DNA of 64,000 bases. It comes from Oscillospiraceae bacterium. Lineage in GTDB: Bacteria > Bacillota > Clostridia > Oscillospirales > Acutalibacteraceae. Location: positions 1-64,000 of the forward strand of contig SVPV01000004.1 in the NCBI GenBank assembly GCA_015065725.1, written 5' to 3'. The first letter of the stretch is position 1; the number at the start of each line of letters is the position of its first letter. Shown piece after piece: positions 1 to 64,000 of the stretch. Below the pieces are notes generated by a model. That model was given only the letters and a program-made list of their open reading frames with translations. It had not been told where the DNA came from and ran no database searches. The position numbers and the translations under genes are program-made.

Positions 1-23
1 AATATTATAAGGAGGAATTTTCA

Positions 24-3000
24 ATGGCCAGAAAATTCAAGACGATGGACGGTAATAACGCTGCGGCTTATGTGTCTTATGCGTTTACTGAAGTGGCAGG
101 TATTTATCCTATCACACCGTCAAGCCCTATGGCTGACTATGTTGACCAATGGTCTGCACAGGGTGTAAAAAATATTTTTGGAACAACCGTAAAGGTTTCC
201 GAAATGCAGTCCGAAGCAGGTGCTGCAGGTACAGTTCACGGTTCTCTTAATGCCGGTGCATTAACTACAACCTACACAGCTTCACAGGGTCTTCTTTTGA
301 TGATACCGAACATGTACAAAATCGCAGGTGAGTTACTTCCTTGCGTATTCCACGTGTCTGCACGCTGCGTAGCATCTCATGCACTTAACATCTTCGGCGA
401 CCACTCTGACGTTTATGCATGCCGTCAGACAGGTTTTGCTATGCTTGCAGAAACCAATACTCAAGAGGTTATGGACCTTGGTGCTGTTGCTCACTTGGCT
501 TCTATTAAGAGCCGTGTTCCTTTCATCAATTTCTTTGACGGTTTCCGTACCTCTCACGAAATTCAAAAAATTCAGGTTTGGGATTATGAGGACTTAAAGG
601 AAATGTGCGATATGGACGCTGTTGATGCATTCCGTAAGCGTGCTTTAAATCCTGAGCATCCTGTAATGCGTGGTTCTCACGAAAATGGTGATATCTTCTT
701 CCAGCATCGTGAGGCTTGCAACAAGTACTATGACGCTACACCTGCCATTGTTGAAGAATATATGGACAAGGTTAATGCAAAGCTTGGTACTGATTATAAA
801 CTATTCAACTACTACGGTGCTGCTGATGCAGAGCGTATTATTGTAGCAATGGGCTCTGTTTGCGACGTTGCAGAAGAGGTTATTGACTACTTAACAGCAA
901 AGGGTGAAAAGGTAGGTCTTGTTAAGGTTCGCCTTTACCGTCCTTTCTCTGCAGAAAAGCTAGTTGAGGCTATTCCTGCTACTGTTAAGAAGATTGCTGT
1001 TCTTGACAGAACTAAGGAACCTGGTTCTTTAGGTGAGCCTTTATTCCTTGACGTTGTAGCTGCTCTTGCTGCTACAGGCAGAAAGATTGATACTGTTATC
1101 GGCGGTAGATACGGTCTTGGCTCTAAGGATACACCTCCTTCAAGCATTTTCGCTGTATATAACGAACTTGCTAAGGATGCTCCTAAAGCACAGTTCACAA
1201 TGGGTATTAACGATGACGTTACAGGTCTTTCTCTCCCTGAGGAAGCAGCTCCCAACACTGCAGCAGAAGGCACTATCGAGTGCAAGTTCTGGGGTCTTGG
1301 CGGTGACGGTACCGTTGGTGCTAATAAGGACTCTATCAAGATTATCGGTGACCACACTGATAAATACGTACAAGCTTACTTCCAGTATGACTCTAAGAAG
1401 ACAGGCGGTATTACAATATCCCACCTTCGTTTCGGTGACAAGCCGATTAAGAGCCCATACTATATAAATAAGGCAGACTTCGTTGCTTGCCATAACCCCT
1501 CTTATGTAATTAAGGGTTATAAGATGGTTAACGACGTAAAACCCGGCGGTGTATATCTAATCAACTGTCAGTGGACTGCTGAGGAACTTGATAAGCATAT
1601 GCCTGCTGAAGCAAAACGTTATATTGCAAATAATAACATTCAGCTTTATACAGTTAATGCTATCGACCTAGCTGCACAAATTGGTCTTGGTAAGCGTACT
1701 AATACCGTTCTTCAGTCTGCATTCTTCTCACTTTCCAAGGTTCTTCCTGCTGAAGAAGCTATTGGTTATATGAAGGAAAAAGCACAGAAGTTCATGAAGA
1801 AGGGTAAAGAAATCGTTGAAATGAACGAAAAGGCTATTGATGCCGGTGCTACTGCTTATGTTAAGATTGACGTTCCGGTTGAATGGGCTAATGCTACTGA
1901 CGATAAGGCAACTTCCAATGCAGAGGGTGCAGGCAAGCTCGTTAAGATGGTAGACAATATTATGAAGCCCGTTGGTCTTATGGACGGTGATTCACTACCT
2001 GTATCTGCATTTATGGACCACGCTGACGGTACATTTGAGCAGGGTGCTTCTGCTTACGAGAAACGCGGCGTTGCAGTTATGGTTCCTGAGTGGAATAACG
2101 AAACCTGTATCGGTTGTAACAAGTGCGTATTCGTATGTCCGCACGCTACAATCCGTCCGTTTGCTTTATCTGAAGAAGAAAAGGCTGCTGCTCCTGCAAA
2201 CACAAGATATGCTGTTAAGGAAAAGACCGCTACAATGAAGGGTTATTCCTATGCACTTACTGTTTCTCCGCTTGACTGTATGGGTTGCGGCGTTTGCGTT
2301 GGCGAATGTCCTACATCATCACTCAAGATGGTTTCTCAGGAATCTCAGCTTAAAGAGCAGGATGTATTTGATTACTGCGTAGCTAATGTTACCGAGAAGG
2401 CTGACGTTGCATCTGATGCTAACGTTATTACCTCTCAGTACAAGAAGCCTCTTCTTGAGTTCTCCGGTTCATGTGCTGGTTGTGCTGAAACCGCTTATGC
2501 TCGTCTTGTAACACAGCTATTCGGTGATAGAATGTATATCTCTAACGCAACAGGCTGTTCGTCTATTTGGGGTGGCCCTGCTGCTACATCTCCTTATACT
2601 GTAAATGCTGACGGTCACGGTCCTGCTTGGGCTAACTCACTCTTTGAGGATAACGCAGAGCATGGCTACGGTATGTACCTTGGTCAAAAGGCTATTCGTG
2701 ACGGTCTTATCGCTCAGGTTCGCGAAATGGCTGAGTCTGACAAGGCTTCCAGCGAATTCAAGGCTGCGGCTGACGAGTATTTAGCTACACTCGATGACGG
2801 CAAGAAGAATGTGGAAGCTACCAAGGCTTTAGTTGTTGAGCTAGAAAAAGCTGCTAAAGCAGGTTGCCCCACAGCTCCTGCTGTACTTGAAAATAAAGAA
2901 TTCTTATCCAAGAAGTCTGTTTGGATATTCGGCGGTGACGGTTGGGCTTACGATATCGGCTTCGGCGGTGTTGACCACGTATTAGCTGCAGGTCAGAACG

Positions 3001-3572
3001 TAAACATTATGGTGTTTGATACCGAGGTTTACTCTAACACAGGCGGACAGGCTTCCAAGGCTTCTAATATCGGTCAGGTTGCACAGTTCGCAGCTGCAGG
3101 TAAGGCAATCGCTAAGAAGAGTCTTGCTGAAATCGCTATGTCTTACGGTTACATCTATGTAGCACAAATCGCTATGGGTGCTGACCAGAATCAGACCTTA
3201 AAGGCTATTAAGGAAGCTGAAGCTTATGACGGTCCTTCACTTGTTATCTGCTACTCACCTTGCGAGATGCATTCTATCAAGGGCGGTATGGTTAACTGTC
3301 AGAAGGAAATGAAGAAGGCTGTAGCTTGCGGATATTGGGATTTATTCCGTTATAATCCTGCACTTAAGGCAGAGGGCAAGAATCCGTTTAGCCTTGACAG
3401 CAAGCCTGCTACTGCTGATTATAAAGAGTTTATCTTGGGCGAAGCTCGTTACGCTTCACTTACACGTTCATTCCCTGAGCGTGCAGAAGAACTCTTTGAT
3501 AGGGCTGCAGAAACCGCAAAGGCTCGTCGTGCTCACCTTGAAAAGCTTGTTGAGCTTTACGGCAAACAGTAA
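24..3572 (+). CDS. nifJ: Pyruvate:ferredoxin (flavodoxin) oxidoreductase
   Basis: This single-chain 1182-residue enzyme oxidises pyruvate to acetyl-CoA and CO2 with reduction of ferredoxin, a central cytoplasmic step of anaerobic fermentation. The N-terminus carries the family signature around YPITPSSPMA. Two 4Fe-4S clusters are bound by CIGCNKCVFVCP near residue 695 and CMGCGVCVGECP near 752. A third Cys pair (CAGC, near 817) and the TPP motif GDGWAYDIGFGG near 970 lie C-terminal. Length is normal for the fused homodimeric type. AAGGAGGA at 9-16 sits 7 nt before the ATG. The promoter lies outside the window. Two hairpins follow the gene. Confidence 0.98.
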   Translation: MARKFKTMDGNNAAAYVSYAFTEVAGIYPITPSSPMADYVDQWSAQGVKNIFGTTVKVSEMQSEAGAAGTVHGSLNAGALTTTYTASQGLLLMIPNMYKIAGELLPCVFHVSARCVASHALNIFGDHSDVYACRQTGFAMLAETNTQEVMDLGAVAHLASIKSRVPFINFFDGFRTSHEIQKIQVWDYEDLKEMCDMDAVDAFRKRALNPEHPVMRGSHENGDIFFQHREACNKYYDATPAIVEEYMDKVNAKLGTDYKLFNYYGAADAERIIVAMGSVCDVAEEVIDYLTAKGEKVGLVKVRLYRPFSAEKLVEAIPATVKKIAVLDRTKEPGSLGEPLFLDVVAALAATGRKIDTVIGGRYGLGSKDTPPSSIFAVYNELAKDAPKAQFTMGINDDVTGLSLPEEAAPNTAAEGTIECKFWGLGGDGTVGANKDSIKIIGDHTDKYVQAYFQYDSKKTGGITISHLRFGDKPIKSPYYINKADFVACHNPSYVIKGYKMVNDVKPGGVYLINCQWTAEELDKHMPAEAKRYIANNNIQLYTVNAIDLAAQIGLGKRTNTVLQSAFFSLSKVLPAEEAIGYMKEKAQKFMKKGKEIVEMNEKAIDAGATAYVKIDVPVEWANATDDKATSNAEGAGKLVKMVDNIMKPVGLMDGDSLPVSAFMDHADGTFEQGASAYEKRGVAVMVPEWNNETCIGCNKCVFVCPHATIRPFALSEEEKAAAPANTRYAVKEKTATMKGYSYALTVSPLDCMGCGVCVGECPTSSLKMVSQESQLKEQDVFDYCVANVTEKADVASDANVITSQYKKPLLEFSGSCAGCAETAYARLVTQLFGDRMYISNATGCSSIWGGPAATSPYTVNADGHGPAWANSLFEDNAEHGYGMYLGQKAIRDGLIAQVREMAESDKASSEFKAAADEYLATLDDGKKNVEATKALVVELEKAAKAGCPTAPAVLENKEFLSKKSVWIFGGDGWAYDIGFGGVDHVLAAGQNVNIMVFDTEVYSNTGGQASKASNIGQVAQFAAAGKAIAKKSLAEIAMSYGYIYVAQIAMGADQNQTLKAIKEAEAYDGPSLVICYSPCEMHSIKGGMVNCQKEMKKAVACGYWDLFRYNPALKAEGKNPFSLDSKPATADYKEFILGEARYASLTRSFPERAEELFDRAAETAKARRAHLEKLVELYGKQ

Positions 3573-3604
3573 TTAAGTTTAGCTTAATTAACCTTTAAAA
3601 ATTA

Positions 3605-3634
3605 TCCCCCTATACACCTTTTGGTGTGTAGGGG
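3605..3634 (+). terminator. Hairpin terminator after nifJ
   Basis: A long stem (CCCCCTA-ACACC paired with GGTGTG-TAGGGGG) lies about 30 bases after the nifJ stop. The T-run behind it is short, so it may act together with the next hairpin. Confidence 0.7.
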
Positions 3635-3650
3635 GATTTGCTATAATTTA

Positions 3651-3685
3651 AAACCACCGACTTAAAACGACCGTCGGTGGTTTTT
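3651..3685. terminator. Bidirectional terminator between nifJ and the PHP gene
   Basis: AAACCACCGAC pairs with GTCGGTGGTTT around a 9-11 base loop, with T-runs usable on both strands. It separates two convergent genes and ends 7 bases before the stop of the minus-strand PHP gene. Confidence 0.85.
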
Positions 3686-3692
3686 GTAGTTA

Positions 3693-4742
3693 TTAATCTT
3701 TTGTTATTTCGTCTATAAAATAAGGATTGCTGTAGGCGAGTTTTCCTTCAAAATCTTCAACTTCAATACGGAAATATTTCCTAGCACGCGAAAGTTTAAA
3801 GTCTGCCGAGGTAACGCTACTGCCTTTTTCTGCAATTACTATATTTTTACGGCGTGATTCGGAAATAAAACGAATACTTCTTGCGTTTGAGGTTTCAATG
3901 TGAATGGTATCAGTTTCAGTATCTATGTAAAGCTCCTTAATTTCAGGACCGCATGAGGAATAAAAGTCACCCTTTTCAAGTGCTGAAAATACCGTTTTAT
4001 ACTCGAGCTTATCGGTGTTTACCATAACCCAACCGCCAAACGAATCGCTATACTGCGAGTCAAGAGGGTTACCATTGTGGTTATCGTCAGCACAAACACA
4101 GAAAAGTCTTTTGCCCTTTTTTAAAAGTTGGTCAAAAATATAACTATTCCTATCATCATGACCAGCTACAGAAGAGGCGGTGTTAAAGATTTCAGTAGCA
4201 AACATACCGTCGTAATGAATGTACTGTTCATAAGGCTCCATAGACCACATAATGTGGTTAACGGTTACTATAAAGCCGTTTTTGTTTGCAAGTCTTATAA
4301 TTTTATTAATATCCTCGGGAGTGTATCTAGGCTCAAAGCGTTCACCGTAAAATTCTCTTGCATTACGCATCTCCTCACTATGACACCAACCGCATTTTGG
4401 GTGGTTAAAATCAACATTGGAATTTGGTTGCTTGCGGTTTTCAGGGTCACGTGAATAAAAGCAGATATGACAGGTTGAAATATCGTCAAACTCATCGGTT
4501 CCGGGATAGTGGGGAGCATTAAACTCCATTTCAAGACCTTTAAGGAAAAGCATATTCTCATCGTTAAGGTCTGAATGGTCAATCATTATGTCGTGGTCGG
4601 TGATACAAAGAATACTATAGCCTTTTTCTTTGTAAGCCTGTTTCATTTCTTCGGGTGATAGTCTACCATCAGAAATGTTTGTGTGGGAATGAAGATTTGC
4701 CTTGTAATAATTTTTTTTGCTTGTCAGAAGATATTTTTTCAT
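3693..4742 (-). CDS. PHP-domain metal-dependent phosphoesterase
   Basis: The N-terminus reads LHSHTNISDG (HxH metal motif) followed by ITDHDIMID. This is the polymerase-and-histidinol-phosphatase (PHP) fold of metal-dependent phosphoesterases. More conserved His/Asp follow (TVNHIMWS, CADDNHNGN). The C-terminal ~80 residues are beta-rich. A TTG 15 bases upstream would add five residues, but GGAGG lies 7-8 bases before the ATG at 4742, so I choose that start. It is monocistronic between its own consensus promoter and a bidirectional terminator. The substrate is not evident; PHP proteins of this type may act on nucleotides, sugar phosphates or nucleic acids. Confidence 0.88.
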   Translation of the reverse strand: MKKYLLTSKKNYYKANLHSHTNISDGRLSPEEMKQAYKEKGYSILCITDHDIMIDHSDLNDENMLFLKGLEMEFNAPHYPGTDEFDDISTCHICFYSRDPENRKQPNSNVDFNHPKCGWCHSEEMRNAREFYGERFEPRYTPEDINKIIRLANKNGFIVTVNHIMWSMEPYEQYIHYDGMFATEIFNTASSVAGHDDRNSYIFDQLLKKGKRLFCVCADDNHNGNPLDSQYSDSFGGWVMVNTDKLEYKTVFSALEKGDFYSSCGPEIKELYIDTETDTIHIETSNARSIRFISESRRKNIVIAEKGSSVTSADFKLSRARKYFRIEVEDFEGKLAYSNPYFIDEITKD

Positions 4743-4774
4743 AGAGAACGCCTCCAAAATAATCCTATGTGCAT

Positions 4775-4803
4775 ATTATAAAACAATAAAAAACGATTGT
4801 CAA
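4775..4803 (-). promoter_or_regulatory. SigA-type promoter of the PHP gene
   Basis: On the minus strand TTGACA (4803-4798) and TATAAT (4780-4775) are separated by exactly 17 bases, a perfect consensus match. It sits about 33 bases upstream of the chosen start codon. Confidence 0.85.
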
Positions 4804-4813
4804 CGAGAGTATT

Positions 4814-4854
4814 AAAAAAGCCACAGAAACTTTTTAAAATTTCTGTGGCTTTTT
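4814..4854 (-). terminator. Terminator of the pflB-pflA operon
   Basis: A 14-15 bp stem AAAAGCCACAGAAA / TTTCTGTGGCTTTT with T-runs on both sides lies directly after the pflA stop. Confidence 0.9.
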
Positions 4855-4858
4855 AGGT

Positions 4859-5557
4859 TTATAATAGTTTTGTTAGTGCTTTCATAGAGTCGGCTGTAGG
4901 CTCGCTTAAATTTTCAAAGGGAAATTTTATTCCCATATTATCATATTTTACCTGACAAATTTTCTTAAACGGCAAAAGCTCCGTTTTTTCTACACATTTA
5001 TGCCCATCAGCGATTTTTTTAAGCTCTAAAATGTTTTCAGCCGTATCATTAACTGAAGGTATAATCACTTGACGTAGGGTGGTCGGGATTTTCAGTTCTT
5101 CCAAGAGCTTTAAAAATTCTAATACCGTATAAAGCGAACAACCTACGTTTTCTTTGTACAACTTATCGCTTGTGTATTTTATATCAAGTAAAACGCGGTC
5201 GGTGACATTTAATAATTCTTTAACCGAGGCGTTTATTATACTTCCCGAAGTGTCAAGACAGGTGTTAATACCGTTATTGTGGCAGAGTGAAAAGACCTCT
5301 CTTGCAAATTCGCTTTGCAAAAGCGGTTCACCGCCAGACAGGGTAATTCCACCCGCAGTACCGAAATATTCACGGTAGCGAGAAGCCCTTTCTACGATTT
5401 GCTCTGCGGTTAATTGTATTCCACCATCGGTGTCCCAAGTATCAGGGTTATGACAGCATTTGCATCGAAGATTACAGCCCTTTAAAAATACTACGTATCT
5501 GATTCCAGGTCCGTCTACCGTGCCAAGACTTTCAATACTATGTATATTTCCTATCAT
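4859..5557 (-). CDS. pflA: Pyruvate formate-lyase activating enzyme (radical SAM)
   Basis: PflA uses a 4Fe-4S cluster and S-adenosylmethionine to install the glycyl radical on PFL. The cluster motif is visible as C28-x3-C32-x2-C35 in [28 protein letters not shown], the SAM-contacting GGE region, follows. At 232 residues it is the short type without an extra ferredoxin domain, as expected for a PFL activase. Its ATG overlaps the pflB stop by 4 bases, so it is translationally coupled and shares the ZTP riboswitch. Confidence 0.97.
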
Positions 5558-7785
5558 AAGCTGTTGTGGAATGTACGGCTTATAACTTCACGCTGTTGCT
5601 CGCGGGAAAGCTTGTTAAAGTTTACTGCATACCCCGAAACACGAATTGTAAGGTTGGGGTAAGCTTCGGGATTTTCATAAGCTTTCATAAGCGTTTCGCG
5701 GTTAAGCACATTTACATTTATGTGGTGTGCCTTTTTTAAGAAGTAGCCGTCGAGAATAGCAACCAAATTATCTATACGCTCACTATCAGTTTTGCCGAGA
5801 GCCTCAGGTGTTATTGAGAAGGTGTTTGAAATACCGTCACGGCAATCGTCATAGCTTAGTTTAGCCACCGAGTTTAGCGAAGCTAAAGCACCGTTTTCCT
5901 CACGGTTGTGCATGGGGTTAGCACCTGGGGCAAAAGGCTCTGCAGCCTTTCTGCCATCGGGTGTAGAGCCTGTGTTCTTTCCGTACATAACATTAGAGGT
6001 AATAGTAAGGATTGAAAGTGTATGCTTAGCCTGTCGGTAGGTGGGCGTTTTGCGAAGCTCGGTTATAAACAAATGAGTCATATCCTTAGCAATAAGGTCA
6101 ACTCTGTCGTCATCGTTGCCGAATTTTGGGAAATCACCTACAGTTTCAAAATCAACAATAAATCCGTTATCGTCTTTTATGGGTTTAACATTAGCAAATT
6201 TAATAGCACTTAACGAGTCGGCCACAACAGAAAGTCCTGCAACACCAAACGCCATTAAACGCTCAACATCTGTATCGTGCAAAGCCATTTGTGTTTTTTC
6301 GTAAGCGTATTTATCGTGCATATAGTGAATGATATTCATTGTGTTTACATACAAATGCGAAAGCCAAGAAATATAAATCTTATAACGCTCCATAACGGTC
6401 TCAAAGTCAAAGCTCTTACTATCAAGTACGGGCATTTGAGGGCCGATATGAATATCACTTGTGGTGTCATAACCGCCGTTAATGGCTATCAGTAAAAGCT
6501 TTGCAAGGTTGCATCTAGCTCCGAAAAACTGCATTTGTTTGCCTACCGTCATAGCCGAAACACAGCAGGCAATAGCATAATCGTCGCCGTGAAGAGGTCT
6601 CATAATATCATCGTTTTCGTACTGTATAGAGTCGGTGTCAACCGATACCTTTGCACAGAATTTTTTAAAGCCCTCGGGCAAACTATTTGACCAAAGCACA
6701 GTAAGATTAGGCTCGGGTGAAGAGCCTAGGGTATATAGGGTATTAAGAATACGGAAACTGCTTTTAGTAACTAACGTTCTTCCGTCTTCACCCATACCGC
6801 CTACAGCCTCGGTTATCCACATTGGGTCACCGCCGAAAAGCTCGTTATATTCGGGTGTACGTAGGTGGCGTGCAAGACGAAGCTTAATAACAAAATCGTC
6901 AAGAATTTCTTGTGCGGATTCTTCGGTTAGAGTGCCGTTTTCAAGGTCACGATCAATATAAATATCAAAGAATGTAGAAACACGGCCAAGCGACATTGCC
7001 GCACCGTTTTGCTCCTTTATAGCGGCAAGGTAAGCAAAGTATGTCCACTGAACAGCCTCACGCGTATTAGCTGCAGGCTGACTTATATCAAAACCGTACA
7101 TTGCCGCCATTTCCTTTATGTAACCAAGGAACAGAATTTGACGGTACAGCTCCTCGCTTAATCTGATTTTTGCGGTTGTAAATTCTTCCTTATCAAGCAA
7201 AGCTCTGTCTTTTTTCTTTTCTTCAATAAGTTTATCAATTCCGTAAAGTGCTACACGTCGGTAATCGCCTATGATTCTGCCTCTGCCGTAAGCGTCGGGA
7301 AGGCCTGTAATAACGTGGCATCTGCGGGCAAGTCGCATTTCATCGGTGTAAGCACGGAAAACACCGTCGTTATGTGTGGTGCGATAACGGAATTCTTTTT
7401 CAATTGTATCACTTAATTTATAGCCGTATGCTGCACAAGCAGAACGAGCCATTCTAATGCCTCCAAACGGGTTAACACCACGCTTTAAGGGTGCATCGGT
7501 TTGAAGACCTACTATAATTTCGTTATCCTTATCGACATAACCTGGCTTATAGTTTGTAAGCGAGGTTACGGTTTCGGTATCAATATCCAAAACGCCGCCA
7601 CGCTTACGCTCTAATTTAAAAAGCTCCTGCACCTTTTCCATAATTTCATTTGTACGCTCCGTTGCAGATGCTAAAAATGAACTGTCACCGGTGTATTCCT
7701 TATAATTTGTCTGAATAAAATCACGGACATTTATTTCTTCTTTCCAAATACCGTTTTTAAATCCGTTCCAATTTTTGTTTTCCAT
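5554..7785 (-). CDS. pflB: Formate C-acetyltransferase (pyruvate formate-lyase)
   Basis: PFL converts pyruvate and CoA to acetyl-CoA and formate without redox change. The catalytic adjacent cysteines are at residues 407-408 (IACCVSAM). The glycyl-radical site is Gly718 in RVSGYAVNF, 26 residues from the C-terminus, both as in the family. The length of 743 residues is normal. Formate can feed 10-formyl-THF synthesis, which explains the ZTP riboswitch upstream. The gene is first in a two-gene operon with pflA. Confidence 0.98.
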
Positions 7786-7812
7786 TGTTTTCTCCTTCTT
7801 TGGCTATGGTGT

Positions 7813-7854
7813 AAAAAAGGGCAAGTCAGCCTTTTTTACAAAACTGAATTGCCC
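7813..7854 (-). terminator. Riboswitch-controlled terminator of the pfl leader
   Basis: On the minus strand GGGCAATTCAG pairs with CTGACTTGCCC and is followed by six T. Its 5' arm reuses the conserved CTGGGCA end of the ZTP aptamer, so aptamer folding and terminator folding exclude each other. That predicts read-through into pflB when ZTP/ZMP binds. Confidence 0.85.
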
Positions 7855-7921
7855 AGACGGTCGACAAGTAACTCTGTATTCCCTCGCGGTGTTCCGCGTA
7901 ATCCGTCAGTTATACAGAGAT
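7849..7921 (-). ncRNA. ZTP (pfl-motif) riboswitch aptamer
   Basis: The minus-strand leader contains ACTGACGGATTACGCGG, then a GCGGAACACCGC hairpin with AGGGAA. It ends with the near-invariant CGACCGTCTGGGCA pseudoknot element. This order and these conserved blocks match the pfl RNA motif, known to bind the purine intermediate ZTP/ZMP as a sensor of 10-formyl-THF shortage. It lies between a consensus promoter and a terminator and precedes pflB, the genomic context that named the motif. Confidence 0.92.
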
Positions 7922-7953
7922 TAAATTTTTGATTTCGTACCAAGTACACTTAT

Positions 7954-7982
7954 ATTATACAAACTTAAATTTACTTTGTCAA
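7954..7982 (-). promoter_or_regulatory. SigA-type promoter of the pfl operon
   Basis: TTGACA (7982-7977), a 17-base spacer and TATAAT (7959-7954) are all perfect consensus. Transcription would start about 25 bases before the ZTP aptamer. Confidence 0.9.
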
Positions 7983-8000
7983 GCACAACAAAAAAAGAGT

Positions 8001-8825
8001 CTAAAAATGTTGTCTAAAAGCATTTTTTGGTGAGATGCCGTATGTCTTTTTAAAGGCACGGTAAAAAACAGAATAGTCCGAAAATCCGCTTTGAAGTGCC
8101 GCCTCGTTAGCCGAAATTCCGCTTTCTATCATACGGTGGGCTATGGTAAGCCTTTTTATAGTAATGTATTCCCAAACGGTAGTACCTGTCGTGTTTTTAA
8201 AAATTCGGCACAAGCTGGCTTTACTTATAAAAAACCGGTTACAAATATCGTCTAAACAAATTTCCCCTGTAAGCTTTGTGTTTATAAAATTTATAATACT
8301 TCTTGACAGACTTTCTTTGCATCTGGCATTGAAGTCAAGTCTGTTTTCAAAGGCAATAAAAATCTCGTTAAGCAGGGGATAGAAATTCGTTAAAAGGGTA
8401 AGTTCGGGGTTACCCTCACATCTGTTGATTTTTTCAAACAAAAGCAAATATGCTTCGCTTAAAAAGTCCTCTTTTCTATAAAGGTTGAATTTACCGCTCT
8501 CACGGTTTTCAAAAGGTTTTAAAAGCTCACCTTTTGGGTCTATTAAGTCGACTGTTTCTTTTTTGAAATGAATGACATATCGTTTATAGGGGTGGCTTTC
8601 ATCAATTGAAATATAGTGAGATTCGTCACGACGCATTATAAGCAAATCGCCCCTTTTTAGCGGATAATCATTACCCTCTACATAATAAACAGCCTTGCCC
8701 TCTAAAAATAAAAAAATCTCATAGGTATCATGTGTGTGCATCTTAAACATACTTTTATCGGGCTTTTCATCAAGCGAAGAACTAAAACTAAAATTAGAGT
8801 TACCTACAGTTAATAAATTTGCCAT
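8001..8825 (-). CDS. AraC-family transcriptional regulator
   Basis: The N-terminal half is a cupin-like ligand domain (HTHDTYEIFLFLEGK, LKRGDLLIMRRDESH). The C-terminal ~100 residues form the two helix-turn-helix AraC domain (ICLDDICNRFFISKASLCRIFK and SANEAALQSGFSDYSVFYRAFK). A longer reading to 8852 overlaps the apparent promoter and has no ribosome site. The ATG at 8825 is preceded by GGTGAT, so I use it. The gene is divergent from a three-gene sugar cluster, which it probably controls in response to a sugar or sugar acid. Confidence 0.92.
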   Translation of the reverse strand: MANLLTVGNSNFSFSSSLDEKPDKSMFKMHTHDTYEIFLFLEGKAVYYVEGNDYPLKRGDLLIMRRDESHYISIDESHPYKRYVIHFKKETVDLIDPKGELLKPFENRESGKFNLYRKEDFLSEAYLLLFEKINRCEGNPELTLLTNFYPLLNEIFIAFENRLDFNARCKESLSRSIINFINTKLTGEICLDDICNRFFISKASLCRIFKNTTGTTVWEYITIKRLTIAHRMIESGISANEAALQSGFSDYSVFYRAFKKTYGISPKNAFRQHF

Positions 8826-8840
8826 ACAATCACCAAGTGA

Positions 8841-8869
8841 ATTATATCGCATGTTGAGAATATTTGCAA
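8841..8869 (-). promoter_or_regulatory. Promoter of the AraC gene
   Basis: TTGCAA (8869-8864), a 17-base spacer and TATAAT (8846-8841). It supports the shorter start of the regulator, giving a very short 5' leader. Confidence 0.65.
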
Positions 8870-8941
8870 TATAATTTGATAATTATAACAATTTTATTGT
8901 CTTTGTTATTGCTGTATAATTAATTTAAGAGGTGGTAATTG

Positions 8942-9793
8942 ATGAGCAATATAAAAATTTATGCTTTTGCTGATGAGTCCGATGCCTTTATAGACGGTCA
9001 AATTGACGCCCTTAAAAGAAATGGCTTAAACGGCATTGAAATCCGTAATGTTGACGGTACAAATGTTTCAGATATTACGGTGCATAAAGCAAAAGAGGTT
9101 AAGGATAAGTTTGATTCTAACGGCTTGTCGGTTTGGTCTATAGGCTCACCTATTGGAAAAATCAATATTGAAAGCGATGATTTTGTTGCACATATAGAAA
9201 AATTTAAACATACACTCGAAATATCAAAGGTTTTAAACGCCACAAATATTCGTATATTTTCCTTTTATATTCCCGAAGGAAGAAATCCTGATATTTATGA
9301 AAACGAGGTTGTTGAGCGTCTGGGTAGGCTTTTAGAAATTGCAAAGCCGTATGGCGTTGACCTTTGTCACGAAAATGAAAAGGGTATTTTTGGTGATATT
9401 AGTGAGCGTTGCTTAAAAATACATAAAGCGTTACCCGAATTAAAGGCAGTTTTCGACCCTGCAAATTTTGTGCAATGCGGTCAGAACACCATCTCTGCTT
9501 GGAATGAGCTTTCAAGCTATGTTAAGTATATACACATTAAGGATTCCACACTTTTAGGCGATATAGTGCCTGCGGGTGAGGGAGAGGGAAATGTAAAACT
9601 AATAGCCGAAAAATACATAGAGTTTGGAGGTAGACATTTTACTATGGAACCACACCTAGTTGAGTTTGACGGTCTTAAGAGCTTAGAGCGTGAGGGCGAG
9701 CAAAGTAAAGTGGGCAAGGTTGTTTATAAGGATGCCAAAACCGCTTTTGATTATGCAACAGCTACCTTTAAAGGTCTTATTGGAAAGGATTGA
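8942..9793 (+). CDS. Sugar phosphate isomerase/epimerase family protein (TIM barrel)
   Basis: The 283-residue product belongs to the xylose-isomerase-like AP-endonuclease-2 TIM-barrel superfamily. Metal-site blocks are visible: LCHENEKGIFGD, AVFDPANFVQ, YIHIKDS and FTMEPHL (Glu/Asp/His/Glu). Start is the ATG at 8942 with AGGTGG 6 bases upstream; the TTG just before it is ignored. It is first in an operon with a second, distant paralogue and an oxidoreductase. The exact sugar cannot be read from sequence. Confidence 0.85.
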   Translation: MSNIKIYAFADESDAFIDGQIDALKRNGLNGIEIRNVDGTNVSDITVHKAKEVKDKFDSNGLSVWSIGSPIGKINIESDDFVAHIEKFKHTLEISKVLNATNIRIFSFYIPEGRNPDIYENEVVERLGRLLEIAKPYGVDLCHENEKGIFGDISERCLKIHKALPELKAVFDPANFVQCGQNTISAWNELSSYVKYIHIKDSTLLGDIVPAGEGEGNVKLIAEKYIEFGGRHFTMEPHLVEFDGLKSLEREGEQSKVGKVVYKDAKTAFDYATATFKGLIGKD

Positions 9794-9799
9794 TAAAAT

Positions 9800-10549
9800 A
9801 TGAAAATAGGTGCACAGTTTTACACACTTCGCGAGTATTGTAAAACTTTGGAGGATTTTTCTGAAAGCCTAAAAAAAGTGGCAGATATCGGGTACAAAAC
9901 CGTTCAAATATCGGGAACCTGTCCTTTTGAAGCAGAGTGGCTTAAAGACGAGCTTCTAAAGAACGACCTTAAATGTGTTATTACGCATACCCCTATTGAG
10001 CGTATGGTTAACGAAACCAAAAAGGTAATTGAAGACCATAATGTTTTTGGTAGCGACTGTATAGGAATAGGTTATTATAATTTTTCGGAAAATTTTGAGG
10101 AACGCTTTAAAAGATTCGAGGAAGAATTTACCCCTGTTATGAAAGAATTTCATAAGAACGGAAAGTATTTAATGTACCATAACCATCATTTTGAGTTTGA
10201 TAAGGTTGGCGGAAAGACAATAATGGAGCATCTATCAGAGCGAATTCCTGCCGAATATATGGGCTTTACACTTGATACATATTGGGTACAAACAGGTGGT
10301 GGCGACCCTGCTGATTGGATTAAAAAGTTAAAGGGCAGAGTACCTTGTATTCATCTAAAAGACTATTCATACGGTGCAAAAATGGCGGTTGTGGGTGAGG
10401 GCAATATCAACTTCGACCGCGTTTTCAAAGAGGCACAGGATGCAGGCACTAAATATATGATTGTTGAGCAGGACGAATGTAACGGCGAGGACCCATTTGA
10501 CTGTTTAAGACGAAGCTACGAATATCTTAAATCAAGGGGATTTGAATAA
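9800..10549 (+). CDS. Sugar phosphate isomerase/epimerase family protein (TIM barrel), second
   Basis: This 249-residue xylose-isomerase-like TIM barrel has metal-ligand blocks YHNHHFEFDK, FTLDTYWVQTGG, CIHLKDYS and MIVEQDEC. It follows the first isomerase by 6 bases and overlaps the next gene by one base (TAATG), so the three are co-translated. The family includes inosose dehydratases, tagatose/erythrulose isomerases and 3-dehydroshikimate-type enzymes; the actual reaction is not assigned. Confidence 0.86.
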   Translation: MKIGAQFYTLREYCKTLEDFSESLKKVADIGYKTVQISGTCPFEAEWLKDELLKNDLKCVITHTPIERMVNETKKVIEDHNVFGSDCIGIGYYNFSENFEERFKRFEEEFTPVMKEFHKNGKYLMYHNHHFEFDKVGGKTIMEHLSERIPAEYMGFTLDTYWVQTGGGDPADWIKKLKGRVPCIHLKDYSYGAKMAVVGEGNINFDRVFKEAQDAGTKYMIVEQDECNGEDPFDCLRRSYEYLKSRGFE

Positions 10550-11757
10550 TGGATAAAAAAATCAGACTTGGAATAATAGGCATAGGTAATATGGGCTCTA
10601 TGCACGCTAAAAACGTAAAAGACGGAAAATGTCCCGAAATAGTAGTTTCTGCCATTGCGGATAATAACCCCGAACGTCTTGAATGGTCAAAGTCGCAAGG
10701 CTATGGTGAGAATTTAGCATTTTTTGATGACGCTATAAAAATGCTTGATAGCGGTCTTATTGACGCCTGTATTGTGGCAGTACCGCACTATGACCATACA
10801 AAATATGCTATAGAGTGTATGAAGCGTGGTATTCACGTTATGGTTGAAAAACCTGCAGGTGTTTATACAAAGCAGGTAAGGGAAATGAACGAGGAAGCAA
10901 AAAAACACAAGGACGTAGTTTTCGGTATGATGTTTAATCAGCGTACCAACTGTATTTACAGAAAGCTTAAAGAGCTTGTAGATTCGGGTAAGTACGGTAA
11001 TATCAGAAGAACAAACTGGCTGATTACTGACTGGTACCGTCCGCAAGCATATTATAATTCGGGCGGTTGGCGTGCTACTTGGGCAGGCGAAGGCGGTGGC
11101 GTTTTGCTTAATCAGTGTCCGCATCAGTTAGACCTTTGGCAATGGATTTGCGGTATGCCTAAGAGTGTAAAATCGCATCTTCATTACGGCAAATGGCATG
11201 ATATTGAGGTTGAGGACGACGTAACCGTTTATGTTGAGTACGAAAACGGTGCAACGGGTGTGTTTATAACCACAACGGGTGACGGTTGCGGTTCTAACAG
11301 ATTTGAAATCCAAATGGATAAAGCAAAGTTTGTTGTAGAGGACGGAAAGCTCTTTCTTTACGAATTTAAGATGAGTGAGCCTGAATTTTCAAGGACTAAT
11401 ACAGATCCTTTCGGTTCTATAGAAACTACTCGTATCGAGGTTGAAACCGACGGTGAAAACCTACAACACGTTGGTGTTTGTAACGCATGGGCAGGTGCTA
11501 TATTGCGTGGTGAACCACTTGTGGCAAACGGCTTTGAGGGTATTAATAGCTTGACCATTTCTAATGCAATTCACCTTTCGGCTTTCCTTGATAAAACTAT
11601 AGAGCTTCCGTTTGATGAGGAGCTTTATTACGATGAACTTATGAAACGTGTTAAAACCTCTAAAGTCAAGGAAACTAAGGCGGTTTTTGCCGACACTTCG
11701 AGTACTTTTGATGGTAATAAAAAGATTTTAGAAGAACACTATAAACTTAAAAATTAA
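10549..11757 (+). CDS. Gfo/Idh/MocA family NAD(P)-dependent oxidoreductase
   Basis: The N-terminal Rossmann fold reads GIIGIGNMGSMHA, and the catalytic-lysine motif is EKPAGVYTKQ. GEGGGVLLNQCPHQLDLWQW is the typical second-domain signature. At 402 residues it is slightly long for the family, with extra residues at the C-terminus. These enzymes oxidise or reduce hydroxyl groups of sugars, inositols and glycosides. Paired with two isomerases it suggests a short carbohydrate oxidation/isomerisation route under the adjacent AraC regulator. Confidence 0.92.
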   Translation: MDKKIRLGIIGIGNMGSMHAKNVKDGKCPEIVVSAIADNNPERLEWSKSQGYGENLAFFDDAIKMLDSGLIDACIVAVPHYDHTKYAIECMKRGIHVMVEKPAGVYTKQVREMNEEAKKHKDVVFGMMFNQRTNCIYRKLKELVDSGKYGNIRRTNWLITDWYRPQAYYNSGGWRATWAGEGGGVLLNQCPHQLDLWQWICGMPKSVKSHLHYGKWHDIEVEDDVTVYVEYENGATGVFITTTGDGCGSNRFEIQMDKAKFVVEDGKLFLYEFKMSEPEFSRTNTDPFGSIETTRIEVETDGENLQHVGVCNAWAGAILRGEPLVANGFEGINSLTISNAIHLSAFLDKTIELPFDEELYYDELMKRVKTSKVKETKAVFADTSSTFDGNKKILEEHYKLKN

Positions 11758-11771
11758 TACTAATTATCAGC

Positions 11772-11805
11772 AAAAAACGACTGACCTATTCGGTCAGCCG
11801 TTTTT
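11772..11805. terminator. Bidirectional terminator
   Basis: A stem with ACG-CTGACC / GGTCAG-CGT flanked by A-run and T-run lies between convergent genes, 1 base from the stop of the S1 protein gene. Confidence 0.88.
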
Positions 11806-11806
11806 A

Positions 11807-12730
11807 TTAGTAGAACTGTGTGTAGATTTTTTTATAACATTCATCGGGTGAATATTTCCACTCGCTTATGTGGTCGCTATCTATAAAATAATTTATTGGT
11901 GGGGTATAGCTAGAATCAAAACTGTCTATTACAATAAGCTTTATTTTCATTTTTTCCTTTATAATGCTTTTTATATAAACGCTTGCACTTTGTCCTATAT
12001 AAATATTAGGCTTAGGCTCTGCAAGTCCTGCAAGGTTAGGGGTAAGCTCTATAAAAGCACCGTACTGCTCAATGCTTCTAATAGTACCTGTTACGGTCTG
12101 CCCTTGTGAGAAAAGCTGTGCATTCTCTTCCCAAGTGCCAAGCAGTTCCTTGTGAGAAAGGGTTATTCTGCCGTCGGGTGAAATGTCTTTTATTATAGCT
12201 TTTATGTTATCACCAACACAAAAACGGTCGCGTGGGTGCGAAATTCTTGAAACCGATATCGAATCTATAGGCAAGAGAGCTATGTTTCCGCAACCTATAT
12301 CACAAAACACTCCAAAGCTTTCAAGATGTGTTATACGTGCATTAATAATATCGCCTGCTGTATGTTCTGCTAAAAAGCTTTCTTTACATTCTTCTTGTGC
12401 AGCTTTTCTCGATAAAAGAGCATAAAGCCGTCCGCTTTTGTCGGTTTTAAGTTCTTTCACTTTGAAGCATACAGGGCGTCCGACACGCGATATTAATGCA
12501 ATGTCACGAGTCGAGCCGTCATCTATTCCAATAGCACCCTCATCTCGCGGAATTATTCCACGCATACAACCAAGATTTAAAATTAAATTATGCTCTGAGT
12601 CGCACATAACAACCTTTGCTTCCAAAACGGTGTCGTTTAGTGCGGCGGCTGATAATGCCGACGGGGTAAGCATATTTCGTTTGTTGTCGTTTGTGTCGTT
12701 TAACCATCCTTCCGGATAAAAGTCTTTCAA
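11807..12730 (-). CDS. S1 RNA-binding domain protein (ribosomal S1-like)
   Basis: The 307-residue protein has two clear S1 repeats (GDIINARITHLESFGVFCDIG, then GQTVTGTIRSIEQYGAFIEL) and a divergent N-terminal one (LEAKVVMCDSEHNLILNLG). It is far shorter than true ribosomal S1, so it is probably a regulatory or ribosome-associated S1 protein of Clostridia. It starts at TTG with AAAGGTGAG 6 bases upstream. It stands alone. Confidence 0.82.
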   Translation of the reverse strand: MKDFYPEGWLNDTNDNKRNMLTPSALSAAALNDTVLEAKVVMCDSEHNLILNLGCMRGIIPRDEGAIGIDDGSTRDIALISRVGRPVCFKVKELKTDKSGRLYALLSRKAAQEECKESFLAEHTAGDIINARITHLESFGVFCDIGCGNIALLPIDSISVSRISHPRDRFCVGDNIKAIIKDISPDGRITLSHKELLGTWEENAQLFSQGQTVTGTIRSIEQYGAFIELTPNLAGLAEPKPNIYIGQSASVYIKSIIKEKMKIKLIVIDSFDSSYTPPINYFIDSDHISEWKYSPDECYKKIYTQFY

Positions 12731-12827
12731 ATTAATCTCACCTTTCTATTAGTCCGCATTGCGAATTCATTTTTAAAAGTATATGCACAAAAACCTTAAA
12801 AAATGAAAGCCGATGCTTTAAAAAGGC

Positions 12828-12855
12828 AAAAAAACAGACCCGCCAAGGCGGGTCT
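12828..12855 (-). terminator. Terminator of the DUF975 gene
   Basis: AGACCCGCC-AA-GGCGGGTCT with a run of seven T on the minus strand. Confidence 0.92.
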
Positions 12856-12870
12856 TGTATCTCGAATATT

Positions 12871-13464
12871 TTAAATTTGAGCGTTCTTTAATTCTTCATA
12901 ATAAAGTGCTTTTGCAGTTTGGTGATAGGGCATAACCCATAATGTACCAATACCAAGGCAAAGGCCACCTACTATGTACCAACCTATAAAGCTTAAATCA
13001 AGCACAAACAAATCCATTTTATGACCGTCGGTTATTCTCATGCTTTCTTGTAAGCACTGCTTCCAGTTATATTCAGGATGGTCATTCTTAATATAGAAAG
13101 CCATCGAGTATGCATAAGTTTTAACGATACCCGGAATTACAAAAAGCAAGGACCAAAGTGCAATAAATAATGACATCAAGAAGCCAAGAAGAATGTTTTG
13201 ACCGAAATCATTATTAAAGCCTTTAAATAAATTACCAATATCAATGCTTTCTTCAGTTCTTACCTTATTAAGCAGTACATAACTGACACCGAACATTAAA
13301 GGTCCTGTAACAAGCATTGTAGCAACAGGGGGAACAATATTACTAGCCGCACCGATTATTACGGTGTAGATAAGAAACACAAGTAACATCATAAGCCAAG
13401 TGTTGCCGAAAATGTTGTTGCCAAGAATTGCTTTTGCTTTTTCTTTAATTTCAATTCTGTTCAT
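12871..13464 (-). CDS. DUF975 family integral membrane protein
   Basis: The N-terminus MNRIEIKEKAKAILGNN is the conserved cytoplasmic start of DUF975 proteins. Four to five hydrophobic segments follow, for example WLMMLLVFLIYTVII and LGFLMSLFIALWSLLFVIPG. The conserved YSMAFYIKNDHP and SMRITDGHK blocks lie between membrane spans. AAGGGG 8 bases before 13464 selects this start over an upstream ATG at 13494. Function is unknown; the family is widespread in Firmicutes. Confidence 0.88.
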   Translation of the reverse strand: MNRIEIKEKAKAILGNNIFGNTWLMMLLVFLIYTVIIGAASNIVPPVATMLVTGPLMFGVSYVLLNKVRTEESIDIGNLFKGFNNDFGQNILLGFLMSLFIALWSLLFVIPGIVKTYAYSMAFYIKNDHPEYNWKQCLQESMRITDGHKMDLFVLDLSFIGWYIVGGLCLGIGTLWVMPYHQTAKALYYEELKNAQI

Positions 13465-13523
13465 AACTAAAACCCCTTTTAAATTTTGCACCATAAACTA
13501 TATATGCTTATCGTACTAAAAAT

Positions 13524-13552
13524 ATATTAGCATATTTTGTAGAAAATTGCAA
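13524..13552 (-). promoter_or_regulatory. Promoter of the DUF975 gene
   Basis: TTGCAA (13552-13547), a 17-base spacer and TAATAT (13529-13524) on the minus strand. Confidence 0.65.
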
Positions 13553-13621
13553 TTAAAAACGAGAAATGTATTTTTGTTAAAAATGACAGTTTAGAGCTGA
13601 ACCGAAAGGCGAATATAACTG

Positions 13622-13654
13622 AAAAACCGACTTGTTTTAACAAGTCGGTTTTTT
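13622..13654 (-). terminator. Terminator downstream of ssrA
   Basis: AACCGACTTG and CAAGTCGGTT pair around TTTTAA, with T-runs on both sides. It lies about 95 bases past the tmRNA 3' end. The gap also has a GTGGCA/TGCCAC hairpin at 13735-13749; I see no gene in it. Confidence 0.85.
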
Positions 13655-13749
13655 GGTGGAGCATACCGCACAGTACCCAAACTCACGTCCCGTGGTACAA
13701 ACTTTAGATTTGCACGTGCTTGGGCGGATTGGGTGTGGCAGCTTGCCAC

Positions 13750-14094
13750 TGGTGGAGGCGAGGGGAATTGAACCCCTGTCCAAAAAGCAATTCCTTCGGG
13801 CATCTTCGAGCGTAGATGCATATTTACATTCCCTCGTACAGCCGTCAAGCATCGGACTGCTGTACTTAGTAGCTCTTACTGCGTGACAAGAACTAGAGCG
13901 AGTTCATGTTCACGTTCACCGCTAAATGACGCCCTTAAAGAGTCGCGGTACTCTCTTCTCGGACGGCAGCCTAATTAGGCTGCAAGTGCAACTTTATTGT
14001 TGTCAGTTAATTTTAATTTGCGGATTTTAAAGCGGTTCCGCACCGCTGCTCGCTTCCCAAAGTTCATACTCCCTGTCGAAACCTTTACGCCCCC
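13750..14094 (-). ncRNA. ssrA: Transfer-messenger RNA (tmRNA)
   Basis: The 5' end GGGGGCGTAAAGGTTTCGAC (14094) and 3' end ending CGCCTCC-A-CCA (13750) form the alanyl-tRNA-like acceptor stem. GGGGTTCAATTCCCC is the T-arm. The tag reading frame (about 13976-14010) ends in codons for TDNNKVALAA then TAA, directly followed by a GC-rich hairpin. It rescues stalled ribosomes together with SmpB, whose gene is 52 bases upstream on the same strand. No in-frame GCN codon precedes the tag, so the resume codon is unclear. Confidence 0.97.
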
Positions 14095-14146
14095 ATATAT
14101 AAAGTAAAAAGTAAGAGTGAAAAGTGAAGAAGTAACGTGGGTAGAT

Positions 14147-14605
14147 TTATCTGTTCTGTTCTTTTAAGGCTCTGTCTATTGCACGGTTAGCGTCACGTTT
14201 TGCGGCAACCGCACGCTTATCATGCAGTTGTTTACCCTTGCAAAGACCAAGCTGTACCTTTACAAGCGAACCCTTAAAATACAGAGAAAGGGGAACTAGA
14301 GTAAGACCTTGCTGTTTTACGGCACCTAAAAGCCTCATAATCTCACGCTTGTGTAAAAGCAATTTTCTATTACGCATTGGGTCGCGGTTAAAAATATTGC
14401 CGTGGTCATAAGGACTTATATGCATTTGCTTTATAATCATTTCACCGTCGTCTATGCTGCACCAAGCATCCTTGAGATTGACACCGCCCCTACGGATAGA
14501 CTTTACTTCGGTGCCAGAAAGCTCTATACCGGCTTCCATACTTTCAAGCACAAAATATTCGTGAAACGCTTTTTTGTTGGTTGCTATAGTTTTTGTGTTT
14601 TCCAT
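14147..14605 (-). CDS. smpB: SsrA-binding protein SmpB
   Basis: SmpB (152 residues, normal length) binds tmRNA and delivers it to stalled ribosomes. The family blocks are present: [27 protein letters not shown] at the N-terminus, [23 protein letters not shown], and the basic C-terminal tail starting [18 protein letters not shown] lies 6 bases before the ATG. ssrA follows on the same strand, so the two partners are likely co-expressed. Confidence 0.98.
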
Positions 14606-14715
14606 AAGAAGCCTACCTTTCTGCTGTTTTTCCTACCTGTTAGTAGGAATGTTATTTTAACATATTTGTATTCTTTCGTCAAGGGCGTTCTTGTCGGATT
14701 TTGTCGCCCACTTTT

Positions 14716-14757
14716 AAAAAAATCCGCCTGATAAGCACTAGGCTTTAGGCGGATTTT
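14716..14757 (-). terminator. Terminator of the ABC exporter gene
   Basis: AAAATCCGCCT and AGGCGGATTTT pair over a 17-base loop and a long T-run follows on the minus strand. It sits 5 bases past the ABC gene stop. Confidence 0.88.
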
Positions 14758-14761
14758 CAAG

Positions 14762-16426
14762 TTATTTAATTTTTGTAAAAACCTTATTCTCTACGTGGAT
14801 AATACTATCGCAAACCGAAATGCTGGTGTTGCGGTGTGTGATAAATAAAACCGTCTTATCTGGCAGAGCTTTAATATTGCTAAGTAATGTAGTTTCGGTT
14901 TGTTCGTCAAGGGCACTTGTTGCTTCGTCGAAAAGCAAAATCGGTGCATCAAAAAGCAAAGCACGTGCTATTGATATACGCTGTATTTGTCCCTCCGACA
15001 GACCTGCACCTCGTTCTGAGAGGACTGTATCAAAGCCGTCGGGTAGGGTGGTAATAAAATCATAAATAGCGGCGGTTTTAGCAGCATTTATGATTTCTTC
15101 CTCGCTGACGTTTGGATTGCAAAGTGTAATGTTTTCCCTAATAGTACCCGAAAGTATCATATTGCCTTGCGGAACATAGGCAAACATACCTCTTGTAGAG
15201 GAATTTATAGGGATATCGTCATTAAAGCTTACCGAGCCACCGAGCGGCTCATAAAGTCCCAAAAGGATTTTAAACAGGGTACTCTTACCGCTGCCCGATT
15301 CACCCGTCAAAGCGGTGATTTTACCGCGTTCAAATTCAAAACTGCAATTTTTAAGTATAATTTCATCGTCATACGCGAAAGCGAGGTTTTTGACGGAAAC
15401 CTTTTGAAAGTTCTCTTTAAGCGTTTGAAGCTCGTCGCTCTCTATCGGCGGAGTTTCGCGGTCCATATTATCAATAACCATTAGTCGTTCGGCAGATGCC
15501 ATAGCGGCATAATACTGCGGCAATATGCCAGAAATGTTTTGAAGCGGTGCTCTAACCTGTGATACGAGCTGTAAAAATGCAGTCAAGGTGCCGTATGTAA
15601 TTAGTTCTTTTGATATGGCACTTGCACCCCATACGAGTACAAGATAGTAGCCAACATTAAAAAAGGTTATAAGTGATAGGGAAATAGCGGTGGAAACATA
15701 GCTTCGTTTAACCTTTGCCTTATAGTTTGCGGACATATAAAGGTTTAGCTTTTTAAGTATAGGAAGCTCGCTTATAAAGGTTTTAACAACTACAATATTT
15801 GCAAAGCTTTCCTGGAGAAAAGAGGTTGCTTGCCCCTCGGTCTGTTGACAGATTTTATGCATATATTTGTATTTTTTGCTTATAAATCTACCCAAAAACG
15901 GAACGGTAAAGCCCAAAACTACAACTATAAGTGCTACGGTGGGATTCAAATAAACCATTGCAGTTATAGCCGAAACAAGCTTTGTTGCCATAGATGCAAT
16001 ACTTGGTATAAGCGATACTGCGGCACCTACTATTTGGTTTACGTCAGAGGTAAAGCGGTTTAGAAAATCACCCGTATGGTAAGCGGATACGTTTGAATAT
16101 TTTTTCCTTACTAGCGAGGAAAAAAGATAGTTACGCAAAGATATTGTTATTTTTCCAGTAGTCCGTGTATTAACTATAGAAGAAAGTCCGTGTGCCGCAA
16201 GCTCGCATATAAGTACGGCGAAAAGTATAACCGCACAAAAAACAAAGTTGTTTTCACTATGACCTGTTGCCGCGTCAATAACCGATTTAGAAACAAGAGC
16301 CAAACCAACGGCGGACAACGAAACTAAAGAATTTAAAATAGCGATGAACGCTATTGAGGGAATAAATTTTTTAATTCTTTTAAGCGACCATTCTAATTCC
16401 TTGTCTTTAAACTTAATAAATTTCAT
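14762..16426 (-). CDS. ABC exporter, fused membrane and ATP-binding domains
   Basis: The 554-residue half-transporter has a six-helix exporter membrane domain in its first ~310 residues and an ATPase domain after it. The ATPase shows Walker A GESGSGKST, signature LSEGQIQRISIARAL and Walker B ILLFDEATSALDE. No N-terminal C39 peptidase domain is present. It starts 2 bases after a PqqD-like gene, with which it forms an operon. PqqD domains bind ribosomal peptides, so a peptide export role is possible, but no precursor or modifying enzyme is adjacent. Confidence 0.92.
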   Translation of the reverse strand: MKFIKFKDKELEWSLKRIKKFIPSIAFIAILNSLVSLSAVGLALVSKSVIDAATGHSENNFVFCAVILFAVLICELAAHGLSSIVNTRTTGKITISLRNYLFSSLVRKKYSNVSAYHTGDFLNRFTSDVNQIVGAAVSLIPSIASMATKLVSAITAMVYLNPTVALIVVVLGFTVPFLGRFISKKYKYMHKICQQTEGQATSFLQESFANIVVVKTFISELPILKKLNLYMSANYKAKVKRSYVSTAISLSLITFFNVGYYLVLVWGASAISKELITYGTLTAFLQLVSQVRAPLQNISGILPQYYAAMASAERLMVIDNMDRETPPIESDELQTLKENFQKVSVKNLAFAYDDEIILKNCSFEFERGKITALTGESGSGKSTLFKILLGLYEPLGGSVSFNDDIPINSSTRGMFAYVPQGNMILSGTIRENITLCNPNVSEEEIINAAKTAAIYDFITTLPDGFDTVLSERGAGLSEGQIQRISIARALLFDAPILLFDEATSALDEQTETTLLSNIKALPDKTVLFITHRNTSISVCDSIIHVENKVFTKIK

Positions 16427-16428
16427 AA

Positions 16429-16695
16429 TTATTCTAAAATACCGTTTTCCTTTAATGTTTTAAAAAAAGCGTCCACATCATTAAGTGCCAAAACTGTAGA
16501 AATTGGAAATTCATCAAGCAAGGCACGAACTAAAGCTTCCTTAGACATTTCGTTGTTTTCTAGTAAGTTCCACATAAAAACAGCGTGGTCCTGCAAAACT
16601 ATTGAACTACTAAAGCTACGTGCGGTTTCGCCCGTTGCAGTGACAATGTATTTACCCTTGTCGTTTTTTAAGGTAAAGCCAGGTTTTATTCGCAT
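16429..16695 (-). CDS. PqqD-like peptide chaperone domain protein
   Basis: The 88-residue protein looks like PqqD/RRE: a short beta-hairpin N-terminus (GFTLKNDKGKYIVTA) followed by a winged-helix core (AVFMWNLLENNEMSKEALVRALLDEF) and a helical end (DVDAFFKTLKENGILE). In known systems this fold presents a precursor peptide to a modifying enzyme. Here it is coupled only to an ABC exporter. GAGGTG lies 6 bases before the ATG. Assignment rests on pattern recognition of a small domain. Confidence 0.78.
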   Translation of the reverse strand: MRIKPGFTLKNDKGKYIVTATGETARSFSSSIVLQDHAVFMWNLLENNEMSKEALVRALLDEFPISTVLALNDVDAFFKTLKENGILE

Positions 16696-16841
16696 AAAAG
16701 CACCTCTTTATTAAAAAAATGTTAAATATCGGTAATAAGGACTTGCTTTTTATAAAATTATATACTAAAATATTAATAATTTCAAGCATAATAATACCAA
16801 TACTGTATTTTGTATTATATGCTAACTTAAGGAGAAATATA

Positions 16842-17375
16842 ATGGATACTTTTTTTGAACAAATTATTGCAATTCGCAAAGATGCAAAGGCGATACTTGC
16901 AAGCGTTGGTATTTGGGTTGTCTTTTTTGCAATTTCTTTCGTTTTATGGATTTTGATGAACAGTATTCCGCAAGTAGCAATGTTTTCTTCTATAATAATA
17001 TTGCTAATATTTGCATTGGGATATTTTGCTGTTAAGCTTACTAAAATGCTATCTATTGAATACGAATATATAATCACCAACGGCACCTTTGATGTTGATA
17101 AGATTATTGCTAAAAGCAGCCGCAAAAGAATGATGAGCTTTGAAATATCAAATGTTGAAGTGTTAGAAAAATTCAATAAGAATGCTATGCCCTCACGTGA
17201 GTTTAAGGAAAAGGTTATTGCTTGCAATCCCGATGATGATGCTTATTATATGATTGTGAGTGAAGAGGGTAAGGGCTCTAGTCTTTTGGTATTTGCACCT
17301 GATGAGCGAATTAGGGGTGCGGTTAAAAAGTTTTTGCCAAAGTATATTGCAAACAGTGCATTTAAAGAAATATAA
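16842..17375 (+). CDS. Two-helix membrane protein with soluble C-terminal domain
   Basis: The 177-residue product has two adjacent membrane helices (residues ~20-45 and ~50-70). A soluble domain follows (EYEYIITNGTFDVDKIIAKS, RKRMMSFEISNVEVLEKF), which resembles small bacterial PH-like membrane proteins. I recall DUF6106 as a possible family, but this is not certain. The start is the ATG with AAGGAG about 8 bases upstream; a longer reading from 16719 lacks a ribosome site. It precedes nnr by 33 bases and may be co-transcribed with it. Confidence 0.78.
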   Translation: MDTFFEQIIAIRKDAKAILASVGIWVVFFAISFVLWILMNSIPQVAMFSSIIILLIFALGYFAVKLTKMLSIEYEYIITNGTFDVDKIIAKSSRKRMMSFEISNVEVLEKFNKNAMPSREFKEKVIACNPDDDAYYMIVSEEGKGSSLLVFAPDERIRGAVKKFLPKYIANSAFKEI

Positions 17376-17408
17376 AATTAATTGTTTTAATAACAGGAGA
17401 TGCTGTTT

Positions 17409-18863
17409 ATGAAGGTTTTAACTGTACCGCAGATAAGGGTTGCGGAGGAGAATGCCGTCTTAAACGGCATTTTTTCGTATAGTGAAATGATGAAAAATGC
17501 AGGCACGGCGGCAGCACGGGTTATTACCGAAAAATATTCGGTAGTAGGGAAAAGGGCGGCGGTTGTTTGCGGAGTAGGCAACAACGGTGGTGACGGTTTT
17601 GTGATAGCTAACGAGCTTTCACGCAGAGGCTGTTTTGTAACAGTAATTACACCTTTAGGTTTACCGCGTACCGTTACTGCTAAAGAGTATTTTGAATTTT
17701 TACCTAGCGTTAGTGTCACCGATGAGCTTTCGGGTGAGTACGATTTTATAATTGATGCTCTTTTCGGTATAGGTCTTGACAGAACTGTGTCGAGCAAAGC
17801 GGCAGATGCAGTAGATTGGATGAATATGTCTGGCGGAACAAAAATAGCTATAGATGTTCCAAGCGGCATAACTGCCGACGGAAATGTTGCGGGCAGAGCC
17901 TTTTGTGCCGATATTACTGTCACCTTTATAGCTATAAAATCTTGTTTGTTGGTACCGCCTGCGTCTGACTACACAGGTCAGATAGTTGTAAAAAAGATTG
18001 ACGTTCCTGTAAACGATTACGAATATTTAACTATAGAGCAACCAACCTTTAAACAAAGACCTAAAAATTCCCATAAGGGTAGCTTTGGCACTGCACTTTT
18101 AATTGCGGGCAGCTACGGTATGTGCGGTGCTGAAATTCTGTCTGCCCGTGCCGCTCAAAAAAGCGGTGTAGGTATTGTAAAAGCAGTGGTGGTTGATAAA
18201 AATTATACCGCCTTTACCTCCTGTCTGCCCGAAGCGGTAACAATTCCTGTAAAAAGTGATGTTGAGGGTGGTTTGGCACTTGATACCGAGCATATAAAAA
18301 CCTTGTATAATGGGGCGGACGCGGTTTTGATAGGCTGTGGAATGGGACAGAGCTTTTCTGCTAAACAAACGGTTATTAATGCACTTAAAGCCGCCGATTT
18401 ACCTGTTGTTTTAGATGCTGATGGCATAAATGCGGTGTGTTTTGATATAAATATATTAAGAAGAACAAAAGCTCCTGTTATAATCACACCGCACCCTGCC
18501 GAGATGGCAAGGCTTACGGGTGCTACAGTTCGTGATATACAGTCAAAACGAATTGAATATGCCCATAACTTTTCACTCGCAAACGGAGTTATAACCGTAT
18601 TAAAGGGTGCAAATACCATAGTGGCATCTCCCGATGGTAGAGTTTTTATTAACACTACGGGCAATGCGGGTATGGCGACTGCGGGTAGCGGTGATGTGCT
18701 TTCGGGTATTATAGTATCCTTTTTGGCACAAGGAATGGACCCTCTCTCTGCTGCTAAAGCAGGCGTTTATCTGCACGGTGTCAGTGGCGATAGGGCTGCC
18801 ACAAATTTGGGTATGGCTTCTATGACGGCTAGTGATATAATAGCAGAGCTTTCTTTAGGATAA
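17409..18863 (+). CDS. nnr: Bifunctional NAD(P)H-hydrate repair enzyme
   Basis: This fusion of NAD(P)HX epimerase (N-terminal YjeF_N, ~200 residues) and ADP-dependent NAD(P)HX dehydratase (C-terminal) repairs hydrated nicotinamide cofactors. Visible motifs are GVGNNGGDGFVIANELSRRG and DALFGIGLDR in the epimerase. KGSFGTALLIAGSYGMCGA, VLDADGIN, ITPHPAEMARL and GNAGMATAGSGDVLSGI mark the dehydratase. The ATG at 17400 touches the AGGAG ribosome site, so the ATG at 17409 is the better start. Confidence 0.96.
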   Translation: MKVLTVPQIRVAEENAVLNGIFSYSEMMKNAGTAAARVITEKYSVVGKRAAVVCGVGNNGGDGFVIANELSRRGCFVTVITPLGLPRTVTAKEYFEFLPSVSVTDELSGEYDFIIDALFGIGLDRTVSSKAADAVDWMNMSGGTKIAIDVPSGITADGNVAGRAFCADITVTFIAIKSCLLVPPASDYTGQIVVKKIDVPVNDYEYLTIEQPTFKQRPKNSHKGSFGTALLIAGSYGMCGAEILSARAAQKSGVGIVKAVVVDKNYTAFTSCLPEAVTIPVKSDVEGGLALDTEHIKTLYNGADAVLIGCGMGQSFSAKQTVINALKAADLPVVLDADGINAVCFDINILRRTKAPVIITPHPAEMARLTGATVRDIQSKRIEYAHNFSLANGVITVLKGANTIVASPDGRVFINTTGNAGMATAGSGDVLSGIIVSFLAQGMDPLSAAKAGVYLHGVSGDRAATNLGMASMTASDIIAELSLG

Positions 18864-18880
18864 TAGGGGAGTGCTTTGGG

Positions 18881-19369
18881 TTGAGAAAAATTATAATATG
18901 TATTATGTTGTGTACGGTGCTTTGCGGTTGCGGTGGAAAGGCTGATGCCAAACCCATTCTTAACGATATAAGCTTTGATATTAATATTACATATTATAAT
19001 GAAGGTTATTTTGCCAAGGGTAAAATACAGGATAACACCCTTACGCTCGAAATGAAAGAACCGTCGGAAATTGAGGGTATGGTGCTAATTTTAGGTGAGT
19101 CATCGGTTAAGATTAATTACAAGGGGCTTACCTATGAGCCTACTGAAAACAGTCTTTTGCCGTCGGCGGCAGGTATGCTTTATGATGCACTCTCGGCGGT
19201 TTTAAAGGGTGACATTGAACTTCAAAATGATGAAAAAAATCTTTCGGTTACTAAAAAGCTTCAAAACGGTGAGTTTGTTATGAGGTTTTCGCCTAGCGGC
19301 TTACCTATAGATATAAATTATATGTCGGGTGTATTCAGCGGCGAGTTTTCCAATGTTACTATGTTTTAA
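18881..19369 (+). CDS. Small lipoprotein of unknown function
   Basis: The 162-residue protein starts with a lipoprotein signal (MRKIIICIMLCTVLCGC) whose lipobox is LCGC. The mature part is beta-rich and carries no motif I recognise; it resembles small secreted lipid-binding-like domains in clostridia. It begins at TTG with GGGGAG 9 bases upstream and follows nnr by 17 bases. It lies just ahead of the heat-shock promoter. Confidence 0.72.
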   Translation: MRKIIICIMLCTVLCGCGGKADAKPILNDISFDINITYYNEGYFAKGKIQDNTLTLEMKEPSEIEGMVLILGESSVKINYKGLTYEPTENSLLPSAAGMLYDALSAVLKGDIELQNDEKNLSVTKKLQNGEFVMRFSPSGLPIDINYMSGVFSGEFSNVTMF

Positions 19370-19445
19370 AAGTCAATAAAATTTACAGTTTTTGTGAACA
19401 AATTGTAAAAGGTCAGAAAAAGTCAAACTTTTTTCTTAAAAAGTA

Positions 19446-19473
19446 TTGACTTTTTTCTTTTTGTGACTATAAT
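19446..19473 (+). promoter_or_regulatory. SigA promoter of the hrcA operon
   Basis: TTGACT (19446-19451), a 16-base T-rich spacer and TATAAT (19468-19473). The CIRCE operator begins 8 bases after the -10 box, so bound HrcA would cover the transcription start. Confidence 0.85.
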
Positions 19474-19481
19474 AATAATCG

Positions 19482-19508
19482 CTAGCACTCGAGAGCGTTG
19501 AGTGCTAA
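19482..19508 (+). promoter_or_regulatory. CIRCE operator (HrcA binding site)
   Basis: CTAGCACTC, nine bases, GAGTGCTAA. This matches the CIRCE consensus (TTAGCACTC-N9-GAGTGCTAA) with one mismatch and is placed at the start of the hrcA transcript. It predicts autorepression of the whole chaperone operon until heat or misfolding titrates GroE/HrcA. Confidence 0.95.
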
Positions 19509-19540
19509 AACTCAAAAATCTTGCTAGGCGAGGTGAAATA

Positions 19541-20572
19541 ATGGAGCTTAGTTCAAGAAAACGTGCAGTTTTAGAGGCTATTGTCAGGGCTTATATTGAA
19601 ACGGGTGAACCCGTAGGCTCCAAAATTTTAACCGAGCTTATGGAAAATGCTCCCTCATCGGCAACTATCAGAAATGAAATGAGTGAGCTTACAAGTTTAG
19701 GCCTTTTAGAACAGCCACACGTTTCGGCGGGCAGGGTACCTACTACCGACGCATACCGTTTGTTTGTAAATTCCTTTATGCGAATGAGTGAGCTTAATGA
19801 CAGCACAAAGGAATATATTGATTCACTGCTTTCTGACGTGGCGGTAGATGCCGAAAAGCTGCGAATACGTTCTGCTGAAATACTTTCTGCACTCACAGGC
19901 TTTACGGCGTTTTGCTATAATTCGGTTGATAGCGATGTCACTCTTAAGAGGGTTGAGGTTTTAAAAATAAGCCGACATTCGCTTATGCTTTTTATGCTAA
20001 CCTCTGACGGCAGAACAAGGAATAGTGTTTGCCGACTTGATACACCCTTTACGGCAGAACTTAAAGAACAGCTTGAAGGTATAATTAAAACCCGTCTATA
20101 TAGAAAACCGCTTTGTGAACTTAATAAGGCGTATCTTCAAAATGTGGTAGCACTTTCTGGTCTTAATTCGTTTTTACTTATGCAACCGCTGACACAGCTT
20201 TTTAATATGGCTGATGATGCCGCACAAAGTAGAATATATATCGGCGGAAATTCGTGTGCTTACAATGTTTTCGGTGAAGATAAGGCACGTCGGGTACTTT
20301 CACTGTTGTCACGTGCTGAGCCAATAAGCTCGATTTGTGATGAGCTTCAGGGTGATTCGAGTGTGATTTTCGGTGATGATACACCTTATGCCGACCTAAA
20401 AAACACCGTTATGGCGGTTAGCAAATACGGCAAAGCCGATAAGTCTACGGGCGGAATCGGTATAATAGCGTCTGATAGAATGTCCTACGAGCAGATTGTT
20501 CCAAGTGTGGAATACTTAGCTTCTCGGTTGACACATATATTAAAGGAATTTAAAAAGGATATGGAGGATTGA
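19541..20572 (+). CDS. hrcA: Heat-inducible transcription repressor HrcA
   Basis: HrcA represses chaperone genes through CIRCE. The winged-helix N-terminus reads LSSRKRAVLEAIVRAYIETGEPVGSKIL, followed by SSATIRNEMSELTSLGLLEQPHVSAGRVPT, both highly conserved. The central and C-terminal GAF-like part (FGDDT, GGIGIIASDRMSYEQIVPSVEYLA) is intact. The length is 343 residues from the ATG at 19541 with GAGGTG upstream. It is first in hrcA-grpE-dnaK-dnaJ, the standard Firmicutes order. Confidence 0.97.
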   Translation: MELSSRKRAVLEAIVRAYIETGEPVGSKILTELMENAPSSATIRNEMSELTSLGLLEQPHVSAGRVPTTDAYRLFVNSFMRMSELNDSTKEYIDSLLSDVAVDAEKLRIRSAEILSALTGFTAFCYNSVDSDVTLKRVEVLKISRHSLMLFMLTSDGRTRNSVCRLDTPFTAELKEQLEGIIKTRLYRKPLCELNKAYLQNVVALSGLNSFLLMQPLTQLFNMADDAAQSRIYIGGNSCAYNVFGEDKARRVLSLLSRAEPISSICDELQGDSSVIFGDDTPYADLKNTVMAVSKYGKADKSTGGIGIIASDRMSYEQIVPSVEYLASRLTHILKEFKKDMED

Positions 20573-20576
20573 TTTC

Positions 20577-21119
20577 GTGGCTGACGAAATAAAGAACGAA
20601 ACGGTCGAAAACGCAGAGGCAGAGGAAGTCGAAGTAGAAAAGACTGCCCCTAAAAAAGAAAAGAAAAAGAGCAAAAAGGATGTTGAGTTAGAGTCACTTC
20701 GTACACAGCTTGAGGAAAAAAGCGATTTACTTTTCCGCACCGCCGCTGAGTTTGATAACTACAAAAAGCGTACCGAGCGTGAAAAGGCTTCTGTGGCAGA
20801 ATATGCCAAGGCAGGAATAATCAAAAAGCTTTTACCTATACTTGATAATGTTGACAGGGCAGCCGAGGCTGACAAAGAAACTGCCGACTATATTAAGGGT
20901 GTTGAGCTTATAATCAAGCAGTTCGAGGGCTTGGCAGGTGAGCTTGGCATTGAAGAAGTAGCACAGATTGGACAGAGCTTTGATCCTAATTTTCACGAGG
21001 CAGTAATGCATACAGAGGATGAAAATTTAGGCGAAAATGTAATATCACAGGTGCTTCAAAAGGGCTATAAAATCGGCGATACCGTAATCCGTCCCGCAAT
21101 GGTAGCGGTAGCCAATTAA
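20577..21119 (+). CDS. grpE: Nucleotide exchange factor GrpE
   Basis: GrpE releases ADP from DnaK. The first ~40 residues are a charged, Lys/Glu-rich tail, followed by the long dimerising coiled coil (LRTQLEEKSDLLFRTAAEFDNYKKR). The C-terminal beta domain holds the family signature FDPNFHEAVMH...GYKIGDTVIRPAMVAVA. It starts at GTG, 4 bases after the hrcA stop, with GGAGGA upstream. Confidence 0.97.
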   Translation: MADEIKNETVENAEAEEVEVEKTAPKKEKKKSKKDVELESLRTQLEEKSDLLFRTAAEFDNYKKRTEREKASVAEYAKAGIIKKLLPILDNVDRAAEADKETADYIKGVELIIKQFEGLAGELGIEEVAQIGQSFDPNFHEAVMHTEDENLGENVISQVLQKGYKIGDTVIRPAMVAVAN

Positions 21120-21161
21120 AATAGAAAATAAACACATATATATCTTAGGAGGAAAATTATT

Positions 21162-22997
21162 ATGGGAAAAATTATTGGTATTGACTTAGGTACAACAAAC
21201 TCTTGCGTAGCAGTTATGGAGGGCGGCGAGCCGGTTGTAATCGCTAATGCAGAGGGTTCAAGAACAACACCGTCTGTTGTAGCATTCTCAAAAACAGGCG
21301 AGCGTATGGTAGGTCAGGTTGCAAAGCGTCAGGCTATTACAAACCCCGACCGTACAATCAGCTCTATCAAGCGTGAAATGGGTACAGCTTACACCGTTTC
21401 TATCGACGACAAAAAGTACACACCTCAAGAAATTTCGGCTATTATTCTTCAAAAGCTAAAGGCTGATGCCGAGGCATATCTTGGTCAAACTGTAACCGAG
21501 GCTGTAATCACAGTTCCTGCTTACTTTACAGATGCACAGCGTCAAGCTACTAAAGATGCAGGTAAAATTGCAGGTCTTGAGGTTAAGCGTATTATAAACG
21601 AGCCTACTGCTGCTGCTCTTGCTTACAGTATTGATAAGGAAGACGACCAAAAGGTTATGGTTTATGACCTTGGCGGCGGTACCTTCGACGTATCTATTAT
21701 CGAAATGGGAGACGGCGTACAAGAGGTTTTGGCAACCGCAGGTAACAACAAACTAGGCGGTGACGACTTTGATAAGCGTATAATGGACTATATCGTTGCT
21801 ACCTTTAAGGCAGAGCAGGGTATTGACTTATCAAACGATAAGATGGCTATGCAGCGTGTGAAAGAAGCCGCAGAAAAGGCTAAAATTGAGCTTTCGGGTA
21901 TGACTACTGCTGATATTAATCTTCCATTTATCACAGCAGACGCTACAGGTCCTAAGCACTTTGAAACCACACTTACAAGAGCAAAGTTTAACGAGCTTAC
22001 TGCTGACCTTGTAGAAGCTACTATGGCTCCTGTTCGTCAGGCACTTTCTGACTCTGGTCTTTCAAAGGGTGACATAAACAAGGTGCTTATGGTAGGCGGT
22101 TCTTCAAGAATCCCTGCTGTTCAAGAGGCAGTTAAAAACTTTATCGGCAGCGAGCCCTTCAAGGGCATCAACCCCGATGAGTGCGTAGCTTTAGGTGCAA
22201 GCCTACAAGCAGGTGTTTTAGGCGGCGATGTTAAGGGTCTATTACTTCTTGACGTTACACCTCTTTCTCTTGGTATTGAAACAATGGGCGGTATTTCTAC
22301 AAAGGTAATCGAGCGTAATACCACTATTCCTACCAAAAAGAGTCAGATATTCTCTACTGCTGCAGACGGTCAGACCTCTGTTGAGGTACACGTTTTACAG
22401 GGTGAGCGTGAATTTGCAAAGGATAACAAGACTTTAGGTGTATTCCACCTTGACGGTATAGCATCTGCTCCTCGCGGTATTCCGCAGATTGAGGTTACAT
22501 TTGATATCGATGCTAACGGTATTGTTCACGTATCTGCAAAGGATTTAGGCACAGGTAAAGAAAACGATATTACTATTACCGCTAGCACCAATATGTCTAA
22601 AGAAGATATCGATAAGGCAGTTAAGGAAGCTGAGGAATATGCAGCAGAGGATAAAAAGCGTCGCGAGAGCGTTGACGTTAGAAACAATGCTGACCAAATG
22701 ATTTATCAAACCGATAAGACTGTTTCTGAATTCGGCGATAAGCTAACAGACGAAGAAAAGGCTAAGATTGATGCTGCAAAGGCAGCTCTTACCGAAGCAT
22801 TAAGCGGTGAGGATATCGAGGTTATTAAGGCAAAGCAAGAAGAACTTCAAAAAGAGCTTTTTGCTGTAAGCGAAAAGGTTTATAAAGCAGCAGCTGAAGC
22901 ACAACAGGCAGCACAGGGCGGTGCTGATGCACAGGGTGCTCCTGCAGACGATAATGTTTACGAGGCAGACTTTACCGACGTAGACGAGAATAAATAA
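21162..22997 (+). CDS. dnaK: Chaperone protein DnaK (Hsp70)
   Basis: The ATP-dependent Hsp70 chaperone has the ATPase signatures [32 protein letters not shown] and [14 protein letters not shown], and the substrate domain from about residue 365 ([16 protein letters not shown]). It lacks the 24-residue insertion of Gram-negative DnaK, as expected for Firmicutes. The lid ends in an Ala/Gln-rich segment and an acidic tail. AGGAGG lies ahead of the ATG. Confidence 0.98.
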
Positions 22998-23015
22998 TCG
23001 GAAAACCGATTATTG
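22994..23015 (+). other. Hairpin at the dnaK stop codon
   Basis: AATAATCGG-AAAA-CCGATTATT is a perfect 9-bp stem that begins inside the dnaK stop region. Without a long T-run it is more likely an attenuator or RNA-stability element than a full terminator. Confidence 0.6.
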
Positions 23016-23033
23016 TTTGTAAGTGACGACTTA

Positions 23034-23107
23034 GTAGGGACCGGCGTCCTCGACGGTCCGTTAGGATATTTGAAATTTAACGGACAGTCCGGGAGGCCTG
23101 TCCCTAC
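23034..23107. repeat. 74-bp palindromic (MITE/REP-like) element between dnaK and dnaJ
   Basis: Two ~30-base arms are inverted copies of each other with about five mismatches, starting GTAGGGAC and ending GTCCCTAC. The loop is GATATTTGAAATT. The GC-rich arms contrast with the AT-rich surroundings and it encodes nothing. It sits in the only sizeable gap of the chaperone operon. Flanking TTA and ATAA could be remnants of a TA target. Confidence 0.75.
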
Positions 23108-23132
23108 ATAATGTATATTAGGAGAATTTTTT

Positions 23133-24296
23133 GTGGCGGAAGAAAAAAGAGATTATTACGAAGTCTTAGGCGTTGACAAATCTGTTAATGATGATGACTT
23201 AAAAAAAGCTTACAGAAAAGCGGCAAAAAAATATCACCCCGACCTAAATCCTAACAGTGCCGAGGCTGAAAAGAAGTTCAAAGAGGTTAATGAAGCCTAC
23301 GAGGTACTCTCTGACAGTGAAAAAAGGGCAAGATATGACCAATTCGGTCACGCGGGTGTAGACCCCAATTTCGGTGCCGGCGGCGGATACGGCGGTGGCG
23401 GTTTTGGCGGTGGATTTGGCGATTTTGGCGACCTTGGGGATATTTTCAGTTCCTTTTTCGGTGGCGGATTTGGTGGCGGCGGCAGACGCAGTAATCCAAA
23501 TGCACCAAGACGCGGTAACGATGTTTCTGCAGTTGCTAATGTTTCCTTTGAGGAAGCGGCAAAGGGCTGTAAAAAGACCGTAAAAGTTACTAAAATAGAC
23601 ACCTGTACCGATTGCGGCGGCAGTGGTGCCGAAAAGGGTAGCAGTGCTAAGACCTGTCCCGTTTGTCACGGTAGCGGTCAGGTTACAAGTGTACAGCGTA
23701 CACCATTTGGTCAAATGCAAACACAAAGCGTTTGCGGAAACTGTCACGGTAGCGGTAAAATTATTGATAATCCCTGTAAAACCTGTGCAGGTAAGGGTAG
23801 AATACGCCATACCGTAGAACGTACGGTTGATATTCCTGCCGGTATTGATGACGGACAGATTATCAGTATTCGCGGTGGCGGTGACGATGGTGTTAACGGC
23901 GGACCTGCAGGCGATTTACGTATAAGTGTAAACGTTCGTCCTCACCCGATATTTGAGCGTGACGGATATGATGTTTACTGCGAAATTCCTATTACCTTTA
24001 CACAGGCGGCTTTGGGTGCGGAAATTATTGTACCTACGCTTGACGGTAAGGTAAAGCTTAATATCCACGAGGGTACACAACACGGTAATGAGTTTAAGCT
24101 TAAAGGCAAGGGCATACAAAGGCTTCACTATTCGGGCAAGGGTGACCAATATGTTCGTATAATTGTTGAAGTGCCTAAAGACCTTTCAAAAGCACAAAAA
24201 GAAAAATTACGTGAGTTTGATGAGTTGTCAAACGATAAAAACTATAAAAAGCAAAAGTCCTTTATGGATAAGGTAAAGGATTTCTTTGTGGATTAA
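23133..24296 (+). CDS. dnaJ: Chaperone protein DnaJ (Hsp40)
   Basis: DnaJ stimulates DnaK ATPase. The J domain ([31 protein letters not shown], with HPD) is followed by a Gly/Phe-rich linker. Four CxxCxGxG zinc repeats follow ([32 protein letters not shown]), then the C-terminal substrate domain. It begins at GTG with GGAGAA upstream and is the fourth gene of the HrcA operon, separated from dnaK by a hairpin and a palindromic repeat. Confidence 0.98.
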
Positions 24297-24304
24297 AATA
24301 CCCC

Positions 24305-24324
24305 AAACCGCTTCAGTAGCGGTT
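24305..24324 (+). other. Small hairpin after dnaJ
   Basis: AACCGCT-TCAGT-AGCGGTT lies between dnaJ and the next gene. There is no T-run, so it may be only a partial barrier to read-through or an RNA processing site. Confidence 0.45.
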
Positions 24325-24349
24325 ACTAATAAATAATGAGGTAACAAAA

Positions 24350-25354
24350 ATGAAAAGAATTTTAATGCTTGCACTTTCCTTAGTTTTAATACTCGCAACA
24401 CTTGTAGGCTGTGGCAAAGACGAGCGTATACTTTATAATGTTGATTTATCAAAGCATATTAAAGTCGGCGACTATAAAGGTGTAGAGGTTGATACCAACA
24501 GCGATGAGTATAAAACACAGTATCAGACCGAGATTGATAACGATGTTATTGGCAATGAGCTATATAACGAGTTAAAAGAGGGTACCGTACAAGACGGTGA
24601 TATTACAAATATAGATTATGTAGGTAAAAAAGACGGTGTCGCTTTTGAGGGCGGTACAGCAGACGGATACGAACTAGAAATAGGTTCAAATAGCTTTATT
24701 GACGGTTTTGAAGACGGACTTATAGGTGTAGAGGTAGGTTCTACTGTAGACCTTAATCTAAAATTCCCTGAAAATTACGGTAATGAAGAGTTAAACGGTG
24801 CTGCTGTAGTATTTACTGTAACAGTTAATTCCGTAAAGCGTGCAATGGAACCTAAAGAAGCTTATAAAGAACTTGGCTTTAAAACTTTAAAAGCTTATGA
24901 ATTAGACCTAAAAAATCGTGCGGCATCAGCTTGCGTTATAAACAAGCTTACCGAGGATGCGAAGATTATAAAATATTCCGAAAAGGATGTAGATTTGCTT
25001 TATAATCAAGAACATTCTCAAATGGAAACTTATTATTCTGCATATTACGGTATGACTCTCGAAAGTATTCTTTCACAGTCAGGTATGACAGAGGAAGATT
25101 TCAAAAAACAAGTTCTTGAAAATTCAACATACCCAAACTCAAAGGCACAAATGGTTCTTTATTATATTTTTGATAAAGAGGGTATGAGTGTTACCAAAGA
25201 CGAAATAAATGCTAAAATAAAGGAAATTGTTGAGAAAAATGAGGGTGCTACAACCGATACTGTAAAGGAATACTACGGTGAATATTATTTCGAATATCTG
25301 GTTGTAAGCGAAAAGGTTTCAGATTTCCTTTGTGAAAATGCTAAAGTAAAATGA
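24350..25354 (+). CDS. FKBP-type peptidyl-prolyl isomerase lipoprotein (trigger-factor-like)
   Basis: A lipoprotein signal (MKRILMLALSLVLILATLVGC, Cys21) precedes a trigger-factor-like arrangement. It has a short N-terminal helix region, an FKBP fold at about residues 80-165 (GDITNIDYVGKKDGVAFEGGTA, GSNSFIDGFEDGLIGVEVGS), then a helical chaperone-like C-terminus. It probably assists folding of exported proteins outside the membrane, parallel to PrsA. It overlaps the next gene by 4 bases. Confidence 0.88.
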   Translation: MKRILMLALSLVLILATLVGCGKDERILYNVDLSKHIKVGDYKGVEVDTNSDEYKTQYQTEIDNDVIGNELYNELKEGTVQDGDITNIDYVGKKDGVAFEGGTADGYELEIGSNSFIDGFEDGLIGVEVGSTVDLNLKFPENYGNEELNGAAVVFTVTVNSVKRAMEPKEAYKELGFKTLKAYELDLKNRAASACVINKLTEDAKIIKYSEKDVDLLYNQEHSQMETYYSAYYGMTLESILSQSGMTEEDFKKQVLENSTYPNSKAQMVLYYIFDKEGMSVTKDEINAKIKEIVEKNEGATTDTVKEYYGEYYFEYLVVSEKVSDFLCENAKVK

Positions 25355-25920
25355 TTTATATTTATAAGTCAAGCATAAACGATATTTCGATTATAGATTA
25401 TGAAAATGAATATAGCTGTCTTTCGCAAAACGAAAGACAGCGACTTTCTGTTTATAAAGGCGAAAAGGATAAAAAACGTTCACTTGCAACTAAAGTCTTA
25501 TTGCGAAAAGCGGTGTTAGAAAAATACAGTATAAAAGACTTTTCTTTAAAACGTGCAGAAAACGGTAAACCCTTTTTAGATTTTTGCAAGCTTTCATTAT
25601 CTCATTCGGGTGATATGGCTGTATGTGCCGTTTCTTCAAATGAGGTGGGAATAGATATCGAAAAGATTAAGGATATAAAACCGAGAAACAAATACAAACT
25701 GTTCACACCCGACGAAAACGATTATGTAAATAAATGTGATGATAATAAAAACATAAGGTTTTTAGAGATATGGACACGCAAAGAAGCACTTTTAAAATGC
25801 AGTGGTATAATGGGAGAACGGATTTCTAAACAGTCTGTTCTTGACAATAATAGCAATTATGTATTTAAAACCGAGATTTTGGACGGATACGTATTATCGA
25901 GCTGTGAACCAAAAATATAA
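25351..25920 (+). CDS. 4'-phosphopantetheinyl transferase (Sfp-type)
   Basis: Sfp-type enzymes move phosphopantetheine from CoA to a carrier-protein serine. The family motifs are visible: LSLSHSGDMAVCAVS, VGIDIEKI and FLEIWTRKEALLKCSG, giving the Mg-binding Asp/Glu residues. At 189 residues it is shorter than Sfp (~220), mainly at the C-terminus. Its ATG overlaps the preceding stop (ATGA), so it is translated with the FKBP lipoprotein gene. Which carrier protein it serves is not shown here. Confidence 0.9.
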   Translation: MIYIYKSSINDISIIDYENEYSCLSQNERQRLSVYKGEKDKKRSLATKVLLRKAVLEKYSIKDFSLKRAENGKPFLDFCKLSLSHSGDMAVCAVSSNEVGIDIEKIKDIKPRNKYKLFTPDENDYVNKCDDNKNIRFLEIWTRKEALLKCSGIMGERISKQSVLDNNSNYVFKTEILDGYVLSSCEPKI

Positions 25921-25929
25921 AGCTAAAAA

Positions 25930-25966
25930 TTCCGAGCAATACCTTTTGGTACTGCTCGGTTTTTTC
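25930..25966 (+). terminator. Terminator after the phosphopantetheinyl transferase
   Basis: CCGAGCA-TACC / GGTA-TGCTCGG with a run of T directly after. Confidence 0.9.
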
Positions 25967-25983
25967 TTTTTTAAAATAAAAAG

Positions 25984-26009
25984 CCGACGGTATACTGCTG
26001 TCGGTTTTT
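25984..26009 (+). terminator. Second terminator-like hairpin upstream of the phage cassette
   Basis: CCGAC and GTCGG with a partial inner stem and five T. Together with the previous hairpin it isolates the phage cassette from the host operon. Confidence 0.65.
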
Positions 26010-26086
26010 GGTATTTAATGGCATTTGTCTGTCGGCGAATGACGTCTTTAATAAGGGTATAGTTTATCTCGCAGGGAGGTGAAGCT

Positions 26087-26377
26087 ATGAAGGACACAAA
26101 TCTACTGTTAAACGGTGCCCTTAATGCATTACTTAATGAAAAGCTATCCGAGCGGGAGGTAGAATCGCTTAAAGAGGAAGGGTTTAATCTTAAAAACCAA
26201 AAACGCAGTGCCGCAGTTATGATAGCACTTTATAAAAAGGCAGCAGCAGGCGACCTTTCTGCTATTAAGGAGCTCCGTAGCATCGCGGGTGATGAGCAGC
26301 AACCTGAACGGAGTGCTAAAAAGGCGGTGATAATTATTGATGACATCGAGTCTTCGAATGTCACAGATAGTAGGTAA
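26087..26377 (+). CDS. Putative small terminase subunit
   Basis: The 96-residue protein precedes and overlaps the large terminase gene, the usual place of TerS. It is mostly helical and charged (LNEKLSEREVESLKEEGFNL, MIALYKKAAAGDLSAIKELRSIAG). No helix-turn-helix is clearly recognisable. GGGAGGTGA lies 5-6 bases before the ATG. The assignment rests mainly on position. Confidence 0.6.
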   Translation: MKDTNLLLNGALNALLNEKLSEREVESLKEEGFNLKNQKRSAAVMIALYKKAAAGDLSAIKELRSIAGDEQQPERSAKKAVIIIDDIESSNVTDSR

Positions 26378-27647
26378 CGGCTATGACGATTTCTGGAACT
26401 GCCAAAAACGCTACAGAGTGTTAAAGGGCGGCAAAGGAAGTAAAAAAAGCACAACGACAGCCCTTAATTTTATATACAGAATTATGAAATATAAGGACTC
26501 AAATCTTTTGGTGGTACGTCAGATTATGAATACCCACCGCGACAGCACCTTTGCTCAGCTACGTTGGGCACAGGAAAAGCTTGGTGTTTCTGCTCTTTGG
26601 TTAAATAAGGTGTCGCCGATGGAAATGACCTATCTGCCTACGGGGCAGAAGATACTTTTTCGCGGCTTCGATGATGTTTTGAAGTTGGCTTCAACCACCG
26701 TACCTACGGGATATCTTTGTTGGGTTTGGGTGGAGGAGGCTTACGAAATTGCTCGTGAGGAGGATTTCGAAAAGCTTGACCTGTCAATACCGCGAGGAAA
26801 AATTCCCGATCCGCTTTTCAAGCAGACCACGCTAACCTTTAATCCTTGGAGTGAGGCACATTGGCTGAAATCAAGATTTTTCGACCGCAAAAGCGATAAT
26901 ACGGCGGTGTTTTCGACCAACTATCTTATTAATGAATTTTTAGACGAAACCGACCGCAAGGTATTTGAACAGATGAAGGAGAAAAACAGAAGACGCTACG
27001 AGGTAGCAGGACTTGGAAATTGGGGTGTAGCTGAGGGACTTGTTTTTGAAAACTGGGAGGTAGGCATACCCGAAATAGCAAGGGAAGACGAGCATTTATG
27101 GAAAAGCTTCTTCGGTCTTGATTATGGTTACACAAACGACCCCACCGCCTTTGTGGCATTTAAGGCAAATACACGGGATAAGCTTATATATATTTATGAT
27201 GAATTTTACAAAAAAAGAATGCTTAACTGTGATATTGCCGAAGAAATAAAGCGTCGCGGATATGCCAAAGAGCGAATTCGTGCCGACTGTGCCGAGCCTA
27301 AATCCAACGACGATTTAAAGCGTCTTGGAATTAGTAGAATAATGCCGTCGGTAAAGGGTAGGGACAGTATTTTGAATGGCATTTCAAAAATATGCGAATA
27401 CAAAATTTTCGTTGACCCTAAATGCGTTAATATGATACGCGAGCTTTCAAGCTATGTATACGACACACGGGCTAGAGAAAACGGAATGTTACTTCCCGTA
27501 GATGAGAATAACCATCTTTGTGATGCACTGCGTTACGCTTTTGAGGACGTAAAGTTTTTCAAAGCATCAAACTCTAACGGGGAGGAAAGCGGCGGTATGA
27601 GGCTTGGTATTACGGGGTCGGATTTTAAGAAAGGATGGAGCATATGA
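26340..27647 (+). CDS. Phage terminase large subunit (PBSX-like)
   Basis: TerL is the ATP-driven DNA packaging motor and nuclease. Walker A is LKGGKGSKKST near residue 28 (a variant with Lys for Gly). Walker B is VWVEEAYEI. The nuclease domain begins FFGLDYGYTNDPTAFVAF and continues with RADCAEPKSNDD and the C-terminal CDALRYAFED. The 435-residue length is typical. The start is uncertain (ATG 26340 or 26358); both overlap the preceding gene. Confidence 0.95.
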   Translation: MTSSLRMSQIVGNGYDDFWNCQKRYRVLKGGKGSKKSTTTALNFIYRIMKYKDSNLLVVRQIMNTHRDSTFAQLRWAQEKLGVSALWLNKVSPMEMTYLPTGQKILFRGFDDVLKLASTTVPTGYLCWVWVEEAYEIAREEDFEKLDLSIPRGKIPDPLFKQTTLTFNPWSEAHWLKSRFFDRKSDNTAVFSTNYLINEFLDETDRKVFEQMKEKNRRRYEVAGLGNWGVAEGLVFENWEVGIPEIAREDEHLWKSFFGLDYGYTNDPTAFVAFKANTRDKLIYIYDEFYKKRMLNCDIAEEIKRRGYAKERIRADCAEPKSNDDLKRLGISRIMPSVKGRDSILNGISKICEYKIFVDPKCVNMIRELSSYVYDTRARENGMLLPVDENNHLCDALRYAFEDVKFFKASNSNGEESGGMRLGITGSDFKKGWSI

Positions 27648-27841
27648 GCGTTTTTAGCTTTTTAGCGGTTTGTGTGGCGGCGTTTTTATTCGGTATGCTT
27701 GTAGGAGTTATGGGCAATACTGCAAAAAACACTGTATCGCCTATCAAATTTAAAAATCATAGAGAGGATATAAGCTCTCTTGCTATGACCAACCGCGAAT
27801 ACAGAAATTTTCTTAATTACGACGGCACCGAACAGAATTAG
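27644..27841 (+). CDS. Small single-pass membrane protein in the phage cassette
   Basis: The 65-residue product has one N-terminal membrane helix (FSFLAVCVAAFLFGMLVGVMG) and a hydrophilic tail. Its ATG overlaps the terL stop (ATGA), with AAGGA upstream. It has no charge pattern typical of a two-helix holin. A single-helix protein between terminase and scaffold genes is unusual; a pinholin-like or membrane-docking role is conceivable but unproven. Confidence 0.65.
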   Translation: MSVFSFLAVCVAAFLFGMLVGVMGNTAKNTVSPIKFKNHREDISSLAMTNREYRNFLNYDGTEQN

Positions 27842-27858
27842 TACTAAAGGAGAAAAAT

Positions 27859-28455
27859 ATGCAACAGGAAAATATAACTCTGACCGACATAGAGGAAAAA
27901 GAGCCATCCTATACCTTTAATATTGACGGTAACGAGCGTGAATACAGCATTGAAGAAATAAAAGATTTAATGCAAAAAGGTTTTAATTATCAGCTTGTTT
28001 CTGACGATTATCAGCGTGTTCTTAATATGGCACAGGCTGAGGGCAGTAGTGTTGGTGAATACTTAAGTCGGCTTGAGGAAAAAAGGATTGCCGAAAGGCG
28101 AGAGGAGTTACTTAATAAGTGCGGCGACAGCGAGCTTGCGGAATATATTTTAAATCTTGAGGCTGCGGCTTCGGCAAATAAAGATGCCGATTTTGATGAG
28201 CTTCGAGAGTATTTTCCGCAAATAAAGGATAAAAGCGAATTGCCTTTAGAGGTAACCTGTGCCGCAAAACTTAAGGGCACTAGGCTTCTTGACGAGTGGC
28301 TACGCTACCGCCAAAGAAAACAAAGTGAACTATCGGCCGTAAGGTCAAAACAAAAATCGGGTCAAGAGAGCAGTATCGGCTCACAGCGTGAGCATATAAC
28401 TGCCGATTATGACCCCGCAAAGCTCCAATTCATAAAGGGAGTTTGGGGCAAATAA
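27859..28455 (+). CDS. Putative phage scaffolding protein
   Basis: The 198-residue, highly charged, mostly helical protein lies directly before the capsid gene, the usual place of the scaffold. It includes a predicted coiled region (YLSRLEEKRIAERREELLNK) and a basic C-terminal part (WLRYRQRKQSELSAVRSKQK), as scaffolds use to bind capsid. No protease motif is seen, and no separate head protease gene exists in the cassette. Confidence 0.7.
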   Translation: MQQENITLTDIEEKEPSYTFNIDGNEREYSIEEIKDLMQKGFNYQLVSDDYQRVLNMAQAEGSSVGEYLSRLEEKRIAERREELLNKCGDSELAEYILNLEAAASANKDADFDELREYFPQIKDKSELPLEVTCAAKLKGTRLLDEWLRYRQRKQSELSAVRSKQKSGQESSIGSQREHITADYDPAKLQFIKGVWGK

Positions 28456-28474
28456 AAAACAAAGGAGAAAAATT

Positions 28475-29659
28475 ATGTCAATCAATTCTATTATTAATGC
28501 AGAAAAATATTCAGAAGAGCTCGACCGTGTGTTTTCACAAAAGAGCGTTACAGGCTTCTTTGCAGACAATGCAATGGCAGCTAAATTCGTAGGAGCAAAG
28601 ACGGTTATAATCCCTGATATCGATTTCCAAGGACTTACCGATTATGACCGCAACAGCGGTTATAGCAAGGGTGCTATCAGTGTAAAAAACACCTCTTATA
28701 CCATGACAATGGACAGAGCCCGTTCTTTGCAGATAGACCGTGAGGATATGGACGAAACAGGTATTGCAAATCTTGCAGGCAAGGTTTTGGGCGAATATGT
28801 TCGCACCAAGGTAGTACCCGAGTGTGATGCTTATGTTATTTCAAAACTATATAGTATTGCAAATGACAAGGGCAATATCATCGACGCCGATGCCAGCACA
28901 CCTATTGCTAACCTTCAGGACTTAATTAATCAGGTACGCGGCAAGGTTGGTTTTGATGAGGAATTAGTAGCATTTATTGATAACTCTATGTACGCTCATA
29001 TGCAGTCCTCTGATGAGCTTTCTAAGATGATTACCGTTTCCGACTTTAAGCAGGGCGACGTTAATCTTACTGTTAGAAGCTTTAACGGTGTGGCACTTCT
29101 TCCCGTTGTAAATGAGAGAATGAAGACCGAATTTGATTTTGCAGTTGATGAAAACGGCGGTTTTAAGCCCACCGATGCCGCTCGCGACATTTATATGCTT
29201 GTATGTCCGAAAAATGCGGTGCATCTTGTTAAAAAGACAGAAAATATGCGTGTTTTCACACCTGAGCAGAATGTTGATGCAGATGCTTACAAGTTTGACT
29301 ACCGTATTTATTATGATGCTTTTGTAGGTAAAGACGGTGCTAATGCTATTTATGCTTGGCCGGCACCGACCATAACATTTACTACTAAGCCCGAATCTAC
29401 CGAAGCTCCTAATACTATAGGTGCATACCTTAGTGTTTCTGCTAAATCCACAGGAGAAGTAACATATCAGTGGTACTCATGTGAGGATGAGACAGGACGT
29501 AATCCTAAGCGTATTTTAGGTCAGACATCAGGTTCATTTGAAGTTGGTTTAGATGCTCCTGCAGGCACATATTACTATTTTGCAAGAGCTTATGTAGACT
29601 CGTTAATTTACAAGGATACAGATGTTGTTAAGGTTGAATTATACGAACCCGATCTTTAA
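28475..29659 (+). CDS. Phage major capsid protein with C-terminal Ig-like domain
   Basis: The first ~290 residues look like an HK97-fold capsid protein of the P22/siphophage gp-type: an N-terminal arm, KGAISVKNTSYTMTMDRARSLQIDREDMDETG, and the EAD-like LVCPKNAVHLVKKTENMRVFTPEQNVDADAYKFDYRIYYDAFV end. Residues ~295-394 form an Ig-like/Big domain (TITFTTKPESTEAP, VTYQWYSCEDETGR, AGTYYYFARAYV), which would decorate the capsid surface. A strong terminator follows, as often after capsid genes. Confidence 0.88.
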   Translation: MSINSIINAEKYSEELDRVFSQKSVTGFFADNAMAAKFVGAKTVIIPDIDFQGLTDYDRNSGYSKGAISVKNTSYTMTMDRARSLQIDREDMDETGIANLAGKVLGEYVRTKVVPECDAYVISKLYSIANDKGNIIDADASTPIANLQDLINQVRGKVGFDEELVAFIDNSMYAHMQSSDELSKMITVSDFKQGDVNLTVRSFNGVALLPVVNERMKTEFDFAVDENGGFKPTDAARDIYMLVCPKNAVHLVKKTENMRVFTPEQNVDADAYKFDYRIYYDAFVGKDGANAIYAWPAPTITFTTKPESTEAPNTIGAYLSVSAKSTGEVTYQWYSCEDETGRNPKRILGQTSGSFEVGLDAPAGTYYYFARAYVDSLIYKDTDVVKVELYEPDL

Positions 29660-29681
29660 TAATATCATCTAAACAATTTGG

Positions 29682-29709
29682 GCGGGAGGCAACTGCCTCC
29701 CGCTTTTTT
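29682..29709 (+). terminator. Strong terminator after the capsid gene
   Basis: A perfect stem GCGGGAGGC-AACT-GCCTCCCGC followed by six T. It would reduce transcription of the portal and later genes relative to capsid. Confidence 0.95.
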
Positions 29710-29743
29710 AAAATAAAATATTTTCGTTATTTAGGAGGAAAAA

Positions 29744-31375
29744 ATGAAAATTAATCCAAACGAAATTTTTAAAGAATATGAAAACGGCGTAAGCTTTAAG
29801 GAATCGATAGGTTCAAGGGGATTATACGAACAGACAAAAATTAACGAACGCTTCTTTATTGGCGACCAATGGCACGGTGCTAAGTGCGGTAACGACCGCC
29901 CTCTTGTTCGTCATAATATAATCAAGCGAATAGGTGATTTTAAAATGGCACAGGTGCTATCTTCTCCTATATCCGTAAACTTTAGTGCCGACGGTGTGCC
30001 AAATACTGTTGGTATTAAGGGCAAAAAACGTCTGTATGACAGAGTTATGGAGTCAAATTATATAAAGGATTTTTCTGATAAAGCCGACAATGATGAAATA
30101 GGACTTGTTATGTCTTTATTGTCTGCCTATCAAAAGGTTACTGCCGAAAGGGTAGGTCTTAATACTATTTGCAGTACATTGCTTAAAAACGCCTACGTGT
30201 CGGGTACAGGTATACTTTACACCTATTGGGACCAAGAAATAAACACAGGTCTTTATGCTGATGATACACAAAACACAGCTATAAAGGGTGATATTCGTTG
30301 CGAGGTTTTAGATGCTACAAATGTATATTTCGGCGATCCCGTGCTTACAAGTGTTGAGGAGCAACCATATATAATTATAGCTTCAAGGCAGTCAATTTTG
30401 TCGGTTTTAGGTGAGGCTGAGTGTTTCGGTGCAGATAAAATATCCTTAAACCGCATTAAATCCTCGGCGATAGACGGCAAGGTTTTGGTGCTTACAAAGC
30501 TGTTTAAAACTAAAAACGACAACGGTGAAACTACTATAAAGTGTGTAAAAGCTACCGAAAATGCAACTGTACGACCTATGTTTGATACAGAGCTTCATCT
30601 TTATCCGTTATCCATTTTTAATTGGGAAACACGCTCTGATAGGATATACGGGGAGAGCGAAATCACCTATCTAATTCCTAATCAAATCGCTATTAACCGT
30701 ATGATAACCGCACAGGTATGGGCTTCTATGATAAGCGGCATGCCTATGATGGTGGTTAACGGTGATACCGTTTCGGGCGAGCTTACTAATGACCCTGGGC
30801 AGATAATTAAAATTTACGGTTCTAACGAGGATGTTTCGGGTGCTATAGGGTATGTTACTCCGCCTGATTTTAGTTCAAACTTCACACAAAGCATTAGCGA
30901 CCTTATAAACAACACCTTAACACAAAGCGGTGCTAATGAGGTAGCGTTAGGTGACAGTAAGCCTGATAACGCAACAGCACTTATAACAATGCAAAGAGCG
31001 GCAACATTACCATTACAACTTATTAAAAACCGTTTTTATGCCTTTGTTGAAGATTTTTCTAGAGTATGGGTGGATTTTTGGATAACCAAATACGGAAACA
31101 GACGTATAAAAATAGAGGATGAAAACGGAATATGGTATATGCCGTTTAATGCCGAAAGATATAAAAATCTTATGATAACCGCAAAAGTAGAAGTGGGAGC
31201 CGATAATGTTTACAGTGCCGCAGAAAGCGTGAATACACTTACTTCGCTTTATGAAAAGGGAATTATAAATAAGCGTCAGTATCTAAAGCGTTTACCGGTA
31301 GGTGTTATACCTGATATAAGCGGACTAATGCTAGAGCTTGAGGAAGAGGAGGCACCTGAAAATGACAGCAAATAA
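29744..31375 (+). CDS. Phage portal protein
   Basis: The 543-residue protein fits the portal family: an N-terminal NERFFIGDQWHG block, RPLVRHNIIKRIGDFKMAQV, a central LIPNQIAINRMITAQVWASM helix and a C-terminal acidic end. It forms the dodecameric DNA entry channel. AGGAGG lies before the ATG. Placement after capsid instead of directly after TerL is unusual. It overlaps the next gene by 14 bases. Confidence 0.85.
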   Translation: MKINPNEIFKEYENGVSFKESIGSRGLYEQTKINERFFIGDQWHGAKCGNDRPLVRHNIIKRIGDFKMAQVLSSPISVNFSADGVPNTVGIKGKKRLYDRVMESNYIKDFSDKADNDEIGLVMSLLSAYQKVTAERVGLNTICSTLLKNAYVSGTGILYTYWDQEINTGLYADDTQNTAIKGDIRCEVLDATNVYFGDPVLTSVEEQPYIIIASRQSILSVLGEAECFGADKISLNRIKSSAIDGKVLVLTKLFKTKNDNGETTIKCVKATENATVRPMFDTELHLYPLSIFNWETRSDRIYGESEITYLIPNQIAINRMITAQVWASMISGMPMMVVNGDTVSGELTNDPGQIIKIYGSNEDVSGAIGYVTPPDFSSNFTQSISDLINNTLTQSGANEVALGDSKPDNATALITMQRAATLPLQLIKNRFYAFVEDFSRVWVDFWITKYGNRRIKIEDENGIWYMPFNAERYKNLMITAKVEVGADNVYSAAESVNTLTSLYEKGIINKRQYLKRLPVGVIPDISGLMLELEEEEAPENDSK

Positions 31376-31715
31376 AATTTTTCTAGCTTCCTTGGACCTA
31401 CTCGGATACAGTGGAATAAACGGTGATAAATCGGGACTTGAGGTACTTGAGAGCCGTGCGGTTTGTGCTATAAATCAAATTCTAGCAGACCTTTCTGTCA
31501 ATATAGAAATATCAACTCTAGAGGATACTTTGGCTCTTCAAAACGGCGGAAACGAAGTGCTTATATACGGTGTGGCAATGCTTTTAGCATTAAGTATTGA
31601 CGATGCCGAAAAAAACAGGTTTTTCGCCACAATTTACAACAGAAAAAGAACGTCGTATAAGGTAGAAATTGCAAAGATAAACGATGTTCTACCTTTTAGT
31701 GACGGTGGGGTGTGA
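31362..31715 (+). CDS. Putative head-tail connector protein
   Basis: The 117-residue protein is helical with a DUF/gp6-type adaptor look (AINQILADLSVNIEISTLEDTLALQNG, VLIYGVAMLLALSIDDAEKN, FFATIYNRKR). Its place right after the portal suggests the adaptor ring. GGAGG precedes the ATG at 31362, and the gene lies partly inside the portal gene end. Confidence 0.65.
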   Translation: MTANKIFLASLDLLGYSGINGDKSGLEVLESRAVCAINQILADLSVNIEISTLEDTLALQNGGNEVLIYGVAMLLALSIDDAEKNRFFATIYNRKRTSYKVEIAKINDVLPFSDGGV

Positions 31716-31717
31716 TT

Positions 31718-33781
31718 ATGAAATTCCCACATCTTAACAGAAGCTTTAAAAGCTTTGAGCGTGACATTAAGCTTGACGGCGGACTTAACACATCTACTGC
31801 ACCAATGGTTTTATCGGAAAACACTTTAAGTGAATGTAATAATATGATTTTTGAAAACAGTCTGCTTAAAACCCGTAAAGGCTTTTACAGTGACGAGGGT
31901 ATGATAATTAAAAACCTTGCAGATAACGGTGAATATACAGTAAAGCCCCTTGAATTTTCAAGTGAACAGTTCGTTTTAAACGGAGATATGGGAAGAATCG
32001 GTCACTTTATATCAGGTGACGGTATGACCTACCAAAAAATTAATGTGTTTTTCTTTTATAACGACAATTCACACATAAGTCTAGGTGAGATATTTTTCAA
32101 TCGCATAGACGAAAACACCATTTTTTTACCACACAAATTTATATTTTTCAAGGGTGCTGCTACCTATGGCAGTGGAATATATCTCTTTTGTGAAGCTGTA
32201 AATTATACCGCCACAGCAACAGAAAAAACATATTTAATGTATGAACTTAAATCTGATTTTACCGATTGGATACGTCTAGGGGAAACCGATTGTTATATAC
32301 CTACCTTGTACTATAACGGCAGGGGAAATCTGTTCTTTGAATCTGCCGAGGCTGATAATGATGCTTATAAAAAACCTTTAGAGCTTGAATCGCAAAATAT
32401 GCTCACAGGTTGGTTTAAGACCTATTTTTCTGCAGACGGCAAGTCGGACACCTTTCAGCTTCCCGTTACATCACTTGACAATAAAGCTGTAGTTTGTACC
32501 CTAAACCTTAAAGACGGCGTTTCGTACCAGTGGTTCGTTCGCGAGGGCGAAAGTGAGCGAGAAATAGACTTTTTAACTACCAAGGTAAAGGTCAAGGTGA
32601 ACAGAGAAAACGGTATTATTAAATTTCTACAAGACGAAAATCCTTATCCTCTTCCTATAGTTTTAAGGGGAAACACAAATAACCTTTGCATTATGGCATG
32701 CAAAAAAGTGCCTTATGGTTTTGAAAGTATAGTAAGCTCAGATAACGCAGTTACCTATAAATCCAATATTGTTTTGTCGGGAAATTCTATAAATGAAAAT
32801 GAGGTTTATGTGGCATCAATAAAAAATCCGCTTTACTTTTCAAAGGATTCTAAAACATATATCGGTTCACCTTATGAAAAAATAACCGCTTTAAGTATTT
32901 TAGGGGACAGTCTTGTTGCTTTTAAGGCAAACGAAGTCTATTCTATTAAAATTACAAACGGCTCCTTGCTTGCCTCTACCGAGCTTATAAGCGGAATACA
33001 AAAAAGCTTTTATGCCCCTCAAACTATAAGCAGTACCCTTATAAATTCCAAGGTGGGTTGTGCTTTTCCTAAAACCGTTTGTGCTTTAGGACCGTACCTT
33101 TTGTGGAAAAGCAAATTTAAAATATATGCTATGAGTGAATCGGGAAAGCATTATACTGTTTCTTATCCCATTAGTGCAGAAATGGAAGAAAATACAAACA
33201 ACTTAAATGTTCCGTTCGCATTTCTTTACGAAAACTTTTACTGCGTTGTTATAAACGGAAAGATATATCTTGCCGATATAAATAATGCCACTTTAAAAAA
33301 CGAAAAATTAAATGCTAGGTGGTATATGTGGAGTCTGCCAAGCGGTGCGGAGTGTAGTTATGCTATAGATTTTGAGGGTAAAACTTTATTTGCTTTAAAG
33401 GATATAAGAGGAAAGCTTTGTTATAAAGCTATATTAGACGGTGCAAAAGACATAGTTTTCGAAATTTCAAATGATGAAATATCAAAATTGGAATATGAAG
33501 TAGGCGGATATTTTAAAACGGCATTTTTTGATACCGACGCCATAAAAATTGAAACCGTTACACTAAGTGCCGGTGCCTTAGATTGCCTAGGTATAGAGGT
33601 TGATACACACTATAAAGCGTTAAGCTTTAAAAAGAATGTTTCTCTAACGTTTGAAGAAGCACTAAAGGGAATTCTTAAAAAAATAACCGTTTATCCGTCA
33701 TTAAAAGCTGACAAGATGAGTATAAAAATTAGTGGAGATAATATGTTTTATATTGATAAATTAAATTTCACATATAGGTAG
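31718..33781 (+). CDS. Large phage structural protein, podovirus hub/nozzle-like
   Basis: The 687-residue protein opens with DIKLDGGLNTSTAPMVL...NNMIFENSLLKTRKGF. This 'GGLN ... L/KTRKG' block is typical of beta-propeller-like tail hub or head-completion proteins of short-tailed phages. The rest is beta-rich with repeated aromatic strands. It could be the hub that closes the head. It starts at ATG 31718 with GGGG upstream and overlaps none; a GTG at 31712 is less likely. The ribosome site of the next, host-like gene lies over its stop codon. Confidence 0.65.
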   Translation: MKFPHLNRSFKSFERDIKLDGGLNTSTAPMVLSENTLSECNNMIFENSLLKTRKGFYSDEGMIIKNLADNGEYTVKPLEFSSEQFVLNGDMGRIGHFISGDGMTYQKINVFFFYNDNSHISLGEIFFNRIDENTIFLPHKFIFFKGAATYGSGIYLFCEAVNYTATATEKTYLMYELKSDFTDWIRLGETDCYIPTLYYNGRGNLFFESAEADNDAYKKPLELESQNMLTGWFKTYFSADGKSDTFQLPVTSLDNKAVVCTLNLKDGVSYQWFVREGESEREIDFLTTKVKVKVNRENGIIKFLQDENPYPLPIVLRGNTNNLCIMACKKVPYGFESIVSSDNAVTYKSNIVLSGNSINENEVYVASIKNPLYFSKDSKTYIGSPYEKITALSILGDSLVAFKANEVYSIKITNGSLLASTELISGIQKSFYAPQTISSTLINSKVGCAFPKTVCALGPYLLWKSKFKIYAMSESGKHYTVSYPISAEMEENTNNLNVPFAFLYENFYCVVINGKIYLADINNATLKNEKLNARWYMWSLPSGAECSYAIDFEGKTLFALKDIRGKLCYKAILDGAKDIVFEISNDEISKLEYEVGGYFKTAFFDTDAIKIETVTLSAGALDCLGIEVDTHYKALSFKKNVSLTFEEALKGILKKITVYPSLKADKMSIKISGDNMFYIDKLNFTYR

Positions 33782-33788
33782 GAAAGAA

Positions 33789-34952
33789 ATGAAAAAACTA
33801 GTATTGGCGTTAATTGTTATTATCTGTATTTGTGCTTGCGGATGTCAAAATCCAATAAAAAAGATAGAGGGAAACAGCAAGATTTATGGGGTATGGTTTT
33901 CCTGCTTTGAACTCGATAAAATGCTTGCTACAGGGGATTTTAAGGCGGAATTTTCGTCCTTGATTGAAGACTGTAGCGAACTTGGTATAACCGATATGTT
34001 TGTACATACACGTCCTTTTTGTGACTCGATATATAAGTCGGAATATTTTCCGTTAAGAGCCTCTTTAGAGGGCATAGACTATGATATACTAGAATATATG
34101 ATAAACGCCTGTCATCAAAAGGGAATACGTGTACACGCATGGATTAATCCGTATAGGGTGAAAACAGACAGTACAGATATAAACACTTTGCCTACAAATA
34201 GTCCTGCAAGGCGGTGGCTTGAGGATGATGACCCGCAAAACGATACCAATGTAGTTCTGCTTGACGGAATATATTTAAACCCTGCAGCAGAAGATGCCAC
34301 AAGGCTTGTTTTGGACGGCATACGTGAGATTATAAATAACTATGATATCGACGGAATACATTTTGACGATTATTTTTACCCTACAGAGAGTTCTGATTTC
34401 GATAAGCTTCTATATGAAAAATACTCAGATAAAAACCTGTTTCCCTTGCCGCTTTCTGATTGGCGTAGAGAAAATGTCAACGCCTTTGTAAGTGAGGTAA
34501 GCCGCGTTATTAAATACCAAAACAGCGATGTGGTTTTCAGTATCAGTCCTGCCGCATCACTTGATAAAAATTACGAGAGCCTTTATGCCGATATAGCTTT
34601 GTGGACTAGAAACGGCTATATAGATTGGATAATTCCGCAGCTTTATTTCGGGTTTAATTACCCCGAAACCGAGTTTCAGTTTGATAACCTTTATAAGCAG
34701 TGGCAAGAAACTGCAAAAAACAGCGACGTAAAGCTAATAATAGGCTTGGCAAGCTACAAGGTAGATACTATAGAACCCGACGAATGTGAGGAATGGTCAA
34801 GCGGTAACCTTTTAAAACGCCAAATTGAACATATAAACAACTCTTCCGACGGTTGCTGCTTTTTCTCTTTGTCCTCACTTTTCGGCGATACTGAAAATCA
34901 AACAAACGAAAGGGAAAATATAAGGTCTTTAATAACGCGTTATAAAAATTAA
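33789..34952 (+). CDS. Lipoprotein glycoside hydrolase-like family 10 (YngK/DUF187-type)
   Basis: A lipoprotein signal with lipobox ICAC (Cys17) precedes a TIM-barrel domain: GVWFSCFELDKM, DMFVHTRPFCDSIYKSEYFP, GIRVHAWINPYRV, YDIDGIHFDDYFYP and WIIPQLYFGF are the GHL10 signatures. It probably acts on cell-wall or surface glycans from the outer membrane face. It begins only 7 bases after the phage gene stop with no terminator between, so it may be read from the phage cassette. Confidence 0.92.
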   Translation: MKKLVLALIVIICICACGCQNPIKKIEGNSKIYGVWFSCFELDKMLATGDFKAEFSSLIEDCSELGITDMFVHTRPFCDSIYKSEYFPLRASLEGIDYDILEYMINACHQKGIRVHAWINPYRVKTDSTDINTLPTNSPARRWLEDDDPQNDTNVVLLDGIYLNPAAEDATRLVLDGIREIINNYDIDGIHFDDYFYPTESSDFDKLLYEKYSDKNLFPLPLSDWRRENVNAFVSEVSRVIKYQNSDVVFSISPAASLDKNYESLYADIALWTRNGYIDWIIPQLYFGFNYPETEFQFDNLYKQWQETAKNSDVKLIIGLASYKVDTIEPDECEEWSSGNLLKRQIEHINNSSDGCCFFSLSSLFGDTENQTNERENIRSLITRYKN

Positions 34953-34994
34953 AAAATAATGCTGTCTTGTTTAATACAGACAGCATTATTTTTT
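34953..34994 (+). terminator. Terminator of the GHL10 gene
   Basis: AATAATGCTGTCT and AGACAGCATTATT form a 13-bp stem followed by T6. Confidence 0.92.
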
Positions 34995-35027
34995 CTGACT
35001 TGTCAAATAAAAAATCGGCGGTAGAAA

Positions 35028-35073
35028 CTTTTAACCTTACGGAATTTTATTTCGTAAGCGTGGCAGGTTAAAG
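35028..35073. other. Hairpin in the xer upstream region
   Basis: An outer stem (CTTTTAACC / GGTTAAAG) encloses an inner one (TTACGGAAT / ATTTCGTAA). The 207 bases between the terminator and the recombinase gene hold this structure and no recognisable gene or clear promoter. Confidence 0.45.
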
Positions 35074-35201
35074 TCACGTCACACTAAAATCTTGAAAATG
35101 CGGTCGATTGGTGTTAAAATAGTTATGTATTAATACTTTTGACACAATAAAACAATGTTCGACGTTTGTATTATACAATACTTAATTCGGAGTTGCAACC
35201 T

Positions 35202-36188
35202 ATGAAACATAAAATTTTGATGGAAGCCCCGCCGATTATAAGGGATTTTTTAACCTATAACGAAACAATAAAGGGTAAATCATCTTTAACGGTAGATGAG
35301 TACTATCTTGATTTGCAAACCTTTTTTCGTTATCTACTAAAAATCAGGGGCAAAACCGAAGAAACCGAATTTGAAAAAATAGATATTATGGCGGTTGATA
35401 TTGATTTACTTAAAACCGTAACGGTGTCGGACCTTTATTCTTTTATAGTTTTTTGTAAAAACGAAAGAGATAACAGTCCTGCTACAAGGGCTAGAAAAAC
35501 CTCTACACTTCGCATTTTCTTTAAATATCTTTCGGTGCAGACAAAGTTGCTTGATAGTAATCCTGCTGAAATGCTAGAAGCTCCAAAGATTAAGCAGTCA
35601 CTGCCGAAACACTTAACTCTTGAAGATTCGCTTGAGCTTTTAAGCGTGGTTGACGGTCCTAATAAGCAAAGGGATTATTGTATTTTAACTCTGTTTTTAA
35701 ATTGCGGATTAAGACTTTCGGAGCTTTGCGGACTGAATCTTGGCGATATACGTTCCGACGGTACAATGCGTATACTAGGTAAAGGCAATAAGGAAAGAAT
35801 AGTATACTTGAATGATGCTTGCAAAACGGCTTTAGAGGATTATATACGTGTACGTCCAAAGGATAATATTGTGGCTACCGATAGAAACGCCCTTTTTATA
35901 AGCCGTAATCATAGGCGTATTAGCAATAAAACGGTGCAGGCTACAGTGCAAAAATATTTGTCACTTGCGGGACTTTCAGGACAGGGACTTTCCACACATA
36001 AGCTACGCCATACCGCCGCTACACTTATGTATCAGCACGGTAATGTAGATATTCGCGTTTTAAAGGATATTTTAGGTCACTCAAACCTAGGCACCACACA
36101 AATATATACTCATATTTCAGATAATCAAATCAAAAATGCTATTGATTCAAATCCGCTTTCAAACGCTAAAATAAAAAAAGAGCAATAA
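35202..36188 (+). CDS. Tyrosine recombinase, XerC/XerD-like
   Basis: The 328-residue protein has an N-terminal SAM-like core-binding domain and a C-terminal catalytic domain. Catalytic residues are visible: Arg in NCGLRLSELCGL, Lys in GKGNKERIV, HKLRHTAATL, LGHSNLGTTQIYTHI with the nucleophilic Tyr. CGGAG lies 9 bases before ATG 35202; a TTG further upstream is ignored. It is near the phage cassette but resembles the housekeeping chromosome-dimer recombinase, so it is probably not the phage integrase. Confidence 0.93.
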   Translation: MKHKILMEAPPIIRDFLTYNETIKGKSSLTVDEYYLDLQTFFRYLLKIRGKTEETEFEKIDIMAVDIDLLKTVTVSDLYSFIVFCKNERDNSPATRARKTSTLRIFFKYLSVQTKLLDSNPAEMLEAPKIKQSLPKHLTLEDSLELLSVVDGPNKQRDYCILTLFLNCGLRLSELCGLNLGDIRSDGTMRILGKGNKERIVYLNDACKTALEDYIRVRPKDNIVATDRNALFISRNHRRISNKTVQATVQKYLSLAGLSGQGLSTHKLRHTAATLMYQHGNVDIRVLKDILGHSNLGTTQIYTHISDNQIKNAIDSNPLSNAKIKKEQ

Positions 36189-36194
36189 TTACCT

Positions 36195-36228
36195 AAAGGA
36201 CATCTTGCTGTTTTGCAAGGTGTCCTTT
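36195..36228 (+). terminator. Hairpin after the xer gene
   Basis: AAAGGACA-CTTGC / GCAAG-TGTCCTTT, a 13-14 bp stem 7 bases past the stop. The following T-run is short. Confidence 0.75.
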
Positions 36229-36336
36229 ACATTTGAAATTCTTTGTTTGCGTTAAAAAAGTCTTGATTTTTGTACAGTGTGTATAAATTTATGCCTAATT
36301 ATTTTAACCTAAAGTTTTATTTTTAACAAAAATGTA

Positions 36337-36365
36337 TTGAAAATCAAAATAAAAGGTGGTAAAAT
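36337..36365 (+). promoter_or_regulatory. Promoter of the glg operon
   Basis: TTGAAA (36337-36342), a 17-base spacer and TAAAAT (36360-36365). It leaves a ~105-base leader before glgC that includes GGCTTG/CAAGCC-like small repeats but no recognisable riboswitch. Confidence 0.7.
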
Positions 36366-36479
36366 AAATGTGTATAAATATTATTACTTGCATAGGCTTG
36401 TAATAAATTGGAAAAGCCTGCAGTATAATATTAAGTAATGTTTTAAAAAATTTCGGCTTGCCGAAAAGGAGATGTTTTT

Positions 36480-37694
36480 GTGAAAAGAAAAAAGTGTGTG
36501 GCAATGCTCTTGGCAGGTGGACAGGGTAGCAGACTTGGTGTTCTTACAAGCAAAATAGCAAAGCCCGCAGTACCCTACGGCGGAAAGTACCGTATTATTG
36601 ATTTTCCGCTTTCTAACTGTGCGAATTCTGGAATAGATACAGTTGGTGTACTTACACAGTACAAGCCGCTAGAGCTTAATGACTATATTGCATCAGGCAA
36701 AACGTGGGACCTTGACCGTATGAACGGCGGTGTGCATATTCTGCCGCCCTATCAGGGACAAAAGGGAGGAGATTGGTACAAAGGTACCGCTAATGCAATT
36801 TACCAAAATCTAGCTTTTATAGAAAGATATAATCCTGAATATGTGTTGGTGCTGTCGGGCGACCACATTTATAAAATGGACTATTCTAAAATGCTAAAAG
36901 CACATATAGATAGCGGTGCTGCTTGTACTATCTCTGTTTTGGAGGTTAGTCTTGAGGAGGCTACACGCTTTGGTATTATGAACGTAAATGATGACGATAG
37001 CATTTACGAGTTCGAAGAAAAACCAAAACAGCCTAAAAGTAATTTGGCATCGATGGGTATCTATATATTTACCTTCGAAAAACTTCGTAAATATTTAATA
37101 GAGGATAACGATAATCCTAATTCTTCAAATGATTTCGGTAAGGACGTTATACCGCTTATGCTTTCAAGCGGTGAAAAAATGATGGTTTATCGTTTTAACG
37201 ATTATTGGAAGGATGTCGGCACGGTAGAATCACTTTGGGATGCAAATCTTGATTTGCTTAACCCTAAAATTGACCTTAACCTGTCTGATAGTAATTGGAA
37301 AATATATTCAAAGTCTATGGGACTTCCCCCGCAGTACCTGTCACCCACATCAAAGGTTGAAAATTCATTGATTACCGACGGTTGTGAAATTGACGGAAAG
37401 GTTGACTATAGCATACTTTTTGAAAACGTAACTGTTGAGGAGGGTGCTAGTGTTGAATATTCACTGGTAATGCCAAACACTGTTGTTAAAAAGGGTGCAC
37501 ACGTGCAGTACGCTATAATCGCCGAAAACTGTACTGTAGGTGAAAACGCAGAGGTGGGTGCCGACCCTGCCGTTGTTGGTAACGACGGTTGGGGAATTAC
37601 TGTTGTAGGTGATTCGCTAACTGTAGGTGCAGGTGCTATAATCGGTGCTAATAATATGATTACAAAAGACGTTAAGGAGGGCGAAAAAATATGA
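36480..37694 (+). CDS. glgC: Glucose-1-phosphate adenylyltransferase, catalytic subunit
   Basis: GlgC makes ADP-glucose from ATP and glucose-1-phosphate, the committed step of glycogen synthesis. Motifs include [16 protein letters not shown] (nucleotide binding), [31 protein letters not shown] and the catalytic [10 protein letters not shown]. The C-terminal left-handed beta-helix has hexapeptide repeats. It starts at GTG with AAGGAG upstream and overlaps glgD by 4 bases, so the subunits are co-translated. Confidence 0.97.
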
Positions 37695-38809
37695 AAGCTG
37701 GTAATGTTTCGGCAATAGTATTTGCAAATACTTCGGACGAACGTATGGGAGACTTGACCGCAGTTCGCTCAAGTGCGTCGTTGCCCTTTGGTGCACGCTA
37801 TAGACTTATAGATTTTGCACTTTCGAATCTTGTAAATGCAGGAATTTCAAATGTAGGTGTAATTACCAAAGAAAATTATAGGTCGCTAATGGACCATATA
37901 GGTAGCGGTATTTATTGGGACCTTGACCGTAAAAACGGCGGTCTTCATATTTTACCGCCATTTAATATCAGAAACGCAATAAAGTATTCGGGTTATGTTG
38001 ACGCTCTTAACGGTGCTAAAAACTATATATTACGCAGTAAGTCTGATTATATAGTTATTTGCGATGCAAATGTTGTTGCGAATATTGAGCTTGAAGCGGC
38101 ATTAGAAGCCCACATAGAAAACTCTGCCGATATTACGCTTTTATGGCATAAGGGTAATGTTCCCTCTAATTATTCGGATACTATGGTATTAAAGCTTGAT
38201 AAGGAACAGAGAATTAACGAGTTATCTTTCTGTGAGGACGGTAGTGCAGAACAAAATCACGAATTTGGATTTTATATTATTAATACAGACGTGCTTATTA
38301 ATATGATTGATTTAGCCTACCAAAACGGTCTGTCGGATTTAAAGCTTGCCTTTTTTGTGGATAAGGTTAAAAAGTTCCGTATTTTTGGGTTTGAGCATAA
38401 GGGCTATCTTTCGGTAATAGATAACGAAAAATCCTATTATAACGCTAATATGGACCTTTTAAAAGCTGATACACGTGCTTTTCTCTTTAATAAGGAACGC
38501 CCAATACTTACAAAAACAAGGGACGATATGCCAACACGCTACGGTACACACGCTGTTGTAAGCAACTGTGCTATAGGTGACGGTTGCATAATTGACGGCA
38601 CTGTAAAAAACAGCATACTCTTTAGAGGTGTAAAGGTAGAAAAGGGTGCTGTGGTTGAAAACAGTATTATTATGCAGTCGGGCGTGATATCAAAAGGTGC
38701 AAATTTAAACTTTGCAATACTTGATAAAAATGTTACTGTCGGTGAAGATAAGGTGCTTTGCGGTACGGTGGATTCTGCACTTATGATAGGTAAGGGCAAA
38801 AAGCTTTAA
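37691..38809 (+). CDS. glgD: Glucose-1-phosphate adenylyltransferase, regulatory subunit GlgD
   Basis: GlgD is the Firmicutes-specific partner of GlgC. It keeps the overall fold ([38 protein letters not shown]) but its N-terminus is degenerate ([18 protein letters not shown] instead of LAGGxGxRL). The catalytic EEKP block is missing too, so it should be non-catalytic. It needs GlgC, encoded directly upstream with an ATGA overlap. Confidence 0.95.
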
Positions 38810-38826
38810 AAGAAAGGAAAACAAAT

Positions 38827-40251
38827 ATGAAAGTTTTATATGCTTCCAGCGAGGCTTATCCCTTTGCTATGTCGGGAGGTCTTGCAGATGTTGCAGGTGC
38901 ATTACCAAAGGCACTTCGAAGAAGACTTATAGGTTGCCGCGTGGTTATGCCGCTTTATTCTTCAGTACCTGATGAGCTTCGTGCTAATATGACATTTGTA
39001 AAAAGCATTACTGTACCTGTTTCGTGGCGTAGACAGTATTGCGGTATTTTTGAGGCACATGTTGACGGTGTGATTTATTATCTTATTGATAATCAGTATT
39101 ATTTTAAACGTGAGGGACTTTACGGTCACTATGACGATGCTGAGCGTTTTGCTTTTTTCTCACGTGCGGTGCTTGAAATTATACAACACATAGGCTTTAA
39201 GCCCGATATTATACATTGTAACGATTGGCAGACGGCTATGGTGCCTGTATATCTTAATGAAATATACCGCCAAAACGAGCTTTACCGCGATATTAAAACT
39301 GTATATACAATTCATAATATACAGTATCAAGGTAAATACGGTAGAGAACTTTACGGCGATGTTTTAGGTCTTCCCGAGGGTAGAGAAGACTTACTTATGT
39401 ATGACGGCTGTATAAATCTTATGAAGGCGGCAATACAATGCTCTGATAAGGTAACAACCGTTTCCCCGACATACGCAAGGGAGATTTTGGACCCGTATTT
39501 TTCACACGGACTTGATAGAATATTAAGTCAATTCACATATAAGCTTACGGGTATAGTAAACGGAATTGACCACGATGTTTATAATTCTGAAACTGACCCT
39601 CTGATTTATAGGAACTTTACGATTGATAGTTTAGAGGATAAAGCCTATAATAAAAAATGCTTGCAAGCAGAAATGGGCTTACCTGAGCGTGCAGACGTAC
39701 CTGTTATAGCTATGGTTACGCGTCTTGTAAAGCATAAGGGATTAGACCTTGTAAAATGTGTGTTTGAAGAGCTTTTAAAGGCGGATTTGCAGTTTGTAAT
39801 TCTAGGCTCGGGTGAATGGGAGTTCGAAACCTTCTTTTACGAAATGGCTACTAAATATCCCGATAAGGTAGCCCTAAAACTTGGCTTTATACCGGCTTTA
39901 GCACATAAAATTTATGCAGGTGCCGATATATTCTTGATGCCTAGCCAGTCGGAACCTTGCGGCCTTGCTCAAATGGTTGCACTTCGCTATGGCACAATTC
40001 CGATTGTTCGCAAAACGGGCGGTCTTAACGATACTATTTCGGATAGCGGTGACGGTAAGGGTAACGGCTTTACCTTCCAAAATTACAATGCCCACGAAAT
40101 GCAGGATGCTGTTTGGCGTGCAATTGCAGGATATGCCGATAAAGAAGGCTTCGATATTCTTCGCCGTCGTGCTATGGAATATAACAGTAGCTGGGCGGCT
40201 TCGGCAAGACTTTATATAGGAATTTACAAAGAGCTTTTGGCTAAAAAATAA
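38827..40251 (+). CDS. glgA: Glycogen synthase (ADP-glucose-dependent)
   Basis: This GT5 glycosyltransferase extends alpha-1,4-glucan from ADP-glucose. The N-terminal block is EAYPFAMSGGLADVAGALPKAL; further motifs are IIHCNDWQTAMVPVYL, YTIHNIQYQGKYG and the C-terminal MPSQSEPCGLAQMVALRYGTIPIVRKTGGLNDT. The 474-residue length is normal. AAGGAAAA lies upstream. It ends the glgC-glgD-glgA operon; branching enzyme and phosphorylase genes are not in this window. Confidence 0.97.
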   Translation: MKVLYASSEAYPFAMSGGLADVAGALPKALRRRLIGCRVVMPLYSSVPDELRANMTFVKSITVPVSWRRQYCGIFEAHVDGVIYYLIDNQYYFKREGLYGHYDDAERFAFFSRAVLEIIQHIGFKPDIIHCNDWQTAMVPVYLNEIYRQNELYRDIKTVYTIHNIQYQGKYGRELYGDVLGLPEGREDLLMYDGCINLMKAAIQCSDKVTTVSPTYAREILDPYFSHGLDRILSQFTYKLTGIVNGIDHDVYNSETDPLIYRNFTIDSLEDKAYNKKCLQAEMGLPERADVPVIAMVTRLVKHKGLDLVKCVFEELLKADLQFVILGSGEWEFETFFYEMATKYPDKVALKLGFIPALAHKIYAGADIFLMPSQSEPCGLAQMVALRYGTIPIVRKTGGLNDTISDSGDGKGNGFTFQNYNAHEMQDAVWRAIAGYADKEGFDILRRRAMEYNSSWAASARLYIGIYKELLAKK

Positions 40252-40265
40252 AGAATAAAAAATAT

Positions 40266-40299
40266 ACAGGTTGCATTTATTTGCAACCTGTGTTATTTT
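40266..40299 (+). terminator. Terminator after glgA
   Basis: ACAGGTTGCA and TGCAACCTGT form a perfect 10-bp stem, followed by a T-rich stretch. Confidence 0.85.
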
Positions 40300-40330
40300 A
40301 GTAATGAAAGTATTTTTTGTAGGTGATTTT

Positions 40331-41221
40331 GTGGATAAATTTATAGAAATCATAAAGGTATTTTTGCTAGGTATTGTTGAGGGTATCACTGAATGGTTGC
40401 CCATAAGCAGTACTGGGCATATGATATTGGTTGATGAGTTTGTAAAACTTAAAGCCGATGCCGATTTTATGGACATATTTTTTGTAGTAATACAGCTTGG
40501 TGCTATTTTGGCGGTGGTACTCTTATTTTGGAACAAAATTTGGCCGTTTCATTTAAAATCGACAAGGGTTGAGCCGTATTTTAAAGACGATGGCGGTATA
40601 AAAACACTTCTAAATAATTATGTTTATATGGATAAAATTATCCTTTGGCTTAAGATTTTGGTTGCAAGTGTTCCTGCGGCTGTGTTGGGACTCGCTTTTG
40701 ACGACCAAATTGATGCAATGCTTACGGGCGACTTTAGGGCGTATGTTGTGTCGGCAGCACTTATAGTTTACGGTGTGCTTTTCATTGTTATTGAAAATAT
40801 GAATAAGAAAGAGCGATTTAGTGAGCTTTCTGATATCAGCTATAGAACAGCCTTTTTTATAGGTCTTATACAGTGCTTGGCTTTAGTACCTGGAACCTCA
40901 CGTAGCGGCTCAACAATATTGGGTGCAGTGCTTTTGGGTGCTGGCAGAACCTTGGCAGCAGAATTTTCATTCTTTTTGTCAATTCCCGCAATGGTGGGCG
41001 GTAGTGCTATAAAGCTTTTAAAGTTTTTCCTTGAAGGTAACACCTTTACAAGCTATGAAATATTTATATTGCTGCTCGGTATGGCGGTAGCTTTCGTAGT
41101 GTCTGTTTTGGCAATTAAATTCTTGCTCTCCTTTATAAAGAAGCACGATTTTAAGGCTTTCGGTTATTATCGCATAATTCTAGGCGTAATTTTAATAATA
41201 TATTTTGTTTTAAGCAAATAA
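40331..41221 (+). CDS. uppP: Undecaprenyl-diphosphatase
   Basis: UppP (BacA family) dephosphorylates undecaprenyl diphosphate so the lipid carrier can be reused for wall synthesis; it also confers bacitracin tolerance. Motifs are GIVEGITEWLPISSTGHMIL and LVPGTSRSGSTILGAVLLG. At least seven hydrophobic segments are present. Longer readings overlap the glgA terminator. The GTG at 40331 has AGGTGAT 5 bases upstream, giving a normal 296 residues. Confidence 0.94.
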   Translation: MDKFIEIIKVFLLGIVEGITEWLPISSTGHMILVDEFVKLKADADFMDIFFVVIQLGAILAVVLLFWNKIWPFHLKSTRVEPYFKDDGGIKTLLNNYVYMDKIILWLKILVASVPAAVLGLAFDDQIDAMLTGDFRAYVVSAALIVYGVLFIVIENMNKKERFSELSDISYRTAFFIGLIQCLALVPGTSRSGSTILGAVLLGAGRTLAAEFSFFLSIPAMVGGSAIKLLKFFLEGNTFTSYEIFILLLGMAVAFVVSVLAIKFLLSFIKKHDFKAFGYYRIILGVILIIYFVLSK

Positions 41222-41241
41222 ATTATAATTAAGACGATAAT

Positions 41242-41274
41242 AAAAAAACCTTGTTCTTTGGAACAAGGTTTTTT
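41242..41274. terminator. Bidirectional terminator of uppP and tRNA-Pro
   Basis: AACCTTGTTC-TTTG-GAACAAGGTT with six A on one side and T on the other. It serves uppP on the plus strand and, directly after the CCA end, the tRNA on the minus strand. Confidence 0.92.
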
Positions 41275-41350
41275 GGTCGAGGTGACAGGACTTGAACCTG
41301 CGGCCTCTGCGTCCCGAACGCAGCGCTCTACCAAACTGAGCCACACCTCG
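41274..41350 (-). tRNA. tRNA-Pro (anticodon CGG)
   Basis: A 77-base cloverleaf with encoded CCA. The acceptor CGAGGTG/CACCTCG carries discriminator A, and the D-stem is GCTC/GAGC. The anticodon stem CTGCG/CGCAG closes loop TTCGGGA, giving anticodon CGG with G37 as in proline tRNAs. The T-arm is GCAGG-TTCAAGT-CCTGT. Its first 21 bases are repeated twice more upstream in a tandem array. Confidence 0.96.
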
Positions 41351-41737
41351 ATAATTAATTTATTAAGTTGTAAGATTAAAAATAGTGAATTCAATTCGCA
41401 CTGCTACGCAGCTTACTCTTGCGGTGCCCGACGATTCGAAACTGCCGTTTCTCACTTGTCGACCGCTACGCCTTTTCGTGTTCGTTTTATCGTCCGCAGG
41501 ACGCACTCACACTCAAAGCTACCAAACTGAGCCACACCTCGATAATTAATTTATTAAGTTGTAAGATTAAAAATAGTGAATTCAATTCGCACTGCTACGC
41601 AGCTTACTCTTGCGGTACCCGACGATTCGAAACTGCCGTTTCTCACTTGTCGACCGCTACGCCTTTTCGTGTTCGTTTCATCGTCCGCAGGACGCACTCA
41701 CACTCAAAGCTACCAAACTGAGCCACACTTCGATAAT
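41330..41737. repeat. Tandem 191-bp repeats built on the tRNA-Pro 5' end
   Basis: A 26-base direct repeat (the tRNA 5' 21 bases plus five upstream bases) occurs at 41330-41355, 41521-41546 and 41712-41737. Between the copies lie two 165-bp inserts (41356-41520 and 41547-41711) that differ at only two positions (41426/41617 and 41488/41679). The inserts carry short hairpins (GTCC-GCA-GGAC, CTGC-TAC-GCAG, GCGGT/ACCGC) and no credible gene. This accounts for the only gene-free stretch over 300 bases (41351-41857); the rest holds a promoter and a hairpin. Confidence 0.9.
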
Positions 41738-41760
41738 ATGCAATTTTAGACAGCTATATA

Positions 41761-41789
41761 ATTATATATAATTGAGGTTAAAAAGTCAA
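41761..41789 (-). promoter_or_regulatory. Promoter of the tRNA-Pro locus
   Basis: TTGACT (41789-41784), a 17-base spacer and TATAAT (41766-41761). It is ideally spaced for the first (now partial) tRNA copy at 41732, so the transcript must cross both 165-bp inserts to reach the intact tRNA. Confidence 0.75.
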
Positions 41790-41820
41790 TATATTTTTTC
41801 AATTTTAGATTAAATACAAA

Positions 41821-41852
41821 GGCGGCAGAGAAATTAAAAACTCTCTGCCGCC
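41821..41852 (-). terminator. Hairpin after the minus-strand membrane operon
   Basis: GGCGGCAGAG and CTCTGCCGCC pair over a 12-base loop just past the stop codon. The T-run on the minus strand is weak. Confidence 0.65.
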
Positions 41853-41857
41853 AAATA

Positions 41858-42676
41858 TTATTTCTTTTCTTTTTTAAGTCTTGCCTTAGCTTCTTCTACG
41901 GTTTCACCGTCTTTGGTAAGATAAGCGTCAACAAATTTATCTTCTATTTTGGAATAACCGTCTATAACGCCTTTCTCAATCTTTTTATAACCGTCAACAA
42001 CACCTTTTTCGATTGACTTATAACCACTTGTGACTGCCTCAGCAATCTTTTCGTTTGCTTTTACAATTTTTGATTTTGCCATAGTGACTCTTTTTCCTCC
42101 TATCAGATTAATTCCGAGAAGCAGCACAATAAACCAAGCGGCTGTTCCCGTTAAAACATTAAATAATAAAATTTCAGCCGATGTCATACCGGGAAATGAA
42201 ATTAGCATTGACCGTTGTAATGTATAGATAGAAACAACTGCATCTGCAAAAGATATATTTCGCAAAGTCGCTGTAATAGGCAAAGCAAACTGTTTTGATT
42301 TGACTAGGCCTATAATCGCAACAGTTATTTTAGTAAAGGTGTAGGTTGCAATTGCAATCATCACAATTTCATTAAACTTTGTGCCACGTTCCGTAACGGC
42401 AGATAAAACGTTAATGCCTATTAAACAAAATGAAAGCACAATTAATAAAATACCTGTAATTCGTTTTGCGAAAAGCTCTATATCCGAATCTCCTTTTGCT
42501 TTACGTTTTACCATTAAAACCGAAAAACGTGTAGTAGCAAGTACGGTGTAATATGCACCAACGGTGATAAACCACCAAGAATGAGAAATAAAGCCCACAA
42601 CGCAATTACTTACTGCATATGCAACGTTGCAGAGAAGACTTATACAAGGATTTTTTGCAGTGTTCAACATCTTCAT
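41858..42676 (-). CDS. Integral membrane protein with C-terminal amphipathic repeats
   Basis: The 272-residue protein has five to six membrane spans in its first ~195 residues (WWFITVGAYYTVLAT, ITGILLIVLSFCLIGINVL, WFIVLLLGINLIGG). It ends in three imperfect 12-residue units (GYKSIEKGVVDG, GYKKIEKGVIDG, GYSKIEDKFVDAYL) followed by a charged tail. It overlaps the preceding gene (ATGA) and shares its TetR-controlled promoter. Function unknown. Confidence 0.75.
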   Translation of the reverse strand: MKMLNTAKNPCISLLCNVAYAVSNCVVGFISHSWWFITVGAYYTVLATTRFSVLMVKRKAKGDSDIELFAKRITGILLIVLSFCLIGINVLSAVTERGTKFNEIVMIAIATYTFTKITVAIIGLVKSKQFALPITATLRNISFADAVVSIYTLQRSMLISFPGMTSAEILLFNVLTGTAAWFIVLLLGINLIGGKRVTMAKSKIVKANEKIAEAVTSGYKSIEKGVVDGYKKIEKGVIDGYSKIEDKFVDAYLTKDGETVEEAKARLKKEKK

Positions 42677-43041
42677 TTGATACCCTTAATTATTGGGATT
42701 AAGGCAATCAGCATAATAATACCAAGCAAGCCGATAAGTGTTCCCCATACAATCTGTTGCCATACAAGGCACATACACATACCAACACCGAGAACCAAGG
42801 CAGAAATAATTCCGTAGACAGTATAAAAAATGTTTTTTAGGTTAAATTTCGGAAGTGATTTGTTCTCCATCTTGCACCAAACAAGAAAAGTGACAACTCC
42901 GATAATTAGTCCTACACAACCGAAAACAACGCCTTCGGTAAAAGCGTTCCACTCAGGCAAAAGTGCCATACACATACCAATAGCGAATAGCACCCCGCTT
43001 ACAGTTCCCATTATTAATGCAACAAAACTACTTTTTTTCAT
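42673..43041 (-). CDS. Small four-helix membrane protein
   Basis: The 122-residue product has about four hydrophobic helices (FVALIMGTVSGVLFAIGMCMALLP, GVVFGCVGLIIGVVTFLVWC, NIFYTVYGIISALVLGVGMCMCLV, LIGLLGIIMLIALIPII). GGAGG lies ahead of the ATG. It is the first gene of a two-gene operon divergent from a TetR regulator. Such pairs often respond to membrane-active compounds, but no function can be assigned. Confidence 0.75.
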   Translation of the reverse strand: MKKSSFVALIMGTVSGVLFAIGMCMALLPEWNAFTEGVVFGCVGLIIGVVTFLVWCKMENKSLPKFNLKNIFYTVYGIISALVLGVGMCMCLVWQQIVWGTLIGLLGIIMLIALIPIIKGIK

Positions 43042-43052
43042 TTATAAAGCCT

Positions 43053-43075
43053 CCTTTCATTATTCCAACACTTGT
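43053..43075. promoter_or_regulatory. Left arm of a perfect 23-bp inverted repeat (probable TetR operator)
   Basis: This arm is the exact reverse complement of 43136-43158. It includes the near-palindrome ACACTTGTGT region and the start of the ribosome site of the minus-strand membrane gene. Confidence 0.75.
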
Positions 43076-43121
43076 GTTTTTATTGCAATTATAGTATAAT
43101 GCTTTAGAAAATAGAAAACAA
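43072..43121. promoter_or_regulatory. Overlapping divergent promoters of the TetR locus
   Basis: Plus strand: TTGTGT (43072-43077), 17 bases, TATAAT (43095-43100) for the regulator. Minus strand: TTGTTT (43121-43116), 17 bases, TATACT (43098-43093) for the membrane genes. Both lie between the two repeat arms, so one bound repressor could block both. Confidence 0.6.
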
Positions 43122-43135
43122 TCATCAATTTCACA

Positions 43136-43158
43136 ACAAGTGTTGGAATAATGAAAGG
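43136..43158. promoter_or_regulatory. Right arm of the perfect 23-bp inverted repeat
   Basis: It matches the left arm at all 23 positions in inverted orientation and runs into the AAAGGA ribosome site of the TetR gene. Confidence 0.75.
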
Positions 43159-43166
43159 AAAACGAT

Positions 43167-43688
43167 ATGAACGTAAAAAATAATAAGCGACGCCGTGAAT
43201 CGCAGGAAAAAATAGAAAAAGTATTTATTGAGTTATTACAGGACTACGAGATAAAGGAATTAACTGTTTCGGATATTATCAAACGGGCAGGGCTTAACCG
43301 CAGTACTTTTTATGCTAACTATCTTGATATTTTTGACCTTGCTGATAAAACAAGAGTTAAATTAGAAAACGATTTTAGCAGTCTGTTTGCAGATTATGAT
43401 TATTTTAATGAAAATAGCGGTGCATTAAAAATGTTCACCCACATAAAAGAAAACCAAATATTTTATAAGACATATTTTAAATTATGCTATGATGAAAAAC
43501 ATCTCATTTCAATATACGATACAAAGCGTGCCGAAAAAGAGCATATGGACTCTAATATCAAATATCATATTGAGTTTTTCAGAAACGGTCTTAATGCCAT
43601 TATAAAGCTCTGGCTTGCGGGTGGCTGTAAGGAATCACCTGAGGAATTAGCACAGGTATTAAAGCAAGAATATAGGGGAAGACAATAG
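43167..43688 (+). CDS. TetR/AcrR-family transcriptional regulator
   Basis: The N-terminal helix-turn-helix reads KIEKVFIELLQDYEIKELTVSDIIKRAGLNRSTFYANYLDIFDLADK, the typical TetR DNA-binding start. The 173-residue length and C-terminal helical domain with FRNGLNAIIKLWLAGGCKESPEEL resemble the TetR_C_33 type of small regulators. It is divergent from two membrane-protein genes and lies beside a perfect inverted repeat, so it probably represses both itself and them. Confidence 0.93.
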   Translation: MNVKNNKRRRESQEKIEKVFIELLQDYEIKELTVSDIIKRAGLNRSTFYANYLDIFDLADKTRVKLENDFSSLFADYDYFNENSGALKMFTHIKENQIFYKTYFKLCYDEKHLISIYDTKRAEKEHMDSNIKYHIEFFRNGLNAIIKLWLAGGCKESPEELAQVLKQEYRGRQ

Positions 43689-43721
43689 GGTGGACTGACG
43701 AGAGTGTCAATTAACCAACAA

Positions 43722-43758
43722 AAAAGAGAAGACTCGTGATAAACGAATCTTCTCTTTT
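43722..43758. terminator. Bidirectional terminator
   Basis: AAAAGAGAAGA-TCGT / ACGA-TCTTCTCTTTT, a 15-bp stem with flanking A and T runs, between the convergent TetR and deacetylase genes. Confidence 0.85.
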
Positions 43759-43801
43759 CTACTGTTGGTAGTTTTGTACTTTTGCTCAGTTTTTTACCGA
43801 A

Positions 43802-44500
43802 TTAAAGCAATGCTTCCTTATTTGTGCAATAACAAATATCATCGTGATTTGCTATCAACTCAAAAAACTCTTCAAGTTTTACCCAGTTTTTACTGTCATA
43901 ATCCATTTCAAATGCGTGGCCCCAAATATAGAAAATTTGCGGTTTTTCGGGTTTTGATTCTACAAATTGCTTGCCTAAATCCATCATATTATCAAAGTCT
44001 AAATGATAAACCGACGGGTCAAATAAGTAAAGATTTTTTTGTTCGTCAAAATTATGCGTTGACTGTATAGTGCGGCAATATTTAACGGCAGTATTATCTC
44101 TAATTACATTTGCTACATGCTTGTTTGCTCTGCCGCAAGGATATGCCATACCTACAATGTCATAACCGACAAGCTCTTCAAGCCTTTTTCTGTCTTCTTC
44201 AACCTGATAAATAATATCAGAGTCGCTAATCTCGGTAAGCAAAGGGTGAGTAACGGTATGTACGGCAACCTCATGTCCCTCGTAAACATATTTTACATCC
44301 TCTGCCTTGATTTTATAGTGACAAATTCTTTTTCCTACGCGGTCTAGAAAATTAGAGCCGCCAAGAAAACCGGAATTCAAATTAAAAGTACATTTAAGAC
44401 CGTATTTATTAAGTAATTCTATGAGCTGTACGTCTTGTACAACGGCATCGTCATAACTAAAAGTAACTGCTTTAAGCTTACCGCTGTTTTTAAAATCCAT
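43802..44500 (-). CDS. Polysaccharide deacetylase (NodB-type)
   Basis: The catalytic motifs of carbohydrate esterase 4 are present: AVTFSYDDAV (Asp-Asp), EVAVHTVTHPLL (HxxxH metal ligands) and VGMAYPCGR (RxPxG-like motif, changed to YPCGR). There is no signal peptide or membrane helix in 232 residues, so it is predicted cytoplasmic, unlike wall deacetylases. It may act on soluble sugars. It has no operon partner. Confidence 0.88.
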   Translation of the reverse strand: MDFKNSGKLKAVTFSYDDAVVQDVQLIELLNKYGLKCTFNLNSGFLGGSNFLDRVGKRICHYKIKAEDVKYVYEGHEVAVHTVTHPLLTEISDSDIIYQVEEDRKRLEELVGYDIVGMAYPCGRANKHVANVIRDNTAVKYCRTIQSTHNFDEQKNLYLFDPSVYHLDFDNMMDLGKQFVESKPEKPQIFYIWGHAFEMDYDSKNWVKLEEFFELIANHDDICYCTNKEALL

Positions 44501-44614
44501 TATAAAAACCCCTTAAATATTTTTTATAATTATATAATGTTTTCTTCGGAAAGTAAACAAAAAAGAGTATATATTAAAATTTTTATTCATAATTTAAAAA
44601 GGGGAGATGATTTT

Positions 44615-45079
44615 TTGGTAATAAAATGGAAAGAACTAATCATTAGTATATTGATACCACTAGCAGTCGGAGGATTATCGGCATTGATAACGGGCGGTCA
44701 AATGAGCGATTTTATGCTGCTAAATCAACCGCCATTGTCACCGCCAGCGTGGCTTTTTCCCGTTGTGTGGACTGTGCTTTATATACTTATGGGCATAGCT
44801 TCGTATCTTGTATGGCAGGCAAAAGATAAAAACACCGATTTAGCACTTAAAATATACGGTTTACAGCTATTCTTTAATTTCTTTTGGTCATATATATTTT
44901 TTAGTTTAGAAAACTATCTTTTTGCGTTTATTTGGCTTTTGATACTTTGGGTGTTGATAATTGTTACAACAGTATTGTTTTATAGAATAAGCAAGCCTGC
45001 AGGATATTTGATGATACCGTATCTTTTGTGGGTTACCTTTGCGGCATATTTAAATTTAGCAATTTATATTTTGAATTGA
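44615..45079 (+). CDS. tspO: TspO/MBR family membrane protein
   Basis: The TspO family binds porphyrins and tetrapyrroles. Here 154 residues with five membrane helices show the signatures LNQPPLSPPAWLFPVVWTVLYILMGIASYLVW and LQLFFNFFWSYIFF. The reading frame extends 60 residues further upstream, but that part is unlike the family. GGGGAG is 8 bases ahead of a TTG at 44615, which gives the usual length. Confidence 0.93.
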   Translation: MVIKWKELIISILIPLAVGGLSALITGGQMSDFMLLNQPPLSPPAWLFPVVWTVLYILMGIASYLVWQAKDKNTDLALKIYGLQLFFNFFWSYIFFSLENYLFAFIWLLILWVLIIVTTVLFYRISKPAGYLMIPYLLWVTFAAYLNLAIYILN

Positions 45080-45091
45080 TTTTATAATAGC

Positions 45092-45124
45092 AAAACGGAC
45101 GGTCGATTTTCGACCGTCCGTTTT
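45092..45124. terminator. Bidirectional terminator
   Basis: AAAACGGACGGTCG and CGACCGTCCGTTTT form a 14-bp stem between convergent genes. Confidence 0.93.
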
Positions 45125-45129
45125 AACAG

Positions 45130-45915
45130 TTAAATATTAAATAATCTTTTTGCATTTTCGCGTGTTGCTTTGAGTAATTCTTCTGTAGTTATACCCTTTA
45201 TTTCTGCTACTCTTTGAGCGGTTCGCAAAATCATAGCCGAATGGCAGGTTTTACCCCGAAACGGCTCAGGTGCTAAATAGGGGCAATCGGTTTCAAGTAA
45301 AATTCTGTCAAGCAGTACTGATTCTATAACCTCGGGCAGACGCTTTGCATTTTTAAAGGTCGCAACACCGCCTATACCGATATACATACCAAGCTTTACA
45401 ATCTCACGGGCAGATTCGGGACTGCCCGAAAAGCAATGCACAACACCCTTTGGTTTATGTTTTTGAAGCAATGTTAAAGTGTCCTCGTGTGCTTCGCGGT
45501 CATGTACCGATACGGGCAAACCTAGTTTGTTACTAAGCTCTAATTGCTTTTCAAAAATTAGGGTTTGAAGTTCTTTGTTGTCCTTTACCCAATAGTAATC
45601 AAGACCTATTTCACCGATAGCTACACACTTTTCGTCTTTGGCTAATTCCTCAACATAAGAAATAGGGGTGGCTTTATCAACCTCTTGCGGATGTATGCCA
45701 ACAGCCGCATAAACGTGGCTGTGCCTATGTGCAATGTCTAAAGCTTGCTTTGAGGATTCACCGTCACAACCGCAGGTAATAATTTCAGAAACACCGTGTT
45801 CTACTAATCTTTCCAAAAGCTCATCTAAATACCCGTCAAATTGTTCGGCGTCATAATGGGAATGTGTATCAAAAATCAGCGGTTCGCTAAAAGGATAATT
45901 TTCTAAATTTTTCAT
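45130..45915 (-). CDS. TatD-family metal-dependent DNase
   Basis: TatD nucleases have a TIM barrel with metal ligands seen here as FDTHSHYDAEQF, IGEIGLDYYW, SVHDREAHED, VVHCFSGS and LLETDCPYLAPEPFRG. Its 261 residues are normal. The ATG overlaps the metG stop by one base (TAATG), the very common metG-tatD pairing of Firmicutes. Confidence 0.95.
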   Translation of the reverse strand: MKNLENYPFSEPLIFDTHSHYDAEQFDGYLDELLERLVEHGVSEIITCGCDGESSKQALDIAHRHSHVYAAVGIHPQEVDKATPISYVEELAKDEKCVAIGEIGLDYYWVKDNKELQTLIFEKQLELSNKLGLPVSVHDREAHEDTLTLLQKHKPKGVVHCFSGSPESAREIVKLGMYIGIGGVATFKNAKRLPEVIESVLLDRILLETDCPYLAPEPFRGKTCHSAMILRTAQRVAEIKGITTEELLKATRENAKRLFNI

Positions 45916-47846
45916 TATCTTACTTTGCTACCGTTCGGAATATCGTCAACAAAAATAACCTTTACATTATCTTCGCCTGCATCTGCCGCCAAAATCATAC
46001 CCTGTGATTCAACACCGCAAAGCACAGCAGGCTTTAGGTTAGAAACAACGATTATCTTCTTGCCTATAAGCTCGTCGGGTGTGTACCATTTAGCGATGCC
46101 AGATGCCACAGTACGCGGTTTTCCGCTACCGTCATCAAGGGTAAGCTTTAAAAGCTTTTTAGCCTTTGGTATCGGCTCGCAAGCGGTGATTTCTGCAGTC
46201 TTAAGCTCAATTTTCATAAAATCTTCAATAGAAATTTCGCTTAAAGTAGCTACGTTTTCGGGTTTTGCGGCGGCTTCTTTTTGAGCGTTAGCCTTTTGCT
46301 CGGCTGATAATTCCTCTAATACCTTATTAGCATCAAGTCTTGCAAACAATGCAACTGCCTCGCCAACCTTGTATTCATTAACAGCCCCGAACGAAAGCTC
46401 TTTATTATCGGTGTTTAGCTGACCGAAAATAGCCTCAGCACTCTTTGGCATAATGGGTGTTAGCATTACGGCTAACATTCTTATACAGTCAAGCAAATTA
46501 TAAAGTACAACTGCTAGTCTGTCCTTTTGAGCCTCGTCCTTTGCAAGTGCCCAAGGTGCAGTTTCGTCAATATACTTATTGCAACGGCGTGCAAGACCCA
46601 TTACGGTTTCGCAAGCGTCGGCATTGTGGTAAGAGTCCATTTGCTCGTAGAATTTTTTAACTGTATCTGAAGCTACGGCTAAAAGGTCAGCGTCAAATTC
46701 ACTGTCGCCGCTGGCTTTGGCTACACTGCCGCCAAAATATTTGTTTGTCATAGCAATAGTGCGGTTTACAAGGTTACCGAGTGTATTGGCTAAATCAGAA
46801 TTAAACTTTGTTATAAAGCTTTCGTAGGTTATGGTGCCGTCCTGTGTAAAGGGCATTTCGGACAAAAGATAATAACGTACGGCATCGGTGCCGAAACGCT
46901 TTGCTAAATCATCGGCATAAATAACGTTGCCGCGTGACTTGGACATTTTATCTTCGCCGACGAGAAGCCAAGGGTGACCTAACACCTGTTTTGGTAGTGG
47001 CTCACCGAGAGCCATAAGAATAATAGGCCAATAAATTGTGTGGAAGCGAACAATATCTTTACCGATAACGTGCAAATCTGCAGGCCATAGCTTTTTATAT
47101 TGGTCGCTGCTGCCATCTGGACTGTAGCCTATACCTGTAATGTAGTTTGAAAGTGCATCTATCCAAACGTAAATTACGTGGTCTTTATCAAAGGTTATCG
47201 GCACGCCCCACTTGAATGTAGAACGCGAAACGCAAAGGTCTGAAAGACCAGGCTTTAGGAAGTTGTTAATCATCTCGTTTTTGCGAGATTCGGGCTTTAT
47301 AAAGTCGGGGTGGGATTCAATATACTCAAGCAATTTGTCTTGGTATTTGCTAAGCTTTAAGAAATATGCCTCTTCTTTAGAGTCAATAACCTCTCTGCCG
47401 CAGTCGGGACATTTTCCGTCTACAAGCTGTGAGGTAGTAAAGAAGGATTCACAAGGCACACAGTATTTTCCCTCGTAGTGACCTTTATAAATATCACCCT
47501 GTTCATAAAGCTTATTAAAGATTTTCTGAACAGCTAGTTCGTGGTCGGCATCAGTTGTACGAATAAACTTGTCGTAAGAAGTATCAAGACTATCCCAAAC
47601 TGCCTTTATTTGACCCGAAATATTGTCAACATACTCTTTAGGTGAAATTCCTGCTTTATTCGCATATTCTTCAATTTTTTGTCCATGCTCATCTGAACCT
47701 GTCATTAAAAACACGTCAAAGCCCATCATCTTTTTATAGCGTGCAATCATATCTGCAAGTACAATGTCGTAAGCATTGCCGATATGTGGCTTTCTTGATG
47801 TGTAGGCGATAGCGGTTGTAATGTAAAACTTTTTATTTTCGCTCAT
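45915..47846 (-). CDS. metG: Methionyl-tRNA synthetase
   Basis: MetG charges tRNA-Met. The class I motif is YTSRKPHIGNAYD (HIGH-like) and the KMSKS loop is EDKMSKSRGN. A zinc site is visible at CVPCESF...GKCPDCGRE. Residues ~530-643 are the appended EMAP/Trbp111 tRNA-binding domain (SIEDFMKIELKTAEITACEPIP, NLKPAVLCGVESQGMILAA). At 643 residues it is full length, with GGAGGA ahead of the ATG. It lies in an operon after a pseudo-P-type ATPase. Confidence 0.98.
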   Translation of the reverse strand: MSENKKFYITTAIAYTSRKPHIGNAYDIVLADMIARYKKMMGFDVFLMTGSDEHGQKIEEYANKAGISPKEYVDNISGQIKAVWDSLDTSYDKFIRTTDADHELAVQKIFNKLYEQGDIYKGHYEGKYCVPCESFFTTSQLVDGKCPDCGREVIDSKEEAYFLKLSKYQDKLLEYIESHPDFIKPESRKNEMINNFLKPGLSDLCVSRSTFKWGVPITFDKDHVIYVWIDALSNYITGIGYSPDGSSDQYKKLWPADLHVIGKDIVRFHTIYWPIILMALGEPLPKQVLGHPWLLVGEDKMSKSRGNVIYADDLAKRFGTDAVRYYLLSEMPFTQDGTITYESFITKFNSDLANTLGNLVNRTIAMTNKYFGGSVAKASGDSEFDADLLAVASDTVKKFYEQMDSYHNADACETVMGLARRCNKYIDETAPWALAKDEAQKDRLAVVLYNLLDCIRMLAVMLTPIMPKSAEAIFGQLNTDNKELSFGAVNEYKVGEAVALFARLDANKVLEELSAEQKANAQKEAAAKPENVATLSEISIEDFMKIELKTAEITACEPIPKAKKLLKLTLDDGSGKPRTVASGIAKWYTPDELIGKKIIVVSNLKPAVLCGVESQGMILAADAGEDNVKVIFVDDIPNGSKVR

Positions 47847-47872
47847 TTATATTCCTCCTGTTAATAGGTAAG

Positions 47873-50395
47873 TTACGGTTTAAAGGCTTGATATAGCAGC
47901 AATGCCGCAAAGGTTGCACCCAACTCAAAAAGCATAAGGGTACGCGGTGTAATCGGTGAATCAGCACCCGAAAATGATAGATATGCAAACATAACTACAC
48001 CCAAGCATGCAATTAAAACATAAAGCACATGTAAAAGTGTTATTGACTTTTTAATTTTTGCGGCAGAGTTTATTATTGATATAAAGTTAATTCCTCTACC
48101 CTTAAAGGCGGCAGGAGCCGAGCAGTATTCTTGTGGCTCGGATGCGTTTTTGTACATATGAACGCCTGCATTGCTCATAATCCTAACAGAATCGTTATAA
48201 AGACCTAAATAGTCACAAATCATTTCGCTTGTAATATTAGGGTCACAGTTATTTACAAGCACTGTTACACCCGAATCTGTAATTTTCTTAAGCTCGTGTA
48301 CAACCGTTTCGTCGGCAGAATACTGCACAACAATTAGTGCAACTGCGGTATTTCCGCTTGCGATATAAACAGGGAAGTAGCCACGAGATAAAATTTTCTT
48401 ATCCAGCTTAACATCAGGCACTTCAATACCGTGTGATTCCATAAGCGTACGGTTGCCTATAAAGAGTAATTCGTCATCAACCCAACCCGAAAGACCAAGC
48501 TTTTCTTCATATTTAACAGTGTCCGAATCGGGCATAGAATATGCAGAGTTGGTGCCTGCTATTTTATTAAATATGTTTGCAAGAGGACTGTTTACTGCAC
48601 CTGTAAGTGATGCTGCACGTAAAATCGTATCGTCTACAGAGTTTTCAGATAAGACCTTCATATTATGAAGCGTAACTGTACCGCTTGGGAACAAATCTGC
48701 AGAGGTAAGTACTACGGCGTTTGCCATTTCAAGTCTTTCTGCGGCGGTTTTACCCGCTATCATAGCACCCTTTTTGGAAATACGCTTAGTAGAATCGAAA
48801 AGCGGTAACGCTTCTATAAGGAATATAACAGGCATAGCGGCTATGCACATTATAGCGGCTGCCGCATAAAGTCCGTAAATAAATTCGCCGAAAAGTGATG
48901 CGGCGGCAAAGCCTGACACTATTGCTAAAACTAAAGATGCGGCGGTTACAATGGGTAGCTTGCCGTTTATAAAGTTGCCGAATTTTGAATATTTCATAAA
49001 ATCGGTTATATGCTCTGCCTTTCTTGGTGCGGCTATTAAAACATCGCCCTCGATAGCATTCTTTGCCATAGCAAAGGTGGTTGCCTCGTCCATAATAAGC
49101 ATAACGGCATTTTTTTCGCCGATGGTACAAATTTGTTTAAGATTTGAAAGCAGATTGCTTCTTTCCAAGAATTGGGATATTGAGCGGAAAGACAGTATTG
49201 CGGCAACTATAATAGAAAGCTCGTATCCGTCGTGTGAAATAAGGGCTGCTGCAAGGCTGTATCCAAGACCGAAAAGGGCAGCAAGCGATGCCGATATATC
49301 AGCGGTAGAATTACGGCTGAAAATTTTGGGTATTGATAAAAACATATCTGCATTAATAAGCGATATTAAGGCTAGTATTCCAGTGCAGATGCCCATCATA
49401 ATTCCGGTTGTGCTAAGCATTAGGTCGCTAAGCGGCGGAATTTCAAAGCATACAAGTATAAGCGTTAGCAAAATAGAGCCTATCATACGTAAAAACGAAT
49501 TACGCTTTTTAACCGAAAGCTTGTAAATAAGCCGTTTTGCGTCTTGTGGATTTTTAAGTTCATCCTCGGCGGTAAATTCGTCAAATTCACTTTCCTCTAG
49601 CTGAGGTTTTTCCTGTATAGTTTCGGGAACAAGTAGGTCACCAAGCTCGTTTGTAAGGTCAATGGTGTTGGTTTTTGAAACCGCGGTTTTAGATTTTAAA
49701 GCACTGTCGTTATCCTTTATAGGCGTGAATTTAATTGTAGCACCCTCTGATATAGCTTCGGTAGGTTCGGATTTAGGTGTTACAAGATTATCTATATCCG
49801 AAATATCCGGAAGACTTGTTTGAAAATTAGATACGGTTATTTCGGATTTCTCCTCTATAGGAGTTACAGCGTCAGCCTTTTGACTATTTGCGGTATTTGA
49901 AGTTTTTTTCTGTTCCGATTTATTAATGGCGGTTTTATTTCCGCTTAAATCTTCTATCATAATGCCGTATTTTTTAGACAAAGCTTCCATAGTATTTCGG
50001 CTGTCGTTTTCTAATATTTCGGCTACACTTTCAAGCCTATAAAGCGGCTCTTTAGGTGTAGTGGCATCGTGACCTTGCTCATCAACCGTATAGGGCTTGC
50101 ATTTTTGAAGCAGAGTCTTTTCGGTGTTTTCCTTTTTTTCTATGTTTTTTAAAGGCTTCTCTTCGGTTTGTTCTTTAGATTGGTTAAGCATTCGTTTTTT
50201 GAGTGCCTCAAGCGGACTCTCGCTGGATGCAGTATGCTTAGTTTCTCTTGGTGATTCTTCGCGAGATAATACCTCTTCAGCGGTAATCACATAAGAGGGT
50301 TGAATTTTATTATCGTTAGACTCTTGTACTTTTTTTGCATCAGCTTCTAAAAGTTCAAAAAGTTCGTCATTTGCCTTTTTAGAGAAGATACTCAT
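47873..50395 (-). CDS. Degenerate P-type ATPase-like membrane protein
   Basis: The 840-residue protein has a long hydrophilic, probably disordered N-terminus (1 to ~295). A P-type ATPase-like body with six to eight membrane helices follows. The hinge region AMPVIFLIEALPLFDSTKRISKKGAMIAGKTAAERLEMANAVVLTSAD aligns with the P1B segment before DKTGT. There the phosphorylated Asp is replaced (Thr564 in VVLTSADLFPSGTVTL), and the GDGxND hinge is absent (RIMSNAGVHMYKN). It should therefore be unable to form the phosphoenzyme. It lies between rlmB and metG with 26-35 base gaps. The role is unknown. Confidence 0.75.
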   Translation of the reverse strand: MSIFSKKANDELFELLEADAKKVQESNDNKIQPSYVITAEEVLSREESPRETKHTASSESPLEALKKRMLNQSKEQTEEKPLKNIEKKENTEKTLLQKCKPYTVDEQGHDATTPKEPLYRLESVAEILENDSRNTMEALSKKYGIMIEDLSGNKTAINKSEQKKTSNTANSQKADAVTPIEEKSEITVSNFQTSLPDISDIDNLVTPKSEPTEAISEGATIKFTPIKDNDSALKSKTAVSKTNTIDLTNELGDLLVPETIQEKPQLEESEFDEFTAEDELKNPQDAKRLIYKLSVKKRNSFLRMIGSILLTLILVCFEIPPLSDLMLSTTGIMMGICTGILALISLINADMFLSIPKIFSRNSTADISASLAALFGLGYSLAAALISHDGYELSIIVAAILSFRSISQFLERSNLLSNLKQICTIGEKNAVMLIMDEATTFAMAKNAIEGDVLIAAPRKAEHITDFMKYSKFGNFINGKLPIVTAASLVLAIVSGFAAASLFGEFIYGLYAAAAIMCIAAMPVIFLIEALPLFDSTKRISKKGAMIAGKTAAERLEMANAVVLTSADLFPSGTVTLHNMKVLSENSVDDTILRAASLTGAVNSPLANIFNKIAGTNSAYSMPDSDTVKYEEKLGLSGWVDDELLFIGNRTLMESHGIEVPDVKLDKKILSRGYFPVYIASGNTAVALIVVQYSADETVVHELKKITDSGVTVLVNNCDPNITSEMICDYLGLYNDSVRIMSNAGVHMYKNASEPQEYCSAPAAFKGRGINFISIINSAAKIKKSITLLHVLYVLIACLGVVMFAYLSFSGADSPITPRTLMLFELGATFAALLLYQAFKP

Positions 50396-50430
50396 CTTCC
50401 TGTCTTCCTTTCAAGTTTTTTGCGTTTGTC

Positions 50431-51186
50431 CTATTTTGCACGCTTGCGTACAACTTCGTACATTAAAATTCCTGCCGCAACAGATGCGTTTAATGAATTA
50501 ATGCGTCCAAGCATAGGCAGACTTATAATCTCATCGCACTTTTTGGCGGTAAGTGCACCTATTCCTTTGCCCTCGTTTCCTATTACCAATGCACAGGGGC
50601 AGTCAAGGTCGGTTTTAGTATAGTCACTGCCATCCATATCGGCACCAAAAACCCAAATTCCTTTTTCTTTTAATTCGTCAATAGTATTTGCAATGTTGGT
50701 AACACGGGCAACCTTCATATATTCAAGTGCACCGCTTGCCGATTTTGCAACCGTGGCATTAAGTGAGGCAGAACGACGCTTTGGAATTATAATTCCATGC
50801 ACGCCCGACGCTTCTGCTGTTCTTATAATAGCACCTAGGTTGTGAGGGTCCTCTATTTCATCGCAGATTATAATAAAGGGCTTTTCCTCGCGTTCCTCGG
50901 CTAATGCTAATATGTCTTCAACGGTAGAATATTCTTGTGAAGCAAACATTACTGCAACGCCTTGATGATTCGCACCGCCGCAATAGAAATCGAGCTTTTG
51001 CGGACTGATTTCTTTTATAAGAATCCCTCTTTGCGAGCATTTTGCAATAATTGCCGCTACCGAGCCGCCGCTCACCCCGTGAGCTACTAAAAGTCGGTCA
51101 ATCTCACGGCCTGAACGTATAGCCTCCATAACAGGATTTCTTCCGTAGATTATATTTGTATTTAAATTTTGTTCCTTTTTATCCAA
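50431..51186 (-). CDS. rlmB: 23S rRNA (guanosine-2'-O-)-methyltransferase RlmB, TrmH family
   Basis: SpoU/TrmH-type knotted methyltransferase. The N-terminal substrate-binding domain reads IIYGRNPVMEAIRSGREIDRLLV. The knot motifs are CDEIEDPHNLGAIIRTAEASGVHG, LVIGNEGKGIG and LPMLGRINSLNASVAAGILMYE, with SAM and catalytic Arg/Asn residues. The length of 251 is normal for RlmB. The TTG start has GGGGTG 9 bases upstream. It heads an operon with the pseudo-ATPase, metG and tatD. Confidence 0.95.
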   Translation of the reverse strand: MDKKEQNLNTNIIYGRNPVMEAIRSGREIDRLLVAHGVSGGSVAAIIAKCSQRGILIKEISPQKLDFYCGGANHQGVAVMFASQEYSTVEDILALAEEREEKPFIIICDEIEDPHNLGAIIRTAEASGVHGIIIPKRRSASLNATVAKSASGALEYMKVARVTNIANTIDELKEKGIWVFGADMDGSDYTKTDLDCPCALVIGNEGKGIGALTAKKCDEIISLPMLGRINSLNASVAAGILMYEVVRKRAK

Positions 51187-51210
51187 ATGAATTTACACCC
51201 CAAAAAGTAA

Positions 51211-52557
<1,347 letters not shown>

Positions 52558-52594
52558 CTTTTCACATAAATAATTATAGAATATATTAGTAATA

Positions 52595-52633
52595 GGACCG
52601 TGCTTGATTTTTTTAAAATAGTGCGGTCTTTTC
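52595..52633 (+). terminator. Probable terminator after eno
   Basis: GGACCGTGC and GTGCGGTC pair (two wobbles) across an A/T-rich loop, followed by TTTT. Confidence 0.6.
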
Positions 52634-52662
52634 TACGTAAAAATATTTGAACGGAGAATATT

Positions 52663-54054
52663 ATGTCTGTTAAAAATTTTGATACGGTTATTATTGGTGG
52701 AGGTATAGGCGGTCTTATGGCAGCTTACCGACTAAATCTTAATGATCCATCTATGAAAATCGCGGTAACAGAACGCGGTAATACACTCGAAAAGCGTAGC
52801 TGCCCTGCAGGAAAAAACAAGACCTGTGTACACTGTAAAATTTGTAGTATCACAAGCGGTTTTGCAGGTGCGGGTGCCTTTTCTGATGGTAAATTTAATC
52901 TGGGTACTGCTTATGGCGGAACCTTGGGCGAGGAACTTGGTGACGATACTGCAAACCACTATATAGATGAGGTTGACGATATACTTACCGAATATTGCAC
53001 ATCGGGCGAGCCGCAGGTTTATAAATCTAATGATGAACTAAAGCTTAAGTGTCTTCAAAATAATCTTCGCTTGCTTGATATGAACGTAAAGCATTTGGGT
53101 ACTGATAATAATTATCTTACAATGCAGAATTTGATTGATAATATCGAGCAAAAGGGTATAGAGCTTTATCCTTTTTACGATTGTGTTTCGGTTGAAAAAA
53201 GCGGGAACGGATACATACTGAATTTCGCAAACGGCGAAAGATTTTTTACTAAAAACATAATAATCGCAACAGGTAGAAGCGGTGCTAATTTTGTGGCAGA
53301 TTTTTGCCGTTCCTTCGATATTCCTATGCGTTCTAACCATATTGATATCGGTGTTCGTGTAGAAATGAAGGATATTATTTGGCGTGAGTTTTCGGATAGA
53401 ATTTACGAGCCGAAAATACTTTATAAAACCAAGACCTTTGAGGATAGATGCAGAATGTTCTGCTTTAATAAGGGCGGTCTTGTATCGGCAGAAAATAATC
53501 ACGGTATTATTACGGCAAACGGTCATTCCTTTGCACAGGCAGAGAAGAAAACCGACAACTGTAATTTTGCTATACTTTCAAGTATTCGTTTTACAGAGCC
53601 TTTCAATCAGCCTACCGAGTATGCCGAAAGTATATCAAGACTTGCTAATATGATAGGTAAGGGAAGCGTAATAGTACAGCGTTTCGGTGACCTTGTAAGA
53701 GGCAGAAGAACTAACGACCACAGACTTTCTCAAAATACCGTTATACCTACACTTAAGGCAACTGCTGGTGATATTTCGCTGGTGCTTCCTCATAGAATAC
53801 TTACAAATATTATCGAAACTATTTATGCATTAGATAAGGTAGCCCCAGGTACTGCTAATGATGATACTCTGCTTTACGGATGCGAAAGTAAATATTATTC
53901 AATTCGTCCCATTTTCAAAAATAAAAAATTCGAGCTTGTTGATAATGTTTATATCATAGGTGATGGTAGCGGTATTTGTCGCGGACTTTCACAGTCGGGT
54001 GCTATGGGTATTTATGTTGCTGACTGTATTTCGGGAAAAATTGACGGACAGTAA
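52663..54054 (+). CDS. FAD-dependent dehydrogenase, COG2509-like
   Basis: The 463-residue flavoprotein begins with the dinucleotide motif VIIGGGIGGLMAAYRL. A Cys-rich stretch follows (RSCPAGKNKTCVHCKICSITSGFAGAGAFSDGKFNLG), characteristic of this uncharacterised clostridial/archaeal group. VYIIGDGSGICRGLSQSGAMGIYVADCI near the C-terminus is the second FAD contact. Residues 46-61 hold four Cys (CPAGKNKTCVHCKIC), which could be redox-active or bind metal. It is transcribed alone. Confidence 0.88.
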   Translation: MSVKNFDTVIIGGGIGGLMAAYRLNLNDPSMKIAVTERGNTLEKRSCPAGKNKTCVHCKICSITSGFAGAGAFSDGKFNLGTAYGGTLGEELGDDTANHYIDEVDDILTEYCTSGEPQVYKSNDELKLKCLQNNLRLLDMNVKHLGTDNNYLTMQNLIDNIEQKGIELYPFYDCVSVEKSGNGYILNFANGERFFTKNIIIATGRSGANFVADFCRSFDIPMRSNHIDIGVRVEMKDIIWREFSDRIYEPKILYKTKTFEDRCRMFCFNKGGLVSAENNHGIITANGHSFAQAEKKTDNCNFAILSSIRFTEPFNQPTEYAESISRLANMIGKGSVIVQRFGDLVRGRRTNDHRLSQNTVIPTLKATAGDISLVLPHRILTNIIETIYALDKVAPGTANDDTLLYGCESKYYSIRPIFKNKKFELVDNVYIIGDGSGICRGLSQSGAMGIYVADCISGKIDGQ

Positions 54055-54081
54055 TTTATATAAATTAATTATGCTTTAATA

Positions 54082-54110
54082 TTGACAATTTTAGGTTAGT
54101 GTGTTAACAT
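54082..54110 (+). promoter_or_regulatory. Promoter of xpt
   Basis: TTGACA (54082-54087), a 17-base spacer and TAACAT (54105-54110). The leader to the start codon is only ~30 bases, so no purine riboswitch precedes the gene. Confidence 0.75.
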
Positions 54111-54148
54111 TATTCTTGTCATAATAAGTAGAGTTTAGGGGGATTTTG

Positions 54149-54721
54149 GTGAAAACCCTAGAGGAGAAAATTTTAAGAGAGGGAACGGTGCTTCCCGGAA
54201 ATATACTAAAGGTAGGCTCATTTTTAAATCATCAGCTTGATGTTGATTTTTTAATGGAAATGGGTAAAGAGATTGCCCGTCTTTTTAAAGAGGACAAGCC
54301 CACAAAAATACTTACTGTTGAAACCTCGGGAATAGCGGTTGCTATGGGTGCCGCTGCCGAGATGCACATACCTGTTGTGTTTGCTAAAAAGCATAAAAGC
54401 GGTAATCTTTCGGGTGAAATGTATAAAACAGTTGTACATTCTTATACACACGGAACCGATTATACCGTCGTGGTTGAAAGTCAGTTTTTGTCGACAGATG
54501 ACCGGATTTTGATAGTTGACGATTTTCTTGCCAACGGCAAAGCTATTTTGGGTCTTGTTGATATAGTAAATCAAGCGGGTGCAACATTAGTGGGTGCTTC
54601 CTGTGCTATTGAAAAGGGCTTCCAAAAGGGCGGCGACGAGCTTCGTGGTATGGGAATTAAGGTTGAATCCCTTGCTATCGTTGAAAGTATGGATGATAAC
54701 ACCCTTACCTTTCGTAAATAA
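54149..54721 (+). CDS. xpt: Xanthine phosphoribosyltransferase
   Basis: Xpt salvages xanthine to XMP. The signature sequences are REGTVLPGNILKVGSFLNHQLD at the N-terminus, ILTVETSGIAVAMGAAAEMHIPVVFAKKHKS and the PRPP-binding RILIVDDFLANGKAILGL. It has 190 residues, the normal length. The GTG at 54149 has GGGGGA 5 bases upstream; a TTG directly before it is less likely. A purine-nucleoside-type transporter follows, so the locus serves purine salvage. Confidence 0.96.
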   Translation: MKTLEEKILREGTVLPGNILKVGSFLNHQLDVDFLMEMGKEIARLFKEDKPTKILTVETSGIAVAMGAAAEMHIPVVFAKKHKSGNLSGEMYKTVVHSYTHGTDYTVVVESQFLSTDDRILIVDDFLANGKAILGLVDIVNQAGATLVGASCAIEKGFQKGGDELRGMGIKVESLAIVESMDDNTLTFRK

Positions 54722-54783
54722 TTTTTGTATGTAATTTTTTTACATAAAATAAAAAAAGAGGAGATTTTCAAAATGAAAAACTA

Positions 54784-55968
54784 TTGGCACTTCTTTTAGC
54801 TGTAGCTATGCTTTTCTGTTTTGCAGGCTGCGGTGCAAAAGACAATGAAGAAAAGGCAGACCTAAAGGTTGGCTTTATCTTCTTGCACGACGAGCAATCA
54901 ACCTATGACAAGAACTTCATGGATGCAGCAAAGGCTGCTTGTGAGGCTATGGATGTTGAGTATGCTCAGAAAACTCAGATTCCTGAGTCTAAGGACTGCT
55001 ACGATGCAGCTGTTGAGCTTATCGAGGTTGACGGATGCGACATCATCTTCGCAGACAGCTTCGGTCACGAGTCTTTCCTTATTGACGCTGCTAAAAAATA
55101 TCCTGATGTAGAGTTTTGCCACGCAACAGGTACACAGGCACATACTGCAGGCGTTAAGAATTTCCACAACGCTTTCGCTTCTATCTACGAAGGCCGTTAC
55201 CTTGCAGGCGTTGCTGCAGGTCTTAAGCTTAATGAAATGATTGATGCAGGTAAAATCACTGCTGATAAGGCTAAGATGGGTTATGTTGGTGCTTTTACAT
55301 TCGCTGAGGTTATGTCTGGTTACACATCTTTCTACCTTGGTGCAAAATCTGTTTGCCCATCTGTTACAATGGATGTTAAGTTCACAGGTTCTTGGTATGA
55401 TGAGCAGAAGGAAAAGGAAGCAGCTCAGGCTCTTATCAGCGGCGGTTGCGTACTAATAAGCCAGCACGCTGACTCTATGGGTGCTCCTACTGCTTGTGAA
55501 ACTGCAGGCGTTCCTAACGTTTCTTACAACGGCTCTACCGTTGCAGCTTGCCCCAACACCTTTATCGTTTCTTCAAGAATCGATTGGACACCTTACTTCA
55601 AGTATATGATTAAGTGCGTTCAGGACGGCAAGGCTATTGATACTGACTGGACAGGTAATATTGAAACAGGTTCTGTTGTTCTTACCGACATTAACGAAAA
55701 GGCTGCTGCCGCAGGTACTGCTGACAAGCTTGCTGACGTTAAAGCAAAACTTCTTGACGGTTCTATCAATGTATTCGATACTGCGAATTGGACTGTAAAG
55801 GGTGAAAAGCTTACAACTTATATGGCTGACGTTAATACCGATGCAGAGTTTGCAAAGGATACCGAGGCTATCGAGAACGGTGTATTCTATGAGTCAAAGC
55901 ATCGTTCAGCTCCTTACTTCGATGTTGAAATCGACGGCATCACACTTCTTGACAGAAATTACGGTTAA
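54784..55968 (+). CDS. BMP-family basic membrane lipoprotein, nucleoside ABC binding protein (frameshifted start)
   Basis: The mature protein fits BMP/Med periplasmic-binding-like lipoproteins that bind nucleosides (KVGFIFLHDEQSTYDKNFMDAAK, ADSFGHESFLIDAA, GRYLAGVAAGLK, ISQHADSMG). A lipobox FAGC is visible. The well-placed ATG at 54773 (GAGGAG 9 bases upstream) is out of frame because its A-run has 5 A instead of 6; with one more A it would read MKKLLALLLAVAM and join this frame. As given, the only in-frame start is a TTG at 54784 without a well-spaced ribosome site. The cause could be a sequencing error, a mutation or slippage. Confidence 0.88.
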   Translation: MALLLAVAMLFCFAGCGAKDNEEKADLKVGFIFLHDEQSTYDKNFMDAAKAACEAMDVEYAQKTQIPESKDCYDAAVELIEVDGCDIIFADSFGHESFLIDAAKKYPDVEFCHATGTQAHTAGVKNFHNAFASIYEGRYLAGVAAGLKLNEMIDAGKITADKAKMGYVGAFTFAEVMSGYTSFYLGAKSVCPSVTMDVKFTGSWYDEQKEKEAAQALISGGCVLISQHADSMGAPTACETAGVPNVSYNGSTVAACPNTFIVSSRIDWTPYFKYMIKCVQDGKAIDTDWTGNIETGSVVLTDINEKAAAAGTADKLADVKAKLLDGSINVFDTANWTVKGEKLTTYMADVNTDAEFAKDTEAIENGVFYESKHRSAPYFDVEIDGITLLDRNYG

Positions 55969-55979
55969 GTTTAACTTTA

Positions 55980-56013
55980 AGTCTGAGACGAGGGATTACC
56001 CTCGCCTCAGACT
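55980..56013 (+). terminator. Strong hairpin after the BMP gene
   Basis: AGTCTGAG-CGAGGG-ATTA-CCCTCG-CTCAGACT, a 14-bp stem with a mismatch, but only a short T-run (AATTTTG). It probably stabilises or attenuates, keeping binding-protein expression above that of the permeases. Confidence 0.75.
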
Positions 56014-56065
56014 AATTTTGAAGAAATTGCTTTAATTCTAGAGTTATAGTGATTTCTTGAGAATT

Positions 56066-56120
56066 AGCCAAAGCATTCAAACCCGAATCAGCCTAAAAGG
56101 GCGGTTTAAATGCTTTGGCT
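56066..56120 (+). other. Second hairpin between the BMP and ATPase genes
   Basis: AGCCAAAGCATT pairs with AATGCTTTGGCT, with a further AAACC/GGTTT inner stem and a ~20-base loop. It ends 10 bases before the ribosome site of the ATPase gene, so it may influence translation. Confidence 0.6.
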
Positions 56121-56140
56121 TAAGTGAACGGAGGTTTAAT

Positions 56141-57682
56141 GTGGAAAAGCAACCTGCTATTGAACTAAAAAACATAACAAAGAGATTTGGCAAAACAGTT
56201 ATCGCCAATAAAAACGTAAATCTTACTGCCTATCGCGGTGAGATTCTTTCCATTTTAGGCGAAAACGGAAGCGGAAAGACCACCCTTATGAATATGATTT
56301 CGGGTATTTATTTTCCGGATGAAGGTCAAATTTTTATTAACGGTGAGGAAGCAGTTATTTCATCTCCAAAGGATGCATTTGACTATAAAATAGGTATGAT
56401 TCACCAGCATTTTAAGTTGGTGGACGTGTTTAGTGCGGCTGAAAACATAGTGCTTGGAATTGATGAGGGTAAGTATAACCTTAAAAATTCTATTGGCGAA
56501 ATTAAGAAAATCAGCGAACAATACGGTTTTGATTTGGATGTTGAAAAGAAAATCTATACTATGTCGGTATCAGAGAAACAAACTGTTGAAATCGTTAAGG
56601 TTTTATATAGAGGTGCCGATATTCTTATTTTGGACGAGCCGACTGCCGTTTTAACACCTCAAGAAACCGAAAAGCTGTTTAGCATTTTAAGAAGTATGAG
56701 GGATGATGGCAAGTGTATTATCATCATAACCCATAAGCTTCACGAAGTTCTCTCACTATCGGATAGGGTTTCTGTTTTACGTAAGGGCGAATATGTAGGA
56801 ACGGTTAATACTGCCGAAACAAATGAAGCAGAGCTTACCGAAATGATGGTTGGAAAAAAGGTCAACCTCAATATTAAAAGGGAAGAGCCGAAAAATGTTG
56901 AGGATAGACTTATAGTCGATAATATAACCTGTGTTGACCGCTTGGGTGCAACTATTCTTGATAAGGTTTCTTTTACTGCTAAAAGCGGAGAAATACTTGG
57001 TATTGCAGGTATTGCAGGCTCAGGTCAAAGAGAACTGCTTGAATCAATAGCAGGACTTCAGCATTTGTCCTCGGGTGAGATACTATATCTTGATGCAAAA
57101 ACAGGCAAAACAGAGAACTTGAGAGATAAAACACCTATGCAGATAAGAAATATGGGTGTTCGTCTTTCTTTTGTTCCCGAAGACCGTTTGGGTATGGGAC
57201 TTGTAGGTAATATGGATATCATTGATAATATGATGCTCAGAAGTTATTCAAGAGGTCATTCAATGTTTTTAAAACGCAGAAAGCCAAAAGACCTTGCAAT
57301 GAAGATTATTCATGACCTAGATGTTGTAACACCGAATGCCTTTACTCCTGTCAGAAGACTTTCGGGCGGTAACGTTCAAAAGGTGCTTGTAGGCCGTGAA
57401 ATTGCGGCTTCGCCCACCGTTTTAATGGTTGCTTACCCTGTTAGAGGACTTGATATTAACTCTTCATATATGATTTATAATCTGCTTAACGAGCAAAAGG
57501 AAAAGGGCGTCGCAATAATTTTTGTTGGCGAGGACCTTGATGTTTTGGTAGAGCTTTGTGATAGAATTATGGTTATCGGCTCGGGCAGAGTAACAGGTAT
57601 TGTTGATGGCAGAACGGCAACTAAAGAGGAAATCGGTCTCTTGATGACAAAATCAAAACAGGAGGGTGAAGATAATGGCTGA
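56141..57682 (+). CDS. Nucleoside ABC transporter, duplicated ATP-binding subunit
   Basis: The 513-residue protein has two ATPase cassettes, as in sugar and nucleoside importers (RbsA/NupO type). The first has Walker A GENGSGKTT, signature SVSEKQTVEIVKVLY (LSGGQ degenerate) and Walker B ILILDEPTAVLT. The second has GIAGSGQRE (Walker A lacks Lys), RLSGGNVQKVLVGREI and VLMVAYPVRGLD. GTG at 56141 has GGAGG 6 bases upstream; upstream in-frame sequence is not family-like. It overlaps the next gene by 8 bases. Confidence 0.95.
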   Translation: MEKQPAIELKNITKRFGKTVIANKNVNLTAYRGEILSILGENGSGKTTLMNMISGIYFPDEGQIFINGEEAVISSPKDAFDYKIGMIHQHFKLVDVFSAAENIVLGIDEGKYNLKNSIGEIKKISEQYGFDLDVEKKIYTMSVSEKQTVEIVKVLYRGADILILDEPTAVLTPQETEKLFSILRSMRDDGKCIIIITHKLHEVLSLSDRVSVLRKGEYVGTVNTAETNEAELTEMMVGKKVNLNIKREEPKNVEDRLIVDNITCVDRLGATILDKVSFTAKSGEILGIAGIAGSGQRELLESIAGLQHLSSGEILYLDAKTGKTENLRDKTPMQIRNMGVRLSFVPEDRLGMGLVGNMDIIDNMMLRSYSRGHSMFLKRRKPKDLAMKIIHDLDVVTPNAFTPVRRLSGGNVQKVLVGREIAASPTVLMVAYPVRGLDINSSYMIYNLLNEQKEKGVAIIFVGEDLDVLVELCDRIMVIGSGRVTGIVDGRTATKEEIGLLMTKSKQEGEDNG

Positions 57683-58790
57683 TACCAAAATTCAAAAAAA
57701 TCACCGCGAGCCTTTTTTGAGGGTTGTTAAACGCGATGATATGGCTAGTTGGAAAGCATGGCTTATTAGATGTGCAACCATTGTTATTGCCTTCTTTTTA
57801 ACAGGACTTCTTTCAATGGCAATTACCCAAAAGGGATTTGCCGACACTTATGACATAATGTTTACGGGTGTGTTTGGCCGTTTGTTTGAGGGCCATACAA
57901 CTATGCTTTGGAAATATCTTCAAGAAATCGCCATTCTTTTGGCGTTGGCATTGGCTTTAACTCCTGCATTTAAAATGAAGTTTTGGAACTGCGGTGCAGA
58001 GGGACAGGCTTTAATGGGTGGTTTGGCATCAATCGTTTGTATGATAGAATTAGGCGACAAGCTTCCCTATGGGGCACTTATTGCGGTTATTGCAGTTACA
58101 AGTATATTGGCGGGTGCAATATGGGGCGTTTTGCCTGCTATATTCAAGGCGGTTTTTAACACAAACGAAACCCTTTTCACCCTTATGATGAACTACATAG
58201 CAACCCAAATAATAGCATATTATGTTTATATTAAGGGCGGCGGTTCAAACGTTATTAACCCCGTTGATGCAGGTAATTTTCCATCGGTTGGCAGCAACGA
58301 TTATTTCGTAAATATCGTAATTGTTGCAGTTATTACTGTTGTAATGTACATCTACCTTAAATATAGTAAACAGGGCTATGAAATATCGGTTGTAGGTGAG
58401 AGTCAAAATACGGCCAGATATATTGGAATTAACGTTAAAAAGGTTATTATCAGAACAATGGTTATATCGGGTGCTCTTTGCGGAATTACAGGTATGCTTC
58501 TTGTTGCTGGTAAGGACCATAGCATTAATATAAACAGCGTTGGCGGTCAAGGCTTTACTGCAATTTTAATGTCTTGGCTCGGTCAGTTTAATCCCTTTAT
58601 TATGGTGGTTATGACTGCCATTGTGGTATTTTTAAGACTTGGTGTTGCTAAGGTTGCTGACACTTCGCTTCTTAATTCCTCTTTCTCAGAAATTATAGTT
58701 GGTATAGTTATCTTAATGTTAGTAGGCTGCGAATTCTTTATTCGCTACTCGGTTAAATTCCGTCATAACGCAAAGGAGGGTGAGGTATGA
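57675..58790 (+). CDS. Nucleoside ABC transporter permease
   Basis: The 371-residue BPD_transp_2-family permease has around eight to nine membrane helices and the characteristic FWNCGAEGQALMGGLAS motif. GYEISVVGESQNTARYIGINVKKVIIRTMVISGALCGITGMLLVAG is the cytoplasmic coupling loop. GGAGGG lies ahead of the ATG at 57675. It overlaps the ATPase gene before it and the second permease after it. Confidence 0.93.
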   Translation: MADTKIQKNHREPFLRVVKRDDMASWKAWLIRCATIVIAFFLTGLLSMAITQKGFADTYDIMFTGVFGRLFEGHTTMLWKYLQEIAILLALALALTPAFKMKFWNCGAEGQALMGGLASIVCMIELGDKLPYGALIAVIAVTSILAGAIWGVLPAIFKAVFNTNETLFTLMMNYIATQIIAYYVYIKGGGSNVINPVDAGNFPSVGSNDYFVNIVIVAVITVVMYIYLKYSKQGYEISVVGESQNTARYIGINVKKVIIRTMVISGALCGITGMLLVAGKDHSININSVGGQGFTAILMSWLGQFNPFIMVVMTAIVVFLRLGVAKVADTSLLNSSFSEIIVGIVILMLVGCEFFIRYSVKFRHNAKEGEV

Positions 58791-59776
58791 TTATTCAATT
58801 TATTTGTCGAGCAATATTACTTGGCGTTCCTCTCCTTTACGGCTCAACAGGTGAAATAGTAACCGAAAAATCGGGCCACCTTAACCTTGGTATACCAGGA
58901 ATTATGTATGTTGGTGCAATAAGCGGTGTTGTTGGCTCTTTTCTTTATGAAAACTCGTGTGGTAATGATATCGCTAATATGAATCCGCTTTTAGCGGTTT
59001 TAATTCCGCTTTTGTGTACCATTGTAGGCTCGGCGGTTATGGGACTTATCTATTGCTTCCTCACCGTTACGCTTCAGGCAAATCAAAACGTTACGGGTCT
59101 TGCTCTTACAACTCTTGGTATTGGACTCGGTAATTTCCTTGGTGCATCACTTATTAACATTACAAAAAGTGAGCTACCCTCTATCGCGTTAACAAAAACA
59201 AGCTCGTTTTTCGCTGCAAAGCTTCCCTTTGCAGATGATTTAGGCTTTATTGGTGAGCTTTTATTCTCGCACGATTTTTTAACCTATTTTGCAGTTATAA
59301 TTGCTTTGTGTGCAAGCTTTGTTTTAAATAAAACAAGGGTGGGACTCAATCTTCGCTCTGTAGGTGAAAATCCTGCAACAGCAGATGCGGCAGGAATAAA
59401 TGTTATAAAATACAGATATGTTGCTACTTGTATAGGCAGTGCTATTGCGGGACTTGGCGGTCTTCAGTATGTTATGGCTTATGCTAGCGGCGTTTGGTCT
59501 AATAATGCTTTCGGTGACCGCGGTTGGATGGCTATAGCCCTTGTTATATTCGCACTTTGGAAGCCGTCGGTTGCAATTTTAGGCTCATTCCTTTTCGGTG
59601 CACTTTGTAATGCAAACAACTATATTCAGGGTCTTGGTACTGAAACGCAGGAGCTTTTCAAAATGCTTCCTTATATTGTAACAATTATCGTTCTTATTAT
59701 TACAAGTATGCGTAAAAAGAGAGAACATCAACCCCCTGAAAGCCTAGGACTTTCGTATTTCAGAGAAGAAAGATAA
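58787..59776 (+). CDS. Nucleoside ABC transporter permease, second
   Basis: The 329-residue BPD_transp_2 permease is the partner of the preceding subunit. Motifs are GEIVTEKSGHLNLGIPGIMYVGAI and the coupling loop GLNLRSVGENPATADAAGINVIKYRYVATCIGSAIAGLGG. It ends in a basic tail. ATGA overlap couples it to the first permease. The four-gene set (BMP, ATPase, two permeases) after xpt suggests purine nucleoside uptake. Confidence 0.93.
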   Translation: MIIQFICRAILLGVPLLYGSTGEIVTEKSGHLNLGIPGIMYVGAISGVVGSFLYENSCGNDIANMNPLLAVLIPLLCTIVGSAVMGLIYCFLTVTLQANQNVTGLALTTLGIGLGNFLGASLINITKSELPSIALTKTSSFFAAKLPFADDLGFIGELLFSHDFLTYFAVIIALCASFVLNKTRVGLNLRSVGENPATADAAGINVIKYRYVATCIGSAIAGLGGLQYVMAYASGVWSNNAFGDRGWMAIALVIFALWKPSVAILGSFLFGALCNANNYIQGLGTETQELFKMLPYIVTIIVLIITSMRKKREHQPPESLGLSYFREER

Positions 59777-59779
59777 ACA

Positions 59780-59813
59780 AAAAATCCTCACAGTCTAGAC
59801 TGTGAGGATTTTT
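59780..59813. terminator. Bidirectional terminator, perfect palindrome
   Basis: AAAAATCCTCACAGTCT and its exact inverse AGACTGTGAGGATTTTT meet at the centre, between convergent transporter and maf genes. Confidence 0.93.
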
Positions 59814-59818
59814 AAATT

Positions 59819-60406
59819 TTACTTAAAAATATCAATACTAAGTTTCTTTAACATTTTGTATAAAAGATTTACAGGTAAGCCTACCACATTAAAATAACAG
59901 CCGTCAATGCGGTTTATGAATTTTGAGGCATATCCTTGAATTCCGTAACTGCCTGCCTTGTCATCACACTCGCCTGTGGCAATGTAATTTTCAATTTCGT
60001 CGTCTGAAAGCGGGTCAAAATAAACTAAAGTAGTTTCGTGGTTTACAAGTATTTCTTCACCCTTTATAACGGCGACACCGCTTGTAACGCTATGACTCTC
60101 ACCCGATAAAAGCTTTAGCATACATTTGGCATCTGTACGGCTAGTGGGCTTGCCTAGAATATTGCCGTCTTTTGCTACAACTGTATCTGCGGCTATAATT
60201 ACCGTATCACCGTTGAATTTATTTTCTTTGATTAAAATATCCTTTACGGCTAACGCTTTTCTTTTGGATAATTCTTCCACTAAAAGCTCGGGAGAATTTA
60301 TATTGGAGCTCTCATCAGTTTCGGCTGTAAAAACCGTAAATTCGACGCCTAAATTTTTTAGTATTTCACTTCTTCTCGGTGATTTTGAGGCTAAAATAAT
60401 ATTCAT
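59819..60406 (-). CDS. maf: Maf family nucleotide pyrophosphatase
   Basis: Maf proteins hydrolyse dTTP/UTP and modified nucleotides. Motifs are LASKSPRRSEILKNLGVEF, VIIAADTVVAKDGNILGKP, SGVAVI and a C-terminal GDDKAGSYGIQGYASKFINRIDGCYFNVVGLP. It has 195 residues from the ATG at 60406; a TTG at 60427 would extend into a terminator. AAGGA precedes it. Its promoter is not clear; it may be read through from ilvE. Confidence 0.94.
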   Translation of the reverse strand: MNIILASKSPRRSEILKNLGVEFTVFTAETDESSNINSPELLVEELSKRKALAVKDILIKENKFNGDTVIIAADTVVAKDGNILGKPTSRTDAKCMLKLLSGESHSVTSGVAVIKGEEILVNHETTLVYFDPLSDDEIENYIATGECDDKAGSYGIQGYASKFINRIDGCYFNVVGLPVNLLYKMLKKLSIDIFK

Positions 60407-60425
60407 ACGGATTTCATTTCCTTTC

Positions 60426-60456
60426 AAAAAGACTGCCGCAAAAGCGACAGTCTTTT
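60426..60456 (-). terminator. Terminator after the 107-residue protein gene
   Basis: GACTG-CGC / GCG-CAGTC with one mismatch and T-runs on both sides. It separates this gene from maf and overlaps maf's upstream region. Confidence 0.75.
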
Positions 60457-60457
60457 A

Positions 60458-60781
60458 TCATTTTCTATGGTATGAGTAGTGTACTACAATATCCATTTTT
60501 TCACCGTTTAAACTGTTGATACCCGAAACGGTAATACCGTCACCGCTTAAAAGAGTGAAATATTTAGCATCAGTTGCCTTGCATTTAAAGACATCGGTTT
60601 CACCGCACATAACCCTTATTTCACCGTCAATTACAACAATTCTTCCGCTTTTGCCGAGAATTTCTTCACTGATGTTTCCGTCGGGCAAAACACTTCGTTT
60701 GGTGACATATTTTATCTGTCTGCCGTCCATTTGCTTAAGGACCGAATCTTGTGGATTTTTCTTCTTAAAAATAGAGAACAT
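60458..60781 (-). CDS. Small uncharacterised protein downstream of ilvE
   Basis: The 107-residue protein has no signal or membrane helix. It is predicted beta-rich after a Lys-rich N-terminus (MFSIFKKKNPQDS), with VTKRSVLPDGNISEEILGKSGRIVVIDGEIRVMCGETDVFKC and a C-terminal VHYSYHRK. I do not recognise a family. It starts 3 bases after the ilvE stop, so it is translated with ilvE, and ends at a terminator. Confidence 0.75.
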   Translation of the reverse strand: MFSIFKKKNPQDSVLKQMDGRQIKYVTKRSVLPDGNISEEILGKSGRIVVIDGEIRVMCGETDVFKCKATDAKYFTLLSGDGITVSGINSLNGEKMDIVVHYSYHRK

Positions 60782-60784
60782 AGG

Positions 60785-61849
60785 TTATTTTATCTCACAG
60801 GTCCAACCGTAGCAGTCGTCAATTTTTCCCCACTGAATACCTGTTAGGGTATCATAAAGCATTTGTGTTACTTCGCCGATTTCACCGCCGTTAATAGCGT
60901 ACTTTTTATCCTTGTAGCAAAGCTCGCCAATGGGGGAAATAACAGCCGCTGTACCGCAACCCCAAGCCTCTTCAAGCTTGCCGCTTTCAAGTGCTTCGGA
61001 TAATTCGTCAATGCTAAGTAGACGTTCACTAACGGTATATCCTTTTGATTTAAGTACCTCAATACAAGATTTTCTTGTAATACCTGGTAGAATTGAGCCT
61101 GTAAGTGCGGGTGTTACGATTTCGTCACCAATCTTGAACATAACGTTCATTGCACCAACTTCTTCGATATAGCGTCTTTCAACACCGTCAAGCCATAAAA
61201 CCTGTGAATATCCTTTTGCCTCTGCCTTAGCACCTGCACGGTTAGAAGCGGCATAGTTACCGCCGCACTTGATATAACCTGTACCGCCTTTAACAGCACG
61301 AACGTCTTCAGCCTCAATCATAATCTTAACAGGATTTATACCCTCTTTATAATAACTTCCTACGGGGGAGGCAATTATCATATAGGTAGCGTTTTGTACG
61401 GCGTGTACGCCAAGCGATTCGTCATTACCAAACATAAACGGACGAAGATAAAGGGAGGTGCCCTCTGCCGACGGTGTCCAATCCTGTTCTACGCTTACGA
61501 ATTTAGTTAAAATTTCTAAAGCCATATCTTCGGGAATCTCTGGTAAACATAAACGCTCTGCCGAGCTATTCATACGGCGTATATTTTCAATAGGACGGAA
61601 CAGCTGTACCTTACCGTCGGCACGGCGGTATGCTTTGAGTCCTTCAAATATTTCCGAACCGTAGTGAAGTACGGTGGAGGCGGGGTGTAACGAAATGTTT
61701 TCAAAGGGAACAATACGTTGATTGTGCCAACCCTCGTCTTTAGAATAATCCATTATAAACATATGGTCGGTAAAGAATTTGCCAAAGCCTAATGTACTGC
61801 TTTCGGGCTTTTCTTTAGGATTTTCGGTTTTTATAAATTTAATTTCCAT
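60785..61849 (-). CDS. ilvE: Branched-chain amino acid aminotransferase
   Basis: IlvE transaminates leucine, isoleucine and valine using PLP. Class IV aminotransferase motifs are present: VLHYGSEIFEGLKAYRRADG, FRPIENIRRMNSSAERLCLPEIP and the PLP-lysine region KGGTGYIKCGGNYAASNRA. ERRYIEEVGAMNVMF and LTGSILPGITRKSC follow. The ATG at 61849 with GGAG 8 bases upstream gives 354 residues, the usual length of the longer bacterial type. A consensus promoter lies upstream. Confidence 0.96.
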   Translation of the reverse strand: MEIKFIKTENPKEKPESSTLGFGKFFTDHMFIMDYSKDEGWHNQRIVPFENISLHPASTVLHYGSEIFEGLKAYRRADGKVQLFRPIENIRRMNSSAERLCLPEIPEDMALEILTKFVSVEQDWTPSAEGTSLYLRPFMFGNDESLGVHAVQNATYMIIASPVGSYYKEGINPVKIMIEAEDVRAVKGGTGYIKCGGNYAASNRAGAKAEAKGYSQVLWLDGVERRYIEEVGAMNVMFKIGDEIVTPALTGSILPGITRKSCIEVLKSKGYTVSERLLSIDELSEALESGKLEEAWGCGTAAVISPIGELCYKDKKYAINGGEIGEVTQMLYDTLTGIQWGKIDDCYGWTCEIK

Positions 61850-61883
61850 AAGCTTTACTCCAAACAAAAATTAATACGTTAAA

Positions 61884-61912
61884 AGTATAGCACCATAAAA
61901 AATGTTTGTCAA
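61884..61912 (-). promoter_or_regulatory. Promoter of ilvE
   Basis: TTGACA (61912-61907), a 17-base spacer and TATACT (61889-61884). No T-box or attenuator is visible in the short leader. Confidence 0.8.
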
Positions 61913-61952
61913 TATTATAAAATTCATTTTTTTAAGTAAAATTAAGGCATAC

Positions 61953-61980
61953 TTGCAATTTTTTTTAGGTGTTGTATAAT
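61953..61980 (+). promoter_or_regulatory. Promoter of the FkbM gene
   Basis: TTGCAA (61953-61958), 16 bases, TATAAT (61975-61980). The ATG lies 24 bases after the -10 box. Confidence 0.75.
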
Positions 61981-62003
61981 AAGGTGGAAACGGGGTGTGC
62001 AAA

Positions 62004-63053
62004 ATGCTAAAAGACCTTTGGACAAGGCTTAAGGAAACCGATAAACCCATAGTGCTTTACGGTATGGGCAACGGTGCAGATAAAATTTATAACGAGCTTA
62101 AAAGACGAGGCATAGATATATCGGGCATATTTGCCACCGCCGAATTTGTAAGGCAAAAAAACGTTTACGGTTTTGACCTTTTAAGTTATGACGCTATTAA
62201 AGAAAAACTAGGCGATATGGTGGTGCTAGTCTGCTTCGGCTCTGCAAGGGAAGAGGTATTTTGCGAAGTTAAGCGTATAGCTCATGAACAGGAGCTTTAT
62301 TTTCCCGATGTTCCCGTATACGGCACAGATATTTTTGATATAGAGTATGTAAACGCTCACCGTCAACAGCTCGAAAGAGTTTATAATAGTCTTGCTGACC
62401 AAAAATCCAAAGAAACCTTTAAAAATATAGTAATGTATAAGCTTACGGGTGAGTGTGAATACCTGTATAAATGTGAAGTATCTCCCGACGAGCCGTATAA
62501 CTCATTTTTTACCCTTACAGATAGTGAAACATATTTAGATCTAGGGGCTTATAACGGTGATACGGTGCTTGATTTTAAGGGTAGAGTAGCATCATACAAC
62601 AAAATTATTGCGGTTGAGCCAAACGGGCGTTCCTTTAAAAAGCTATGCGAAAATACCGCTGACATTTCTAATATAATCTGTCATAACGTGTATATAAGCG
62701 ATAGCGAAAAGCTAATAGAAATAAGCAAGGGTAGGGGCAGGGGAACCTCAGTAAAGAGTGGTGGTATATCCGTTCTAGCAAATTCGGTTGATAATATAAT
62801 AAACGGTGAGAAAATAACACTTTTAAAGGCAGATGTTGAGGGTGAGGAAATTCCTATGCTCAAGGGTGCTACAAAGGCAATTTGTGAGAATTTTCCGAAA
62901 ATGCAAATCGCCTGCTATCATAGAAGTGACGACCTGTGGACAATACCCGAAGCGGTATCGGAAATTAGTGAAAATTATGATATTTATATCCGTCATTTCC
63001 CGTATCTGCCCGCATGGGATACAAATTACTACTTTGTGCCAAAATGCTTTTAA
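62004..63053 (+). CDS. FkbM family methyltransferase
   Basis: The C-terminal ~200 residues form a SAM-dependent methyltransferase of the FkbM type (ETYLDLGAYNGDTVLDF, IIAVEPNGRSFKKLCENTADI, ITLLKADVEGEEIPMLKGA). The N-terminal ~110 residues have a Rossmann-like fold with IVLYGMGNGADKIYNELKRRGIDISG, resembling nucleotide-sugar or polysaccharide-associated domains. It probably methylates a surface glycan sugar. The ATG at 62004 has GGGGTG upstream. It is alone; no glycan cluster surrounds it. Confidence 0.87.
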   Translation: MLKDLWTRLKETDKPIVLYGMGNGADKIYNELKRRGIDISGIFATAEFVRQKNVYGFDLLSYDAIKEKLGDMVVLVCFGSAREEVFCEVKRIAHEQELYFPDVPVYGTDIFDIEYVNAHRQQLERVYNSLADQKSKETFKNIVMYKLTGECEYLYKCEVSPDEPYNSFFTLTDSETYLDLGAYNGDTVLDFKGRVASYNKIIAVEPNGRSFKKLCENTADISNIICHNVYISDSEKLIEISKGRGRGTSVKSGGISVLANSVDNIINGEKITLLKADVEGEEIPMLKGATKAICENFPKMQIACYHRSDDLWTIPEAVSEISENYDIYIRHFPYLPAWDTNYYFVPKCF

Positions 63054-63153
63054 AAATATATAATACAAAAAAGTGGAAATGTTTATATTTTTGTGTTACA
63101 ATGAATAAGTATATTGTAATCAGTAAAACTTTTTTAGAAAAGAATGGCGTTTT

Positions 63154-63996
63154 ATGAGTTGTTTGATTAATTTTTTAAAGGGAATATTGGTAGGTGTCGG
63201 CGGTATAGCACCCGGACTTTCTGGTAGCGTTATGCTACTGATTTTAGGTCTGTATGAGCGGTGCATTAATGCTATAGGCACGCTTTTTAAAAACTTTAAA
63301 AAGAATCTTCTTTTTCTGGTTCCTTTGGTGTGTGGATTTGGCGTAGGTATATTGTTGTTTAGTAAAGTTGTCGACTTTTTGCTCATTAACTACGAATTCC
63401 ATACTAGGTATCTGTTTTTAGGTCTTGTAATAGGCACCCTACCGCTTTTTTACAAAACGGTTAAAAAGAAAGGCTTTGCCCTAAAACATTGGGGTATTAT
63501 ATTAGTAGCGGCAGCAGTTGGTGTTTTTCTTTTTTCTTTCAACAAAAGCTTGTTTGCACCTGTAGAAAATCCAAATTTGTTGCAGTCGGCATTTCTTGGT
63601 GTTGCGGTTGCAGGTTCTTCAATAATACCTGGGGTTGACAGTGCGGTTATATTATCTTCACTTGGACTTTATGAGCTGTATGTAGGCTCTATTGCCGATC
63701 TTAATTTTGTAGTTTTAATTCCCGCAGGTGTAGGACTTATAATAGGTGCGATTTTAATTTCTAAAATAATGAATTTCTTTATTGACCGTTTTTATACAGG
63801 TACATTTTCGATCATTTTCGGACTTTTTTTATCAATAATTCCTAATGTACTTAATAGAAGCTGTAGTATTGACAGTTTGACACAAGCACTAATAGCTTCC
63901 TTGCTAATAGTAGCAGGTTTTTTAGTTTCATATTATTTCGGTGATATAAAGGAAAATAATGAGAAAATAAAAAAAATAATTAAAAGAAAAAAATAA
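63154..63996 (+). CDS. DUF368 family protein (PopT-type undecaprenyl phosphate transporter)
   Basis: The 280-residue membrane protein has eight or nine hydrophobic segments and the DUF368 signature KGILVGVGGIAPGLSGSVMLLILGLYERCI, repeated as GVAVAGSSIIPGVDSAVILSSLGLYELYV. This internal duplication is typical. DUF368 proteins are known to flip undecaprenyl phosphate back across the membrane, complementing UppP encoded 22 kb upstream. The ribosome site is weak. It ends 4 bases before the window edge and appears complete. Confidence 0.9.
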   Translation: MSCLINFLKGILVGVGGIAPGLSGSVMLLILGLYERCINAIGTLFKNFKKNLLFLVPLVCGFGVGILLFSKVVDFLLINYEFHTRYLFLGLVIGTLPLFYKTVKKKGFALKHWGIILVAAAVGVFLFSFNKSLFAPVENPNLLQSAFLGVAVAGSSIIPGVDSAVILSSLGLYELYVGSIADLNFVVLIPAGVGLIIGAILISKIMNFFIDRFYTGTFSIIFGLFLSIIPNVLNRSCSIDSLTQALIASLLIVAGFLVSYYFGDIKENNEKIKKIIKRKK

Positions 63997-64000
63997 TAAA

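Follow-up and report, generated by a model that had tools for sequence, protein, structure and literature searches.

Gene content of the cassette

The 64,000-nt stretch of DNA analysed here (hereafter the window) carries, according to its open reading frames, a compact and intact cassette of phage-type genes at 26087-34952, which raises the question of what tailless head and packaging genes are doing in the chromosome of an uncultured gut bacterium. Based on the sequences compared in this study, the cassette is best read, with a probability of roughly 0.77, as a podovirus-type element resembling gene transfer agents (GTAs), which would have originated from a podophage lineage of the Oscillospirales, been domesticated before at least four tested genera of the window's family split, and then been passed on with the chromosome. 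The order terS-terL-c6-scaffold-capsid-portal-adaptor-hub-GHL10 is intact in the window, with all genes on the + strand:

25979..26009, + strand, predicted terminator-like hairpin (consensus scan, 14 pairs) ahead of the cassette, after the upstream phosphopantetheinyl transferase gene
26087..26377, + strand, TerS, 96 aa, without a helix-turn-helix (HTH) domain, C-terminal VIIIDDI tail kept
26337..27647, + strand, TerL, 436 aa (Terminase_3, E 8e-50; Terminase_3C, E 8e-28)
27635..27841, + strand, c6, small membrane protein of 68 aa between terL and the scaffold gene, with one likely membrane span
27859..28455, + strand, scaffold-like protein, 198 aa, named by position and homologues at the same place
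28475..29659, + strand, major capsid protein, 394 aa (residues 3-294 match phrog_422, E 8e-72)
29680..29705, + strand, strong hairpin and T run in the capsid-portal gap (the gap folds at -25.4 kcal/mol in the window)
29744..31375, + strand, portal, 543 aa (phrog_156, E 3e-21)
31362..31715, + strand, adaptor-like protein (g125), 117 aa, named by position and conservation in 48 aligned sequences
31712..33781, + strand, hub, putative short-tail nozzle-like virion protein, 689 aa
33789..34952, + strand, GHL10 protein, 387 aa (Pfam GHL10, 4e-51; PDB 5oq2, Cwp19, 4e-43)
34951..34994, + strand, predicted terminator-like hairpin at the end of the unit (fold of -21.0 kcal/mol, then a T run)

The head and packaging genes named in an earlier note on this DNA are indeed open at these coordinates, but the note overlooked c6 (27635-27841), and the unit extends to 34952. 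As the note had stated, tail, repressor and replication genes are absent from the cassette, and so is an integrase. Judging from the gene maps of the window and its relatives, neither an integrase nor a replication gene could be fitted inside the cassette; the maps show no tail genes in the cassettes of the window's genus, and a complete prophage set (tail, lysogeny and replication genes) is not present at the locus. No maturation-protease gene was seen either, but this is no defect, because phage-type loci also lack a separate protease gene between terL and capsid. The position of the portal after the capsid, which had been regarded as unusual, is inherited, being shared by the phage-type loci L129, L134, L177, L186, L190 and others.

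Packaging and head proteins

In a Pfam scan, an HTH family was found in none of 32 cassette TerS sequences (that of the window and every second of the 62 collected), and HTH or Terminase_2 scored over the cut-off in five of six phage TerS (a seventh candidate, from L186, was not TerS-like and was set aside). A TerS without a DNA-binding domain has been described for RcGTA (PMC6854486), and the TerS of FpGTA, the GTA of Faecalibacterium prausnitzii, is likewise described as having no obvious one in the published account consulted (PMC12946183). The absent domain is a published mark of GTA terminases, and the cassette TerS fits it as judged from the protein sequences. In TerL, G31-S38 (except G34), E133, E134, D262, D317 and D396 were conserved at ≥95% among 66 sequences; we take these residues to belong to the Walker A/B motifs (ATPase) and the nuclease. 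The c6 protein gave no useful PHROG match; it ends in NFLNYDGTEQ in the window (motif EYxNFLxYDGxxQ), and its homologues occur in phage-type loci.

The scaffold, adaptor and hub of the window matched no Pfam model over the cut-off and had no strong PHROG match (none at all for the scaffold, none useful for the adaptor), and their names rest on position and homologues. Searches of solved structures with profiles of the hub, adaptor, portal and capsid gave no useful hit. From its position and conservation, g125 probably acts as the adaptor. The hub profile matched gene 14 of Bacillus phage Pascal, annotated as hypothetical, with a probability of 99.5, and a phage-type hub homologue matched phrog_3287, a virion structural protein; a nozzle role for the hub appears plausible.

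Mean column identity of the capsid alignment (A1, 24 sequences) was 74%. The last ~100 aa of the capsid matched no family, and we presume them to be Ig-like from their YQWY..C pattern. This tail does not mark the cassettes as such, as the phage-type capsids of L099 and L123 are equally long. An extra domain of this surface type is present in most cassette capsids, as might be expected if the head had been re-used as a container or structure for non-DNA content. We consider that scenario extremely improbable, since TerS, TerL and the portal would be useless in such a container and would not stay intact.

Predicted signals and the lysis slot

The consensus scan found 16 terminator-like sites versus 7.4 in shuffles, while the promoter scan showed no excess (27 sites versus 27.3). 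A terminator-like hairpin was detected in 25 of 67 capsid-portal gaps (two of the 67 being phage-type), compared with 1 of 67 after one single-base shuffle, and the hairpin is perhaps an attenuator that holds capsid output above that of the remaining genes. The predicted terminators at either end would set the cassette apart from its neighbour genes on both sides.

The GHL10 protein has a lipoprotein-like start (lipobox read by eye) and is probably a Cwp19-like peptidoglycan-degrading enzyme in the endolysin slot, making it the probable lysis gene. Cwp19 itself is described as a lytic transglycosylase of stationary-phase autolysis (PMC6016235). Among 56 assessable cassettes (58 loci compared, the phage-type L099 and L123 being set aside), GHL10 starts ≤150 bases from the hub in 43, and a recognised lysis gene (GHL10, amidase or holin) follows the hub in 51; in the other five, the sole lysis-type gene is c9, whose holin role comes from a weak match. 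Sister genera fill the same slot with an amidase, holins or an SH3/weakly NlpC/P60-like protein. We therefore count GHL10 as a cassette gene, as it lies near the hub in 43 of 56 cassettes while the outer flanks vary between species; the possibility of a host glycosidase adjoining by chance was rejected on these grounds and on the lysis-type proteins of the sister genera. The earlier note was thus wrong in seeing no lysis gene, and its description of the cassette as joined to a host-like operon is partly a misreading, given that GHL10 belongs to the cassette and terminators are predicted on both sides. In the window, the Xer-like gene downstream of the cassette clustered with no ORF from the remaining regions compared.

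Phage-type relatives

The nearest relatives of the cassette are phage-like contigs with the same gene order. The IMG/VR loci L177, L186 and L190 (contigs of 31-35 kb) and the prophage-like L039, which has two extra genes before the portal, share the order terS-terL-c6-scaffold-capsid-portal-adaptor-hub. Their portals are 46-48% identical to that of the window but longer, and they add a post-hub gene, a protein of more than 1250 and up to 2140 aa (with a MuF_C domain in L177 and L186), and many further genes upstream. The post-hub phage gene was absent in 18 of 18 cases, and a tail-fibre domain (A6) was absent in 23 of 25 cassette-bearing genomes of the genus, including the window's own. Delivery may not work, because both are mostly absent. 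More distantly, the portal of a Pagevirus (Bacillus phage Pascal) is 28% identical over 95%, and its gene 14 is homologous to the hub; this virus is a full podophage with a tail spike, unlike the cassette, and its capsid did not cluster with that of the window at blastp 1e-4.

Phage-type loci and cassettes share a bin in three cases (L082 with L099, L104 with L133, and L067 with L127). The cassette might accordingly be imagined as a capsid-forming satellite, which builds the heads itself and takes the tails from a helper such as these related phages; like such a satellite, the cassette encodes head and packaging proteins of its own but no tail. The defining features of cf-PICIs are an integrase and a replication module, and no module of this type was found inside the cassette. 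The satellite option of the earlier note seems very unlikely to us, as (i) neither an integrase nor a replication gene would fit inside the cassette, (ii) its inheritance follows the host (see below), and (iii) with the TerS DNA-binding domain lost, selection of its own DNA would hardly be possible.

Distribution, inheritance and selection

A portal of this lineage was found in 31 of 36 relatives of the same genus, 27 with the cassette (some cut by contig ends) and four with the phage-type version only, and cassettes made up 71 of the 80 loci of a species-level capsid scan. Seventy loci were reduced to 57 assessable cassettes by setting aside ten truncated by contig ends, L070 (cut at 25 bases from the end of its contig) and the phage-type L099 and L123. 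The six core genes are all full length in 52 of the 57, and recurrence of this gene order in 52 full-length copies is far beyond chance; the remaining five are damaged, split or missing a gene. The cassette is also absent in one clade and elsewhere, and these absences, together with the five damaged copies, indicate that it is dispensable.

The cassette and ribosomal trees of 32 genomes, one of which (G114) carries a phage-type locus, shared 22 of 29 splits (chance mean 0.27, maximum 4); the host tree was built without genus g73 and without genera lacking the cassette. Cassette and host distances were correlated with a Mantel r of 0.95 (permuted maximum 0.51), and for the 21 genomes of the genus r was 0.85 versus 0.42. 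Three splits of the host tree, each supported at >0.9, are contradicted by well-supported splits of the cassette tree. Apart from these, the agreement of the trees strongly supports inheritance with the host chromosome.

Among the five closest pairs, dN/dS was 0.006-0.064 for the capsid, 0.030-0.166 for the portal and 0.08-0.24 for the hub; TerL gave 0.027-0.049 in four pairs. Values were ≤0.31 for every gene tested in the five closest pairs, indicating purifying selection. The search of relatives and the per-gene dN/dS that the earlier note had proposed thus gave a cassette that recurs with varying flanks and under purifying selection. Relaxed selection was not observed, and phage-type versions of the lineage do exist, but at other loci (L039 in G004; L099, which shares a bin with the cassette L082). 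Neither of the two conditions that the note had named as refuting was borne out.

These results bear on whether the locus is a prophage in decay or the product of a recent deletion. Missing tail, replication and integration genes and the core gene losses or damage in 5 of 57 copies could be taken as signs of either. Nevertheless, the same gene content in 52 of 57 copies, the purifying selection and the old shared inheritance led us to reject decay. A recent deletion, which the earlier note had also considered, is excluded because several genera share the same compact cassette; this spread refutes both for the window, and we give them next to no weight. The note's suggestion of a domesticated, GTA-like system is strongly supported instead by host-like inheritance, purifying selection, conserved motor residues and the loss of the TerS DNA-binding domain.

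Comparison with known gene transfer agents

The cassette shows several features of GTAs: head and packaging genes that derive from a phage and have become fixed in the chromosome, host-like inheritance, purifying selection, no replication or integration genes within the cassette, and a TerS without a specific DNA-binding domain. RcGTA is siphovirus-like and has tail genes, a set that the tailless cassette lacks. RcGTA and the alphaproteobacterial GTAs are described as resembling the cassette in forming a host-fixed cluster with a TerS without HTH (PMC6854486).

Our literature search on GTAs in Firmicutes, Clostridia, Faecalibacterium, the rumen and Oscillospiraceae returned a single directly relevant report, PMC12946183. 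FpGTA is the closest known system, set beside the cassette by its published description, the cassette being known from its genes and its hosts from metagenome bins. FpGTA is described as having ~40 nm heads without visible tails and ~9 kb of DNA. Like the cassette, it has an operon of some ten genes for a podovirus-type head and DNA packaging (TerS, TerL, portal, scaffold and capsid among them), and it carries lysis genes but none for replication (PMC12946183). Its order, as deduced from the way the genes are listed and from their accession numbers (portal and capsid two apart), is TerS-TerL-portal-scaffold-capsid, in contrast to scaffold-capsid-portal in the window, and a second operon ~125 kb away carries tail-fibre and receptor-binding genes (PMC12946183), whereas the window genome has none for the one tail-fibre domain (A6) searched. 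A further difference is that the lysis-type enzyme of the window is GHL10, encoded within the same operon. In a portal tree built without FpGTA, the portals of the order's remaining families belong to different clades. A Faecalibacterium 16S probe matched 0 of 23 genomes at no mismatch and 0 of 80 at one mismatch. The cassette was probably domesticated separately from FpGTA.

It is attractive to speculate, albeit at slightly less than even odds, that podovirus-type GTAs arose more than once in the order from one podophage pool by the same steps, in which the genes for tail and replication were lost, TerS gave up its DNA-binding domain, and a lysis gene became fixed as the last of the operon. 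The lysis enzyme would then have been swapped among amidase, NlpC/P60-like and Cwp19-like types in the window's family, GTA loss would go with loss of ComEC-like uptake parts, and, with phages of the ancestral lineage extant, the change would be readable gene by gene. ComEC-type sequences occurred in 31 of the 31 genomes searched for them but did not exceed the family cut-off in any.

A possible mode of action

If the cassette works as a GTA, some cells of the population would switch on the operon, perhaps when stressed or in stationary phase. Scaffold and capsid would assemble a small head around the portal, which the TerS-TerL motor, acting without sequence specificity, would fill with fragments of the bacterial chromosome. 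The adaptor and hub would close the head as a minimal short nozzle, and GHL10, alone here and with holins in some relatives, would open the wall so that particles leave. The Ig-like capsid tail may serve attachment, given that most genomes of the genus yielded no tail fibre. Uptake by the recipient is the least certain step.

Doubt about delivery leads to the alternative of a domesticated particle for killing or altruistic lysis similar to PBSX, in which heads are made and may take up DNA that is never delivered. PBSX is a tailed particle, unlike the tailless cassette. The lack of the tail fibre and the post-hub phage gene in most genomes of the genus and the retention of lysis-type genes agree with such a particle, but the strong purifying selection on the TerL motor residues and the portal, which killing does not need, speaks against it, and we regard it as unlikely. 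The same option is left open for FpGTA (PMC12946183). We favour the GTA-like reading.

Implications

To our knowledge, few GTAs are known outside Alphaproteobacteria. The Faecalibacterium GTA of 2026 was presented as the first podovirus-like one, according to the account consulted (PMC12946183), and the present cassette, judged by its genes, looks like a second podovirus-type lineage. It occurs in dozens of species that have not been cultured, many of them from the guts of herbivores. Because related phages can be set beside it, the passage from virus to GTA can be tested step by step. An active cassette would allow bacteria of the rumen and hindgut to exchange genes steadily. Our comparison also suggests that collections of virus contigs may contain such cassettes labelled as phages.

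Organisation of the cassette

The cassette, a phage-derived head and packaging block, occupies positions 26087-34952 of the + strand as a single gene block flanked by genes for a phosphopantetheinyl transferase and a Xer-like recombinase, in a bin of 1.46 Mb with 97.6% completeness. The earlier note described its genes as intact, and every frame in this interval was found to be open; we also noticed a small gene, here called c6, which that note had overlooked and which the ORF filter of the window map had missed.

Features of the cassette, in gene order on the + strand
TerS, small terminase subunit
TerL, large terminase subunit
c6, 27635-27841, +, 68-residue membrane protein
Scaffold-like protein
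Major capsid protein, extended at its C terminus by an Ig-like part (residues ~295-394)
Portal
Adaptor-like protein, small
Hub, 689 residues
GHL10 protein, with a lipoprotein-like start
Predicted terminator-like hairpins, 5' and 3' of the block and in the capsid-portal gap

Relatives of c6 (55-80 aa, one membrane span) lie between terL and the scaffold gene in 26 of 41 region maps, including both cassettes and phage-type loci, i.e., longer related loci of virus contigs and some bins that keep the same head order and carry further phage genes. Their C-terminal motif EYxNFLxYDGxxQ is near-constant, and we found no protein family describing c6. The capsid-portal hairpin was predicted in 25/67 gaps of related loci (two of the 67 from phage-type loci) versus 1/67 after one single-base shuffle. 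The Ig-like capsid tail is up to 43% identical to stretches of long frames (846 and 4098 aa) at G125:C24:29464-29709 and G165:C4 (genome:contig); because a similar stretch occurs within long frames of the family, the tail may originate from a surface protein. The Xer-type recombinase (35201-36188) begins just past the cassette terminator, matches TIGR02224 below its cut-off, and clustered with no ORF of the other mapped regions.

Distribution

Portal matches were obtained in 31 of 36 same-genus relatives. Mapping of the fetched regions placed the same cassette in 27 of the 36 (some cut by contig ends), the phage-type version only in four (G004, G007, G009 and G030) and neither version in five; the cassette is missing across one whole host clade (G004, G011, G019, G032 and G034) and from G028. 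A capsid scan with one genome per species left 80 of 84 hits, nearly all in bins of uncultured Oscillospiraceae, Ruminococcaceae or 'Clostridia', and many bin names refer to ruminant or horse gut samples. By gene map, these 80 loci comprise 71 cassettes (three cut before TerL), eight phage-type loci and one distant locus. Across the whole order, 137 of 394 sampled genomes encode a portal of the cassette family; 124 of these genomes have one match only. On short IMG/VR contigs (L136-L139), capsid identity is 51-61% along the full protein; judged from this similarity, contigs classed as 'viral' may in some cases be fragments of host-encoded cassettes, and virus collections may therefore include domesticated elements.

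In other families of the order, a hub-family gene lies near the portal in 18 of 20 fetched loci, which may be domesticated blocks or prophages, and the portal precedes the capsid in all 12 with a called capsid-family frame. Blocks of this portal-first kind, with head and packaging genes, occur repeatedly in the order (L309-L328; families f13, f14, f17, f20, f21 and f25). By eye, L319 and L324 at least possess a TerS candidate with a helix-turn-helix-like stretch, and the short TerS candidates of three f13 loci (L321, L322 and L323) show no obvious helix-turn-helix; these f13 blocks are perhaps relatives of FpGTA, the gene transfer agent of Faecalibacterium prausnitzii.

Integrity, selection and inheritance

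From the 70 mapped loci whose capsid carries the Ig-like tail, we removed ten cut by contig ends, L070 (which ends 25 bases from one) and the phage-type L099 and L123. Fifty-two of the 57 assessable cassettes are whole, with all six core genes at ≥85% of their usual length; in L068, L074, L111, L121 and L122, a part is lost, split or inverted, or no adaptor is recognisable. The per-gene dN/dS analysis proposed in the earlier note gave values of ≤0.31 for all genes in the five closest pairs, with maxima of 0.064 for the capsid in these pairs and 0.049 for TerL in four pairs.

A cassette tree (TerL, capsid and portal) and a host tree (ribosomal region) were compared for the 32 genomes with both data sets, including the phage-type G114; four of the five cassette genera were covered, as the cassette-bearing g73 gave no ribosomal locus, and cassette-free genera were left out. 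The trees have 22 of 29 splits in common versus a mean of 0.27 and a maximum of 4 with shuffled labels, and their distances correlate at 0.95 (0.85 for 21 genomes within the genus). There may have been some exchange, or an error in the trees, since three host splits of >0.9 support conflict with cassette splits that are themselves well supported. At capsid identities of >95%, 88-95%, 80-88% and 70-80%, the upstream flank gene is shared by 3/3, 6/11, 26/87 and 54/736 pairs and the downstream one by 2/3, 7/18, 12/83 and 13/733 pairs, respectively. Outer flanks common to close relatives and fading with distance fit a resident locus amid drifting gene order.

Phage ancestry

The same order, with the capsid ahead of the portal, is found on virus contigs (31-35 kb) and in some bacterial bins, where many other genes lie upstream of the head block. 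Downstream of the hub, these phage-type loci carry one further gene and then a protein of >1250 and up to 2140 residues, with a MuF_C domain in both of the two tested; the post-hub phage gene was found in 0/18 cassette-bearing genomes searched. In the portal tree, a single clade (support 0.979) unites 14 cassettes from five genera and adjoins a group of 20 phage-type sequences (0.906), which includes G114, fetched as a possible cassette, and several on short contigs that were assigned to this type from portal and gene map alone; support for the node uniting clade and group is 0.77. Cassettes of the genus g74 fall outside both groups (0.858), and families f13, f17 and f20 are placed elsewhere.

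Terminase and lysis slot

Two changes, in TerS and in the slot after the hub, point to function. Of six phage TerS proteins, five have an above-cut-off match to a helix-turn-helix or Terminase_2 family and the sixth a weak one; none of 32 cassette TerS proteins has such a match. The cassette proteins keep the C-terminal tail, and 11 of the 32 match DUF5681. Motor and nuclease residues of TerL are conserved at ≥95% across 66 sequences. Such a domain is also missing from the TerS of the alphaproteobacterial RcGTA, and its absence is put forward to explain why packaging is random (PMC6854486); the FpGTA paper notes the same lack (PMC12946183).

A GHL10 protein, an amidase or a family-recognised holin is encoded within 4.5 kb 3' of the hub in 51 of 56 assessable cassettes; in the other five, the only lysis-type gene encodes the small protein c9, which matches XhlA weakly at best. 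GHL10 accounts for 43 of the 56, its start always ≤150 bases from the hub, and the slot in other genera holds an amidase with a SPOR domain, a Hol44-type or SPP1-type holin or, in g74, a protein that combines an SH3 domain with a weak match to NlpC/P60. We take Escherichia coli DigH to be a member of the GHL10 protein's family. DigH is described as a hydrolase of denuded glycans (PMC12288456), and the one match of the window's GHL10 protein among solved structures is Cwp19, a reported lytic transglycosylase that acts in autolysis during stationary phase (PMC6016235).

Proposed function

Like FpGTA, the cassette most likely yields small DNA-filled heads, with a minimal nozzle at most, that are freed by lysis. 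The analysis establishes the anatomy of the cassette, its inheritance and selection, the loss in TerS and the occupation of the lysis slot. Its proteins would assemble a small head, DNA would be packaged at random, and the particles would be released by lysis and attach. FpGTA particles are reported to be about 40 nm, with about 9 kb of DNA and no tails seen (PMC12946183); this paper alone was directly relevant in our open-access literature search, whose scope excluded most subscription papers and all preprints. The two systems would share a way of working; they differ in gene order, lysis enzyme and the place of that enzyme. The cassette probably also had a distinct origin.

The C-terminal metallo-lactamase part of ComEC was detected, always below the family cut-off, in 18/18 tested cassette-bearing genomes of the genus and in G028, and in 0/4 tested genomes of the cassette-losing clade (G004, G011, G032 and G034). 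Particle production and DNA uptake were possibly lost together; because every match is below cut-off and a single event in one clade may be responsible, this is a lead only.

In the sister genus g149, tail-fibre-like genes lie inside the cassette (L115 and L117). A search of 44 genomes detected this tail-fibre-like domain in 13: 4/4 of g149, 3/3 of g98 and 1/3 of g117 (these last four on contigs other than the cassette's), 3/7 same-genus genomes without the cassette, and only 2/25 genomes that carry the cassette within the window's genus, in each case at a site away from it; the window's own genome had none. The tail-fibre-like domains on non-cassette contigs (G342:C12:135495-135905, G134:C22, G245:C3 and G319:C44) suggest a parallel to the FpGTA II operon, which is likewise separate.
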